Shown here: piece by piece, positions 1 through 64,000 of the stretch
Numbering within the stretch: the first letter of the stretch is position 1
How the letters are laid out: every line of letters starts with the position of its first letter
Assembly: GCA_000320605.2 (NCBI GenBank)
Contig: KB445804.1
Span: forward strand, 198,591 to 262,590
Length of the DNA: 64,000 nucleotides
DNA from: Gelatoporia subvermispora B
Taxonomy: Eukaryota > Basidiomycota > Agaricomycetes > Polyporales > Gelatoporiaceae
Reading direction: 5' to 3'
Notes under the pieces: model-generated
Told to the model about the DNA's origin: nothing
Seen by the model: only the letters and a program-made list of their open reading frames with translations
The model's database searches: none
Position numbers and translations under genes: made by a program

Positions 1-483
1 TGAGGTGCAGTGATAATAGACTTCTGTATTCAACACTCTATAGGTACTAATACATGCCAGAGAACGTAGGAACCAATTAGTGGGCCCGAGAGCGGCGGCG
101 GCGGGGCCGGCGGGAGGAAGGGCGGGAGATAGCCGCCGGCGGGAGGGCGGGAGATAAGGGGCGGGAGATAGCCGCCGCCGGCAAGGCACGGCATGGCCAC
201 GCGAGCGCAGGGCGGGGGCGGGGGCGGGGCGGCGCGCCTGGGCCTGCGATGAGCCGATGCACGTGCTCGGGAATACCCGCGGCGGGAGGCGGCAACGGCG
301 GCAACGGCGGCAACGGCGGCAACGGTGAGCGGGCTAAGCGCAGGGGGGAGGAGAGCGCAAAGGCCAGCGGGGAGCCTGGGGTTGCTCCTGGAATCGCTAT
401 TTGGCGCTACAAGCCTAGCTTAGGCTCAGCGTCCGATACCGCCGATGAGGCTAATTAGGCTGAGATCCGGTGTCACCCGGGTG
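1..483 (+). mobile_element. End of a second copy of the KDZ-type element, running off the left edge
   Basis: Positions 1-79 are the exact reverse complement of the stretch just inside the left terminal repeat of the large element (15411-15489). Positions 80-483 are one complete terminal-repeat unit. The unit ends with the palindrome CACCCGGGTG at 474-483, after which host sequence begins. This therefore reads as the end of another element of the same family in mirror orientation, its body lying left of the window. If it made a 7-bp target duplication, the base run after it (484-490, TCCAGGC) should also precede its far end. Confidence 0.8.
80..483 (+). repeat. GC-rich terminal repeat unit, copy A (404 bp)
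   Basis: Starts GTGGGCCCGAGAG and ends GTGTCACCCGGGTG. Inside are a block of GGGCGGGAGATA-type repeats (118-170), a run of G tracts separated by single C (210-229), and four tandem copies of a GGCAACGGC-type 9-mer (about 290-334). By eye it is identical to copies B and C. Open frames through it are repeat artefacts, not genes. Confidence 0.9.
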
Positions 484-1155
484 TCCAGGCGAGTTGGTGC
501 GATTCCCACGACGACTAGTAGTGGGTCTTGTGGTACTTATTGTCCGCCAAAAAGACTACAATCGCGTCATCATTCGCAACTCATACAAAGTCTGCTTTTC
601 TGAGATTGGAATTATCACGTGATAATCTCACGGTAAGAGATTTGCTTCAAACTTACATCCCACGGTTCCTTCCATTTCAGGCAAGATGCCATTCTCGTGG
701 TTCGTCGCAGGTCCTTGACAAGAAACAGATAACAAGCTCCAAGAAAGCTAAACACATGGGAGACCATAATATGGGTGTCAGCCAGCCAAGAAAATTGTCT
801 ATGGCTTTTCCTCTGCTTCTCAATCTCAGCGACCTATGACCAGAAGGATAAGGAGAATGTCAAGGTCTGCCGGATGAGGTCTTCTTTCTGCCTTTGTCTT
901 CCAGTCTGAATGTAACAGTAGTAGTGAAATAGTCATGACATTTGTCATGCGTATATGTCGAGACACGAAATGTCGTCGTAGTGGGCCCTGCCGCGCTTGC
1001 GCGGCGTTACTGTGATTTGCAAGGAGAGGTGGTTTGCAGTCGCGAAATGTGTCTTTCCACGTGATGCTGCCACGTGTCTCTGTTAGCGCCGGTACCGCGG
1101 CGGTACTCAGACAATGAGGCCGCGCTTGTAGGAGTTGTTTGATACTTCTCGGAAC
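484..1155. other. Spacer between transposon end and YVC1-like gene; no firm gene
   Basis: No complete gene is recognised. A short open stretch at about 515-625 and another at 680-838 (plus strand) look weakly coding and are separated by a plausible intron. They could be the 3' remnant of a gene cut by the element whose end lies at 483. The 1080-1155 part is the 5' flank of the channel gene. Confidence 0.4.
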
Positions 1156-4100
1156 ATGGATGAAGAGCAGTCTAGGACACTACTGGCTCCGACCACAGAA
1201 TATCTAGCGTCCATAAAGGTCTTTCCATTGATACCTAGTATTAAGAAAGATGTTGTCGTAAGTAACTCCCTCCTCGTCGCTGTGTCAACTCGCCAAGACA
1301 GAGTGAATGTTGAAGTTCCACACAAAATTCATTCATACATTACTTCACAGAAAAGCGTCGGTATGTTGGATGACATCTGCGACAGCATCATTTGGTGATA
1401 TCATACATGTGATAGATACCGCTCTGAGCTGGGAGTGCGTAGAACCTGTCCTGCTAATTGACAGCGGAGACGCTGATGTCATACGTTCAATTCAGCCAGC
1501 TCACCGCATCAGACGTCAATTTCGCAATTGTGCGACCGCTAGTCTTCAAGTATGCGAAGCTGAAAAACATGGCCATTGTGTACGCATGTTTCGTCGTTCG
1601 CTCCCACTTCCAGTCGGAAGCAGAAGACGATCTAGCGTACTCAGGGGTTCAACTTTCGAGGGCGAGTCTCTGTGAGATACTTGCCATGAAACTCCTCGGC
1701 ACATTCGCGTCAAATCAAATCAGACTGGTATCTGTATTGACTGCGAGCTGGAATCCCTTGGCCGGAGCGCCGCGCGAGATCGTCAACGAGGTCTGTGACG
1801 CCGTTGGCGACGATGGCTACATCTTCGAGCCCCAGTGCGCCCTCGAGGTCAGTCGCAGGGTCATGGACGCAATTGGATCTTATGACACTGACTTTGGTTT
1901 ACGACAGCTGGCTATTGCCACTGTATCAAAAGGCTTTCTGTCCTCACCCATTGTACAGACAGTGGTGAATGATATATACGCTGGCCGTGTTGTCTTTTCC
2001 ATGTCCTCGAATCGCTCGGTGCTCGCTGACAACTATAAGCCACGACCGATCGAGATATACGACTGTAGAAATGCGCCTTTTCTTGACCACTATCGACTGC
2101 GTGTACCGAGATACGGTGCCATTATGGAATTTCTTAATTTCGCCCTCTTGTTAACCACATTCCTCTTGTGCCTTTCAAGTACGTCGTCCTTGAATATATG
2201 CCTGTGCTGTAGTACTACCAATAATTGGCTACTGACAGGTCGCGACGTGAACTACATGAATGGATTTGAGATTGTATTCGTAATCTTCGCTCTAGCTTTC
2301 GCTCTCGAAGAGTATACAGCATCCAAAGAACATGGATGGGGTAGTGAGTAATCGTTCCCATGGCACCTGCTTGTGTTCACCGTATCTTCTGCTCAGTATA
2401 CGTAGCCGATGTGCGTCATGATTACACTTCGATATGAGAACTGAGACTCATGCACAGTCAACATAGCTGTGGAACGTTTTCGACACATCTTTCATCATAA
2501 TTTTCTTTGCCTACATGGGTTTCAGAATCAAGGGTTTGGTCAAAACGGACGGTATGTCATCGTGATATCAGTATGCCCCGCAGCTCCGTTCTGACGCAGT
2601 CTGCAGTCAATTCTTCAGAGATGGCCTTTGACATTCTGGCCTGCGGCGCATGCATTCTATTCCCTCGGTACTAAGGGTCTCTTTTCAAAATTATAACTCT
2701 TCCTGACGATGCTCAAACAGCTTAGCATTCTTCGCAGTGTCTAATAATGTCGTCGTTTTGTAAGTATGTTGCTCAATCATTTAATCCGCTCGCTCATGGT
2801 ACCTGCTGTGCAGGGCTCTGAGAGCTATGATATCCGAGTTCATTTTCTTCATTGCGATTGCAGCAATTTGCTTCTCAGGCCTCCTTTTTACCCTCCATAA
2901 TCTAGGTAAGTGACGTCGTTATGCATGCCGCGGAAACATCCTGACTGGCACTGTTATCCAGCCTCGGACAAGTGGAGTCTCAAGGGCATTGCCTGGCTCA
3001 TGGTACAGATATGGTTTGGTAATACATACCTGAGCTTCGGGCAAGCCGAGAGCTTCCATCCAATCTTCGGCCCCATCCTTATGACTTGCTTTGCCGCATT
3101 GTCTAATACCCTACTACTGACTAGTGAGTTTCTTGTTCAAAATCTCCGGAGGTCTGATGCTGAGCAAATGTAGTCCTTATTTCCATTCTGTCGAACACCT
3201 TCGCTCGAATCGATGCGGTGAGTAAAGTTCTGTCTCCTAGCAGTATCGGGTCACTTATCGAAGACCGGAAATAGAACGCCAAACAGGAAGTCTGTATCAT
3301 CTGTTGCATGATATGATCTATCAATGACCAATGACCTCCATTCCCAGTACCTGTTCCAATTTGCAATCTCCACAATTCAAGGGTGAGTTCTCTCGTGTAC
3401 AAGGACAACAGACTACTGATCCACTGAGCAGCGTCAAGTCCGACGCTCTTTTCAGCTATCAGCCGCCTTTCAATCTCTTTGCCTTCTTGATTCTGTGGCC
3501 TTTGAGTCTGATACTCTCCCCGCGGGCTCTGCATACCACCAATGTCTTCCTCATCCGGCTCACGGTAGAGTGCCATTATCAATGTTCTAGGAATTGATAT
3601 CACTTACATCCACGTAGGCCTTCCCTACCCTCATTATGATCGGAATCTACGAGAGATACCTGGCCGAAGGACAGAAATGGCGCGAGTCCGGCTCGGCCCA
3701 GTATCTCTACAACAGCCTAACCCGCCGGGTCAAGAAGATCCCCATCCTAGACCTCATCGGCTCTAGCTCCACGGACATGTACGACGCGATCTTCGACATC
3801 GAGGTTGCGGACGACCTCGAGCTGTTCGAATCCGACGGAGAGCATGAGTACGACCCCCTACGTTCCATGCATTCGATGCATTCGCCCTCGCACGACTCCC
3901 TGCGCCCGCCCTCAATCTCGCTCCCTGCGGCTCCCCCGGGCCCGAGCGCGGGGGGCCGGCGGCACGCGAGCCTACCACGCTCGCCGAGCGCACGGAGCAC
4001 ACGAGGCGCGCGCTCGCCCACCGCCTCGCCGCGACGCAGGAAGAACACGTTGCCGCCAGTGATCCAAACAAGTTCGGGCGAGGTCCCGACGGTCGGGCCG

Positions 4101-4402
4101 CGCAGCCCGCTGAGCAAGCTCTTCCTCGGACGCAGGGAACGTGAGCCATCGGAGCGCGTGGCCGCGGCGACCGCGCGCGTGGAGGCGCTGCTCGAGGACG
4201 TGCGAGCGCTCCCAGTGAACAAGCTGAAGGATGAGATGAAGGAGTTGCAGGTGAGTCTGGGCGTGGGGATGTGGCTAGCTTGGTCCAGGGCTGATCGATG
4301 TGGTGGCGCCAGGAACGCCAGGCGCGTATCGAGAATTTGCTGGTCACGCTCACGCGCGGGATGAGGAGCACTGATCAGCCTGTCAGGAATGGCACGCTAT
4401 AG
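1156..4402 (+). CDS. YVC1: YVC1-like TRP family vacuolar cation channel, multi-exon
   Basis: Fungal TRPY channels release calcium and other cations from the vacuole. Conserved blocks follow in order across many short introns: an N-terminal cytosolic domain (VRPLVFKYAKLKNMAIVYAC at about 1520; WNPLAGAP at 1750), a pre-S1 block (EIYDCRNAPFLDHYRLRVP at 2055), the first transmembrane helix (2120-2185), EYTASKEHGW at 2315, later helices, a pore region with WFGNTYLSFG (3010-3045), ILSNTFARID after it (3180-3215), and a final block with PPFNLFAFLILWPLSL. The C-terminus is long and Ser/Pro/Arg-rich (3800-4130), then a short coiled coil (ARVEALLEDV) leads to the stop at 4400-4402. ATG 1156 opens the first conserved block. 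The small exons between 1260 and 1500 are the least certain part. Confidence 0.85.
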
Positions 4403-4942
4403 GGCCCAAGTCAGACGGGTGCTGTGCGCCGCCTGCCTGCCGCGGGTCACTTGATAACGTCTCCGTGCGTAGATATCACCATACGTCCATCTTGCGCCTC
4501 TGCCGCAGATCCGTGTGGCTCCTGCCCGAGTAGTCAATGCAAGCGGGTACGAATGTGAAGGATGAAGTGTGATGTGAAAAGCGAAGAGCGCTGTGTAATG
4601 CTGTAGTATACAAGATTAGGTGCTGTACTGTATGTATGCAACCAGAGTCCCAGGCGATCATAGTGAGCCGAAGCAGCAAGCCCGAACATAAGCCGTAGCG
4701 AGTGATAAGTATAGAGCGCTCCGCGCAACCGCGCGGCGCCGTACTGATGCCAACAATCCAAGTCATCCAGGTCGTACAAATGCGAGATTACAGATAAGTG
4801 ATGAACGTGGTATGCGAATGAGTGCAAAATCGAGGTGGGGGAGGGAAACGAATATTGCGAAGGACAGCAAGTAATGGGCGCGACAGGGCTTTGCGGGCAG
4901 ACAGACAGACAGCAGTGGCAGCACGCAGGCAGCGCAGACGCG
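4403..4942. other. Convergent 3' spacer between channel and kinase genes
   Basis: Holds the 3' flanks of two convergent genes. Apart from a short CAGACAGACAG-type low-complexity stretch near 4898-4935, nothing is recognised; the open frames here are not coding-like. Confidence 0.6.
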
Positions 4943-6647
<1,705 letters not shown>

Positions 6648-7171
6648 AAGATAATTGGGCAAAGAAGGGAAACCGGGGAGATGAGATGAGAGGGGGGACT
6701 TGTATGGGCAGGAGAACAAAAGAGTCCAAAGCCGTCAGTGACAACGACAACAAGGCGGCGTCAAATGGTCGTGATATCCCCGTCGAGGCGCCCGTTTCAT
6801 ATTTGGGCCATCACTGCCTCCGTCCACATCATTTTCTTCCCTGTCTCCGTCCTGTCCGATGGAAAATAGCTCTCCTACGCGGGATCACCTCAAAAACATC
6901 TTCCGGATCTTCAGAACGACATTTCCACACCGACACGGAACCAGAGAAAGACGGTGAGCGCGACGAGCGTGTCGACAGACGAATTCGGATCGCAATCTCG
7001 ACACGGTATGCTGGCGCTAAATCAATCTCAGAGCACGTGCAGCATCTCGATCTCGCGACAAAGTTGCCCTCTCGAGATTCTTCGCGACCAGGAGCTTCTG
7101 CGGACTTGATCTCTTGTAATACTACAACGACACTGCAGCGTGCCAACCTTGAAGAAGCAAACCCTATCAGA
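6648..7171. promoter_or_regulatory. Divergent promoter region of kinase and macro-domain genes
   Basis: A spacer of 524 bp separates two divergently transcribed genes, so it should hold both promoters. Overlapping open frames on both strands lack any recognisable domain. No clear TATA box was picked out. Confidence 0.45.
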
Positions 7172-8358
7172 ATGGTCGTCACCCTATCCAGGATTCCCAC
7201 TCTGCGCGAGCTGTACCGTACTTCCGTTCTCCGTCTTGCCGATTCTGCAAAGCCACGCCACCAGCCGCGGGGCTGCCTCCTCGACAAGATATCCTTGTAG
7301 TAAGACCTGCACACACTCCCCAGATGCCTTCTGCGATCCACAATGACACGATCGTGAGATCAGCCAGGGAGACATCACGAAAATGGAACTCGACGCCATT
7401 GTGAACGCGGCCAACAGGAGCCTGCTCGGTGAATTTCCTCCACTGGCAGTCATTGTTCATACTGAATTTCATATTCGCCTGTGAATGAACGAAAATCAGG
7501 AGGAGGAGGCGGTAAGCGGCCTCATTTGTACAATGAATTCGGCAGCGAGATTGATCTTCTGCCGAATCTTTCTCAGTCGACGGCGCTATCCACGCCGCAG
7601 CAGGCCCCAGGCTGCTCGAAGAGTGTAAGTGCGAGTAACTTGTTCGATGTCCACATGAATAGACAAAAACAGGCCGTACCCTGCATGGCTGTGAGACTGG
7701 GAACTCCAAGATTACGAAAGGATACGACCTACCTGCGTTCGTATGCCCCTATGATGAGGTACGCGAGCGCGCCTGACTGAATGTACTCGGTCATCTTCAG
7801 CGGTCACGTAATCCACACCGTTGGCCCAGTCTATGCAAAAGAAAAGGCTGATATGAAGGCAGAGCAGCTCGTGTCTTGTTACAAGACGAGTCTGCAGCTC
7901 GCTTTAGAACACTCAGTTAAACATGTCGTGTGTATTCCCTACACAGTGCTGAGGCTCCCTATCAGTATTGAAGATTCGTAGGCATTCCCATCGATTTCCA
8001 CGGGAATCTATGGGTACCCTATCAAAGATGCTACCCATCTAGCACTGAACACAGTGCGAGAGGTTATGGACACCCCTGACGCCAACGAGGTTGGTTTTGA
8101 TGCACCGTTTCACTAAATCATTTTAAAATCTCTGCAGCTTGAGAGAGTCATCTTCGTCGTGTGGAGCGATTCAGACAAGCTCGTGTACGAGTAAGTTGAG
8201 CTTGTCAATCTTAAAATACCTCAATATACTGACAGGGGCATCACAGGGAGCTTCTCCCGCTTTACTTCCCTCCTGACGGCGAGATTAGTAGAACAGCCAG
8301 TCAGGAAGGGTGGGAGTTGGTCAATGATAGCGGCTCGTCAGAGAATGCGCGAGTTTGA
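7172..8358 (+). CDS. Macro-domain protein, probable ADP-ribose/ADP-ribosyl hydrolase
   Basis: MACROD-type macro domains bind ADP-ribose and remove it from proteins. Joined exons give an N-terminal leader, then QGDITKMELDAIVNAANRSL, a 12-nt microexon completing LGGGGVDGAIH (7499-7510), AAAGPRLLEEC, HGCETGNSKITKGYDLPAGH, VIHTVGPVY, FPSISTGIYGYP and ERVIFVVWSDSD. These are the family's signature blocks in the right order, including the Asn and Gly residues of the ADP-ribose pocket. The stop is at 8356-8358. The second exon start has two readings: an intron of about 64 nt (7301-7364) restores the frame, but the skipped stretch also reads like coding sequence in another frame. ATG 7172 is chosen because LSRIPTLRELYR follows it at once. 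Confidence 0.82.
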
Positions 8359-8992
8359 GTACCATCTGGCAAAGTAGTGTCATGTGAATTACGTCAGCGT
8401 CCCCATGCATGTAGCCTCACTGCAATGATGATCCGAATTCTCGCAGTACGCCGTCCTCCGGACGTCCAGCTTGGCATCCACTACGACTAGCACCGCGCAG
8501 ATCTGCCTATCTCGTACTGGCAGGTGAGTGATCCGCGACGACACTTCAAGTCCGCATCTCTCTACACTCTAATTCCTCAAAGTCCCACAGATCAATTGCC
8601 CGCTCGCTCACAGCCATTGACAGCCTCGCATGGGCCGAGCCCACACTTGCCGTAGCCCCAAAGATACTTGCCATTTCTGGCACTCAAGCCGTACCGCGGA
8701 TTGCGCCGGGCCGCGAACGAGGCTCCTCACGTCGTTGCAAAAGCCTCGTCTGTGGGTCTCATGATCCACAGACGTGGCGCGCGTCGCACAGAGCCTATGG
8801 GTGGTGATGTGAACCGCCGAATATTGGCCGGTGCGGTGCGCATATATGCTCGATAGGCTCCGAGGGCGTCGTCCCCGGTGGCTTGCTTCACATCCTGCAG
8901 ACCGCGAGACTAGGTATTGTTCAATTTGCAATTGTGTATTCGGCGACTCGAAGAAGATAACTGAAGCTTTGCGCTGGGTTGGACTCTTAGAT
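8359..8992. other. Spacer upstream of sugar transporter
   Basis: Only mixed-frame open stretches are visible, with no recognisable domain. The part just left of 8993 is in frame with the transporter start, so the true start could be somewhat further upstream. Confidence 0.45.
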
Positions 8993-11369
8993 ATGGGGCT
9001 GTTTTACAACATCTTCACCGCGGTTTTTTGTTCCATCGGTACGTGCAGAATAATGCCTCCGATCATATTCGCGAACCACTGAGCCTACTTCTTCCCGTAT
9101 AGGTGCCTTCTTGTTCGGGTAAGCCACCACATCCCCCGAATTGACCATAAATCACTAAGCAAACGGCCCTCGGAAATATCACAGCTACGATAGGCGAGTT
9201 ACTCCGTCAGCAATTCACAGTTGCGCCTAACCAAGGTGCAGCGGGATCATATCTTCTGTGATCACCTTCCCGCACTTCATGAGCTTCGTGAACAACCCGG
9301 GGAACTATGCCAGTCTCTCAGGAGCGGTGGTGTCGACTTTTACCGGTATGTCTGCCTATTGACCTGACTCGTCCGCCCCATCGATTAGACTAAACTGGCG
9401 CATTTTGGTTAGGTGGTTGCTTCTTCGGCGCTGCCACTGGAGGCTGGTACGATATCACACCAATGTACCCCCGCAGCGTTTCTTAATATAAAACTGGACA
9501 GGTCGAATGACAGATTCGGACGGAAGCGGACAATACAGGTATACATATGCTCAGCATCCCATTTTAGAATGCAACTTAAGACTGCGTAGATAGGGGCTGT
9601 CTTCGCCCTGTGGGGCTGCGCGATGCAGTCCGGCGCGAACAACTTTGCGTGCATGCTCGTTGGCCGTATTGTAGCTGGCTTCGCTATCGGGTAGGTGTCG
9701 TACGGAGCGCGATATATTACAGGAATGCTCAACTTACGCATCGGCAAGAATACTGTCGATGACGGTGCCGCTATACAACGTGTGCAGATTATCATCGGTG
9801 TACGAGCGATGACTCATTTTGGATCTATCACAGACCGAGATTGCGCCACCGAAGATTCGTGGGTTTATTGTTGGCCTTACGCAGCAGATGATTGGGATTG
9901 GTTTCATCGTCGCCAATTGGGTAGGCATTGTACCGTAAATGGATGGTGTTGTTCAGGCCGCTCAAGGTTGCCCAGGTTGGCTATGGTTGCCAATTCTTGA
10001 ATTCCGACGTTCAATGGAGACTGCCGCTAGGCTTGCAAGTATGTAGCACTCTCCCATGATCAATTATGACTCCAATGCGGAATTGATGACGTTGTCTAGC
10101 TTATCCCCGCATTACTTCTGCTCGTAGGCATTCAGTTCCTTCCATTCTCTCCCGTGAGTGCCCCATAACCTATGTAGCATCAAGGTTCGCAGAACCCTAT
10201 TTTTATAGCGCTGGCTTCTCGAGCAAGGCCGCGACGAAGAGGCGCGTGAGACGGTGCACAAGCTACATGACAGCAGCACCCCCGGCGCGAACGAAGCGGC
10301 CGAGATCGAGTTCCGCGAGATGCAGGCGACGATCAGAGCAGAGATGTCCGTGCGTTCGCGCAGGCTGAGCGACCTCTGGGCCACCCGGGGCATGCTCAAG
10401 CGCACGCTCGTTTCCGTAGGTGTTCAGGTGTTTGGGCAGTTCTCCGGGATAAACGGTATGTCGGTATATTGTTCGGGGGGGATTTATGTTCAGGCATCTG
10501 GGGCTAGTCATAAATTACTTTGGACCGTCGATGTACCAGGCTCTTGGTCTGACACCCGGTCAGTCGCTCCTGGTCCAAGGAATATATGGTGCAGTAGGAC
10601 CGATCACGAACTTTTTGTGAGCATTTCTCGCTCGTATTTCCGAGTTTATCGGTGATTTTATGATGCATGACAGCTTCATCACCATGATTCTCGACACTGT
10701 TGGCAGAAAGAAGCCGCTTATGTTCGGTGCAGCAAGCTTCGTTGTGACCTACTCCATCCTCTCTGCCATCCTCGCGCTGTTCCCGCCCAGCGAGTCGCAC
10801 AACTTCGCGGCACAGCGGGCGGGCATCGCGATGATCTTCATTACAAGTATATGCTTTTCCCTCAGTTTTGGGCCCGTCAGCTGGGTACTCGCTTCCGAGG
10901 TAATGGATCTTCGCGCGTATCGCGATCTAGAAGCTGACATGTGGGTCCGCGTAGGTGTTCCCGACCAAAACGCGCTCGGTTGGGACTAGTGTGGCGACCT
11001 GTGCAAATTGGGCGTTCAATGTGCTCTTCTCTCAGGCACGTCGTTCTCCTGACATCTATGCAGATTCTCAATCTCACACTCGTGTTCGTCTCAGGTTTCC
11101 AACCTTGCTATTACGAAAATCAGCTGGAGATACTACCTCGTATTCATATGTCTGAATGCGATCGATTTCGTGCTTATTGGACTGTTCTTCCCGGAAACGA
11201 AAGGTGAGCTCGATTTGTATATAGCGATGTAGGCGTTACTGATACCCTTTGATCAGGCAAGTCGCTGGAGCAGATGGCAGAAGTCTTTGGTGACGAGATC
11301 GACGTCCGGGAGCTAGCATTAGAGACGAAGTTGGAAAAAGAGGACAAGCCAGCTATTGTACACGCGTAG
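8993..11369 (+). CDS. MFS sugar transporter (sugar porter family)
   Basis: A twelve-helix sugar/H+ symporter of the plasma membrane, reconstructed over roughly ten exons. Motifs in order: LFGYDSGVISSV in helix 1, SNDRFGRKRTIQ (loop 2-3 signature), LVGRIVAGFAIG, SEIAPP-like TEIAPPKIRGFIVGLTQQ, WRLPLGLQ, PFSPRWLLEQGR (PESPRWL signature at mid-protein), QVFGQFSGIN followed after an intron by INYFGPSMYQALGL, DTVGRKKPLMFG, and FFPETKGKSLEQM near the C-terminus. The last residues are KEDKPAIVHA with the stop at 11367-11369. All key motifs are present and no frame break is needed. The substrate (hexose, pentose or disaccharide) cannot be fixed from this. The start ATG 8993 fits the short N-terminus but is not certain. 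Confidence 0.85.
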
Positions 11370-11803
11370 TTTTGACATTTTCCCCCTTCTGAAATGCATT
11401 TACAAATGGTTGGTTTCGCCGCCCGCTGTCCACTGCAACGAGAGCTCGAGCCCAACGTCAGGCTTCAGCACAATTACTGAATTATTAGCGAGAGGTTTGG
11501 AACAATGCGTCAATATCTCGAGCGTCGATTTCTCCGTAATGGAGTGATATCATACAGTGTGAGGAATTTGTTCGTGTAAGATCGAATCGGATGACAGAAT
11601 GTCCGGCATTACCACATCCCCGAATTTTCTCTGCACACTGTCGCGCAATGCACAGGTATGTACAGAGCTCGTCCACGTGTCCCGCGCGCCTATGCACGTG
11701 ATTCATATGTTTTACTCCCATGACATATCTTTCTCTGGGTTGTTAATCCGCAAACACCAACTCCTCAAGGATTCCAGCCACTCACAAATCCCGTCTATTG
11801 TGA
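11370..11803. other. Spacer between transporter and F-box/ankyrin gene
   Basis: Contains the 3' flank of the transporter and the promoter of the next gene. Two CACGTG motifs occur near 11682 and 11695. No gene is recognised. Confidence 0.5.
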
Positions 11804-12777
11804 ATGAACAGCGAATCATGTCTGGAGCATATACCGCTTCGTACCCTGGATACCCTTCCCGTTGAAGTACGCGCCTTCCACGGATCCTTATTCTCGACCG
11901 TGCTGACACTGCGGAAATCCCCTCTGCTCAGCTGCTATACGAGATATATCTGTATGCACTTTCTGCATATCTGCCACTTACCTCAAGATATCTACATGCA
12001 GTATTCAAGTCTGCACCAACGTCTGTACAGGCGGAATACCTCCTCGGATGTTATTTCCGCGAAGCACGTCCTTCCTGTATCGCTCGCAGAGCTGGACTTG
12101 TATCAAAAGTGCTACAATATCCAATATGTAACCAGCTTGTACTAGAAGCAATTCTGCGCCATCCGACTTGCCCAAGGGAACTTACAGGTCACACCGAGCT
12201 ACCACGCCGTCTGTTTCGCTCGCTGGCACCACGCCCGTCTCATCAACAAGACAAGAGTCCCTGGTCGGAAGATGTTGATCCTCTGCCTTTCTTGCGTTTC
12301 TTGTACAACCACCCGCGCATCCCCGAACCCGATGCAAATCGGAACGAGGGCTATGCGCTGACGAAGGCTGTCTATGCGGGCTTCCTTCCACTCGTGTCCT
12401 TCCTGCTCGACCACGGTGCTTCACCCGCGTGTAAGGGTGGCCTACCAGTGATGGTTGCCATCAAGCAGAAGGATCTTGCACTAGTGCGCAAGCTCATCGA
12501 GCGCGACGGCGCTGTGCGCGCCGGGTCGCCAAGGAAGAGGAAGGCGGCCGAGCTGGATGATACAAGGCAAGAAAATGCTGCCGGAATGGAACAGGAGGCA
12601 GGAAGGCAGGAACGGCGGACTGTCGCGAAGAAACGGAAGCTGGAGGATAGGATGGAGGTGAACAAGGAGATGCTCAAGTTGGCGGTCAAGTGTGATGCGC
12701 GGAATATTGTGGATTACCTCATGAAGGAGAAGGGTTGCGTTCCGGACATGCAGACACTGATGCTGATGAGGATGTGA
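11804..12777 (+). CDS. F-box-like protein with ankyrin-type repeats
   Basis: Exon 1 (11804-11866) ends in TLDTLPVE. A GT-AG intron (11867-11931) then joins to LLYEIYLYALSAYLPLTSRY, together giving an F-box-like start. The middle holds LLGCYFREARPSCIARAG. Then come ankyrin-like units: EGYALTKAVYAGFLPLVSFL with LLDHGASPACKGGLP, and MVAIKQKDLALVRKLIERDG, and after a basic insert (RKRKAAELDD, VAKKRKLEDR: possible nuclear signals) EMLKLAVKCDARNIVDYLMK. The stop is at 12775-12777. F-box proteins recruit substrates to SCF ubiquitin ligases; that role is inferred from the fold only. No close named family was recognised. Confidence 0.7.
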
Positions 12778-13287
12778 TTGGACGCATTTTGGCTGCCTGA
12801 CAATATCTAGTCCCGAAGGCGCCAAGCCACAGGAGCTTTTGTCGTTCATACTTGCTCAATACCGGCGAGGTATGTTTTGTTCTAGTGCTGCTATACTTAG
12901 CTTCTCACTCAGCTGGGATCTTTAGTCCATTGATTTGAGCTACATCTTAATGGATCTACATTCATGAGCGACCAACCCTAAGGGTGGCGCAAGCACTGGT
13001 ACAACATGGGAACGAAGCACCCAAGGAGGTTCTATGATGGTCCACTGTATTGATCATATAGCTTTTTTCGTGTACATTTGCGAGTGGATGCGAATGATAT
13101 ATGCACGGAACATAGCTGGAAACGGAAAAGAGTACCTAGAGTAACAACACAAACAGGCGGATGCAAGAAGCGTGAGGGTCGTGATCTATGCACCTTGGTG
13201 CTGTCAACAGATCCAGCGATACAGCCATTCACTCTGCCCGCGCGGGGGAGTGAGTCGATGGGGATACAGATGGATAGAAATACACGC
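12778..13287. other. Convergent spacer between F-box/ankyrin gene and eIF1A
   Basis: 3' flanks of two convergent genes; no coding block recognised on either strand. Confidence 0.55.
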
Positions 13288-13975
13288 TCAGATTTCGTCG
13301 ATGTCGACTTCGTCCTCGTCCCCGAACTCGAACGTGCACTCGCCATCTTCCTCGCCGAACGTCTCGGTCTCGTTGATCTTGGCGTTCTCGGGGAGCTCGC
13401 CGTATGCCTTCACTGTAGGTGCAGAGATGCGTCGAGGATGTAGAACATCAGTCAGCAACGACAGACACAGCAGGAATGAATAGTAAGACGCACGACTACG
13501 AGCCTCATCCGCAGTGTACTTGACAATAACGTCCGCCTTGTCGTCCTGGAATTCACGGAGGGAGAGCAGAATGATGTCTCCCTGGTTAATCCAGACCTAT
13601 TGCATTATTCTATAAGCGCCCCCCCGCCACATCCGCAGAGATCGAACGTGCTTACCTTCTTGCGCATCTTGCCACGGATGTGTGCAAGACGCTTCTCGCC
13701 GTCGAAGCATTGCGCCTCGAGACGGCCATTACCAAGCATCTTGGTAACCTGGGCATACTCCTGGCCGTCCTCGCGGAAGACCAGCTCGCGCTTGTCGTCA
13801 TCGTTCTCGTTCTTTCCACGTCTCCGGTTCTTCCCTCCCTGTAGGCGTTTGCGGATGTTGAGCGATCTGTCAGCAAAGATAGGTGGGCAGAGGCCTGACC
13901 TTTCCCTTGTTCTGTGTATGGCATGATTATTAGCAGCTGTGAGCCTGCTGAAGGTCTGCGACGCACCTTAGGCAT
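13288..13975 (-). CDS. TIF11: Translation initiation factor eIF1A
   Basis: eIF1A binds the 40S A site and helps scanning and start-codon choice. The spliced protein is about 143 aa, the usual length. Exon 1 encodes only MPK. A 12-nt microexon adds NKGK, then comes [19 protein letters not shown], the OB-fold ([47 protein letters not shown]) and the acidic tail ending [10 protein letters not shown]. The stop is at 13288-13290. All conserved blocks are intact. The start at 13975 lies only 235 bp from the inserted transposon, whose far side faces the PP2A gene. Confidence 0.96.
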
Positions 13976-14203
13976 GATGAGTGGTCCTGAACGTTTCTCG
14001 AGGGTTCTCCCAAGCGATTTGTGACCTGCAGAGATTGACTAAGGGGACAAGAGCCTCGAGTGGTGGCGGGACGCAAGAGAACGCTGCAAGCAGTGCCGGG
14101 TCAGTCACCTCGAGGCGAGGCATGAAATCCATCTTTCCCACATCATGTCACGGTCGTTACCGTCACGTATATCCTAATGGGGCAGGTGGTGACACGCATG
14201 GAC

Positions 14204-14210
14204 GCGTCAC
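14204..14210. repeat. Left target-site duplication GCGTCAC
   Basis: This 7-bp word directly abuts the CACCCGGGTG terminus at 14211 and is repeated directly after the opposite terminus at 26844-26850. The eighth base differs. Confidence 0.8.
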
Positions 14211-14614
14211 CACCCGGGTGACACCGGATCTCAGCCTAATTAGCCTCATCGGCGGTATCGGACGCTGAGCCTAAGCTAGGCTTGTAGCGCCAAATAGCGA
14301 TTCCAGGAGCAACCCCAGGCTCCCCGCTGGCCTTTGCGCTCTCCTCCCCCCTGCGCTTAGCCCGCTCACCGTTGCCGCCGTTGCCGCCGTTGCCGCCGTT
14401 GCCGCCTCCCGCCGCGGGTATTCCCGAGCACGTGCATCGGCTCATCGCAGGCCCAGGCGCGCCGCCCCGCCCCCGCCCCCGCCCTGCGCTCGCGTGGCCA
14501 TGCCGTGCCTTGCCGGCGGCGGCTATCTCCCGCCCCTTATCTCCCGCCCTCCCGCCGGCGGCTATCTCCCGCCCTTCCTCCCGCCGGCCCCGCCGCCGCC
14601 GCTCTCGGGCCCAC
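14211..14614 (-). repeat. Terminal repeat unit, copy B (left end)
   Basis: Reverse-complement copy of the 404-bp unit, identical by eye to copy A. It forms the outer left end of the element and stops one base before the N run. Confidence 0.92.
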
Positions 14615-14615
14615 T

Positions 14616-15007
14616 NNNNNNNNNNNNNNNNNNNNNNNNNNNNNNNNNNNNNNNNNNNNNNNNNNNNNNNNNNNNNNNNNNNNNNNNNNNNNNNNNNNNN
14701 NNNNNNNNNNNNNNNNNNNNNNNNNNNNNNNNNNNNNNNNNNNNNNNNNNNNNNNNNNNNNNNNNNNNNNNNNNNNNNNNNNNNNNNNNNNNNNNNNNNN
14801 NNNNNNNNNNNNNNNNNNNNNNNNNNNNNNNNNNNNNNNNNNNNNNNNNNNNNNNNNNNNNNNNNNNNNNNNNNNNNNNNNNNNNNNNNNNNNNNNNNNN
14901 NNNNNNNNNNNNNNNNNNNNNNNNNNNNNNNNNNNNNNNNNNNNNNNNNNNNNNNNNNNNNNNNNNNNNNNNNNNNNNNNNNNNNNNNNNNNNNNNNNNN
15001 NNNNNNN
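14616..15007. other. Assembly gap (392 N)
   Basis: Unknown bases. The flanking contigs end and begin almost exactly at the boundaries of a terminal-repeat unit, which suggests the assembler broke on the repeat. Confidence 0.99.
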
Positions 15008-15410
15008 ACCCGGGTGACACCGGATCTCAGCCTAATTAGCCTCATCGGCGGTATCGGACGCTGAGCCTAAGCTAGGCTTGTAGCGCCAAATAGCGATTCC
15101 AGGAGCAACCCCAGGCTCCCCGCTGGCCTTTGCGCTCTCCTCCCCCCTGCGCTTAGCCCGCTCACCGTTGCCGCCGTTGCCGCCGTTGCCGCCGTTGCCG
15201 CCTCCCGCCGCGGGTATTCCCGAGCACGTGCATCGGCTCATCGCAGGCCCAGGCGCGCCGCCCCGCCCCCGCCCCCGCCCTGCGCTCGCGTGGCCATGCC
15301 GTGCCTTGCCGGCGGCGGCTATCTCCCGCCCCTTATCTCCCGCCCTCCCGCCGGCGGCTATCTCCCGCCCTTCCTCCCGCCGGCCCCGCCGCCGCCGCTC
15401 TCGGGCCCAC
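15008..15410 (-). repeat. Terminal repeat unit, copy C (left end, inner)
   Basis: Second reverse-complement copy, lacking only the first terminal base because the contig starts there. It matches copy B fully by eye and runs into the unique body at 15411. It is either a tandem unit or the same physical copy as B placed twice. Confidence 0.9.
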
Positions 15411-15743
15411 TAATTGGTTCCTACGTTCTCTGGCATGTATTAGTACCTATAGAGTGTTGAATACAGAAGTCTATTATCACTGCACCTCATGAAGAACTGT
15501 CTGGACCCGGCCGGTAAGGCCAATGCCGAGCGGATGGCACGTGGTCTTCCTGCGTCATCACAAGACCACGTGATTTGTGCCCTCCATCAACGCACTTGTG
15601 GCTGTAGTACTTTCCTGAGTGGCCTGAGCCCTCTAGTTTCTATCGCATCGCTTTCTATTCATTTGGCTTACACTGGCGCACACCTAGCCGACATTCCACA
15701 TGCAGCTACTAAGCAGATCGTATTCTCTGGCAGTACAGCACCT
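15411..15743. other. Left subterminal region of the element
   Basis: Positions 15411-15489 are repeated in reverse at 1-79. An inverted pair of CACGTGGTCTT follows at 15538-15572. No coding block is recognised before the 3' end of the first cargo gene. Confidence 0.6.
15538..15572. promoter_or_regulatory. Inverted repeat of CACGTGGTCTT
   Basis: CACGTGGTCTT at 15538-15548 and its exact complement AAGACCACGTG at 15562-15572, separated by 13 bases. Each arm contains an E-box, CACGTG. It could form a hairpin or serve as paired binding sites near the element end. Confidence 0.6.
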
Positions 15744-17710
15744 CTATATCCTCCCCCACGCGATCGCCCCCAACGTCTGATCGTCCATCCCGGCCGTCCA
15801 GTCGATTTCCAGTGGGTTGTACTGCCCGGACTCTGCACCAGGAAGATAGTATGAGACATTCCCAGCTCCCGAGAAAGCACCGGAGAGCGACGGGAACGAC
15901 AATAACGATTGGGCAACCTCGGCTCCGACTTCTCCAGGTTGCAGCATCGGCGGCATGGCCACGTCTTCTGCGATTCCGAAGGCATCCTGGTGCAGAGGAA
16001 CATCTGGTACGTTCTCGATTGGCGACAGGAGGCTATGGAGCAGACTGCCGATCGGGGGAGGCGCATCCGGCGCGGTAATCATAGGCGTTAGCATGAGTTG
16101 CGCCGCTGCAGGTGAGGCTCGCATGCTGTTGTCCAGAGCCATCGGCACGGGCAGCCCAGCTTCAATGCAGTCTGGGCCCATCAGATTGCTTTCGTTGACA
16201 GCTTGCATAGCCTGGCCTGTTGACGGCGAGACCTGCGGGTCTTCTGTGCCAGCCGTGCTTGTGTCATGACGATCGATGTCACTGCCCATGGAATGCGAAG
16301 CCGGCACGATAACTGGTGACGAAGGCTGGGGTGTCGTACACCTGCTTTCGTCATCAGATGTCTGAACCTCTTCAGCACTTTGCGGGTGGCGACCGCCCTT
16401 CTTTCCGGTTCCTTTGCCCCTCTTTCGCGGGGCCGTGATCAGCGCCTCCTTCCGCGCATTCCATTCGTCCTCGCTCAGATCCACCCAGTGCAAAGAGGGC
16501 GATGGTCCCTCCAATGCGGCGAGCAGGCGCTCGAGCGGGGCGCATGACTTGAATCCGCCCGGGTTGCATACACCATCCTCCTCGGTCCAGCCTTCGAGCT
16601 TTACACCGTACCTGGTGACAAGGTCCTCGTAAGCCGCCCACTTCATTTCCTTCGGCAACTTGTCCCGGGGGAAGCCCTTGCGGATGCAGATATCACCTAT
16701 TATTGGTCAGTATGTTCACATCGTATAAATAGTTCTCGTCACGAAGCACTCACGGAAGCGTTCCACGATGGTGGTCCGTACCTTCCCCTTCAGGGTGTTG
16801 AAGCGTCTACCACCCATCTCCCTCCGAACGCCTATCAACATTCTGTCGATCAGCATCACAATGTATTTGACGACGCTCAAACTCACCGTCCAGCCCAGCA
16901 ACGATATAACCATCAATACGAGCCGCAAAGACCTCAACAGTCACCTTGAAGACCTGGCTACATGCATCTGCGGCCTTCGCAGATGCATACGTCTCAATCT
17001 GCCAGTTGTCGGTCGCATCCCCGTGAAGGATCAGCAACATGAACTCAGCGCCCGTGCGGTTATGCAGTGCTTCCAACTGTATTCAGGTGAGTTGTCATTG
17101 AAATCTCGCCACGGTAATCTTGACTCACCTCCGGGTGAATACTTCTATGTACCCTACTCACGTCAATTGCAGCACTCTTCGTCGGCACATTCTTAGCGGT
17201 GGCGCGCTTGTCCCGCGTGTGCTGCAGTTGGGAGATCAACCGTCCTCGCTCCTCGTCGTCCATGTCATCCCACTCGTCAGCCGCAGTCTCTTGCACAAGG
17301 TTAGTCAGTGTTTGCCGTCCCTCAGAAGCAACACCTGTAAGTCCTCATCAGCCAGCTCTTATTTCTGTTCTGACAGAACCTTCTACCTACCATCCGCTTT
17401 GTTACGCTCCGACCTGTCGTGTAGCATCGCGTTATAGCTATTTACGGCACGATGACTCGACAGGAGCGGTCCGCTGCTGTATAATTGCATGGCCACCCAC
17501 TTCCGGGGTCTAGAAGTAGCTCGTAAGCATCCATGTAACATAGAATGTATACAAAAAATGCATAACGTACTGCTTATACTTCTCGGCAATCCGTGTGATA
17601 GAAGCATTGTATGCGACACGCTCTGCCATGAGTTCATCCCACAACTCGTCACTCCGCTGAGCATTGGCTGCCCGCTGCTCTTTAGTGCGCTGGGGCCTCA
17701 CGACTGGCAT
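15744..17710 (-). CDS. Cargo gene 1: KDZ-element-associated protein of unknown function
   Basis: Exon 1 begins MPVVRPQRTKEQRAANAQRS at 17710. Later exons give YNAMLHDRSERNKADG, ETAADEWDDMDDEERGRLIS, NVPTKSAAIDVSR, LEALHNRTGAEFMLLILHGD, KVTVEVFAARIDGYIVAGLD, RRFNTLKGKVRTTIVERF and a long last exon (about 16690 down to 15744) opening GDICIRKGFPRDK, then YGVKLEGWTEEDGVCNPGG and HWVDLSEDEW. The order resembles a basidiomycete family that I recall as recurring beside KDZ transposases, with the same alternation of a HNRTGAE-like block and a GVKLEGW-like block; this is from memory, not a search. The last ~240 residues are low-complexity and rich in Pro, Ser and Met. No catalytic motif is seen. Exon borders between 17200 and 17530 are unsure. 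Confidence 0.65.
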
Positions 17711-17842
17711 GGTGGGTAAAAACTGTGAGGTTTGGAATGTGATGTTGTAGCAGAAAAGATTGTTTTGTGCTGACCGTCACTTAATTGCAGGTCCTTGCAT
17801 CTGACAGAGCGATCACGTGAGGATTATTCTGACATTGACGAC

Positions 17843-19252
17843 CTACAGACTATAGAATGTTGTACTACTTGTAGCTGAGGCCACACTACGTCTACTCGTG
17901 TTGCTCACGGACGACTCCTCCCTGACAGTCAAGGATGTTTCTGAGAGTTGCTCAGATGCTACGCTCCGCATGATATCCCGGCTCTCTGCAGAAAGCTCCG
18001 CCTCCACCAAAACCCGTAGGCGTTGTGCATCCCGAGCCTTCAATCCGACCGCAGTAAACGCAGGAACCCAGTCATCTATCCAATAGTCTAACGCGGCCTC
18101 AATGCGGGCACATTGGTGCGTCGTCAAGTTAAGGGTACGCAGAAACTCTTTGACAACACTACCAAATGGTAGGCTGTCTACATCTCCCCGGCAATAATAC
18201 TCTGCTTCGTACGATGGAGGCAGGTCTTGTCGCCATATATTGATTGGTTCGTCTGCAGAACGGAGTGGCTGGCCCGTCGCAGGCACGCTGAGACTCAAGT
18301 CCCTCGCAAGCCGCGCCAGGGCTGTGTCATCGTTGTCTACAAGTGGATGATCTTGTCAGTCGACTTTGCGACACGCTATGACGAGAGTCTTACCTCGGTG
18401 TGGACGTTCCTGGACACCTCTGGTAGCACGCCGTGGTTCTGGGGGACTTCTGGCCGGGGGCAGACGCCCACGTTTTGTCCTCTCACGCCGGACGTTTGCA
18501 GGGGGCGGCGAGGGGGGGGGTGCAGGGGGCAGCGAACGGCAAGAGGTCGAGAGCGGTGACGTCCGAGATGGTACGGTGCAAGGCGATGCATCTCCATGCT
18601 CCGATAATGAGGGGGACAGGGACGCGGCCAGGCGCACCGGGTTGTTAAGCACACGCCCAGTCTCCGGGTCCAGAGCATGTCCCCGTGGCGTGATTTGGTC
18701 CAGCTTCCGATGGAACGCCAAGATGTGGGGAACCGCAAGCTCATTCTGAATAATAGACCGTATCTTTGACACGGCCTGCATCCAGCTCGAATTCTGCTGA
18801 AATTGTCGAGACAGGATGAAGTCGACCTGAACAGATGACGGTTCCAGCGGTACAGATGTGTCCCACTCGGGTCGGACAGCAATTCCTATGAAGAACGCAT
18901 CTGTCAGACGAGCGACACCAACAGCCTAGACACGTCAGAGAGCATCACCAACTTGGCGTCAACAAAAATCAAAATCGTGAAGTCCACGGCGCTCACGTAC
19001 CGCATCCTCAATATCATTCAGAGCCTCGTGGTAGGCCATCTTCCTGTCGTCATTGGACAAACAGAAATGATCGTGCAGCGTGAAGTTAGAGTGAATTTGC
19101 TCGTTGCCGTCCTTCCGAACATGCAGCCGCTCTTTGAATCGTTGCTGTTCGATTACTGAGAGGGGGGGCTGTGGATTCCGGGACTGGGTAAATTTCCTGA
19201 GTGCAGGTGGACTGTATCGAGCAGGGACAGCGCGTGATGATCGTGGGGCCAT
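17843..19252 (-). CDS. Cargo gene 2: uncharacterised protein
   Basis: Starts MAPRSSRAVPARYSPPALRK at 19252. Exon 1 has FKERLHVRKDGNEQIHSNFT and ends at a GTACGT donor after DIEDA. The next exons give VGVARLTDAFFIGIAVRPEW, VQVDFILSRQFQQNSSWMQA and ELAVPHILAFHRKLDQITPR, then a Pro/Ser/Arg-rich linker (about 18420-18600). The last exon carries INIWRQDLPPSYEAEYYCRG, a helical block (LRTLNLTTHQCARIEAALDY), KARDAQRLRVLVEAELSAES and a Ser/Thr-rich tail, with the stop at 17843-17845. No known domain was recognised. It has the same orientation as cargo genes 1 and 3 and lies wholly inside the element. Coding quality is good across all exons. Confidence 0.65.
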
Positions 19253-19778
19253 GTTTTAAGAGGAAAGTATAACAACAGAATGAGACTTCGCAGCCAAGCA
19301 TTGCCAGCTGCAACGCCGCTCCCATGTTGTGTGGCGTCCTGAAGCTTAGTGAAATATGTTCTCGTAGTGTTGTAGTATGATGGCTGCTTTGTGCGCCTTC
19401 GACCCCGTCACCGTACATTCTGTGGTTCAGGTTCGAGTCTCCGCTGTTGCACTTTTTTGCATCAGGTTCCTGAAAGGCCTTCAGCGGCACATCATGTGAA
19501 ATTAAGCCTGGGGTCGATTTTATACTCATGGAAACATGAAATTTATGCTGGGAACCGTGCTATCTTTATTACTACTATACGCCCGCTGTGCACACTTTTC
19601 TCGCAGTACATCCCTCTACTGTGACCACGATCTCAGAAGCCAAACTGTTGTCGGAACGTGCGCAAGTTGACACTGTAAAGGGTATGCATTCATCAACTTT
19701 CCATTCACGTTCGTGCAAGATCCGCGAGCACTCACCACCTTCCTTGCGAGATGAGGGTGTTGTCCATGGCAGCCTGAT

Positions 19779-20400
19779 TCAAGGCAGGCAGTCCTGACAA
19801 TTGCGGTACTTAGCGTCCAGTAAGTTCATACACACGTCAATCGTGGCAGGCGCACCTTGAGCACTGAGCTCGATAAACTGTTGACACACAGCCACCATTC
19901 GCCGGCGTGCATGAAGTACACACGGATGGGCATGGGAAACCACACCTCTTCGTGCAATGACGAGCAGACCGTCTAATTCACGGTGGACGTACCGCATAAC
20001 CCCCTCCATCCACTCATCTCCCAATGCCCTGCCGACCACTAGATCGTAGAATTCATCCCATAGTGCCTCCTCGTTCACTTGCATACTCCTTGTCCATTCC
20101 GGGTCCTCGGTAGGGTACTTTCGGACAATGCTAGTATGATAAACTCTAGTGACAAGTAGATAAAGTGGTCAGAATAGGCTTGACTGAGATAGATGGAACT
20201 CACATGCGTTCGCCATCGAGTTCCTGCTGCCGGCGCAATTGCAACTGCGCCTTGTCCTTGCGAGACAACTTGCGTCGACTTGAGCGATGTATGGAGTTGT
20301 ACCGCCGTTGATATTCTCTGCGGGCATCTACATGTCTACGACATAGTGAGTACGCGATGTGGACATCGAAGAGGACGTACTTCTCGTAAGAAGGACGCAT
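19779..20400 (-). CDS. Cargo gene 3: small uncharacterised protein
   Basis: Two exons. Exon 1 starts MRPSYEKYVLFDVHIAYSLC and is basic towards its end (RKLSRKDKAQLQLRRQQEL), closing at a GTGAGT donor near 20203. After an intron, exon 2 reads VYHTSIVRKYPTEDPEWTRS, EEALWDEFYDLVVGRALGDE, GVMRYVHRELDGLLVIARRG and ends NCQDCLP with the stop at 19779-19781. The product is helical and probably soluble; function is unknown. It lies in the minus-strand run of cargo genes. Confidence 0.55.
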
Positions 20401-21115
20401 CTGAGGTGGCCTGAGTTAAGCACAAGTATATCAAGGTGTGGAACAAAGTTGGGGAGCCAGCGGGAAGTTGTGGCTGCGAAAGTGCCGGTTGTGGACGATG
20501 GCAGAAGGTAGGTTGGGTCAGCCACTGCGTACTGGATGGCGTTCAGCACGTAAATGTGTCTCAGTCAACACATCCGCAACCGCCAAATGCGCTCCACATG
20601 TCGGTTACTTTATTTTTAAACTATGCATAAGGGGCTAATCCTCCGATCACTACTGCATCGGACTCAAGAGTATCTCAATGTTATTTATTGAAATATCACG
20701 AAGACAATATGTTTGACGCAACGCCACAGCGGCTGAGACGCTCATCCAGGAGAGACATGGTGGACCAAAACGCCGCGTGCCAACGACACAATGAGGCGTG
20801 CAAAGTTGCGTATAACAAGCACATACATCCAGACAATACACTGTGCTATGCTAGTGTCAGGATTCGTAAGGGGAGAGATATGGCATGCAAAAAAAAAGCA
20901 GGCGAAGGATCGAACCCGCAATTTCGTAAATGAACAATCGACAAAATACCGCGCAATATCACACCAGTACCACAAGACCACCAGCACTTGCTAAACTTCA
21001 GAGCGGCAAGACACACGACCCATGTGTAGGGTAAGTAAATGTCCGGCACAACTTTGAAGACATAAGTCGCCCGTTCGACATACCTGTTGCGTGAACTTCG
21101 TGTACCTGGGGCATA
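20401..21115. promoter_or_regulatory. Divergent spacer between cargo genes 3 and 4
   Basis: Likely holds both promoters. A plus-strand open frame at 20709-20933 (starting MFDATPQRLRRSS) is weakly coding-like and could be an upstream exon or a small gene, but nothing supports a function. A minus-strand B-box-like GGTTCGATCC followed by a T run (about 20888-20918) does not fold as a tRNA. Confidence 0.4.
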
Positions 21116-21881
21116 ATGTCAAACGGCCTTGCAGCGGTATCACTGCCGTGGATGCGTCGAGAACCCCGGGGACCTCCGTGGGTGCCCACAATCGTCAGAG
21201 TGTGCGTGAACTTGATTCAGTGGACTTGCAAAAGTTGATGAACCCACAGAGTAATCGAGGACTTTCGCATGTGTGCTGATGCGGAGTCTAACTTGTATGG
21301 CCCGACTCGGATACCACTAGAAGCAAGATTCCGGGACGCGGAGCAGTTGGCCTCCATGCACAAGTGGGCAAAGGTTCTCGAAAACCTGAAGGAGTGGAAG
21401 AGGGCAGGGGTAGAGAAATGGGATATTTTGGCCCACAGGAACGTACCTATGGCCGCCTTCCTGGTGGCGTATATCACCGGATGGAACGGTCGGTGGCTGA
21501 CGGTGGAGCCATTCTCACCCGAGGATAGAAAGGCCATGTGTGAGCGAGGGTTCTTTGTGGAAAGAGATGATGACGAGAGATGTAAGTCTTCGGTGTGTTC
21601 GTGTGGTACGACCTGCTGACACGGAGGCAGTCGTGTTGCCATGGGACCGCTGGTCAAAAGTGCATGACTACTCCGCGCAGTTAGACGAGCAACGCTGGGG
21701 AGAACGGGAGATTTACCGAGTCGTTGGCACAGACTACCTCCGAACGAACGCAGTCGTGGCGGTGGATCTGAGCTTGGTGCGAGGGTGGCGTGGGCACGAT
21801 GGATTCGTCCGCGAAGATGGGACCAGAATTGTAGTGCATACCGTCATGTTCCTGTGTCAAGGTACGCGGAATGTCGTGTAG
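21116..21881 (+). CDS. Cargo gene 4: uncharacterised protein
   Basis: ATG 21116 opens MSNGLAAVSLPWMRREPRGP. An intron at 21202-21249 joins to VIEDFRMCADAESNLYGPTR, then RFRDAEQLASMHKWAKVLEN, GVEKWDILAHRNVPMAAFLV and GWNGRWLTVEPFSPEDRKAM. A second intron (donor GTAAGT near 21582) leads to FVLPWDRWSKVHDYSAQLDE, EREIYRVVGTDYLRTNAVVA, VDLSLVRGWRGHDGFVREDG, with the stop at 21879-21881. No domain was recognised; Trp- and charge-rich segments suggest a folded protein. It is the only plus-strand gene in the element and ends 67 bp from the end of the transposase gene. Confidence 0.6.
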
Positions 21882-21948
21882 GCATGAGTTCATTCAATTC
21901 AAGCTCACGAACACAAATGAATTGCTACTTGGAGGTACACGTGTGGTC

Positions 21949-24900
21949 TTACCCAGCTACAGCAAAGTCTTCAAGGAGCTCTGTCAGCTTTACCATCGCT
22001 TCATCGTCGCTACCATCATCCTCGCCCACATCATCATCACACTCCGGGGTCCCAGTGCATTCAGCGACGTCATCGCGATATGTCTTGATGAGTTCCGCAA
22101 GACGCGGGTCTGCTGGTGTCCCAACGGTCCAAGAGCCGGAGAATCCGGGCAGGCGCGCGATGGCCTGGATACGCCGCAGATGCACAAAGTTGATCCGCGA
22201 GTACTTACGATATCGAACACGAAGCTCAGCTGCGAGCACTGGATCCGTCTCCAACGTTTGCTGGATGGCACTTTTGAATGCCGCGCGTTGCAATACAATG
22301 TGTGTATGCAAGCGAGGAATCTCGACATTCAGTCGTGTGATCTCGTCGTAAGCTCCCCGGATCTTCCAGTACTTGGCGGCGACCTCGCGGTTGTAAGGTA
22401 CAGTCCACGGCCTTTGAGTCACGTTGCCGGAGGTGTGCGAGTGTCGTAAGAGATCAAATTCAGAAATGAACGTGTAGTTCACGACGTCTTTCCAGTCAAG
22501 TGTCGGAGCCGGAGGTTGCATTTGCACGGCTAACGAGTTATATTTGCTGAGGGCCGATCGTATGGCCTTGCCTCGGGCTTTCAAGGCCTTCCAAATGGAA
22601 GTACGCATTTTATAACCTGGGGAGGTTGCTATTAGTAACAGGTATATTGAAAATTAAGACATGATAATACTCGCCCATCCCCGTCATGTTTGCTTTGGAC
22701 ATCTCAAGTAGACGTTGAATAACAAGTTGCTGTACCTTTTCTAGGGCTCTGTGGAAATCCCTATTGCGCATGAACTGAAGTATGTCTTGATACTTGGCAT
22801 CGTGCGGGCTCCATCGATGTTCGATGTCAAGCTTGGCCTCGAGATCGTTGACGGCTTCGATGGCAGCGTAGGCCGCTTCTTGGGCTGCGCGACGCGCCCG
22901 CTCCAGGCGACGAGTCATGCGGATGTCCTGCTGGGTGTCGACCGCGCGTCCAGCGGATGTAGACACGAATGCATCGCGAGCAGTGCCGAGTTTCTGTCTG
23001 GAAAAACCGTAAGGAAGATCTGTGTTACTAACGAAAAGAAACGTACTCTGCGCGTTCCCGGTCTATGAGAGCTTGGACATATGCGCACTCTAGGACTCGA
23101 TCTTCAGGCTCATCCTTGAGATTCTTGAGGAAGTCTCGTTCATCCTGAAGCCAGGATTCGATCGTGGAGTCGTCAATGCCGAGTGTGCTCTTGAGGTGGG
23201 CGACTTCAACAGAGTAGTTCTTGATAATGGTGAGGCATTGCCGATAATTGTTATACAGAAAACGGCCTGTCAATGATGGTGTCAGTATCTAGAGTCCGAC
23301 TCTTGTGGGAAGGTATGGACGCACTCAGCTCACTGTAGCGATCCTCATCCCACTGACTGAAATGAAGGTCGAGAAATTGGAGATAGTGGAACAGGGAGGC
23401 ATATCGTATGCACCGAGCGACGGTATTTGATGAGGAAAAGACGCGTTCCATGCCTTCGAGATCTTCTATGCCGTAGCCAAGAATATAGAGTGGGTGATTA
23501 TAGAGCTGGCACAGTCGATTGTGCGCATACCCGTGAAAAGCGCACACAACAAATTGCATGTTGTGTGCGCGAACCTTGGGCCCTACCTTCGCACTGTTGT
23601 TGGCTGTCTCGTTGAAGGCACAACCAATATCATAGCCGCAGCCACACTGATCGTGATGGACGTCCAGGATCCAGTCGACTATGGCAAGCGGATACTTAGC
23701 TCTACATGTTGTAAGTAACAGTCGCAAGGGACAAGGTGCATGGCTACTCACAGCTCGCCACTGCGGATCATCTCGCATGCCTTCTGGATAAGGCCGTGTC
23801 GACATGCGCACACAAATATGCCTGTTGTCTCATAGACGTCAAGAGCGCGCTTCTCGTGCTCAGCAGCGCTCGCCTTCCAGCGCTGTGTACAAGGTGTAGG
23901 TCGGGCCTGACCATCAGACGCATCTCCAGGGCCATCCTCAGATAGCCACGGGGCATCCTGGTCTTCCTCCTCGTCCTGTCGGAAGATTAGCTAAGCGGAG
24001 CACGTGATTCGAATGAAAGCACACCTCATCTACATCCTCAACCATAGGCTTGGGGGGTGAGCTTCTGTGTTTGACCTCGTCCTTGAACTGGTCGACGTGG
24101 TCGCGGGACAGGAAATAGTCACTTTTGAAGGTGCGCTCGTCCTCGGTGCCAGCTTTCGCGATGCGTTTGGCCGAGTTGTTCCCATCCATGGCTAACAGGC
24201 GAGCCGGATGAAGCTCGACTTCGCCTTCGAGCTGTGGGACAATGAGTCAGAAGATGTAAAACAACTTGAGCAAGAGCGGTAATCGGCGCGCCTTTAAGTT
24301 ACAGCACGGACAGGCGTTCTTAGCACGCCACTCAGGAGAGTCGTGGCCAAGGGCCTCGTCGACTGCCGTCTTGACCCGGCGCAGGATTGCTAGGTAGACA
24401 TCGAAGGCGATCGAGAACTGCTCTCGGAGAACGCTGGAGTATGTCACCTAAAGAGCAGATTATATACCATGATGAAACCTTTAGTAGAATGCACTGACAT
24501 CGTGAAGGTCGCAGAGAGCGCGAACCATGGGCTGTATGGACAGTTGAGCATGACGACGGCGGAGTCGATGATATAGCTCCAAGGTGTCCAGGCTGAGGGC
24601 AACCGACGGGACGACAGGGCTGCATCCTAACAAGCCCTGACGTATCAACGCCACGTTGGCGAGCTCGTTAGGGAGTTGAGGCACAGATAACTTGTCGTCT
24701 CGACCTGGGCAAGTGTAAGTCGAGATCAAACAGGAGGTTACATGTGGTACGTACGATGCGAGTATATGGCGGTGATATGGAATATAGTATGTTCTCCTAG
24801 GCCATCAGGGGGGAGGGTGTGGCCATGCTTCCACTGTAGGTATGCATTGACAAGATGGGGCATCTGCTCGTCCCAGTTGTGTTGTAAGGCGCGCAAGCGA

Positions 24901-25408
24901 TCACGGCGAGTCCGCACATCAATTCGAGAGTATCGCTTGGAGGTGCTGCAAGCAATGGAAGTGAGCTCGAGCGGCATAGGAAAAGGTGATGGACAAACCG
25001 ACGTAGATCGAGCATATGCTCGTACATGTCCTGGTACTCGCTTCCCTCGTGCGAAATGTCGGGCATGTCGTCCTGCGTATCCTCCCATTCCATATCGTCG
25101 TCCCACGGGGCTGTGTATCCGGGCGCAATGCCTTCATCTGGGGCGGCTCCATGTTCAACGACCAGCATGTTGGCTACGGCCCGGGTTGCCGCCGGCAATG
25201 CTAAGCAGAGATTCAATCATGAAAGTAGCATATAGTAGAAAGATAGCGGCGTACTCCGAAGATACTCGCGTCGAGACTCAAGCATGATCGACCGCTCCTT
25301 CCCCATGGCTGACCGTGACTTCGACACCGGACGAGGGAGGGTGGTAGTGCCAGTCGGGGTATAGATGAGATTGGTCTTGATGTTTCTTCTGCGTTTGGAT
25401 TTGGCCAT
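21949..25408 (-). CDS. KDZ (Kyakuja-Dileera-Zisupton) superfamily transposase
   Basis: About nine exons from ATG 25408 (MAKSKRRRNIKTNLIYTPTG). The N-terminal part has ALIRQGLLGCSPVVPSVALS and a Cys cluster (NACPCCNLK near 24300). The catalytic region has ELHPARLLAMDGNNSAKRIA (AMDGN block, an acidic active-site candidate), WILDVHHDQCGCGYDIGCAF, CAFHGYAHNRLCQLYNHPLY, GIEDLEGMERVFSSSNTVAR and DLHFSQWDEDRYSEL. The C-terminal coiled-coil part ends WKDVVNYTFISEFDLLRHSH and an acidic tail, with the stop at 21949-21951. These blocks are characteristic of fungal KDZ transposases. No premature stop or frameshift is required, so the enzyme may be functional. It lies next to the right terminal repeat. 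Confidence 0.88.
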
Positions 25409-25562
25409 GATAAATCCGGAGAGACAGTATGATTAGAAGAACGAGGAGAACTGCAAAAAGTAGCAGGAATACAGCAAAGGAATAGTACGGAGTACTTAGC
25501 GCCTGAACGCGTCGTGCCATAGGCACCTAGAAATTGCTCAGCCACCAGCGCGTTCACATGGG

Positions 25563-25587
25563 CACGTGGAACACGTGGAACACGTGG
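25563..25587. promoter_or_regulatory. Three CACGTGG motifs in 9-bp phase near the right end
   Basis: CACGTGG occurs at 25563, 25572 and 25581, about 155-180 bp upstream of the transposase start and about 110 bp inside the right terminal repeat. E-box clusters can bind bHLH factors; subterminal motif arrays can also bind transposases. Which applies here is not known. Confidence 0.55.
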
Positions 25588-25696
25588 CACGGGTACGGTG
25601 CCGTCCGAGTTGGTATTCATGCCGCGCTCAAGCGCAGCATATGAAAGGTATATTCTATATAGAACTTTGGATATGAGGCCGACGGCGGGCGCAGGG

Positions 25697-26096
25697 GTGG
25701 GCCTGAGAGCGGCGGCGGGGCCGGCGGGAGGAAGGGCGGGAGACAGCCGCCAGCGGGAGGGCGGGAGATAAGGGGCGGGAGATAGCCGCCGGCGGGAGGG
25801 CGGGAGATAAGGGGCGGGAGATAGCCGCCGCCGGCAAGGCACGGCATGGCCACGCGAGCGCAGGGCGGGGGCGGGGGCGGGGCGGCGCGCCTGGGCCTGC
25901 GATGAGCCGATGCACGTGCTCGGGAATACCCGCGGCGGGAGGCGGCAACGGCGGCAACGGCGGCAACGGCGGCAACGGTGAGCGGGCTAAGCGCAGGGGG
26001 GAGGAGAGCGCAAAGGCCAGCGGGGAGCCTGGGGTTGCTCCTGGAATCGCTATTTGGCGCTACAAGCCTAGCTTAGGCTCAGCGTCCGATACCGCC
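25697..26096 (+). repeat. Terminal repeat unit, copy D (right end)
   Basis: Same unit as A-C but diverged at its inner end: GTGGGCCTGAGAG instead of GTGGGCCCGAGAG, one fewer GGC at the start, an extra GGGCGGGAGATA-type unit and a few substitutions. It is cut at 26096 by the N run, just before the terminal ~40 bp. Confidence 0.9.
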
Positions 26097-26481
26097 NNNN
26101 NNNNNNNNNNNNNNNNNNNNNNNNNNNNNNNNNNNNNNNNNNNNNNNNNNNNNNNNNNNNNNNNNNNNNNNNNNNNNNNNNNNNNNNNNNNNNNNNNNNN
26201 NNNNNNNNNNNNNNNNNNNNNNNNNNNNNNNNNNNNNNNNNNNNNNNNNNNNNNNNNNNNNNNNNNNNNNNNNNNNNNNNNNNNNNNNNNNNNNNNNNNN
26301 NNNNNNNNNNNNNNNNNNNNNNNNNNNNNNNNNNNNNNNNNNNNNNNNNNNNNNNNNNNNNNNNNNNNNNNNNNNNNNNNNNNNNNNNNNNNNNNNNNNN
26401 NNNNNNNNNNNNNNNNNNNNNNNNNNNNNNNNNNNNNNNNNNNNNNNNNNNNNNNNNNNNNNNNNNNNNNNNNNNNNNNNN
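26097..26481. other. Assembly gap (385 N)
   Basis: Unknown bases inside the right terminal-repeat region. Confidence 0.99.
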
Positions 26482-26843
26482 CGGGAGATAGCCGCCGGCG
26501 GGAGGGCGGGAGGATAAGGGGCGGGAGATAGCCGCCGCCGGCAAGGCACGGCATGGCCACGCGAGCGCAGGGCGGGGGCGGGGGCGGGGCGGCGCGCCTG
26601 GGCCTGCGATGAGCCGATGCACGTGCTCGGGAATACCCGCGGCGGGAGGCGGCAACGGCGGCAACGGCGGCAACGGCGGCAACGGTGAGCGGGCTAAGCG
26701 CAGGGGGGAGGAGAGCGCAAAGGCCAGCGGGGAGCCTGGGGTTGCTCCTGGAATCGCTATTTGGCGCTACAAGCCTAGCTTAGGCTCAGCGTCCGATACC
26801 GCCGATGAGGCTAATTAGGCTGAGATCCGGTGTCACCCGGGTG
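26482..26843 (+). repeat. Terminal repeat unit, copy E (right outer end, 5' truncated by gap)
   Basis: Continues the same unit from its GGGCGGGAGATA region to the terminal CACCCGGGTG at 26834-26843. It has one extra G relative to D near 26512. It may be a second tandem unit or the same copy as D at the start of the next contig. Confidence 0.9.
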
Positions 26844-26850
26844 GCGTCAC
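26844..26850. repeat. Right target-site duplication GCGTCAC
   Basis: Direct repeat of 14204-14210, placed exactly after the terminal CACCCGGGTG. Confidence 0.8.
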
Positions 26851-26974
26851 GCTTGCTCCGCACACGACAGTAGCTGAGGTCGCCCGCGCAGGCCTGCTTA
26901 CTTACACTCGCGCACATCGCACCCTCCGCCCAACTTGTCCATTCCTTCATCGCTCGCACACCGACTTAACAGCC

Positions 26975-28339
<1,365 letters not shown>

Positions 28340-28882
28340 TTTGCGCCTCGCTCACACTCGCTTCCACTTTGTGGCTCGCATCCCGTCACCTGATGCCGTG
28401 TAGTACCGTACTTTCACGCACATTACGCACTTCGTGTAGCTCATCCAGATGAACCAAGACGATACCTCTTATTTTTCTTTCTGTATTTTCTCGCTTCCAA
28501 GACGCGTGGCGGGGTCGCGGTACGGACTTGTAGACGGGACTGAATATAAAGACTCATTGCCACATTGTTCTACCATGCGGCCGAGAAGTTTGCAAACCGT
28601 CGGTCATCATGCATTTGTGATTGAGTTTCTCTGCTTTTGCCGGCGATATGACGACATGCGCAGCGCTGACGGTTACTAGCCTCGTGGCGGTTGAGATCAT
28701 CCATATCGGGGAAGATACCGAAAACCAAAATAAGCGCCCAAGACACGCTCCGGGCGCGTTTTGTGCGACGTGGGGGGCTTGCGACTTCTAGATGCTTATC
28801 TTGCTCGCTGATACCAGTCACAAATATTCGAGACTCTTGCATTGATTCTCTCTCACAGTCTACGGAAAGTCCACAGTCCAAC
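28340..28882. other. Spacer upstream of the MYND gene array
   Basis: Contains the promoter of the first MYND gene. Near 28680 it carries AGCCTCGTGGCGG followed by GAGATCATCC, a rearranged version of the block found upstream of the other MYND genes. No coding block was recognised. Confidence 0.5.
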
Positions 28883-29653
28883 ATGCAACCGGTGTCAGTA
28901 CCCATCGTGCAGTCCACGGTAGAGCAATTCGAATTGCCAACTGCGCCTCCGGACGGAGCTGCGCTACGGAAGACTATGACACAGTGCCAACAATGCTTCA
29001 GATCTGCTGCTCATCCAGGGGTCAACTTGTTCCGATGCTCAGCTTGTAAAGTCGAACTATACTGCGTAAGTGTGCCATCAGATCGCCCGGAGCGCCGATA
29101 TCGCTGATCGTGCATGCGCGCTTTGGCACCGCAGAGTAGGGCATGCCAGAAGAAGGCATGGCCGGACCACAAGGAAAAGTGCACGATAAATCAGAGGAAC
29201 CGGCCTGGAACGCCGCGCGCAGAGAACCTGCGGCTGCTGCGTGCGTTCACGACGAAACACCGCCCGAGCATCTCCGAGGCCGTCGTGCGCGCGATGGACC
29301 TATGCGTTGACGTGACGCGCGCGCAGCGCGATGTACTCGTGCTCACCCTGCAGTCGCGCCCCGGAAACGTGCGCACGGAGCGCGCGTATGAGCTCCTCAA
29401 TGCGACCGTCATGCCCATCCGCAGGTTTGATCCTCGGCGCGAGGCGGAGATGAAGATGATGCTCAAGAAGGCTCACGACACGATCACAAAGCACACCGAT
29501 GCGCCCGGTGCGGTGTTCGTCGCCCTCGAATGTGTCGACCAGCTCGTGACGAACATCTGCCCCGTGTGCATCCGGGCGCTGGACGGTCTGACGCCAGGGC
29601 TGCCCTGGAAGGAGAAGCTGAAGAAGATGCTGAATGAGGGGATAGTTTTGTGA
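28883..29653 (+). CDS. MYND-type zinc-finger protein, tandem paralogue 1
   Basis: Two exons. Exon 1 (ATG 28883) carries the first half of the MYND finger: CQQC, then FRCSACKVELYC. An intron at about 29066-29133 leads to SRACQKKAWPDHKEKC, completing the C/H zinc ligands. The rest (about 165 aa) has conserved paralogue blocks: LLRAFTTKHRPSISEAVVRA, RAQRDVLVLTLQSRPGNVRT, GAVFVALECVDQL and the C-terminal LKKMLNEGIVL, with the stop at 29651-29653. MYND fingers mediate protein contacts; the partner of this fungal family is unknown. Spacing to the next paralogue is 232 bp, same strand. Confidence 0.82.
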
Positions 29654-29885
29654 ATCAGGTCACGAAAATGCAACGCATTCCGTGTTCGTGTCGTTTCTGC
29701 CCAACACGTTACGTTCTGCGTGGTTGACTTTCTGTCGGATACATCGCAGATCCTCCAAAAGCCTCGTGGCAGACACGCCGTCCTCATTTGGGAAGGTCAT
29801 AAAAATAAAGCGCTCGACATTCGCGTCTCATGTTGCACCTCTCTCAACTCCTACCAAAAGCTTAGCCTAAGGACTGCTTCGCAAA

Positions 29886-30589
29886 ATGTTTCCCGGCCCA
29901 TCCAGCAGCAAGAATTTACAGCCTACGATTGCCTCTCAATGTCAGCATTGCTCAAAATCTCAAACCGAGGGGGTCAATCTACTCAAATGTGCCGGCTGCG
30001 GTAACGCGGTATACTGCGTGAGTGATCGCGCGTTCATGCTGTCGAATTGTATGCTCATAACACGTAGAGCAAAGACTGCCAGAGGGCTGCCTGGCCTGCC
30101 CACAAGGGAACATGCAAGTCCCGCTCGCAGTCAGGGTCCACTCACGACGCACAGACCAAGCTGCTCTTCCAATACATGCACGAGAACCGCTCCGCGCTCT
30201 TCGATGCTGCCTCTTCCGCACTTGACCTCCACGCCGACCCCGAGCGCGGCAAACACTACATGTTCGTCGTCTTCGTCGCCCCTCGCCCGCAGCCAGCGCC
30301 TGTCGAGAAAGCGTACACTTTTGTCAGGGCACAAGTCCTGCCAATCGTAGGCACTGTGTTGAACTCGCAGCAAGAAAGGGACGTGCAGGTCAACCTGGCG
30401 AATACAACGAAGAACCTGAGGATGGTTGTACCAAACGCGCCAGCTGCATTCCTCGTCTCGATGGTGTGCCCGGAACAGGGAACCGTAGGCGGGTCCTATC
30501 ACGTAACTCCGAATGTGGGAGGGATAAGACGCGACCTGCTGTGGGAGGACATGCTGAGGACGGAGTTAAACGAAGGGATCTTGTTTTGA
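29886..30589 (+). CDS. MYND-type zinc-finger protein, tandem paralogue 2
   Basis: ATG 29886 gives MFPGPSSSKNLQPTIASQCQ. The finger reads CQHC, LLKCAGCGNAVYC, then after an intron (donor GTGAGT at about 30019) SKDCQRAAWPAHKGTC. Downstream blocks match paralogues 1 and 3: FDAASSALDLHADPERGKHY, FVVFVAPRPQPAPVEKAYTF, PAAFLVSMVCPEQGT and the ending DMLRTELNEGILF. The stop is at 30587-30589. Intron position and phase agree with its neighbours, showing descent by tandem duplication. No defect is seen. Confidence 0.82.
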
Positions 30590-30807
30590 GGATCTCAATC
30601 GGAATCGTACTCGTCTCACGTGTTCTCCGGCTGGACGACCCCATTGCATCTGATTCGAATGTAACGCGGATCCTCCAGAGCCTCATGGCAGCAATTTCCC
30701 TGATCTGGAAACATAAACCACATTTTTGACATTTTGCGAATCCGCCACAACCTCTCCTTATATACCTCGCCCTGTTCCAAGTCCAGTATTGCAGACTGCT
30801 GCACGAA

Positions 30808-31564
30808 ATGTCCTCCCCTACTTCTTCACCCCTTGGCCAGAATTCAGAGCATACAGCCGTCTCTCATTGTCAGCACTGCCACAAACGCCGAGCTAACGGG
30901 GTCAAGTTACTACGATGCTCAGGTTGTCGCAGCGAAGTCTACTGCGTAAGTCGGCCAGATGTTCGTCACCCCGTCAAAAAACCTGGTTGCTGAGGAGCGC
31001 GCACATATGCGTACAATGTTGCAGAGCAGAGCCTGCCAAAAGGCAGCCTGGCCAGCCCACAGGGAGCTGTGCAAATTCTACCAGGAGGTCGATCCAGACT
31101 TCGCCGACAAAGCGAGGCTCCTCCGCGAGTTCTCGTTCAAGCACGGTCCCGCTCTCATCGTAGCTGCCACCTACGCACTCAACATCCACTCCGACCGTTC
31201 ACGTGGCGAGCGCGACATATTCGCCGTCAACGTTGCGCCCCGCGCGCAGCCGGCACGCATCGAGAAGGCATATACCTACATCTCGTCAGAGATCCTCCCC
31301 ATCGTGGACACCGTGGTGGACTCCGAGCATCTGGCGGAAGTGAGGGCCAGGCTCGAGGAAGTGACGCGAGTTTCAAGGGAGGACGATCCGAAGGCTCCGC
31401 CTGCGTTCATGTTCATGTTGCGGTGCCCGGTCCAGGGCACCACCAGTTTCCAATTTTGCCGAGTTCCAGACCTAAAGGTTTTGAAGCCAGGATTTGCTTG
31501 GGAGCATATGCTGAGGGACAGGCTGAACGAAGGGATCGTGTTCCGAAGAAATGAAGTGGACTAG
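30808..31564 (+). CDS. MYND-type zinc-finger protein, tandem paralogue 3
   Basis: ATG 30808 gives MSSPTSSPLGQNSEHTAVSH. The finger reads CQHC, LLRCSGCRSEVYC, and after the shared-position intron SRACQKAAWPAHRELC. Then come KARLLREFSFKHGPALIVAA, SRGERDIFAVNVAPRAQPAR, EKAYTYISSEILPIVDTVVD, PPAFMFMLRCPVQGT and HMLRDRLNEGIVFRRNEVD. The stop is at 31562-31564. It is closest to paralogue 2, sharing the PAHK/PAHR and LNEGI blocks, with a short C-terminal extension. Confidence 0.82.
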
Positions 31565-31899
31565 TGTACCCGCCTCCTGTACTCTCCGACTACATGACCT
31601 CTTGTAATCCAGATACGCATAGCTGCACTCCCTGCAATTCGTCGTATCGGCTTAAATCGAGGGTACGACGTAGATCTGACGCCTTGAAAGAAGATGCTGA
31701 AGGAGGGGTAAGTACTCGACTTTTGTGGATTGACTCGCGAAAGCCGTACCTTTTTGCGTTTGGTTTGCGCCCAGTATGTTGCGTTCTACCTAGTTTTCTG
31801 CCTGTTAAACGTATCGCAGATCATCCAAAGCCTCATGATGGGTATTAAATCACTTATGGTCTTCAACAATTCGCAGATCTCTCGCAATTCTTCCAACTC

Positions 31900-32140
31900 T
31901 TCCTGAAAGTCTGACGTATCAAGATAGTGTTTCTCACGTCACTGAATGCGATCACTGCTCGAAATACCGACTCAAGGGGATCAGTCCATTTAAATGGGTA
32001 AAATCTTCTGTTGCACGAGTAGCTAGACCCTCCCACCGTCGGATTTGACTTCGAAGCCTCAAATACGCGCATGTATGCGCATACGAACGCGACATGTTCG
32101 TCGTCGTCCTCGACATGAATGCGATGCCATTGGTCACGTT
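31900..32140 (+). pseudogene. Decayed MYND paralogue fragment
   Basis: Reads HVTECDHCSKYRLKGISPFK at about 31936-31995, matching the first half of the MYND finger and its spacing but losing the second Cys pair. A separate fragment, YERDMFVVVLDMNAMP at about 32082-32130, matches the GERDIFAVNVAPRAQP block of paralogue 3. The rest is missing or out of frame. Upstream, 31815-31870 keeps the CGCAGATCATCCAAAGCC block typical of paralogue promoters. Confidence 0.6.
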
Positions 32141-32311
32141 AGCCGGGTCAGTATTGGCAGTACATAGTATATTCTGACTTCTTAAAAACCTAAGCGTACG
32201 ACAAGGACGACTACGTTATGCAGGAGTCGATCCTTGTCGCATATCAACATGCCACAGGTCACTAGATCTTCCAAATTTACACGAGACAGATGGACGCGTC
32301 ACAAGGCCTGT

Positions 32312-33796
32312 TCATGCAGTATCGGCACCATCTTTACACAAAATCCGAGGAGGCGGATTCTCCGCCATCGTAACCGACCCGTCAGAAATATCCAGGACCA
32401 TCAAGTCAAAAGCACTCGTGTGCGTCAAACGCCGGGTTTTCTCTATCACCGCAGTTCGAATGTTGATCAAGACACGTGACGTGACCATGGAATATAGGCT
32501 AGGGAAAAGTCAATGAAAGTGTCGATTTGTGAACGGAGGGCTACTGACGTATTTGCTAATCTGACGCAGACGTTAGAATATCGACACAAATGTACTGAGT
32601 TGGACATACCCAACTAGGCTTTCGCTCAGAGTTGAGCGAGCAAATCGCCACATGAAAAGACCGGCAATTAGCACAGCTAACAATCACAAGTGCTCTCAGC
32701 GACCATATTCGAATTAGAATATTCGAAGCCACGACGTACGAGATGCAGCGATGAAGTAAAGGATCCCGTCACGTAGGAATAGCTGAAACAGAGGCATTCC
32801 GACCCCTTGAGACACTCTCAGAGTCTTGCGGCAGCGGTACATCGTCATCCCGAACATGATCAGTGACTTCATGAATGCATCTTGAGCAACGTAGTTCCAT
32901 GTTCAGTAGACGATATCTCGGTGCTTACCACTGTCAAGGGTGCAATTGCAAATATAGTCCAGTGCCTTCGGCCTCCTGCCGCTCTGACTTAGATCATGCG
33001 TCTGTGCGTTTAGAAAGACGTACCTATAGCGAAGCACCCAATCGGCATGAATCTAAATTTCGATAATTTTAGATCCACGCTCTTTATGTTGTAAGGTACT
33101 CACTCCATATGCACGAACTCTATCCACATTATCGTTCAAATGCGCCAATAGGCAATCTAGGTGACAGGGCACTCACTTGGACCGTCATAGTAGAACGATA
33201 GAATCAACCTATGTCGGCTCAGCATCATGGCATCAACTTCACGAACCGTGTGACTCACATTGTGATGACCTCCGCTGAGGTGGTGTTTAGCGCAGGTCGC
33301 GAGAACCATATTGAGACTGACCGCTGAAAGCTACCAACAGGAACCAGAGGACTCTGCGATTCTTCTCATACAATATCCAGACTCTGAGTCGTCGCAAGGT
33401 TAACCCAAATTGAATCGACGTCATATCGCATTACCTGAGCATTAACACGGCGTCCACGGTAGCGATAATCACAGATGCGCCGAGGCCTTGTACCTGCAAT
33501 ACATGTCAGTTCACAGTGGGATATCGGATAACTATATTCAATACCTGCAAGATCTTCGTGCATCTATACCGGAGATGTGGGAAATTGTATCAGACGAACG
33601 AAACCGGTGACGCACGCCTATTCCCGCGTGACGACAACATTTAGTGCCGCTCTAGGCCTTTACAAAGTTATCTGCCTACAAAAGTAGAGTTGATGGGCCA
33701 CGTCTCGACTGTGTTGATTGCGCATGATGAACCTCGGTCGCTCGATGGTGGTATAAAATTATGAGCACTCACTGTACGCGTTGAACCTGACGTAGT

Positions 33797-33889
<93 letters not shown>

Positions 33890-34428
33890 GCTGATCAAAT
33901 CACATCCTAAGTAGATAATGCACAGGGCACCCACGGGATGAACAAGAGAGCGAAATAGCGATTCTGAACATAGCCACATGTGAGCGGTAAAGATCGAAAG
34001 CATGTTGTATCACGAACCCAAAGCTGACGCCAGACGTCCGGATGAGCTGCGCGAGGCACCGGGACCTGTGATGTAAGACGCACATATAAGACCTTCGAAA
34101 TGCTCCAAGGGGCTGGCCAGAATAACGTGGCCTACGCGGCGAGGAAGCGTGAGTCAATTCAACGTTTGTTCCGGTATCACATACTTCGTCTTGAAATGTG
34201 GAGGCATATTCATATCTGTGGAGGTAATCCCAGCATTGATGTCAATATTTGTGGCCAATGCGTAAAATGCGCATACTCACACTAGTAGAGCCAGCGCAGC
34301 AACTACAAAGCAATGTTACAGGTCAGTATCATAGATTCGAAGGTGAACACACCATTTGTATAGCTGACGACCCTAGCATCTGCCACTAGTTGTGGGATTC
34401 CATCTGCGGCTTGGAGGCTCGCTGCCAT
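32312..34428 (-). CDS. DUF6533-type multi-pass membrane protein, possibly degenerating
   Basis: Spliced blocks on the minus strand fit the basidiomycete DUF6533 family. The order is MAASLQAADGIPQLVADARV (from 34428), VAALALLVYEYASTFQDE across a GTGAGT intron, LFWPAPWSISK, NRYFALLFIPW, LGASVIIATVDAVLML, VLYEKNRRVLWFLLVAFSG, MYRCRKTLRVSQGVGMPLFQ with LFLRDGILYFIAA, and TSRVLINIRTAVIEKTRR before a stop at 32312-32314. These are predicted helices of a seven-helix protein of unknown function. Some exons are hard to join cleanly (33600-34100 and 32640-33100), and an intron holds a long GA microsatellite, so the gene may be partly decayed. Confidence 0.55.
33801..33885. repeat. (GA)n microsatellite, about 42 units
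   Basis: Uninterrupted GA dinucleotides over about 85 bp, lying in a probable intron of the DUF6533 gene. Confidence 0.98.
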
Positions 34429-35987
34429 TGCACATCTGCCATTCCACCTCCACGATAAAGTCCTAGTAGGAGTGAAGAACTCTGGTGAACGGGGCTATGT
34501 CACCCGCCTACCTTCAGCTTTTACGTCGAGCCCGGTCCTACCTCCTGCTATTTTTGACTAGTGTAGGTGAGGCTAATTAACATGCTTGCGGTGGCAGCTG
34601 CCACCGTTGCCAGCTTCCTTCCGATGCGCTAGGAACGAGGCGGCGACGGAGTCTTCTGCTGACGGTCTGGACTTTCAGAGACTGAATTGATACATCCGAC
34701 GCTCGCTTCAGAATGCAGACGCGTAATTGGAAATCGCACGACAAAGGTCATAGTGTCGGTCCCATCAACCTTTCGTACGCCCTCTGCGATTAGCTCAACA
34801 CTCACCATAGCTCGCTATGTAGAACTTGACAATCTCCACGCATCTCTTATCCTCAGCGATGGTCGCGAATGACGTCAAATAGAATAGAACTGGACTGCAG
34901 TCTGCGGGAACCCAGTCATCATCATCGCCCCAATATTTCAGGGGACTGGAGCGATGGTGCAAAGGCCAACATTGCAACATCCCAACATCATACCTCAGAG
35001 CGCAGTATACTGGTTTGGGGGTGGGCCAAGCCAATCTATGCACCATCTCCCGTGCTAGTGACGGCAGCGATTCAGGAAGTTGAGCGAGAATCGGTGGGAG
35101 CTAGCGCTCATATGCATGGAAGTTCACACCGTGTGCAGACCCACATCTCCCATATTGAGATGAGGCTAGACTACTGAGAATAACCCGTAAGGGTAGATAT
35201 TGTAGAATGTGACAATGCGACGCGAAAGACGTTGATGTGTTGAGAGGAGTATGCAGGTTGTCTCGCGATAGTCTCCCCGTAGCTCCGCAGCCTGCAGAGC
35301 CGCCCGCGCACGTCAACGAATCGAGGCGACGAGCGCAGGACAGTCGCACAGACCCCCGAGGACTTGAATACACTGCTTCTTGTGGGAGGTTGAATGATGA
35401 TAGTGGGCAAAGTGAAGCGCGACTGTTGCCAAAGACCTATGTACGAACCAGGAGGCAAAAAGACTAGTAAAGACCGCACTGGACGTCACTAACCTCAGTT
35501 ACTCGACGCAGTGTCATGTCGACGTGCCTCAACAAATAGTCCCAGTGGTGATTTCATTCGTAGACATGTCCAGTAGGACAGTCCCCTGAAACCAAAGATG
35601 TGCAACTGGACACATCAACGAGCAGCCGGCGGATCCCCGTACACGCAAGCGTATTCTGGCAAACAAAATTCACCAGGGATGGGCCAGTCAAGCCTTGACC
35701 CCTTGACTGTTAACGGGGGTCAACCGGTTGACCCAGGTTAAGTCGCCGTTTAACCTGTGGTCAAGATGTCAAGACGTGACTATTATGCGCCACATAGACT
35801 ACCTTTTTCTAATTCACAGCCCTCGAATTATATAGTTCGACATCTGCTCAGATCAGCGACTCACCAGGGCGCTTATTCAGGCACCAACGAACAAATATTT
35901 GCGCATCGAGGCAGGTGATTTCGTTCAGGTCAGAGAAATGCCATCTGCTATATTCTGTACAACTGTCGCTCACTGTGTTGTATAAAG
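34429..35987. other. Gene-poor stretch with a palindrome cluster
   Basis: No complete gene is recognised on either strand. Several weak open frames (e.g. 35237-35467 plus, 35171-35479 minus) overlap and lack domains. A cluster of TTGACC/GGTCAA and TTAACC words with perfect palindromes occurs at 35687-35775. The right end is the 5' flank of the MYND pseudogene. Confidence 0.5.
35717..35734. repeat. Perfect 18-bp palindrome GGGTCAACCGGTTGACCC
   Basis: Self-complementary over all 18 bases. Flanked by further GTCAA/TTGAC words (35687, 35694, 35703, 35760, 35768) and by an inverted pair GGTTAA...TTTAACC at 35736-35755. Confidence 0.9.
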
Positions 35988-36885
35988 ATGATTATTCCTC
36001 ATGAAATGCCGTACGAAGATGACTTCACCGAAGCTGATCTAGATGAGGTGTACGGCAAGGTCTCTCCTGCTGAGTGCGACCGGCAGGGGACGCTCCGCAA
36101 TATACCCACTCAATGTCAATATTGGTTCAAGTCTCGTAGCCCTGAGGTCAAATTATTCAAATGTTCCGCATGCTCAATAGATGTCTGTTGCGTACGTCCC
36201 TGACATCTTGTGATGAACTACCGTGTTTACCTGTCTCTAGAACAAGGCCTGCCAGACCGCGGCCTGGCCAACTCACAGAGCGATATGCAAGAGGCATCGC
36301 GCCCCACAGAATGAACGAGTCGCCGATAAGTTCAAGGCCTGAGATAACTTCATAAGCAAGCACCTTTTCACCCTGGCTGCGGCGGCGACTCATGCGTTGG
36401 GTCTTTGTCGCGACATCACGGTCGCGCAACGCAAGGTGCTGCTCGTGATTGTGCGATCGCGTCCGGGCTCTCCTCGCACCGAGAAGGCGTTCTACTGCGT
36501 CGATGCAGACGTCCTTGGTATGGATGAACTCAGCGAGAATCGACGGGAATCATTTCGCGAGCTGCTTGAGCGGAGCAAGGTTAACAATGCAAGGAACAAT
36601 ATGCTCGGGACAGCCTTTGTCATACTTCAATGTGTCGACGCCGATGAACCTGCATCGACTTCCATACCGATTTGCTTCGACGAAAAGGTTTACTTGAGGA
36701 CTCCTGGTACACCTTGGCGCGAATGGATGATAAAGAGACTGAACGAAGGTTGGCTCGTCCGAATGGCGCCTACTCAATGTACGTCTGCGCACTTGCCGTT
36801 CGTACCCTGTATCCGCTCACCCAATTTAGTGGAATTGATTACCATCATCCAGTGTATGCATAAATGTGCATGTTCGTCACAGTGA
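35988..36885 (+). pseudogene. MYND zinc-finger paralogue with in-frame stop and lost zinc ligand
   Basis: Starts ATG 35988. The finger has CQYW where paralogues have CQHC or CQQC, so the second cysteine is gone, followed by LFKCSACSIDVCC and, after the usual intron, NKACQTAAWPTHRAICK. An in-frame TGA interrupts KFKA*DNFISKHLF near 36340, where paralogues keep coding. Beyond it the frame continues with HALGLCRDITVAQRKVLLVI, SRPGSPRTEKAFYCVDADVL, GTAFVILQCVDAD and IKRLNEGW. The usual C-terminal end (LNEGI-L/F) is replaced by a run-on of about 35 residues to a stop at 36883-36885. CGA to TGA is a likely origin of the stop. Confidence 0.7.
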
Positions 36886-37078
36886 CTCTTGCAGGGCAAA
36901 TACGTATGCAGGACGTCGCGCCTTTGAGCATCAGTACATAACTTGCCCATAAACGAGTTGCAGCCACTTGGTCCGGAGCGTTGGCCATCCGATGTACATC
37001 TATCTTGCCAACATGTGCGTGTCATACAAAAAAGTCCATGGAAATGTACACTACGTCCCGTTCTTACATATGAATAAC

Positions 37079-39411
37079 TTATATGCCCGCCACGGCCTCC
37101 CCCGTGTGCCAATTCTGCACCCAATTAACGAGGTCCTCCGCCATAACCCGACCTTCCGCCTTCCTCTTGCCTGTCTCGCCTTCTTGTCTCTTGCGCGTTT
37201 TCAAATCTTTGCCCTTTGTCCATGCCTCTCGCACAGCGGCCGCCCACTCGCCCATCTCGTACGAAGCACGCGGTAGCTCGACGCCGACGCCGTCTCGGTC
37301 CAGAAGTAGACGCAATCCGTGCTCCTCAATGAAAAGAGGACGGGAGACTGCAATCATACCTTCGTGAATGCCACAAACTCACCAATAAACATCGCAAACG
37401 TACCAAAGACAAAAGGTGTGCAGGCGTCAACACACTCCGACACGGTCCCGTATCCCTGAGAATGGCGCCCATTAGTACAACCACAGAGCGTCTCGGGCCA
37501 ATCGGCCACTTACGAGCTTGCCCAGCAGCACATCCGCCACCGCCGTCAGATCCGGCATATACACATCCCTTGGGGCAACGAAAAAATTGTCAGGCAATGC
37601 CTCCCCATCGGCGTTCGCCCACTCCTTCGACACCCCGCACACGACCGCGATCCATGAGTCGTCAGGCAACAGATTGTTCACCTCGCCATCCACACCCTCG
37701 TCTGACTCGGTTCCCTCAACAACGTCCACACGCACCGCCCGCACGAGATCCTTCTCGCCCAGCGGCTTCTCGCCCGGACCTGCGCCCGCATCCGGGCTCG
37801 GCGGGATAGTCACGAAGATCGGCAGTGCGGGCGAAACTGGCGACGTCTGGTACGTCACCGGAGGCGCACCGGGGATAGTCAACAGTGACAACCTTCGCGC
37901 CCGTGTGCGGGGCGCGGCAAGCGGAGGACCAGACGACGGAGGCACATCCGCGCTCAAGCCCCCAGAGTCCGCTGCCGCTTCCTCCTGCCGCCGGCGCTCT
38001 TGCACTGCACGCGGCGCGAGGTCGCTGATCGTAGCCGAGCGCAGGGCGCGGGTGAGGGCACGCGCGTGCGCCTCGTGGTTGTCCTGCGCGATGCGGCTTG
38101 GACTGACGTGCTCATGCCCCAGCCCGTTAGCAATCCCGTTTGCAGTCCCGTTCGTATGGCTCTGCACCTTGGGGTTGCTCGTACGCCGCGGGGTGCTGAC
38201 CGCGGAGCTTGCGCGGGAGTGCGTGCGCGAGTGCGGCTTGTGAAAGACCTGCCCCCCGAAGGAGACGATGAGAATGCGCGTGCGCGCGGAGTCGTGGTAC
38301 CGTTCGGGTACGCCGATAGACGCGAGGAACGCTGCGCGCCCGGCGGGGGTGTACACGGAGGGCGAGGGAGAACGCACGAGGAGGGGGGCCTGGCGTACAG
38401 AGCGAGGAGTGGGTTTGTGTGTGGGCTGGAAGGGAAATGGGATGGGTGGATGAAGGCGATACGAAGATGTGGGTTCGAGGAGGTGACGGATGACTCCGGG
38501 TGTGAATGTCTGGGATTCAACGTCGACCCAATCTGGGGAAGGTAGACTGGGCTTCAGAGAGAATGAGGGCATGGGTATTGCGCCAGGAAGTCGTAGTAGG
38601 AGGTCAGCACAGCGGTAGCCTGCGAATATCTCGTCTACCATAGGCTCTATGATATGTCGGGGTATGGGTACGTCAGGTTGTAGCGTTGGCTGCGTCTGGG
38701 GAGATAGTGTGTCGTGATCTACGGGAGGTGCGACGTCGACAAAAGAAGTCGAGAGGTAGCTATACACCGAATCAAAAGAGAAGTTCGTTATCAGCACAGA
38801 TGGAATCCCAGCGTCATTGGCGGCCAGGCTACAGGACAGAATTCAGACTCGACGCAGTGGCATTACCGACAGAATGGTCTCATACGCACCAACCAAGGAA
38901 GGCTGCATCGCTTAGAACGCAGTCTATGTCCATCTCTCGTAGCCATTGCGACTCTTGCTCGACCTTGCTTTCTTTCTTTCGTAAGAAAGACTGAAGCACA
39001 TCTACACTCTTTTGACGATCGACACGATAGCTGTGAGATCTTGCTGTGAGCGGTACAATGCCGGGACGACATGCGACTTACGCTAGCGGCTGCACGATGA
39101 CAGGGTCTATTTCAGCGTATCTGTAATGTGCTTTCTTAGGATGAGCTTCGTGGTTGGCACGAGACTTTCTGGGTGCTACCTCCAAGCGCGACGCTATCCG
39201 CGAACACAAGTTGAGGTGCGGATGAGACGATATATATCGTTGGTTGCGGGTGGATGCTCAAGAGGTGACATGCAAATGCAGATACGCGTGTCGCATGTCC
39301 GTATCCTGTTCAAGATCTTGTGAAATCGAGAGTAGCCGGAGAGAGATACCCCAACCTACCATGCCCTGAGCAGTAATAGGCGAACCGCAAGGTGCGGGCG
39401 TGTCCGTTCAT
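37079..39411 (-). CDS. L-arabinokinase N-terminal-like, GT-B fold protein
   Basis: ATG 39411 opens MNGHARTLRFAYYCSGHGYG, and after an intron HATRVSAFACHLL follows. This GHGYGHATR loop is typical of the glycosyltransferase-like N-terminal domain of plant arabinokinases. Later exons give TIYIVSSAPQLVFADSVALG, EIDPVIVQPLA, VDVLQSFLRKKESKVEQES, MDIDCVLSDAAFLG, NDAGIPSVLITNFSFDSVYS, ILIVSFGGQVFHK, DDSWIAVVCGVSKEWANADG, NFFVAPRDVYMPDLTAVADV, LGKLGYGTVSECVDACTPFV and RPLFIEEHGLRLLLDRDGVG. A low-complexity insert of roughly 160-200 residues sits between FGGQVF and DDSWIAV. No GHMP kinase domain follows, unlike the plant enzyme. The stop is at 37079-37081. Enzymatic activity is unproven. Confidence 0.78.
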
Positions 39412-40215
39412 TGCTGAGTGGTCGTGTCTGAGTTCGTGTCAGGTCAATGGGCGAGGGGAGTGGCTGGTGCTGAGAGTCGCCCTGAGTATTTCCCCTAAAT
39501 ACTACAGCAGACTGATCCAGCCGAGTACTGAATATCGAAAGACAAGCCAATGAGTAATATTGAGTTGATATAGCCGACAACCGTGCTCCAGTCACTAGCC
39601 GGCTGGTTATCTTGGAATATAGTGGCTGATCCGATTGAATAGGTGGGCAAGGGTACGTTAAGATAATGAACAGAATCCCGAGGGTGCGATGAATGACGTC
39701 CGACTCTGTGAACCGAGTGCCGCGATTTTACCACGTTAGGTTCCGGACTGGCAAGAGAACACGAAAGGAGTCAGGACCCTCTGCCCATTGTGGCCAAGTC
39801 AATATCGAATGGGGTGCCGAGTGCGATGCAGATTGAAACGGGGCGGCTTGGCTCGAAGTAGTTGGTCGTGTTCGAGACGATCCATCCGCGCCTTCCGCTT
39901 CCGGCAGCACCCCGCAAGAGCGCCCAGATCAGCGCAGGCTACTCGTATCGGCTCAGCAGATGGCTCGAATTCAGAACGTGGCAAATAGAAATGGAATTGA
40001 AGATTCATTTTAGTGGGTTGAGAGACATATACGACATCCCAAAAGTCCTAGTCGAAACTGGGTGCTCAACTTGACGAGTGAACGAGCTGAAGGAAGCGCA
40101 GGGAGTACTGTGAGAATAATATTCCGGATGCACCACCGTGCGAACTCAAAATTCAGCTTCCCAATGCGGAGGCGCGGGTCTTGCCCAAGCCACATCCTGC
40201 CGAATCTCAGTGCAG
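39412..40215. promoter_or_regulatory. Divergent spacer between arabinokinase-like gene and PWP1
   Basis: An 804-bp spacer separating divergent genes; expected to hold both promoters. Open frames at 39728-40195 overlap on both strands without domains. Confidence 0.45.
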
Positions 40216-42263
40216 ATGAGCAGCCTCATTTCTAGCGTATCATGGTGAGTAGCAGGTAGAATTATATGAACGTGCGCTGATCTTTTGTTAGGGTGCGCCG
40301 AGGTGTCGCGACACATCATCCCGAGAAATATGTCCTCGATGAGGGAGAACTCGAGCGCGTGAGCAAGTTGCAGCGCATCGAGCTCGAAGATGCGCGGAAG
40401 GAGCTCGAGCGTGCGCACAAGGCTGCGGCACAAATGGGCAGGGGCGCTGAGGGAGATGAGGCTGACGACCTCCACGATGAGGATGAGGGCGAGTGGGTCG
40501 AGTGAGTACGATCTCTTTGTGTGCGTGCAGAGGGATCTTGAGAGACGAGTTTGAAGTGAAGACAGTGATGCCGACGCCGATCCGAACGCGATGGACCAGG
40601 ACGAACCTATGGATCAGGACGAGCCTGCAGTTGCCGCCGATGGAACACCACAGGAAGGCGAGAAGGACGATGATTTAGCGAAGTACAACTTGGATGATTA
40701 CGATGAGGATGATGTCGTGCCTGGTGAGAGAAGTCTTCCCTAATGAAAGTGACAGTCGTCATGAATTCGGTCGCAGCAATGGGTCCATTCAGTAACATCA
40801 AGGGTCTTACATACTATCGCAATAACGACGAGGACCCGTATATCACACTAAAAGAGGTACGCTTGTGAACGCCAAGTGACAGGAAGATTTGCTGAAAGGG
40901 ATGCAGGAGGACGATGAGCGCGAGGAGCTCGAGATCCTTCCCACAGACAATCTCCTTGTCGCTGCAAAAACCGAAGATGAGATCTCACAACTTGAGATCT
41001 ACGTCTACGACGAATCTGAAGAAAACCTTTACGTCCACCACGACCTCATGCTCCCCAGTTTCCCGCTATGCCTCGAATGGCTCGACTTCCCTCCCGTAAC
41101 ATCCCCCTCCGCACGCGCATCCGGGTCAAACCCCGCTAAACAGTTTGGAAACTACATCGCAGTGGGTACGATGGAACCCGAAATTGAGATCTGGTCACTC
41201 GACATCATCGAGGCGATGTACCCAGATATGGTGCTCGGGCGGCCGGACGAGACCGCTGCGCACGTACCTGTTCCCGCAGGGACAGGCAAGAAGAAGCGCA
41301 AGAAAGCCAAACACCGCGCCGCATCTGCTGCGCACCATGTCGACGCGGTGCTCGCGCTCTCGTGGAACCGCACGCACCGCAACCTTCTTGCGTCTGCGTC
41401 TGCGGACCGCACGGTGAAGCTGTGGGACCTCAGCCGCGACCCGACGGCGGGTGGCGAGCAGGGTGCGCTCAGGAGTTTTGATGTGCACAAGGACAAGGTG
41501 CAGGCTGTGCAATGGAATGCGCACGAGCCGACGGTGCTCTTGACTGGAAGTTATGACCGGACGGTGCGAACGTTCGACTCGAGGGCGCCGGATGCGGGTG
41601 TGGGAGCTACGCTTGGCTCGGATGTGGAGGCATTGCGGTGGGATCCCTTCGAGGCCCATGGGTTCTACGTAAGTGGTCTCCGGTCTGTTATCATCACATT
41701 CACTGAGTGTGTTATCAGGTATCACTTGAGAACGGAATCATTCTGAACTTTGACGCGAGAACACTTCCGAGCAACCTCAGCAGCCCGTCTCCCGCGCGCT
41801 TCACACTCTCCGCGCACGATGGCGCTGCGTCTGCGCTGGACGTCAACCCACACGTGCGCGGCGTGCTCGCGACGGGTGGTACGGACAAGATCGTGAAGGT
41901 ATGGAACATCAACGAAGACCAGGATCTCGGCAAGCGGCAAGTCAGCGCTGTTACGTCGCGCGACCTCGGCGTGGTACGTCTTACCGTTCACTTAAGCGTC
42001 CCGTTATCTCGGCTGACATGCGATTAAAGGGCAAGATCTTCTCTGTTGCATGGTCGCCAGATGACCCGCTCACCCTTGCGGCCGCTGGCTCGAAGGCTAA
42101 GCTGCAGGTCTGGGACATTGGCGCGAACGCCGGCGCGAGGAAGGTGCTCGGGCCGAAGGTCGCGGAGGCTGGTCGGACGCTGAGGGCCAAAGAGGGCGGT
42201 GGCGTCGTTGGTGTTGCCAGCGATGATGAGGAGAGCAGTGGTGAGGAGGGCGGAGATGAGTAA
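40216..42263 (+). CDS. PWP1: Periodic tryptophan protein 1, WD40 ribosome-biogenesis factor
   Basis: PWP1 is a nucleolar WD40 protein needed for rRNA processing and large-subunit assembly. ATG 40216 gives MSSLISSVSW, then across an intron VRRGVATHHPEKYVLDEGEL. An acidic stretch follows (40450-40720), then AMGPFSNIKGLTYYRNNDED and DEREELEILPTDNLLVAAKT. WD repeats are visible as GTMEPEIEIWSLD, ASASADRTVKLWDL, LTGSYDRTVRTFDSR, ATGGTDKIVKVWNI and AAAGSKAKLQVWDI. A basic insert, KKKRKKAKHR (about 41290), may be a nuclear signal. The C-terminus is acidic (DDEESSGEEGGDE), with the stop at 42261-42263. No defects are seen. Confidence 0.92.
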
Positions 42264-42887
42264 GGGGTCATACTTTCTTTCTTTGTGTCTTGCATATGGT
42301 CGATTGCCACATTCTTGCCTCCACGACTCACTCTGCCCGTTGTGGGCATCCTGCGAACGGGGTCGTGCGGAGCCCATCATCCACTTGTGTACCAAAATTC
42401 AGCAGGGTTTGCACTCACCCCGCATCTTTTGATCATTCTTCTCTGTTTTACAATCTGCATCTTTTAGCCGGGCGAGGGACGCCTAGTACAGGGAAAGATG
42501 AACGCAAATAGATGCGTCTCGGGCGCGCACTGCGTTGTCGGCACACACATTGACAGTTGCGATCTAACGTGGCGCTATTTCCATCGCCTTGCCTCAGAAG
42601 ACAAGAGCATATCAATGAATTATACACCAGCTCCACACTAGTATGGCTGACCCGGTGGTACCTCTGGTGATATTCTCCCGACACTTTACTTGAAGCAAAT
42701 GTGCCGTTTTGCAATGGCTGCTTGCGGGACTTCGTGGCCTATATGCGTCAGTTTAGATCCAACGTCTATATCGGGAGAGGACCGTCTAATCATGTCCTCT
42801 TGGCGGGTAATCTCTTCACTATCAGGAATGCGTTCTACCGTGGACGGGATTCCAATCCCCGAAGGTGCGCAAGGCATACTGATATAT
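42264..42887. other. Convergent spacer between PWP1 and P450 genes
   Basis: 3' flanks of convergent genes. The open frames are short and not coding-like. Confidence 0.5.
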
Positions 42888-45490
42888 TCATGATGTATCA
42901 ATAATTTCAGAATTACTTTGCGTCCTGTGCGAGCACCATACCAGCGCTATTGGAAGCTCAACGTAGGTAGTTCGTTGGACTTCAAACAGTCCCTCAAGAT
43001 GTTGAAGCTCGAACTCATGATGAGAAACTGCGTGATACGTGTACAGCGCACTTGACCACAATTCGCGTACGACTAAGGGCATCTGCGGCCCGAGATGCAT
43101 CTTGTCTCGTATGTATGGAGACATAAGCGGACCATTTGGCGCCGCCACGATATCTAAGCCCGTATCAGGGAGACTAAATTCGAAATGCTTCAATGTTTCG
43201 ATGATAACTGTCATTATCTGAAGAATGCTGGGTGATGGAGGATCAATGGCCAGTAAACACCGTATGACTGGCGCGCCTTACGCCATGCGCCAGCCGATGC
43301 AAGCACGTATTCCTCCAGCTGATAAATTAGTCTCTTAGTTGGAGGAATATCGAATGCAGTCCATACTCACAGAACGACATGCTGGATTGGGCGATGCACG
43401 GTGAGCACAGCTGCTGACGTGCAGACATAGGTGCACTTACAGGTTCGCATATAGTCCTGTCTTGGAGTCTATAGTCCGCGCCGAATTGAAGAAACGCTCT
43501 GGGTTCCATACATCGGCGTCATCTCCCCAAAGACTGGGCAACCTGCAACTGTGTAAGGCCACTGTTTCGGCTGTCCAGAACCCAGAAAACACGAACCGGT
43601 TGTAGCCGCACAACGATATTATTATGGTCTGTCCTTTTGACACAGGGACGTTGTAGATTAGCCCACCAGCTGCGGTCGTGACAGGTTCGGAGAGAGGTAT
43701 GGTGTCATCTCGAGCGGCTTCTCTAGAGATGTGGTATGCAACAGGATACAGTCGCGAAGTCTCCTGTAAGAAAAGTATCAATCTATGACCGACACAGTCC
43801 CAGATTGTCGTAATGCTTACCTTGACTGTAGCCACAGTGAATAGCATAGACTCAACATCATCGAGCGTGTATTCGGAATCACTACGGTTCGGGACTCTAT
43901 TGCACAGTGACATGATCTCGTGACGAGTTCTGCTCTGATAATCTGGCCTTTTTGCCAGCTCCCAGAACATGAAATTCAACGTTGATGACGTTGTCTCATG
44001 TCCCGCTAATATTACCGAATTTATTTGGGCGAACAGCTCGTTGCGGCTCAACCGACGGTGCAAATCCGACCTCTTGGGGTCATAAGCAGCCACTGAGATT
44101 ATGAGAGTCGGTGGATATGTGACTGACACATAGCAACACACTGAGGATATTCATAATGTCTTGATGTCCTTCTGCCTCAGTCTGAGAATTCGATAGTTTC
44201 TTTTGTATGAACTGTCTTCCGATGCGTTCCAACAGATTCAGAGCTTGGTGTAGTCTGCGGCATTCAGCAGTCGGGAGATATCGAGCAAGATGGAGTACTT
44301 GAATAGGGATATAGTTCCATAGCGACTTCATGAGCACTTCATACCGAGGAGGATTCCAGTTTGAGTGTGCACTGTCGATAAAGGTTAGCACAATGGGCGC
44401 ACCGAGCCGCAATTGCTGACAAAACAGTGAGCAAGGCAAGCGCGGCATCGGTGGGCTCCTCATCCAGACTTCCAAGTCAGACAAACACGTAACTGACAGG
44501 CATAAGCTATTGTGTTGTCATGATCTATATGCCGCTCACCTTGTCCGATCATACCTAACGTGACGCGGTGTAGCCAGTCGTGCATATCGATAGGACTAGT
44601 TTGCTCGCTGTTCCATGGAAGGCACATCTTCCACCTGTGGGCCATCTGCTGTATATGAGTTTCGTCAGTCTGCGTCGCTGTTATAGAATACCTTCATCGC
44701 CGTCTTTGAAAGCTTGTAGTGTAGTCGCGGAGTTTCGGTGTAGGGAAAATGGGAGACATGATGGTGCGATGGCGCTTATGGGTGTTACCTGATCAAAGAG
44801 GGGATGAGAACGAAGACAAATGCTGAGGCAAGGGTGACTTAGTACCATTCTCAGAAATGATACCTGGTCCGGTAATGAACCGAATGATTTGCGTCGACAT
44901 CTTGTCTTTAGGGTAGCCGTATTCGGAATTCTGACAAATATGCTGCAATGCCTGAAATCGTGCGTGTTCTTCGTCAATCTTCCATGCCTACTAAATTAGC
45001 GAGAAGAAGAACTTACCACCGGATCTGTGGGCATGAGTGTATTACCCTGTTTTGAAATGGCCAAGGCGAGTGCAAACATCAGATCCAGCTTTTCGCTTCA
45101 TCCTTTGAGACGATACCTACCCCGAAACAATCCTTAGTTCTCCAAGCATTCCCAAATTCGCGGTTCCAGGCAACGTCCAATTCCCCTACTTGGTATTGCC
45201 TAGCCAACTGAAGCATATTTCATAAAATTATTGTTAGGTATCTAAAGAGACGGACGAAGCTTGAGTTTACCGAAAATATAGGAATGACGAGGACCGCGCA
45301 TGCACCGAATGAACCGTCCCCGACGGCGACGTCGGATGAACGTCGATAAAACGACAAGTAGCACAGCGACGGTAAGAGGGATTACAGCCAGCATTGGAAG
45401 GTATACTGGGTCGCAGGAGAAGATAACCGGTGGTCGCGCCCTATTATACCAACGCATGTTCACTGCCAAAAACGCGATAACTTGAAACAT
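42888..45490 (-). CDS. Cytochrome P450 monooxygenase, multi-exon
   Basis: Haem-thiolate oxygenase anchored in the ER. Exon 1 from ATG 45490 has a membrane helix (LPMLAVIPLTVAVLLVVLS), a basic stop-transfer run and GPRHSYIFGKL. Later exons give DPVALQHICQNSEYGYPKDK, DMHDWLHRVTLGMIGQG, the I-helix AGHETTSST, the K-helix ETSRLYP (ExxR), LWGDDADVWNPERF, and the haem loop MSFSGGIRACIGWRMA, assembled from a tiny exon plus the next (about 43280-43400). The tail is IIETLKHFEFSLPDTGLDIV and MPLVV. The open frame runs to 42888, somewhat beyond the usual P450 end, so the true stop or a last intron may be closer to 43050. The substrate is unknown; it is not adjacent to a recognisable biosynthetic cluster. 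Confidence 0.8.
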
Positions 45491-48363
45491 ATCGCTATGG
45501 TCGGATGGCTGATGATCGGGTGCTGTGCGGTGACGCTAAACACTATTCCATTTCCACCGCAGATATGGAGGGATCTAGATATATTTCTCGCAACGACAGA
45601 TCATCAGCCCGCAGTCAGATGGAGTGTCTTGATGTTCGTAGCAGAGTTGTTGCCGCAGTGTTCGAACCCGATCGCGAAGCACTTTCATGTGTGTCACAGC
45701 ACACTTTCTCACGTACCTTCCATCGCAATTAATGAGACACGCTGATTTCATAACGATAGGCGACTATGCTCGAAAAAAATGCACCTAGGCGGATCACAAA
45801 ATTCAAGCACAGCACCCATGCCGAGCGCGCGAGATCCTCATAAGTGAGGCCCCTCAGCGACGCTCCACATGAATTTACTTGGCAGTATGGGGTGCGCAAT
45901 GCATAGGGGACTTCCACAGGACATTGTGGACATTTCGAGGGTAGAATCAGGGCTCATGCGGTGGTCGACCTGCGCACTGAGGGTATCTTTCGAGAGAAAA
46001 TCTGTAGGACATTACTTCCGTTAAACAGAGAGCTCCCAGAAACTTCAATTTAGTTGTTTGTATGACTATCTAGCACTATTCCGACGATCCCGATCGTTAT
46101 GCATTGACCTCAGCCTGCTCCTCGAAGCTTGGGAAGGCCTCACGGTACTCTCAGCCCAGCGGGCGCGCCGTCGTGCCGCATGCCTGAACTCCGCCGAACT
46201 CCGCCATCCATGAGTTTTACGCTCGCCTATCGTTATGAAACCAGCTGTAAAAACATCAGAGAGTACTGGACAACTGGACATAGCATGCAGCTATCATGCA
46301 CCGTGCTTCTCGGCGCCTCGCACGAGTATTTCGGGGTGGGGTGAGCACTTGATCATCTTGATCACGCTGACCAGCGCTGTTCCTGCTTGCGGTGTCAACA
46401 GCGAGGAGTAGGTATCATCAAGGGTTCCCGGAGGGTAGATACCTATACCTCAGGGATACCGAAAAAACTGCCATTTATCAGCGTCAAAATGACACAACTA
46501 CCGTAGGGCGCCGCCCTGCAGGACAATAAGCGAGGACACAAAAAATGACACAAAAGGACTCATTTCATAGACAGTAACCATGTGAACCCAAGCTTCTCAT
46601 GTTGCTGGACGGCGCCGCTATGCAAAACTTAGTGAACAGTGGCTGCGCCGCCACGCTGGACTGCGGACACGAGTGACTCGCCGCCCTCAAGGTGCTTAGT
46701 GGGCTATTGCCAACCACGGTACGTGACAAGACGATGAATTGTGCACCATTCCGTGCACGGCCTCCCGAGAAGTGCTCACCATGTGCGCTCAAGGTAAGAC
46801 CGCGTCGTGAGCCTTTGAGTTAGAGAAATACCAACCTTGTCGGTGTTTTGAGAGTTTACTGGAGCGTTGCAACTTTTTTTTGGATGAGCTTTCGCGGCCT
46901 CCGCAAACAGACACTGGTAATGCCCGGAGGTCGCAAGCGTTGCAGCTTTAATGATGCAAACAGGGCCGTTTGAGGGGGCAAAGCGTACATTCAGAGTAGT
47001 AGTACACGGTAGTCCTATCTTCTTCGCCGAAGATGATGAATGGGGTTAGTACTTCCATCGATCGTGTATGCAACGCGGCTCCAGGCTCCGCATCGTCAGT
47101 TGACCTACCTTTTTCCAGCTGTCATGACAGATCTGCAATGCTATGTAGGAGGATGAGTAATGTCGTTCGTTCGTTCCCGCACTAGACATCCTCTAATCGC
47201 AAGATACGTTCCGCCCGGAACCGAGCACCTGCGATTTACCTCCACAAGGCTGCCAACTTGATTCGAAGTGTTCCGACTCTCACCGTTCGCTACTCTGTCG
47301 ATTGCGGAATATGTCGCCGAATGGGATCGTGTCGAGGGAAACGGCATTCAGATGTGCAATGAACAGCTCATTGCCCGGTCTTGTGCGGGTTGCCTCCCAG
47401 CCATCGGTTGCGCTCGCTGTCAAGGCTTAACCACTCAATACCCTCCTCTCAATTGTATGACACAACCTTGAGCCAAGTGACTATGGCACATGCGCTTCCT
47501 ATATGCGACCTTCCTCCGCGTTGGTCGGACGGAACGCACACGAAAAGCTCAACACCAGACTTGACTGGGTGGTACACTCACAACAAGGATGGTTTGGATT
47601 CACGTGCTTAGTGAAAATGATATATTTAGTCCACGACATTGAGGACCAACATATGCTCAGATTTGAGATTTACGCAGCGCCGAAGCATTCCTCCCGAAAA
47701 TTGGAAAATTCGGGCAAACACTGTCAGACCCTTCTCCCGCCACTGATGGGACAGAAGCACGTTCACCAAGGGTGTCTATGCGGCGGGAGGCTGCGATAAC
47801 GGTGTTCCAGCTTTCCTCCGGACCAGGCCAGAGTCTCAGGCTATCCGACTTCACCGTACACGTGGAGCCAGGAGGACCGGCAGGACGCAGTACAGTAGGC
47901 AATATCGGTTCATCTGCTGCAGCAAGGCACCTTCCTTGGACGCTGCGTATACAGGGCCGGTGCCTGCGACGGCGTGTTTTCTGCATTCTGGGCCAGTCTC
48001 GACAACGGTCGACAGCAGATGGCACGTCTCGAGACCGACCTGGACACAGGAGGGGAGATTAGATTAGATGCACGAGTGAAGACGCCAGCACGTGCACGAG
48101 ATCTGATTATATCGGGACGAGTCGCCGCAGGTCGTAGCCTCGACGTCAGTGGATCCGTCAGAGGGTCATGCAGCTTGAGCCTGCGACAGGCTAGCCAGAC
48201 CTCCACCAGACCCACCGAGTCTCCTCCAGCCCATAAATATGTCTCCCCTTTCTCCCGCTCTTCTCCGTCTTCAGCCGCCCGCTCGTCCTATAAAGTCTAC
48301 ACCGTCGGCCGCAGCGAGCTCATACCATCATCCTCGCAAACCACTCATCTAGAACACCTAGAC
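45491..48363. other. Gene-poor spacer, including the pyruvate decarboxylase promoter
   Basis: Almost 2.9 kb without a gene I can support. Short open frames on both strands have mixed codon use. The last 150 bp before 48364 are CT-rich with TATA-like words and form the PDC promoter. The rest looks like decayed or non-coding sequence. Confidence 0.5.
48290..48296 (+). promoter_or_regulatory. TATA-like element TATAAAG of pyruvate decarboxylase
   Basis: TATAAAG lies 74 bp upstream of the PDC start codon, after a CT-rich stretch (48240-48288). CT blocks and a TATA box are common in strongly expressed fungal glycolytic promoters. A second AT word, CATAAATATG, lies at about 48232. Confidence 0.55.
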
Positions 48364-50999
<2,636 letters not shown>

Positions 51000-51401
51000 A
51001 CACCGGAAATACGAAATGAATGGGCGTATACTTCCGAGCGTGTGCTTGGTGCTGGAGGACAATGAATCTCGCATGGACTGAAGATTGACTGAAGGTTGTA
51101 CGAAGAGTGCAGAAACGTTGTTGTACGGCTGGTTCACTCTGTTGTAACATGACTTAGATGTGTATACGCAATCAATTCCTGTGTAAGTCTGTAAGTGGGT
51201 ATTTTCTTGTTTAGCGCCGGACGTGCCGCAGCCTGGACCCATCTGAGGACCTCGACTTAACCGAACTACATGTCTACCTGAGTTATCTAACTAGATTCGA
51301 TGACACCCACCCTTCAACAGCTTCTGAACTCGAAGTATCTTTGATATCATTGACTGTTCGGTGCTGCTTGCTAGTACCTACACCGAGAGTCTTATGGGGC
51401 G
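51000..51401. other. Spacer between PDC and NPR3
   Basis: 3' flank of PDC and promoter of NPR3; no gene seen. Confidence 0.6.
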
Positions 51402-53979
51402 ATGAGCGAGACCCTACTTGCCGTGCTGCTGGTTACGTCCTCTGCGAAGGGGTCGAGCTTGGTCTACCAATGGCCGCGATCTCCCAAGCCCCAGTCCCGG
51501 CTCTCGCGTCCTCTTCCTACGCACGACGTGACCTGCGCGCAAGGCGACAACCCATGGCGCTCTGCAAACATCTCCGGTGTCCCGACTAGCGACGACGGGG
51601 GATCGTGCCCAGGATACGACCCGGAGGACGAGGAGGACTACATCTGGCAGCGGCCGCACACGCAGCGCGCGCGCTCGCTGTCGTTCTCCAAGTCGCGCTC
51701 GGTGCCCGCGTCGCGGCGTGCGTCGCCCTCGAAGGGCGTGGACGACGCGTACACGCTCGACGGTGCCCGCGAGCGCGCGGAGGAGGACGCATACGAGTGC
51801 GTGCTCGGCTACTCGGTGGACACCCTCGCGGGCATGCTCTGCCCGACGCGCGCGATGTGTCACCAGAAGTTCGAGCTCGTTGTAGATGACCTCGCGTTTA
51901 TCGGCCACCCCGTCTGCGCGGATGCAGATGGCGGGTGGCGCTTCAGCGAGCGAGCCCGCCAGCCCGCGAGGGGCCGCGGCGCGAAGAAGGGGGATACGCC
52001 GCAGATGGAGGAGAAGGCACTCGAGCCGGGGCACCCGCCGCCGGAGCTGCAGACGTTCCACTTTGTGCTTGTGTTGGATCTGCCCGATCCGTCGTCCTCT
52101 TCGGCCGGCAACCTGTCGAAGTACTTCGACACTATCTACGAGCAGATTGCTTTCACGGTCACTGCAGTTCTGTATCAAGAGCAGGTCATGCATAACTTTG
52201 TCGAGGAAGAAGCTGAGGCTCTGGGCGCTCTCAAAGAGGACTTTGTCAGGAAGGGTATGTGAAAGTGATCGTATCAAACCTGTTCTCCATTGACTTTCTG
52301 CATCCGCAGGCAAATCGTTTGAAGAATACATCACAGACGCATTGCAGGCCTCCCCTCTTGCCCTGGCGATGAAGACCTTGTACGATGCCATCAAAGCCAA
52401 TTCTGTAGCCAGAATCACTATCCGTGACCTTCCCCTTGAGCTGCAGCTTCCGCCTCATCTCGATTCCCTCCTGCACGTTGATGAGGACGCCGATGCAGAC
52501 ATTGCGGACCAAGAGGACGAGTACGGCGCGCCTAACACATGGGGCCGGGACATTAGCTTCGCGTGGCGCCTGCCTGCCCTCACGCCATGGAAAGCGTTAC
52601 TCAAGTTAGACGAGGAGGAGGAGCTTGCTTACGAATTGTACATGAAGGTCAAAGCACCTGAGCTCCCCGAAGAAGACCGAGCTTTAGCAGAACAGCTTAT
52701 CCGTTTTCTGAACTTGGCGAACGCCACTATCTCGTACGTGCTTTCCGAGTAATCGTATATGTAGACATTGACAATTTGTATCAGATTGACCGACGTGGCT
52801 AGTTTCCTTGATTGGGATCTTGAGAGCCAAGTATATCCGATTGTTCGATGGCTCGTGCTTCATAGAAGAGCGAAACTAGTGGACGTCGTTCATCCCCGGT
52901 TGAAGACCATTTTCGCAGTGCCACAGAAGCTACCACCAGAGTGAGTGCATGTTCTCTACATGTCGACGGATGATCACTGATGAATGCAGCTGGTTGGAGG
53001 AATTCACACCCGAATTTGACCGGACCTTTGGTCAGTCGAATGTGCCCTCCCTTCCAAGACTACTGTCCACGATTTCCACGTCCACGCATAGCAAAGGTGC
53101 AAACCATTTCTTCGCCACCGTCGTGGGCTCGAAGGAGTTGATAGACCTCTACTCCGACGTCGTCATCTGGCTGCTTAAGCGCGACTTGCTCATAACCTTG
53201 CACCTACGTATTCGCATCGTCGCTACGGAGGATCTGAAGGAACGCGTGCGCACACACTTGGAAGAGGCCCGTGCCCGGCGGCGGCGAGCTCGCGCACGAT
53301 CACACGTGCACCATGACGATGATATTCTCGACGCCACCGGGTTGAACGGCACGACCGGCGACTTCGACGAGGGCCTCGGCCTGGAGACGGTCAGCGAATC
53401 GAGCCCGGTAGCAAACTGGCTCTCCATGTCCCCGAAGAGCGCACGCAGACAGTCTCGCCAGCTACCCGACAGCGAGAAGAAGAACGACTCGCGGGGGAGC
53501 TTCAGTACTCGCAGGCGCGAGCATGCGCACGCGCACGAGAACGTTGATGTTGATGCCGAAGAGCTCACATCCTCTGGCGAAGAAGAGGTACGGTGGGAGA
53601 ACTGGACTCTGCCGGAGTTCAATAACTATTATGCGTCGGTCATCGCCGATCCTGCGCGCGCGAAACCGCTGGAGAGGCGCTGGCTTGCTGCAATGTCTGA
53701 AGGTAAAGACCCGGACATCGCCAGACGGTTTGAGAAGTAAGTTGTTCGAATGAATGCCTCACTTGCGGGTACTGATGGGCATGCAGAATCAATCAGTATT
53801 TCGACGGCAAATGCACGGATGATGAGATATTGTTCAGAGCCGATATCACGAGGAAAGAGCTGCGAGAAGTTTTGCATCATTACGAGGAGTATGTGAGTAC
53901 CTGAACCCCAATCTGCGTGGTGACTATCCCAATGACTGAACTTACTCTGCAGCTGCTGACATTCTTACACCCATCATGA
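51402..53979 (+). CDS. NPR3: NPR3, GATOR1/SEACIT subunit
   Basis: With Npr2 and Iml1, Npr3 represses TORC1 at the vacuole when amino acids are short. ATG 51402 opens MSETLLAVLLVTSSAKGSSL and VYQWPRSP, the usual longin-like start. An acidic/Arg-Ser insert follows (51600-51770), then VLGYSVDTLAGMLCP, KFELVVDDLAFIGHPV, TFHFVLVLDLPDPSSSS and YFDTIYEQIAFTVTAVLYQE. Further exons give LPALTPWKALLKLDEEEELA, LTDVASFLDWDLESQVYPIV, RWLVLHRRAKLVDVVHPR, DLYSDVVIWLLKRDLLITLH, a long His/Arg/Ser-rich insert (53270-53560), then INQYFDGKCTDDEILFRADI and LLTFLHPS at the stop 53977-53979. No frame breaks are seen. Confidence 0.9.
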
Positions 53980-54075
53980 GAGTTCGAGTGTACATAGAAG
54001 TATGCATATTTCCGTGTTCCTAGCGAAGTTTGACTCATTGAGTCTATTCCCTAGTCAATATGCCCACGGATCCGC

Positions 54076-55076
54076 CTATGCTCCAGCGTTCGAATGCGTC
54101 CACCCTAGAAGCCGCTCTGCCTTAGAGCAGTCGAAGAATGAGTTTCGCCCACTTAGATCTTTGCCCGGCTTTATTGGCACGTCTGCCCAGAATTGCTCCT
54201 TCAAGACCATCGAGTCCCTCTCATCCGACGTGTGCGGCGCCGTGATGAAGAATGCCTCGTGGCCTGACCACTTCCCATCGTCATTTGTCACAGCGAGCAA
54301 AAATGCTTCGGCCCCTGCATCCTCCTGCACATATCCCCACAAGTCATTCTTGCGTTGAGCTGGGTCTTGGCGCACGGCGTCGGATCGCTGCGGTAGTGAC
54401 CAGCTTAGCCGAAGGCTGGCGACACGCATGAATGGATATCGTCGGACAATCGTGGCCGCCTGTGTTTCCGCTATCCTATGGCGCACGTATCAAATAGCTG
54501 TCAAGACTCGACACAATGAAACCTTACAATTTGGAGAGTCCATATGGCTCATCAGGGCAGCAAGGATGATCCTCGTCTAGTGGGAAATACTCGAAGACTG
54601 GTTGAACGCTATACACCAAGGGTATGACGTTTACAGAAGATGCTTGGGCAACGCGTTTGATACTGAGCTGGGGGTGGATTAGCCGACAATATGAACCTGT
54701 ACAATATCCGACTCGCCTCCGCGGCTGCTCTAAGAACGTTCCACGACATGACGACGTTGCTGCACAGCGAGTATTCAGTGATCGACATTCAGCCATGCTC
54801 TGGAATGCCATACGTATTGTGGGTCTTCACGACATAATCCTCTGGCGAGCGTACGCCTGCCAGATGTACGACGCCCTCGCAACCCTGTAGCACCCGTAGG
54901 ACAGCATCGTAGTCGCGCACGTCGACCTGGCGGAAGTCGAATTTCGGATTTGAACCATATTCGCAGTCTTTCGGCGGTGCTGTGTCGATGCCAATAATAT
55001 CATGTCCGTTGCGCAGGGCTGCGATTAAGACGCGTTGCCCTACCGAGCCATTGCACCCAGTGATTGCGAGCTTCAT
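54076..55076 (-). CDS. NAD(P)-dependent epimerase/dehydratase (extended SDR family)
   Basis: ATG 55076 gives MKLAITGCNGSVGQRVLIAA, carrying the TGxxGxxG dinucleotide-binding loop, then DFRQVDVRDYDAVLRVLQGC and GVVHLAGVRSPEDY. The second exon has SWNVLRAAAEA. The third gives RVAQASSVNVIPLVYSVQPV, FEYFPLDEDHPCCPDEPYGL with the catalytic-type YxxxK (YGLSK). The last exon has RRYPFMRVASLRLSWSLPQR, LWGYVQEDAGAEAFLLAVTN and SGRNSFFDCSKAERLLGWTH, with the stop at 54076-54078. The order matches small UDP-sugar-epimerase-like SDRs of about 300 aa, though the substrate is unknown. It is convergent with NPR3, with about 96 bp between them. Confidence 0.82.
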
Positions 55077-55608
55077 TGCAGTGCGTGTACTCTCGAGGTG
55101 GACGTGTATCTAGAGGGGGGATGGGAACAAAGTGGGGCAAGATCACCCTTCCCAATACGGCCTTAGTTCGCATTCTGAGATTGACCGCATGACCGCTTCA
55201 GGGTATCAATGACATCTTCGAGCCAAAAAGATTGCCATTCCTGGGACTGCCAAGGGCTTCGTGCCCTCGAATTTGAGGTAAAAGGAGGAGACTTATCGGG
55301 GAAATTCGGTTCAAGTGCGTAGATTTCACTGTGTTTCTCTCCACGAACCCTTCTCCAGCTTCTCGCCCGTCTACGTAGCAGGTGGCTCTCACATACTCAC
55401 AAGTGCGTAGAAAACGTGTAAAGGAATGGTCGGCGACTGACGTGCGATCGCAGAATCTGCAGCGACCACCAGCCTCCACCAGCGCCCGCGCATTCGGTTC
55501 GCCGGACCGAGACACGATACACGGTCACATGTTTGCGCGTCAAAGATGAACCGACTGTAATTAATCGCGCCTGTGGCACCGCGACTGCAGATTCAGCGTG
55601 GCCTGTAC
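55077..55608. other. Spacer between SDR gene and WD40 gene
   Basis: Divergent spacer; probably holds both promoters and perhaps a first exon of the WD40 gene. Open frames lack domains. Confidence 0.45.
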
Positions 55609-57433
55609 ATGTGCGTGCCGTCGTTTGCGCACACCGATGACGAGGTCGCGCCACTCGTGCAAGACGAGATGCGGATGCTTGGTATGAACTAGGATCTCTC
55701 GTAGTGTAGCGTAACTCACCTGCTTACAGGGGCGGGCACTATGGATCTGTTCTTCCAGATGGTGGTGCCTCACTTGTGCCAAGGCCGTGAGCGGCCCATC
55801 AGCATGCAGAAGAAAGTTGTTGACGATTGGTCCTGTAACTAGGTCCCGCACCACCAAAACCAGGCGCAGGCGCATGGGACAGAAACACGCAGCCGCACCC
55901 GCAGACGACCCGTCTGTCGCGCTTCCGGCCCAGCGCGCTCGTGCGCACGTCCGCAAACACGCCGCTCGCGAACCTCATCTACCAGGCGCGCTGCGAGTTG
56001 CTGGACCTCCGGACCAGCTCGCCGTCCAGGCTGCACATCACGCCCGGCGCGACGTGCATGGCGTTCGCGGGCTGCGGCGGGTGGAAGGGGCGCGACCCGG
56101 TCGTGCGCTTCCTCCGGCTGGACGAGACGACGTACGAATTCCCCGACGTCCACGCGCGGCTGCCGCGCCTCGGCGGGCTCGTGTCGCAGCTGCACCTCGA
56201 CGAGGAGCGCAAGCTCGTCTTCGCAGGGGACAGGGACAGGGTCAAGGCGTACTCGTGGGAGCCGGAGCAGAAGCGCGAGCGGCACACGCTGGACAGCGGG
56301 AAGTACAGGGGCCCGCTGGCCATGCTCCCCGGCGGGCGTATCGCGCGCGCGGGGACGGGCGGGGCGGCAGTATGGAATGTGGACGCGCTGGAGGCGCACG
56401 GCCCCGGGGTGCAGCAGATCGGGGGGGCGTACACTGTGGAGGACTCGTGGCGCGAGGCGGAGAAGATCGAGCTGTCCGCGGGGGGCGCGCCGGACGCGAC
56501 GGTCGCGTTCGCGGGCGCGGGCGCGTACGAGCCGGGCGTGTGGCACGTGCACGGCGCGAGCGGGCGCGTGCTGTGCGGCGAGGCGCACCAGCACCTGCGC
56601 ACGCGCGCGGGGTACACGTGCCTCGCGGTCGACCTGGAGCACGGCGGGCGGGTCGCGGCGCGCTACCTCGGGCACGGGGAGGACATCGAGCGCATCTCGG
56701 CGAGCGAGGGCGACCCGAACGTGTTTGCGACGGCGTGCGTGGACGGGTTCGCGCGGCTGTACGATGTGCGCCACCCGCTGCCCGTGATGACGATCGACAG
56801 CGAGCAGCTCCTCGGGTCGTGCATGGATGCGGTGTTCGTGCACCCCGGCGGCGTCCCCAGTGCGTATGATGCGGCGTCCCTTCGTGTTTTGGTGGTGGGC
56901 TGATTGTGCGACCTGCGCAGCGCTGTTCACGGCGGGGAGCCACACGCAGCGCATCAAGCTGCACGACGTCCGTGCGCGCGCGGTCGTGTACGAGCTCGCG
57001 ACGGGCAACAACAGCGTCGAGTCCCTCGCGTGGGACAGCCGGCGCTCGGCGCTGTGGGCGACCACCCGGTGCGAGTACTACGACGGCGGCAGGCACTTCG
57101 ACTACAGGAAGGCGCGGATACCCAAGTGGGCGGAACGCGACTACACGCCGCCCGAGCAAGACGCGGACGACGAGACGGAGGGTGGCGATGTCCCGGAATC
57201 GGGCAAGCATTGCTGGCCTGTCAAGGCGTTCCACGGCGAGAACTTCTTCGGGTATTGCTTCGATGCTGGTGAAGACAAGCTGTGTGAGTCCGGATGTCAT
57301 GGTGTCGGCTGTGATTGGATGATGGGCTGATTGGGCGTGTGCAGACCGGTATGGCTTCAAAGACGAGGTGGACCCCCAGCGGATCCCGAGATACGGGGAT
57401 GCGTCGATGGGGAGAAGAGCCTGGATCTGGTGA
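55609..57433 (+). CDS. WD40-repeat-like protein, uncharacterised, start uncertain
   Basis: The main exon (from about 55905 to 56860) reads LANLIYQARCELLDLRTSSP, LHITPGATCMAFAGCGGWKG, VVRFLRLDETTYEFPDVHAR, LVSQLHLDEERKLVFAGDRD, VKAYSWEPEQ, MLPGGRIARAGTGGAAVWNV and VFATACVDGFARLYDVRHPL, i.e. beta-propeller blades with Trp/Phe-Asp endings. After an intron: ALFTAGSHTQRIKLHDVRAR, VESLAWDSRRSALWATTRCE, CWPVKAFHGENFFGYCFDAG, then YRYGFKDEVDPQRIPRYGDA and a stop at 57431-57433. Upstream exons (55609-55690 and about 55738-55830: CVPSFAHTDDEVAPLVQDEM, MDLFFQMVVPHLCQGRERPI) look coding but their join to the main exon is unclear. The exon is extremely GC-rich, so all frames stay open; the plus frame is chosen on the blade motifs. 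Confidence 0.68.
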
Positions 57434-58684
57434 ATGGGCCGAGAGGCGTGTCGATTCGCATCTGGGAGAACCGTGTGCAACACAATGCTATCTACGTTGC
57501 GTGGAGGGGATGGACGCTTCTCCAGACCGACATTCGCCCTTGAACTTCGCGCGCCTAGATGGAACTGGCGGACTGTATCTGTGTTCGAGTGATACGCTTG
57601 GTGCCCTGACGAATATCGGAGGACGTCGCGCGGCCGGAATACGATTCCCCGGCCGTATGTCGTACCATAGCGAGGCAAATCGGGTTGTCCATTTAATCAT
57701 GGGAGACGCTCGGGACGTGTCTCGACAGGGTGCTTGCCACTGTGCACTCACTTGCGCGACGGCATGTCATCTGCGAGGGTGTATCGCGCAAGGTTGCGAC
57801 CCTGTTGCAGCTGGTTTGAGACGTGCGGCCAGAAACAGTTTATGGAGCCGCACATATGCATCCGGACTGATATCCCAGTCGAATAACGCAGCGCTGTCTG
57901 CGGGGAGTACCGTGATTTCATGGCAACGTCCAGGGACCCCGAAAGCGCTGACCGTATCGAGTAGTACTGGGGTGGTCTTTGTGCTCAACTTTCGTATCGA
58001 GGGTCTGTGAGTGGGTCTTGCCGTGCTTGGGAGAGACCGCCGGACACGGCACGTTACAGAAAGTCGAAGCAAGGTCGAGTGATTCATGATGGATGGACGG
58101 TGGGCGCGGTGAAGCCGACATCAGGCGTGGACTGCCCTCTGCTGTGCACTGTCGTCTCTGACGTGTATACCTAGGCAACTCAACAACTGTACGCCATCTC
58201 TAACCTAATCGGGGGCCTGTTTGCGCGCGTTGAGTAGCACCGAGGCCGATGTTTGAGTGGCAGGTGCCTCCCGCGACATGGAAGCACAGCCGTCTTTCCA
58301 GAAACCTGCCGCTGTGCCTCGAGCGCAACATGCGCGCTCTCGAGTGCCGGGGACCGTCATGCCGAGGGGTGCAGACCAAATGGGACGGTTATGAGGATAC
58401 GCGTGAATATTGTACAATCAGAGATGTGCGAAGCTGATATATGATGACACAAGAAGATTTCGGGAAGCGCGATGTGTTCTAACAATAACACAACATGTAG
58501 TGTTGTCCACAGCCATACCGATACACCCCTCTCCGCCAGTTGAGAATAATGTACACAATGCATCCTGGAAGCGCAATCATAGCAAGCCTGCGAATTCAAC
58601 GCATGCTAATAAGTGTAGCCTGGAAAGACACGCTGCCCGTCAGACCCCGCGCGCAACACTTGAACCACGGACGACTCACCGGCC
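57434..58684. other. Spacer; weak minus-strand open frame only
   Basis: A minus-strand frame at 57767-58087 contains TPVLLDTVSAFGVPGRCHEI and ISPDAYVRLHKLFLAARLKP, which looks mildly protein-like but matches no family I know. Otherwise nothing is supported. Confidence 0.4.
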
Positions 58685-59107
58685 TCACAAGAAGACCGGG
58701 GGCGGGACGAACGACTCGGGCTCGTGCACCTCCCTCTTGGCGATGCTGCCCGTGGTGGCGCTGCGGGGGAGGGGCCCCGAGGGGCACGGGTGGACGTAGA
58801 GCGCGCCGGACGCGGCGCTGAGCGGGGGCAGCGGGGGGAACCAGCCGGTGAGCGTGCGGCGGCGGCGCGGGATGGGCACGGGCTCGCTGCGTGTGCGCGT
58901 CGCGGTGCTCCCGCGGGTGCGGGTGGCGGTGAGCGGCGGGAGCGTCGGGGACGAGGAGGCGGGCGACGGCGGGACGGGGCCTGGCGCGGGTAAGGGGTCA
59001 GCGGCCTGTAAGGAACGTGCGCGGGCAAGGGGCGTACCGTCGACGTCTGAGGACGCGGAGCCGCGGCGCATGCGCGCGATGGTGGACTTGATGTAGACGA
59101 GGACCAT
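58685..59107 (-). CDS. Small Pro/Ser/Arg-rich hypothetical protein
   Basis: Single-exon frame of about 140 aa from ATG 59107 (MVLVYIKSTIARMRRGSASS), with Pro-rich stretches (ADPLPAPGPVPPSPASSSPT), a basic run and a more ordered C-terminus (LTGWFPPLPPLSAASGALYV, GPLPRSATTGSIAKREVHEP) ending VPPPVFL. A TATA-like word, CTATAAAC on the minus strand, lies about 140 bp upstream (near 59250), which supports a real transcript. The start could lie upstream because the frame stays open. The function is not recognised; the extreme GC content also opens spurious frames, so caution is needed. Confidence 0.5.
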   Translation of the reverse strand: MVLVYIKSTIARMRRGSASSDVDGTPLARARSLQAADPLPAPGPVPPSPASSSPTLPPLTATRTRGSTATRTRSEPVPIPRRRRTLTGWFPPLPPLSAASGALYVHPCPSGPLPRSATTGSIAKREVHEPESFVPPPVFL

Positions 59108-61672
59108 GGTCGGGGTGGTGGTTGCCTGCGGTAAGAGGATGCAAAGAGGACGTGCGAGATGTAGAGAAGGAGTGCAAGTGGATGCACGTCCTGCGGCGTG
59201 GTGGCAGATGGCGGGGCAAGTTGGACGAGTCGAGGGCAGCTGGAGTTTATAGCGGGAGGCGATGAGCGCGCGGGGTGTGCGGGGAAAGGGCCCCAATCGC
59301 AGCCCGCTTTGGGCACACGGCAGCGTTTCACAGAGCATCACGGATACCATACTCGGGAGCTGCTATCACGATCGGGAGTTGTAGGCTCCTGCCAGCGATG
59401 CAATTGAAAGTCCCAGCATCCCCTAGTCTCGCCACATGCCGGCGTCGTCCCTTTCAGCAAGTATACCAGCGCAGGGCTCAGTGTGACGGCCTTCGCGATG
59501 CCTTCTTTGCGAGACGGGACAAGTGAGACGACCGCAGGGCAGGATGAGCCACCGAGAGCGTGCACGCACGTTGATGCAGGAGCCACCGGGGGCGGCTGTG
59601 TGCGATCAGCACAGATCACTCGCCAGATCCCCGTGTTCCACGTGATGGTTTGGCCTTGCCAAATGCGGGTTGCCGGCGGGGCAAGACTGGCAGCACCGCT
59701 CGCGCCCCGCACCTGCCAGCCCCTGTCGGAGGGTGGACCTTCATCCGCGCGCGTCCCGCTACATGCTCGAGTCGCGCGTCCGGTCGCTGGCCTTGGCCAC
59801 AGCTGCGCGCAATTTCGCCGACGTGCAGTCCCGAGGCCAGGCCGGCCCCCCTCGTTTGGTTTCGACAGCCGACTCGGGACAGCTATCATTCATAAATGAA
59901 AGTTTGAAACTATCCTTGGTATGGACGCAGGGATTCGCCTACCAGCCGAGTAGTCAGCGCGAACATCAGGCGCGTCGCTGGCCTGGTGTGCAACCCCACT
60001 GCGCAGCTCATCCACTATTGCATACATCGAATCCGATAGTAGGCCATAGTGCCGCGTGCGAATCTTCGAGGCAAACCTCGGTGAGCGCCTGACCGCACAC
60101 AAGGTCATACGTGCCCAAAGAAGCTTCGGTCCCTCATAAGCAGGGAAGGATACGACCATAGACCGTCGATGTAAAATTCGGTCATGGCAACTGCCTCCTC
60201 AGTTAGCAGAAAGGATCTAGATGTCGGACCTCGACCGCCACTAGAAACATCGCCAACCCTCGAGTGCTCTGGGAACGTTTCGCGTGGGGGGCAAGTTCAC
60301 CAACGATATTGCAGACTTCAGTTGGGCGCGTCAATACCAGGGGGACCTGGTTCTACGAGCATCGAACCAGCCCCCCTTCCCCTGCGCTATGCTTCGACAT
60401 ACGAATCCATCATTCGCCGATGAAGCCCTTGTTGGTACAGATGCGGGGCTATGTCTGTCAGCGGAGCATTGGTGTGGGAACATTCCTCGAAACCCAGAGA
60501 CGTGGGGCTGCTTCTGAGTACGTGCCCGGACACAACTCGACACGTCTGTTCAGGCCCGTTGAATCTGTCTGGTCACGATCATGATGTGAACTACAATGAC
60601 GAATTTCGGTGTGCGTCGCTAGCAATATTTTCTCGTGTATGCCCATCCGATAGGCCATGGTGCGAGTGTGAAGACGAATTTCGGCGAACGTCCGACCACA
60701 CCCGAGATCGTTATATCCGAAGGATCTATTGCACCACAGGAGTACTGCTGTCTAAAAACTCGAACAGACGAATAAAGAGTCAAGGAATGCTGATGGGCGT
60801 AGCTCGTGATCCCCGAGGACACACGGCCGCAGAGTCCATGCGTTGAACATGGTAGTCGATGCCCAGGAGTCAATCTCACACGCTGAATGTGGACCTTCGA
60901 GACATGGCTGAAGAGGTGCGAAGTATAGACGTCACTGTGCGGCCAAATGGCGCATATTCGGGTTGGTGGTTATTGTGCAATATTCAGAAAGGAAACAGAA
61001 ATAACCGAGCAGAACGGTGCTCCTTGATCCAATGGGCGTTTGTTACAGACGAGCGAGGTGGGCCCCAGACACCCGCCTCTCACTACGGCCAGTGGGGGAC
61101 CTGCCGTTGAGATCACAAACTTGAAGATCCTCGCTCTATGTACTGCTGCTCTTCACAGCGACGTTGGGCGCCGGCGGCTTTCGCCCGACAGTTACGGATC
61201 GCGGGGAAGTAGAATGTGACCTTGATCTGGTCATTTTGCAATGCTGTAGGCGAGGTGCTGGAAATTCCGCCATATGATCGAATGAGGGCGGCACATCGAC
61301 ACATTCGGAGCGGCGATGCCACCTGCAGGCGCCTGTTGCAATGCGACACGCGACAGATCTGGTCTTTGCGCCTGGCAGGTATTGGGAATTGCGGGCACTC
61401 ACCATGAACCCGGCTCTTGGGAAAGTGTGCGGTACGCAAGATCTTGACATCGAGCAATCTATGTATCAGGCCCATGGATGCCCATGGTGCAATGCAAACG
61501 AGTGTGCGTCTTCAGTACCTCAAGCACCCGTGCGGGGCCAAGAGACGGCTCTTAGGTGTGCAGGTGATCCAAGGCTGATCCGCTTCACGGAAAAGATAGG
61601 CCACAAAGATGAGTGTTTTACAGTGTTGGATTCTACACCGTTCGGCAGCGAAATGGCACGGCGCGCACGCCT
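59108..61672. other. Gene-poor spacer
   Basis: About 2.5 kb in which no gene is supported. Open frames at 59338-59899, 60184-60584 and 60859-61475 overlap on opposite strands, lack domains and have unbiased codon use. Two partly similar words (GAATTTCGGTGTGCGTCG near 60600 and GAATTTCGGCGAACGTCCG near 60675) hint at old repeats. Confidence 0.5.
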
Positions 61673-62691
61673 CTACATGAAATCGCTGGGGTCGTTGCCA
61701 AAGTCATCCAGCGCCTCATCGTACACATTCGTGTCGAGCCTACACAGAGCCTCGTCAGCATCCACCCACGCAGCGCGCACACATGCGCAGAAACGCCACA
61801 AAGAGAAAGCGGCACGCACTTGCTCGACAGCTTGGCCGCGCCGAGGCCGGGCTTGGCGGCGGCCTTGGGCTTCTTCTTGCCGGACGTCTTGTCGCGCTGC
61901 TCCTTCTGCTTCTCGTTCGCGAGCGTCGTGAGCGCGCTCGCGGCCTTGCGCACCTCGACGTCGCGCAGCGGCGCGGCGAGCTCGCGCACGTGGTGCTCGA
62001 CGAACGCCGCGTAGAGCGGCTTGTCCTGGTGCCGCTGCACGATGTACTGGATGATCCGGTCCGAGAACGCGACAAAGTCCTCCTTCGTGCGCGGCTGCGC
62101 CGAGATCAGCGCGTCCAGCTCCGACGAGGACGTCCCTGGCAGCAGGCGGCAGTCAGCACCCGGCACCCGCAGGCGGGGACGGCGGACGCACCTCCGAGCG
62201 CGGCGGCGCCGAAGAGCTCCGCGGCGTTGTTCAGGTCCGCCGCGAGCTCGCGCTCCTTGTCCCGGCGCGCCTTCTCGCGCGGGTCGAGCACCGCGTCCTC
62301 GTCGTACTCCCCGTCCGCCTCCCGCGCCGCGCGCGCGGCCTCCTTCTCCGCGAGCTTCTGCTTCAGCGTGCCCTTCTTCTTCGGCGGCGCGGCCGCCACG
62401 GCGGGCGCCGGCTTCTCGTCCTCCTCCTCCGAGGAGGCCTCCCAGTCGCTCTAGGGTAGGAGGAGGGATCAGCGGATCGATCGGGCGATGGGAGAGGGGA
62501 AATGCGACGCACGACGGGCGCATCGTCCTCCTCGTCCTCGCCCTCCCACTTGCTCCTCACGGGCTTCTTCGGCGCGGGCGCGGGTGCGGGCGTCGGCGCG
62601 GGCGACTCGCTGTCGGACGCTTCTGCACTCCTTGCGCCGGTTAGCCTGCGTCGCGCCGCAAAGCACACGAGCACATACCCCAGTCGGACAT
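61673..62691 (-). CDS. HCR1: Translation initiation factor eIF3 subunit j
   Basis: eIF3j/Hcr1 binds the 40S decoding site and helps eIF3 attach and terminate. Exon 1 encodes MSDW and one base. After a short intron comes EASDSESPAPTPAPAPAPKK, PVRSKWEGEDEEDDAPV, then SDWEASSEEEDEKPAPAVAA and PPKKKGTLKQKLAEKEAARA. A further intron leads from AADLNNAAELFGAAALG into GTSSSELDALISAQPRTKED, FVAFSDRIIQYIVQRHQDKP, FVEHHVRELAAPLRDVEVRK, LANEKQKEQRDKTSGKKKPK and finally YDEALDDFGNDPSDFM with the stop at 61673-61675. All family blocks are intact, including the WE-rich acidic N-terminus and the DDF tail. It is divergent from COQ9. Confidence 0.93.
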
Positions 62692-63151
62692 TGTGCAAGT
62701 GCGCGGGGGGCGTCTATGTAAGGTGGTCTAGTGTGAGATGGGTGGGTTGGGAACTGTGGGCCCTTGGGCAGCAGAGAACACGGACGGACTCGATGCAGGT
62801 TTCGCGCCGCGCACTGCAGGCGGCGGCGAGGACGATCGGCAGTTGCCGAGAGTTAAATTTGCCGATGAGCTTTAGATAAGGGCGTTATCTTTAGTTATCT
62901 CTTGGGATACGTCATATTTCCCAGGAAACTCGTGAGGCGTAGGGCACGTGCCTGGTGCTCGTAAATAGACGCTCACTGAATCGCGGCTAGCCTCCGGTCC
63001 CGATGTCCAACCACTGCTAATACGCGTACCGCTGCATATATCGCTCGTTTCACATACCGTGCTCCTCAGCTTAGTGCCCATCGCTTAAAGACCATGTCCA
63101 GGTTCGCCGGATTTGCGCAACCTCCGAGAAACGCTGAGCTCTGAACCGGAC
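62692..63151. promoter_or_regulatory. Divergent promoter region of HCR1 and COQ9
   Basis: A 460-bp spacer between divergent start codons. An ATG at 63094 is followed by a stop in the same frame (63142-63144) and could be an upstream ORF or a tiny alternative first exon of COQ9. Confidence 0.5.
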
Positions 63152-63962
63152 ATGTCAAGGGCCCTGCTCCTACAGCTCGCGCTCCCGCTCGTCCAGACGC
63201 ACGGTTTCACGCGCGAGACACTCGCCCGCTCCGTGCTCTCGCTCCCCACACCGCACTCGAAGCCCCTCTCCGAGACGGCCGTCTCTGCGCTTTTTGGCAA
63301 CGGGGACGACGCGCGGCGCACGCTGATCGAGGCCTGGCTGGACAGTGGCAGGGAGAGCATGAAGGCTGCGCCGACGCCGGCGGTGAAGGACGTCCTTGGA
63401 ACGCGGCTGCGGCACAACGAGCCGGTGCTGCGGCATTTGCCTGAGGTATGTCGTGAACGTAGATCATGGATCTGACAGACCTCTGACGTGTGGACGCTTG
63501 TGCGAACTGCGATGCCAGGCGTTTGCGCTGCTGGCGACCTCGACCCCGCCGCTGCCCCCCCTCCACTTGACTCCGGCGCTGAAGCACGCTGCAAGCGTCG
63601 CGGACGAGGCATGTCGCGTTGCTGGAGATGCAAGTACAGGGGTACGATTCATGTTCATTCAGTTGATCTGCAACCTGACAAGTGTACCCCAGACCGCGTG
63701 GTACGCGCGCCGGGCCTCTCTCGCGGCTGTCTACGCTGCTGCAGGTGAGTCTCTCAACGAACCTTCGATTCTCATGCTAGTGCTCACTTACACTTCTCCA
63801 GAGCTGCACCAGCTCACTTCGCCACATTCGGCATACGACTTCCTGAACAGCCTCCTGGACAAGGCGTCCGCCGTAGAACACGCCATTTCCGAGACTGAAC
63901 TATTCACCCGGTACATCGCCCGCAGCTGGGCTGGTATCATCAATAGCAGAGGCATCTTCTGA
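63152..63962 (+). CDS. COQ9: Ubiquinone biosynthesis protein COQ9
   Basis: COQ9 is a mitochondrial lipid-binding protein that supports Coq7 in coenzyme Q synthesis. ATG 63152 gives MSRALLLQLALPLVQTHGFT, then LARSVLSLPTPHSKPLSETA, ALFGNGDDARRTLIEAWLDS, GTRLRHNEPVLRHLPE at the first donor (63445), AFALLATSTPPLPPLHLTPA from 63519, HAASVADEACRVAGDASTG, TAWYARRASLAAVYAAA, then ELHQLTSPHSAYDFLNSLLD, FTRYIARSWAGIINSRGIF and the stop at 63960-63962. Four exons, no defects. A classical mitochondrial presequence is short or absent from this start, so an upstream start or exon is possible. Confidence 0.88.
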
Positions 63963-64000
63963 GTCGCAGAATAACAAATGTGGGCTGCGCCCTGTCACGA

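Follow-up and report, generated by a model that had tools for sequence, protein, structure and literature searches.

The divergent genes for eIF1A and the PP2A catalytic subunit of Gelatoporia (Ceriporiopsis) subvermispora B are separated by a long stretch of DNA bounded by inverted repeats, which raises the question of whether everything between these repeats moves as a single transposon and, if so, of what kind and size. The locus lies in a window (the whole stretch of DNA that was analysed, 64,000 nucleotides) belonging to scaffold C14 (1,084,147 bases), and genome-wide searches covered the assembly of 37.7 Mb. All gene models were computed or hand-spliced from the sequence. The evidence given below points very strongly to an intact KDZ DNA transposon of about 11.1 kb that has transposed recently and is probably autonomous; it would be a young KDZ element, complete and exactly bounded, with independent 7-bp footprints, in a sequenced white-rot fungus.

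Element boundaries and terminal repeats

The element is flanked on both sides by the heptamer GCGTCAC (window positions 14204-14210 and 26844-26850), an exact target-site duplication (TSD) that had already been proposed in a sequence-only reading of this DNA. As printed in the scaffold the element spans 14211-26843 and is bounded by terminal inverted repeats (TIRs): the tip CACCCGGGTGACACCGG begins at 14211, and the reverse complement of CACCCGGGTGACACCGG finishes at 26843. When random left-flank and right-flank positions were compared, identical 7-mers were obtained in 16 of 200,000 draws. The flanking 8-mers were unequal in both copies of the element, the second of which is described below, indicating a duplication of 7 bp rather than 8 bp.

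Each TIR is printed twice, on either side of a scaffold gap. On the left, a first printing on the plus strand (14211..14615), which opens with the tip, is interrupted by 392 N (14616..15007) and is followed by a second plus-strand printing (15008..15411) that equals 14212-14615 at 404 of 404 bases and is probably an assembly overlap. On the right, both printings lie on the minus strand; the first (25697..26096) carries an extra unit of ~39 bp, and the second (26482..26843), which includes the element tip, is separated from it by 385 N (26097..26481). Once the contig overlaps are merged, the two ends agree at every one of their first 364 bp and the TIRs measure about 404 bp (left) and about 440 bp (right), the right being longer because of the one extra ~39-bp unit. 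The G+C content of the left TIR is 72.6% compared with 53.1% for the element interior, and the observed/expected ratio of CpG in the TIR is 1.07, indicating no depletion. The long GC-rich inverted ends of the earlier reading are thus upheld, the doubling of the repeat at each end being a probable product of assembly. An Rfam scan of window positions 14000-27200 gave no match.

The KDZ transposase gene

A transposase gene of 11 exons is predicted on the minus strand at 21951..25408. The model is open over 975 amino acids, with no internal stops, and includes two GC-AG introns, one with a good donor (GCGAGT) and the other with a weak one (GCGCGC). The predicted product matches the KDZ domain PF18758 with an E value of 7.1e-77 over profile positions 2-217 of 217, while a match to PF18802 (CxC1; E 0.0016, 19 bits) lies under the Pfam cut-off of 26.9. 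The best database match was CERSUDRAFT_97846 of G. subvermispora B. The UniRef label of P0123, the database version of the gene studied here, opens ‘CxC1-like cysteine c’. In an alignment of 14 transposase relatives, P0123 among them, D310, D462 and E497/E500 (P0123 numbering) were invariant across all sequences, and we take these D, D and E positions to be catalytic. The element therefore exhibits the features of the KDZ superfamily, namely PF18758, a conserved D/D/E and defined termini with a TSD in both copies, and the earlier identification of a KDZ-type transposon, a PF18758 gene within paired TIRs and a 7-bp duplication, is borne out.

A mechanism consistent with this structure can be proposed. 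The transposase would recognise the 5’-CACC...GGTG-3’ tips together with the GC-rich end repeats of ~0.4 kb and would excise the whole unit, which would then be inserted at a 7-bp staggered cut that host repair fills in, yielding the 7-bp duplication. One copy would in this way have landed in the 359-bp upstream region common to eIF1A and the PP2A catalytic subunit. The element may still be active at present.

Insertion site

The start codon of eIF1A (PF01176; minus strand) is at 13975 and that of the PP2A catalytic subunit gene (plus strand) at 26975; with the element removed and one GCGTCAC retained, the two start codons would be 359 bp apart. The insertion divides the upstream region common to these divergent genes into window positions 13975-14203 and 26851-26975. 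The locus represents a natural experiment on an insertion of 11 kb into an upstream region common to two essential genes.

A second copy of the element

One further copy, element A, is visible in the assembly at C14:188743-199073, 13.7 kb from the element studied here and inverted relative to it. One end of element A occupies window positions 1..483 on the minus strand, and its interior gap stops where the window starts. Element A is flanked on both sides by TCCAGGC, abutting the tips; the right member of this pair is found at window positions 484..490 and its left partner outside the window. The right end of element A equals the left end of the studied element at 100% over 482 bp, and since its interior is a gap of 9,494 N the comparison is limited to the ends, 482 bp at most, and copies of the passenger genes may be hidden within it. 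The occurrence of another copy with the same ends and its own matching flanking 7-mers agrees with what the sequence-only reading had proposed to look for.

The assembly was searched for further ends. A 17-base tip occurred four times in 37.7 Mb, always in the two copies, and its reversed control did not occur. A 408-bp end query gave seven matches across the assembly; no solo end was found, since all seven fall within the two bounded copies. When one mismatch was allowed, a 13-bp tip gave 34 matches. Five of these were exact, each lying in one of the two copies, and the other 29 had a single mismatch; the reversed control gave 31, and tip-like sites elsewhere therefore carry no weight.

Seven of the one-mismatch tip matches read TCCCGGGTGACAC. 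The six of these sites that were extracted have in common the surroundings of another, dispersed repeat. Two copies of that repeat lie 0.7 kb apart on C11, and no connection with KDZ ends was seen.

Passenger genes

Four further genes are predicted between the TIRs. Three are on the minus strand: G4 (15744..17710; 6 exons, 561 amino acids), G3 (17843..19252; 3 exons, 425 amino acids) and G2 (19779..20400; 3 exons, 172 amino acids). The fourth, G5 (21116..21881; 3 exons, 214 amino acids), is on the plus strand and convergent with the transposase gene. For G5 a hand-spliced model was used in place of the predictor's plus-strand model, which ran on into the transposase antisense. A Pfam scan of all four products gave no family above the cut-off; G4 had one sub-threshold hit, at E 0.065.

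No other match to G3 or G4 was found in the readable part of the assembly, which excludes the gap in element A, at E 0.001. Among the scored candidates G4 had two relatives, both from Obba rivulosa, situated on contigs of 156,424 and 109,320 bases. The contigs of the KDZ relatives P0125 and P0001 have the same sizes, which suggests that the G4 relatives and these KDZ relatives lie on the same contigs. A structure model of a G4 relative had a mean pLDDT of 50.3, too poor for use, and a PDB sequence search with the first part of G4 yielded one insignificant match (E 0.92).

Relatives of G2 and G5 beside divergent KDZ transposases

The assembly contains at least 59 matches to PF18758, grouped into 35 places. 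Relatives of G2 were found at five other places in the assembly (30-57% identity) and relatives of G5 at four (31-44% identity). All five G2 relatives are situated 1.8-3.5 kb from a KDZ match and all four G5 relatives 8.0-10.5 kb from one, where nearness means distance to the KDZ place and not position relative to the ends of those elements. Each of the four G5 relatives has its KDZ place in common with a G2 relative, the places concerned being C8:552-561k, C8:742-751k, C6:974-985k, C21:560-570k and C16:566-568k, with G5 at four of the five. The gene order and strand of these relatives differ from those of the studied element. Among themselves, the five places have a similar KDZ-G2-G5 order.

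The fraction of the genome near a KDZ place is 0.8% within 4 kb and 2.1% within 11 kb. Agreement by chance would be expected at the order of 3e-11 for G2 (4 kb) and 2e-7 for G5 (11 kb), figures that serve as a rough guide only because the distances were picked post hoc and uniform placement was assumed. A tblastn search with the studied transposase at E 0.001 gave no match to the KDZ loci at these five places, and matched the loci at C6:1056k and C14:26.8k. G2 and G5 thus accompany clearly different KDZ transposases.

Of all features of the element, the passengers common to divergent KDZ lineages are of greatest interest. A tentative explanation, to which we attach rather less than even weight, is that G2 and G5 assist KDZ transposition as helper genes, having been retained by deeply diverged KDZ lineages or transferred from one to another. 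If so, KDZ elements would be multi-gene machines, not a transposase with random cargo, and related families of such machines would cut 7 or 8 bp. The recurrence of both genes beside divergent transposases makes a need for helper proteins testable.

Size and origin of the element

The printed element of 12,633 bp includes 777 N, as two gaps within the TIRs. Each gap has the same TIR on both sides, with complete agreement of the printings across the first and agreement at 321 of 322 bases, plus one 1-base gap, across the second; the real size is for this reason taken to be ~11.13 kb and not the 12.6 kb of the earlier reading. The assembler probably broke in the repeated ends and the overlap was printed twice, so that the true element, after merging of the TIR printings, would be 11,130 bp. 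A TIR truly doubled at each end, making an element of about 12.6 kb, would match the scaffold as printed and would accommodate the single-base difference between the right-end printings. We regard it as unlikely, as both doublings coincide exactly with N gaps, the first base of the inner contig is element base 2, and the printings on the left are identical throughout.

Transposition of a single unit was weighed against two further explanations of the locus. The four passengers might be host genes trapped by chance between two short TIR elements, and the want of any Pfam family over the cut-off or proven role in transposition among them, together with the failure to recognise relatives of G3 and G4 elsewhere in the assembly, is compatible with such a composite. 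The composite is nevertheless highly improbable, given the absence of solo ends (seven of seven end matches being in the two bounded copies), the proximity of every G2 and G5 relative found to another KDZ transposase, and the apparent sharing of contigs, judged from their sizes, by the G4 and KDZ relatives of O. rivulosa. The closeness of the two copies and their mutually inverted arrangement could alternatively be attributed to a segmental duplication or inversion in place of transposition. Their flanks differ, however, and the tips of each copy abut an exact 7-bp duplication of its own; chance or duplication is accordingly an unlikely source of two insertions that share neither flanks nor 7-mers, and an origin by duplication or inversion is the least credible of the explanations considered. 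Counting against the favoured explanation, a transposed KDZ element, are the unreadable interior of element A, the need of the transposase model for two GC-AG introns, one with a weak donor, and the apparent 8-bp duplication of the related C14:19918 element. Under this explanation the four passengers would belong to the moving unit. The same had been proposed in the sequence-only reading, and the position of these genes inside the TIRs and the occurrence of their relatives beside other KDZ transposases lend it support.

Comparison with published KDZ elements

KDZ1, KDZ2 and KDZ3 of Cryptococcus neoformans, which were caught jumping and encode a KDZ transposase with a CxC1 domain, are about 9-11 kb in size with TIRs of 241, 139 and 169 bp, respectively, and TSDs of 8 bp for KDZ1 and 4-8 bp for KDZ2 and KDZ3 (PMC12810828). 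The present element resembles them in its size of ~11 kb, long TIRs and KDZ transposase, and differs in its longer TIRs (about 404/440 bp), a TSD of 7 bp in both copies, a CxC1 match below the Pfam cut-off and four passengers.

Kyakuja-1_LB and Kyakuja-2_LB are described with 7-bp TSDs, 5’-CA...TG-3’ termini, no TIRs and a TET/JBP gene (PMC12730594). The 7-bp TSD, CA...TG ends and Agaricomycete KDZ transposase are common to the studied element, which in contrast to that description has long TIRs (about 404/440 bp); its scanned gene models gave no match to TET/JBP, a gene that Kyakuja has. Zisupton and the Dileera element Zisupton-1_PGr have 8-bp TSDs, and Zisupton has TIRs (PMC12730594). The studied element belongs with Zisupton to the KDZ transposase group and likewise combines TIRs with TSDs, its TSD being 7 bp as opposed to 8 bp. 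The sequence-only reading had placed 7 bp close to the 8 bp of Zisupton; a TSD of 7 bp had already been published for Kyakuja, one of the KDZ branches (PMC12730594). Since the element fits neither the Kyakuja description without TIRs nor the TSD length of 8 bp seen in Zisupton and Dileera, it was assigned to KDZ without a branch.

Among other hosts, Agaricomycete KDZ elements of Marasmius oreades have a TIR motif that was characterised according to the authors (PMC8290104), and a Pleurotus insert was reported not to adjoin a KDZ transposon (PMC7641404). Giant KDZ elements of the brown alga Ectocarpus exceed 10 kb, reach up to 30 kb and carry accessory genes; nested insertions are common among them and local hopping has been proposed (PMC12477816). 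The studied element is similar in exceeding 10 kb and carrying accessory genes, and dissimilar in that the giant elements have a brown algal host, sizes of up to 30 kb and nested insertions. A 7-bp TSD, long TIRs, a size of ~11 kb and accessory genes have thus each already been published for KDZ elements (PMC12730594, PMC12810828, PMC12477816). A literature search by title and abstract, with Repbase outside its scope, found no description of the element itself.

Other KDZ elements in the genome

Ends were sought at four other KDZ places (C14:26.8k, C8:861k, C1:113k and C6:1056k) and resolved at two. At C8:861k and C1:113k no spanning long TIR was found, nor any duplication above chance matches. 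The nearest relatives of the studied transposase exhibit 43% and 40% identity over their best stretches. The element of the 40% relative (C6:1053861-1062705; 8,845 bp) has 526-bp TIRs at 99% and, like the studied element, tips that read CACC...GGTG. It is flanked on both sides by TGCATGC, a 7-bp duplication that is weaker evidence because this 7-mer sits in a TGCATGCATGC run.

The 43% relative is accompanied by 321-bp end repeats that start with CACCTGG and lie in direct orientation at C14:19918-20238 and C14:30062-30382. A direct duplication was tested for at the ends of this element, with a negative result; its outer flanks, GGTCGCAA and TTGCGACC, are mutually reverse complement. These flanks appear to represent a duplication of 8 bp that an inversion has split, the inversion being suggested by the arrangement of repeats and flanks. 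An element with a 7-bp duplication and a related family nearby that apparently leaves 8 bp bear on the spacing of the cut among KDZ lineages.
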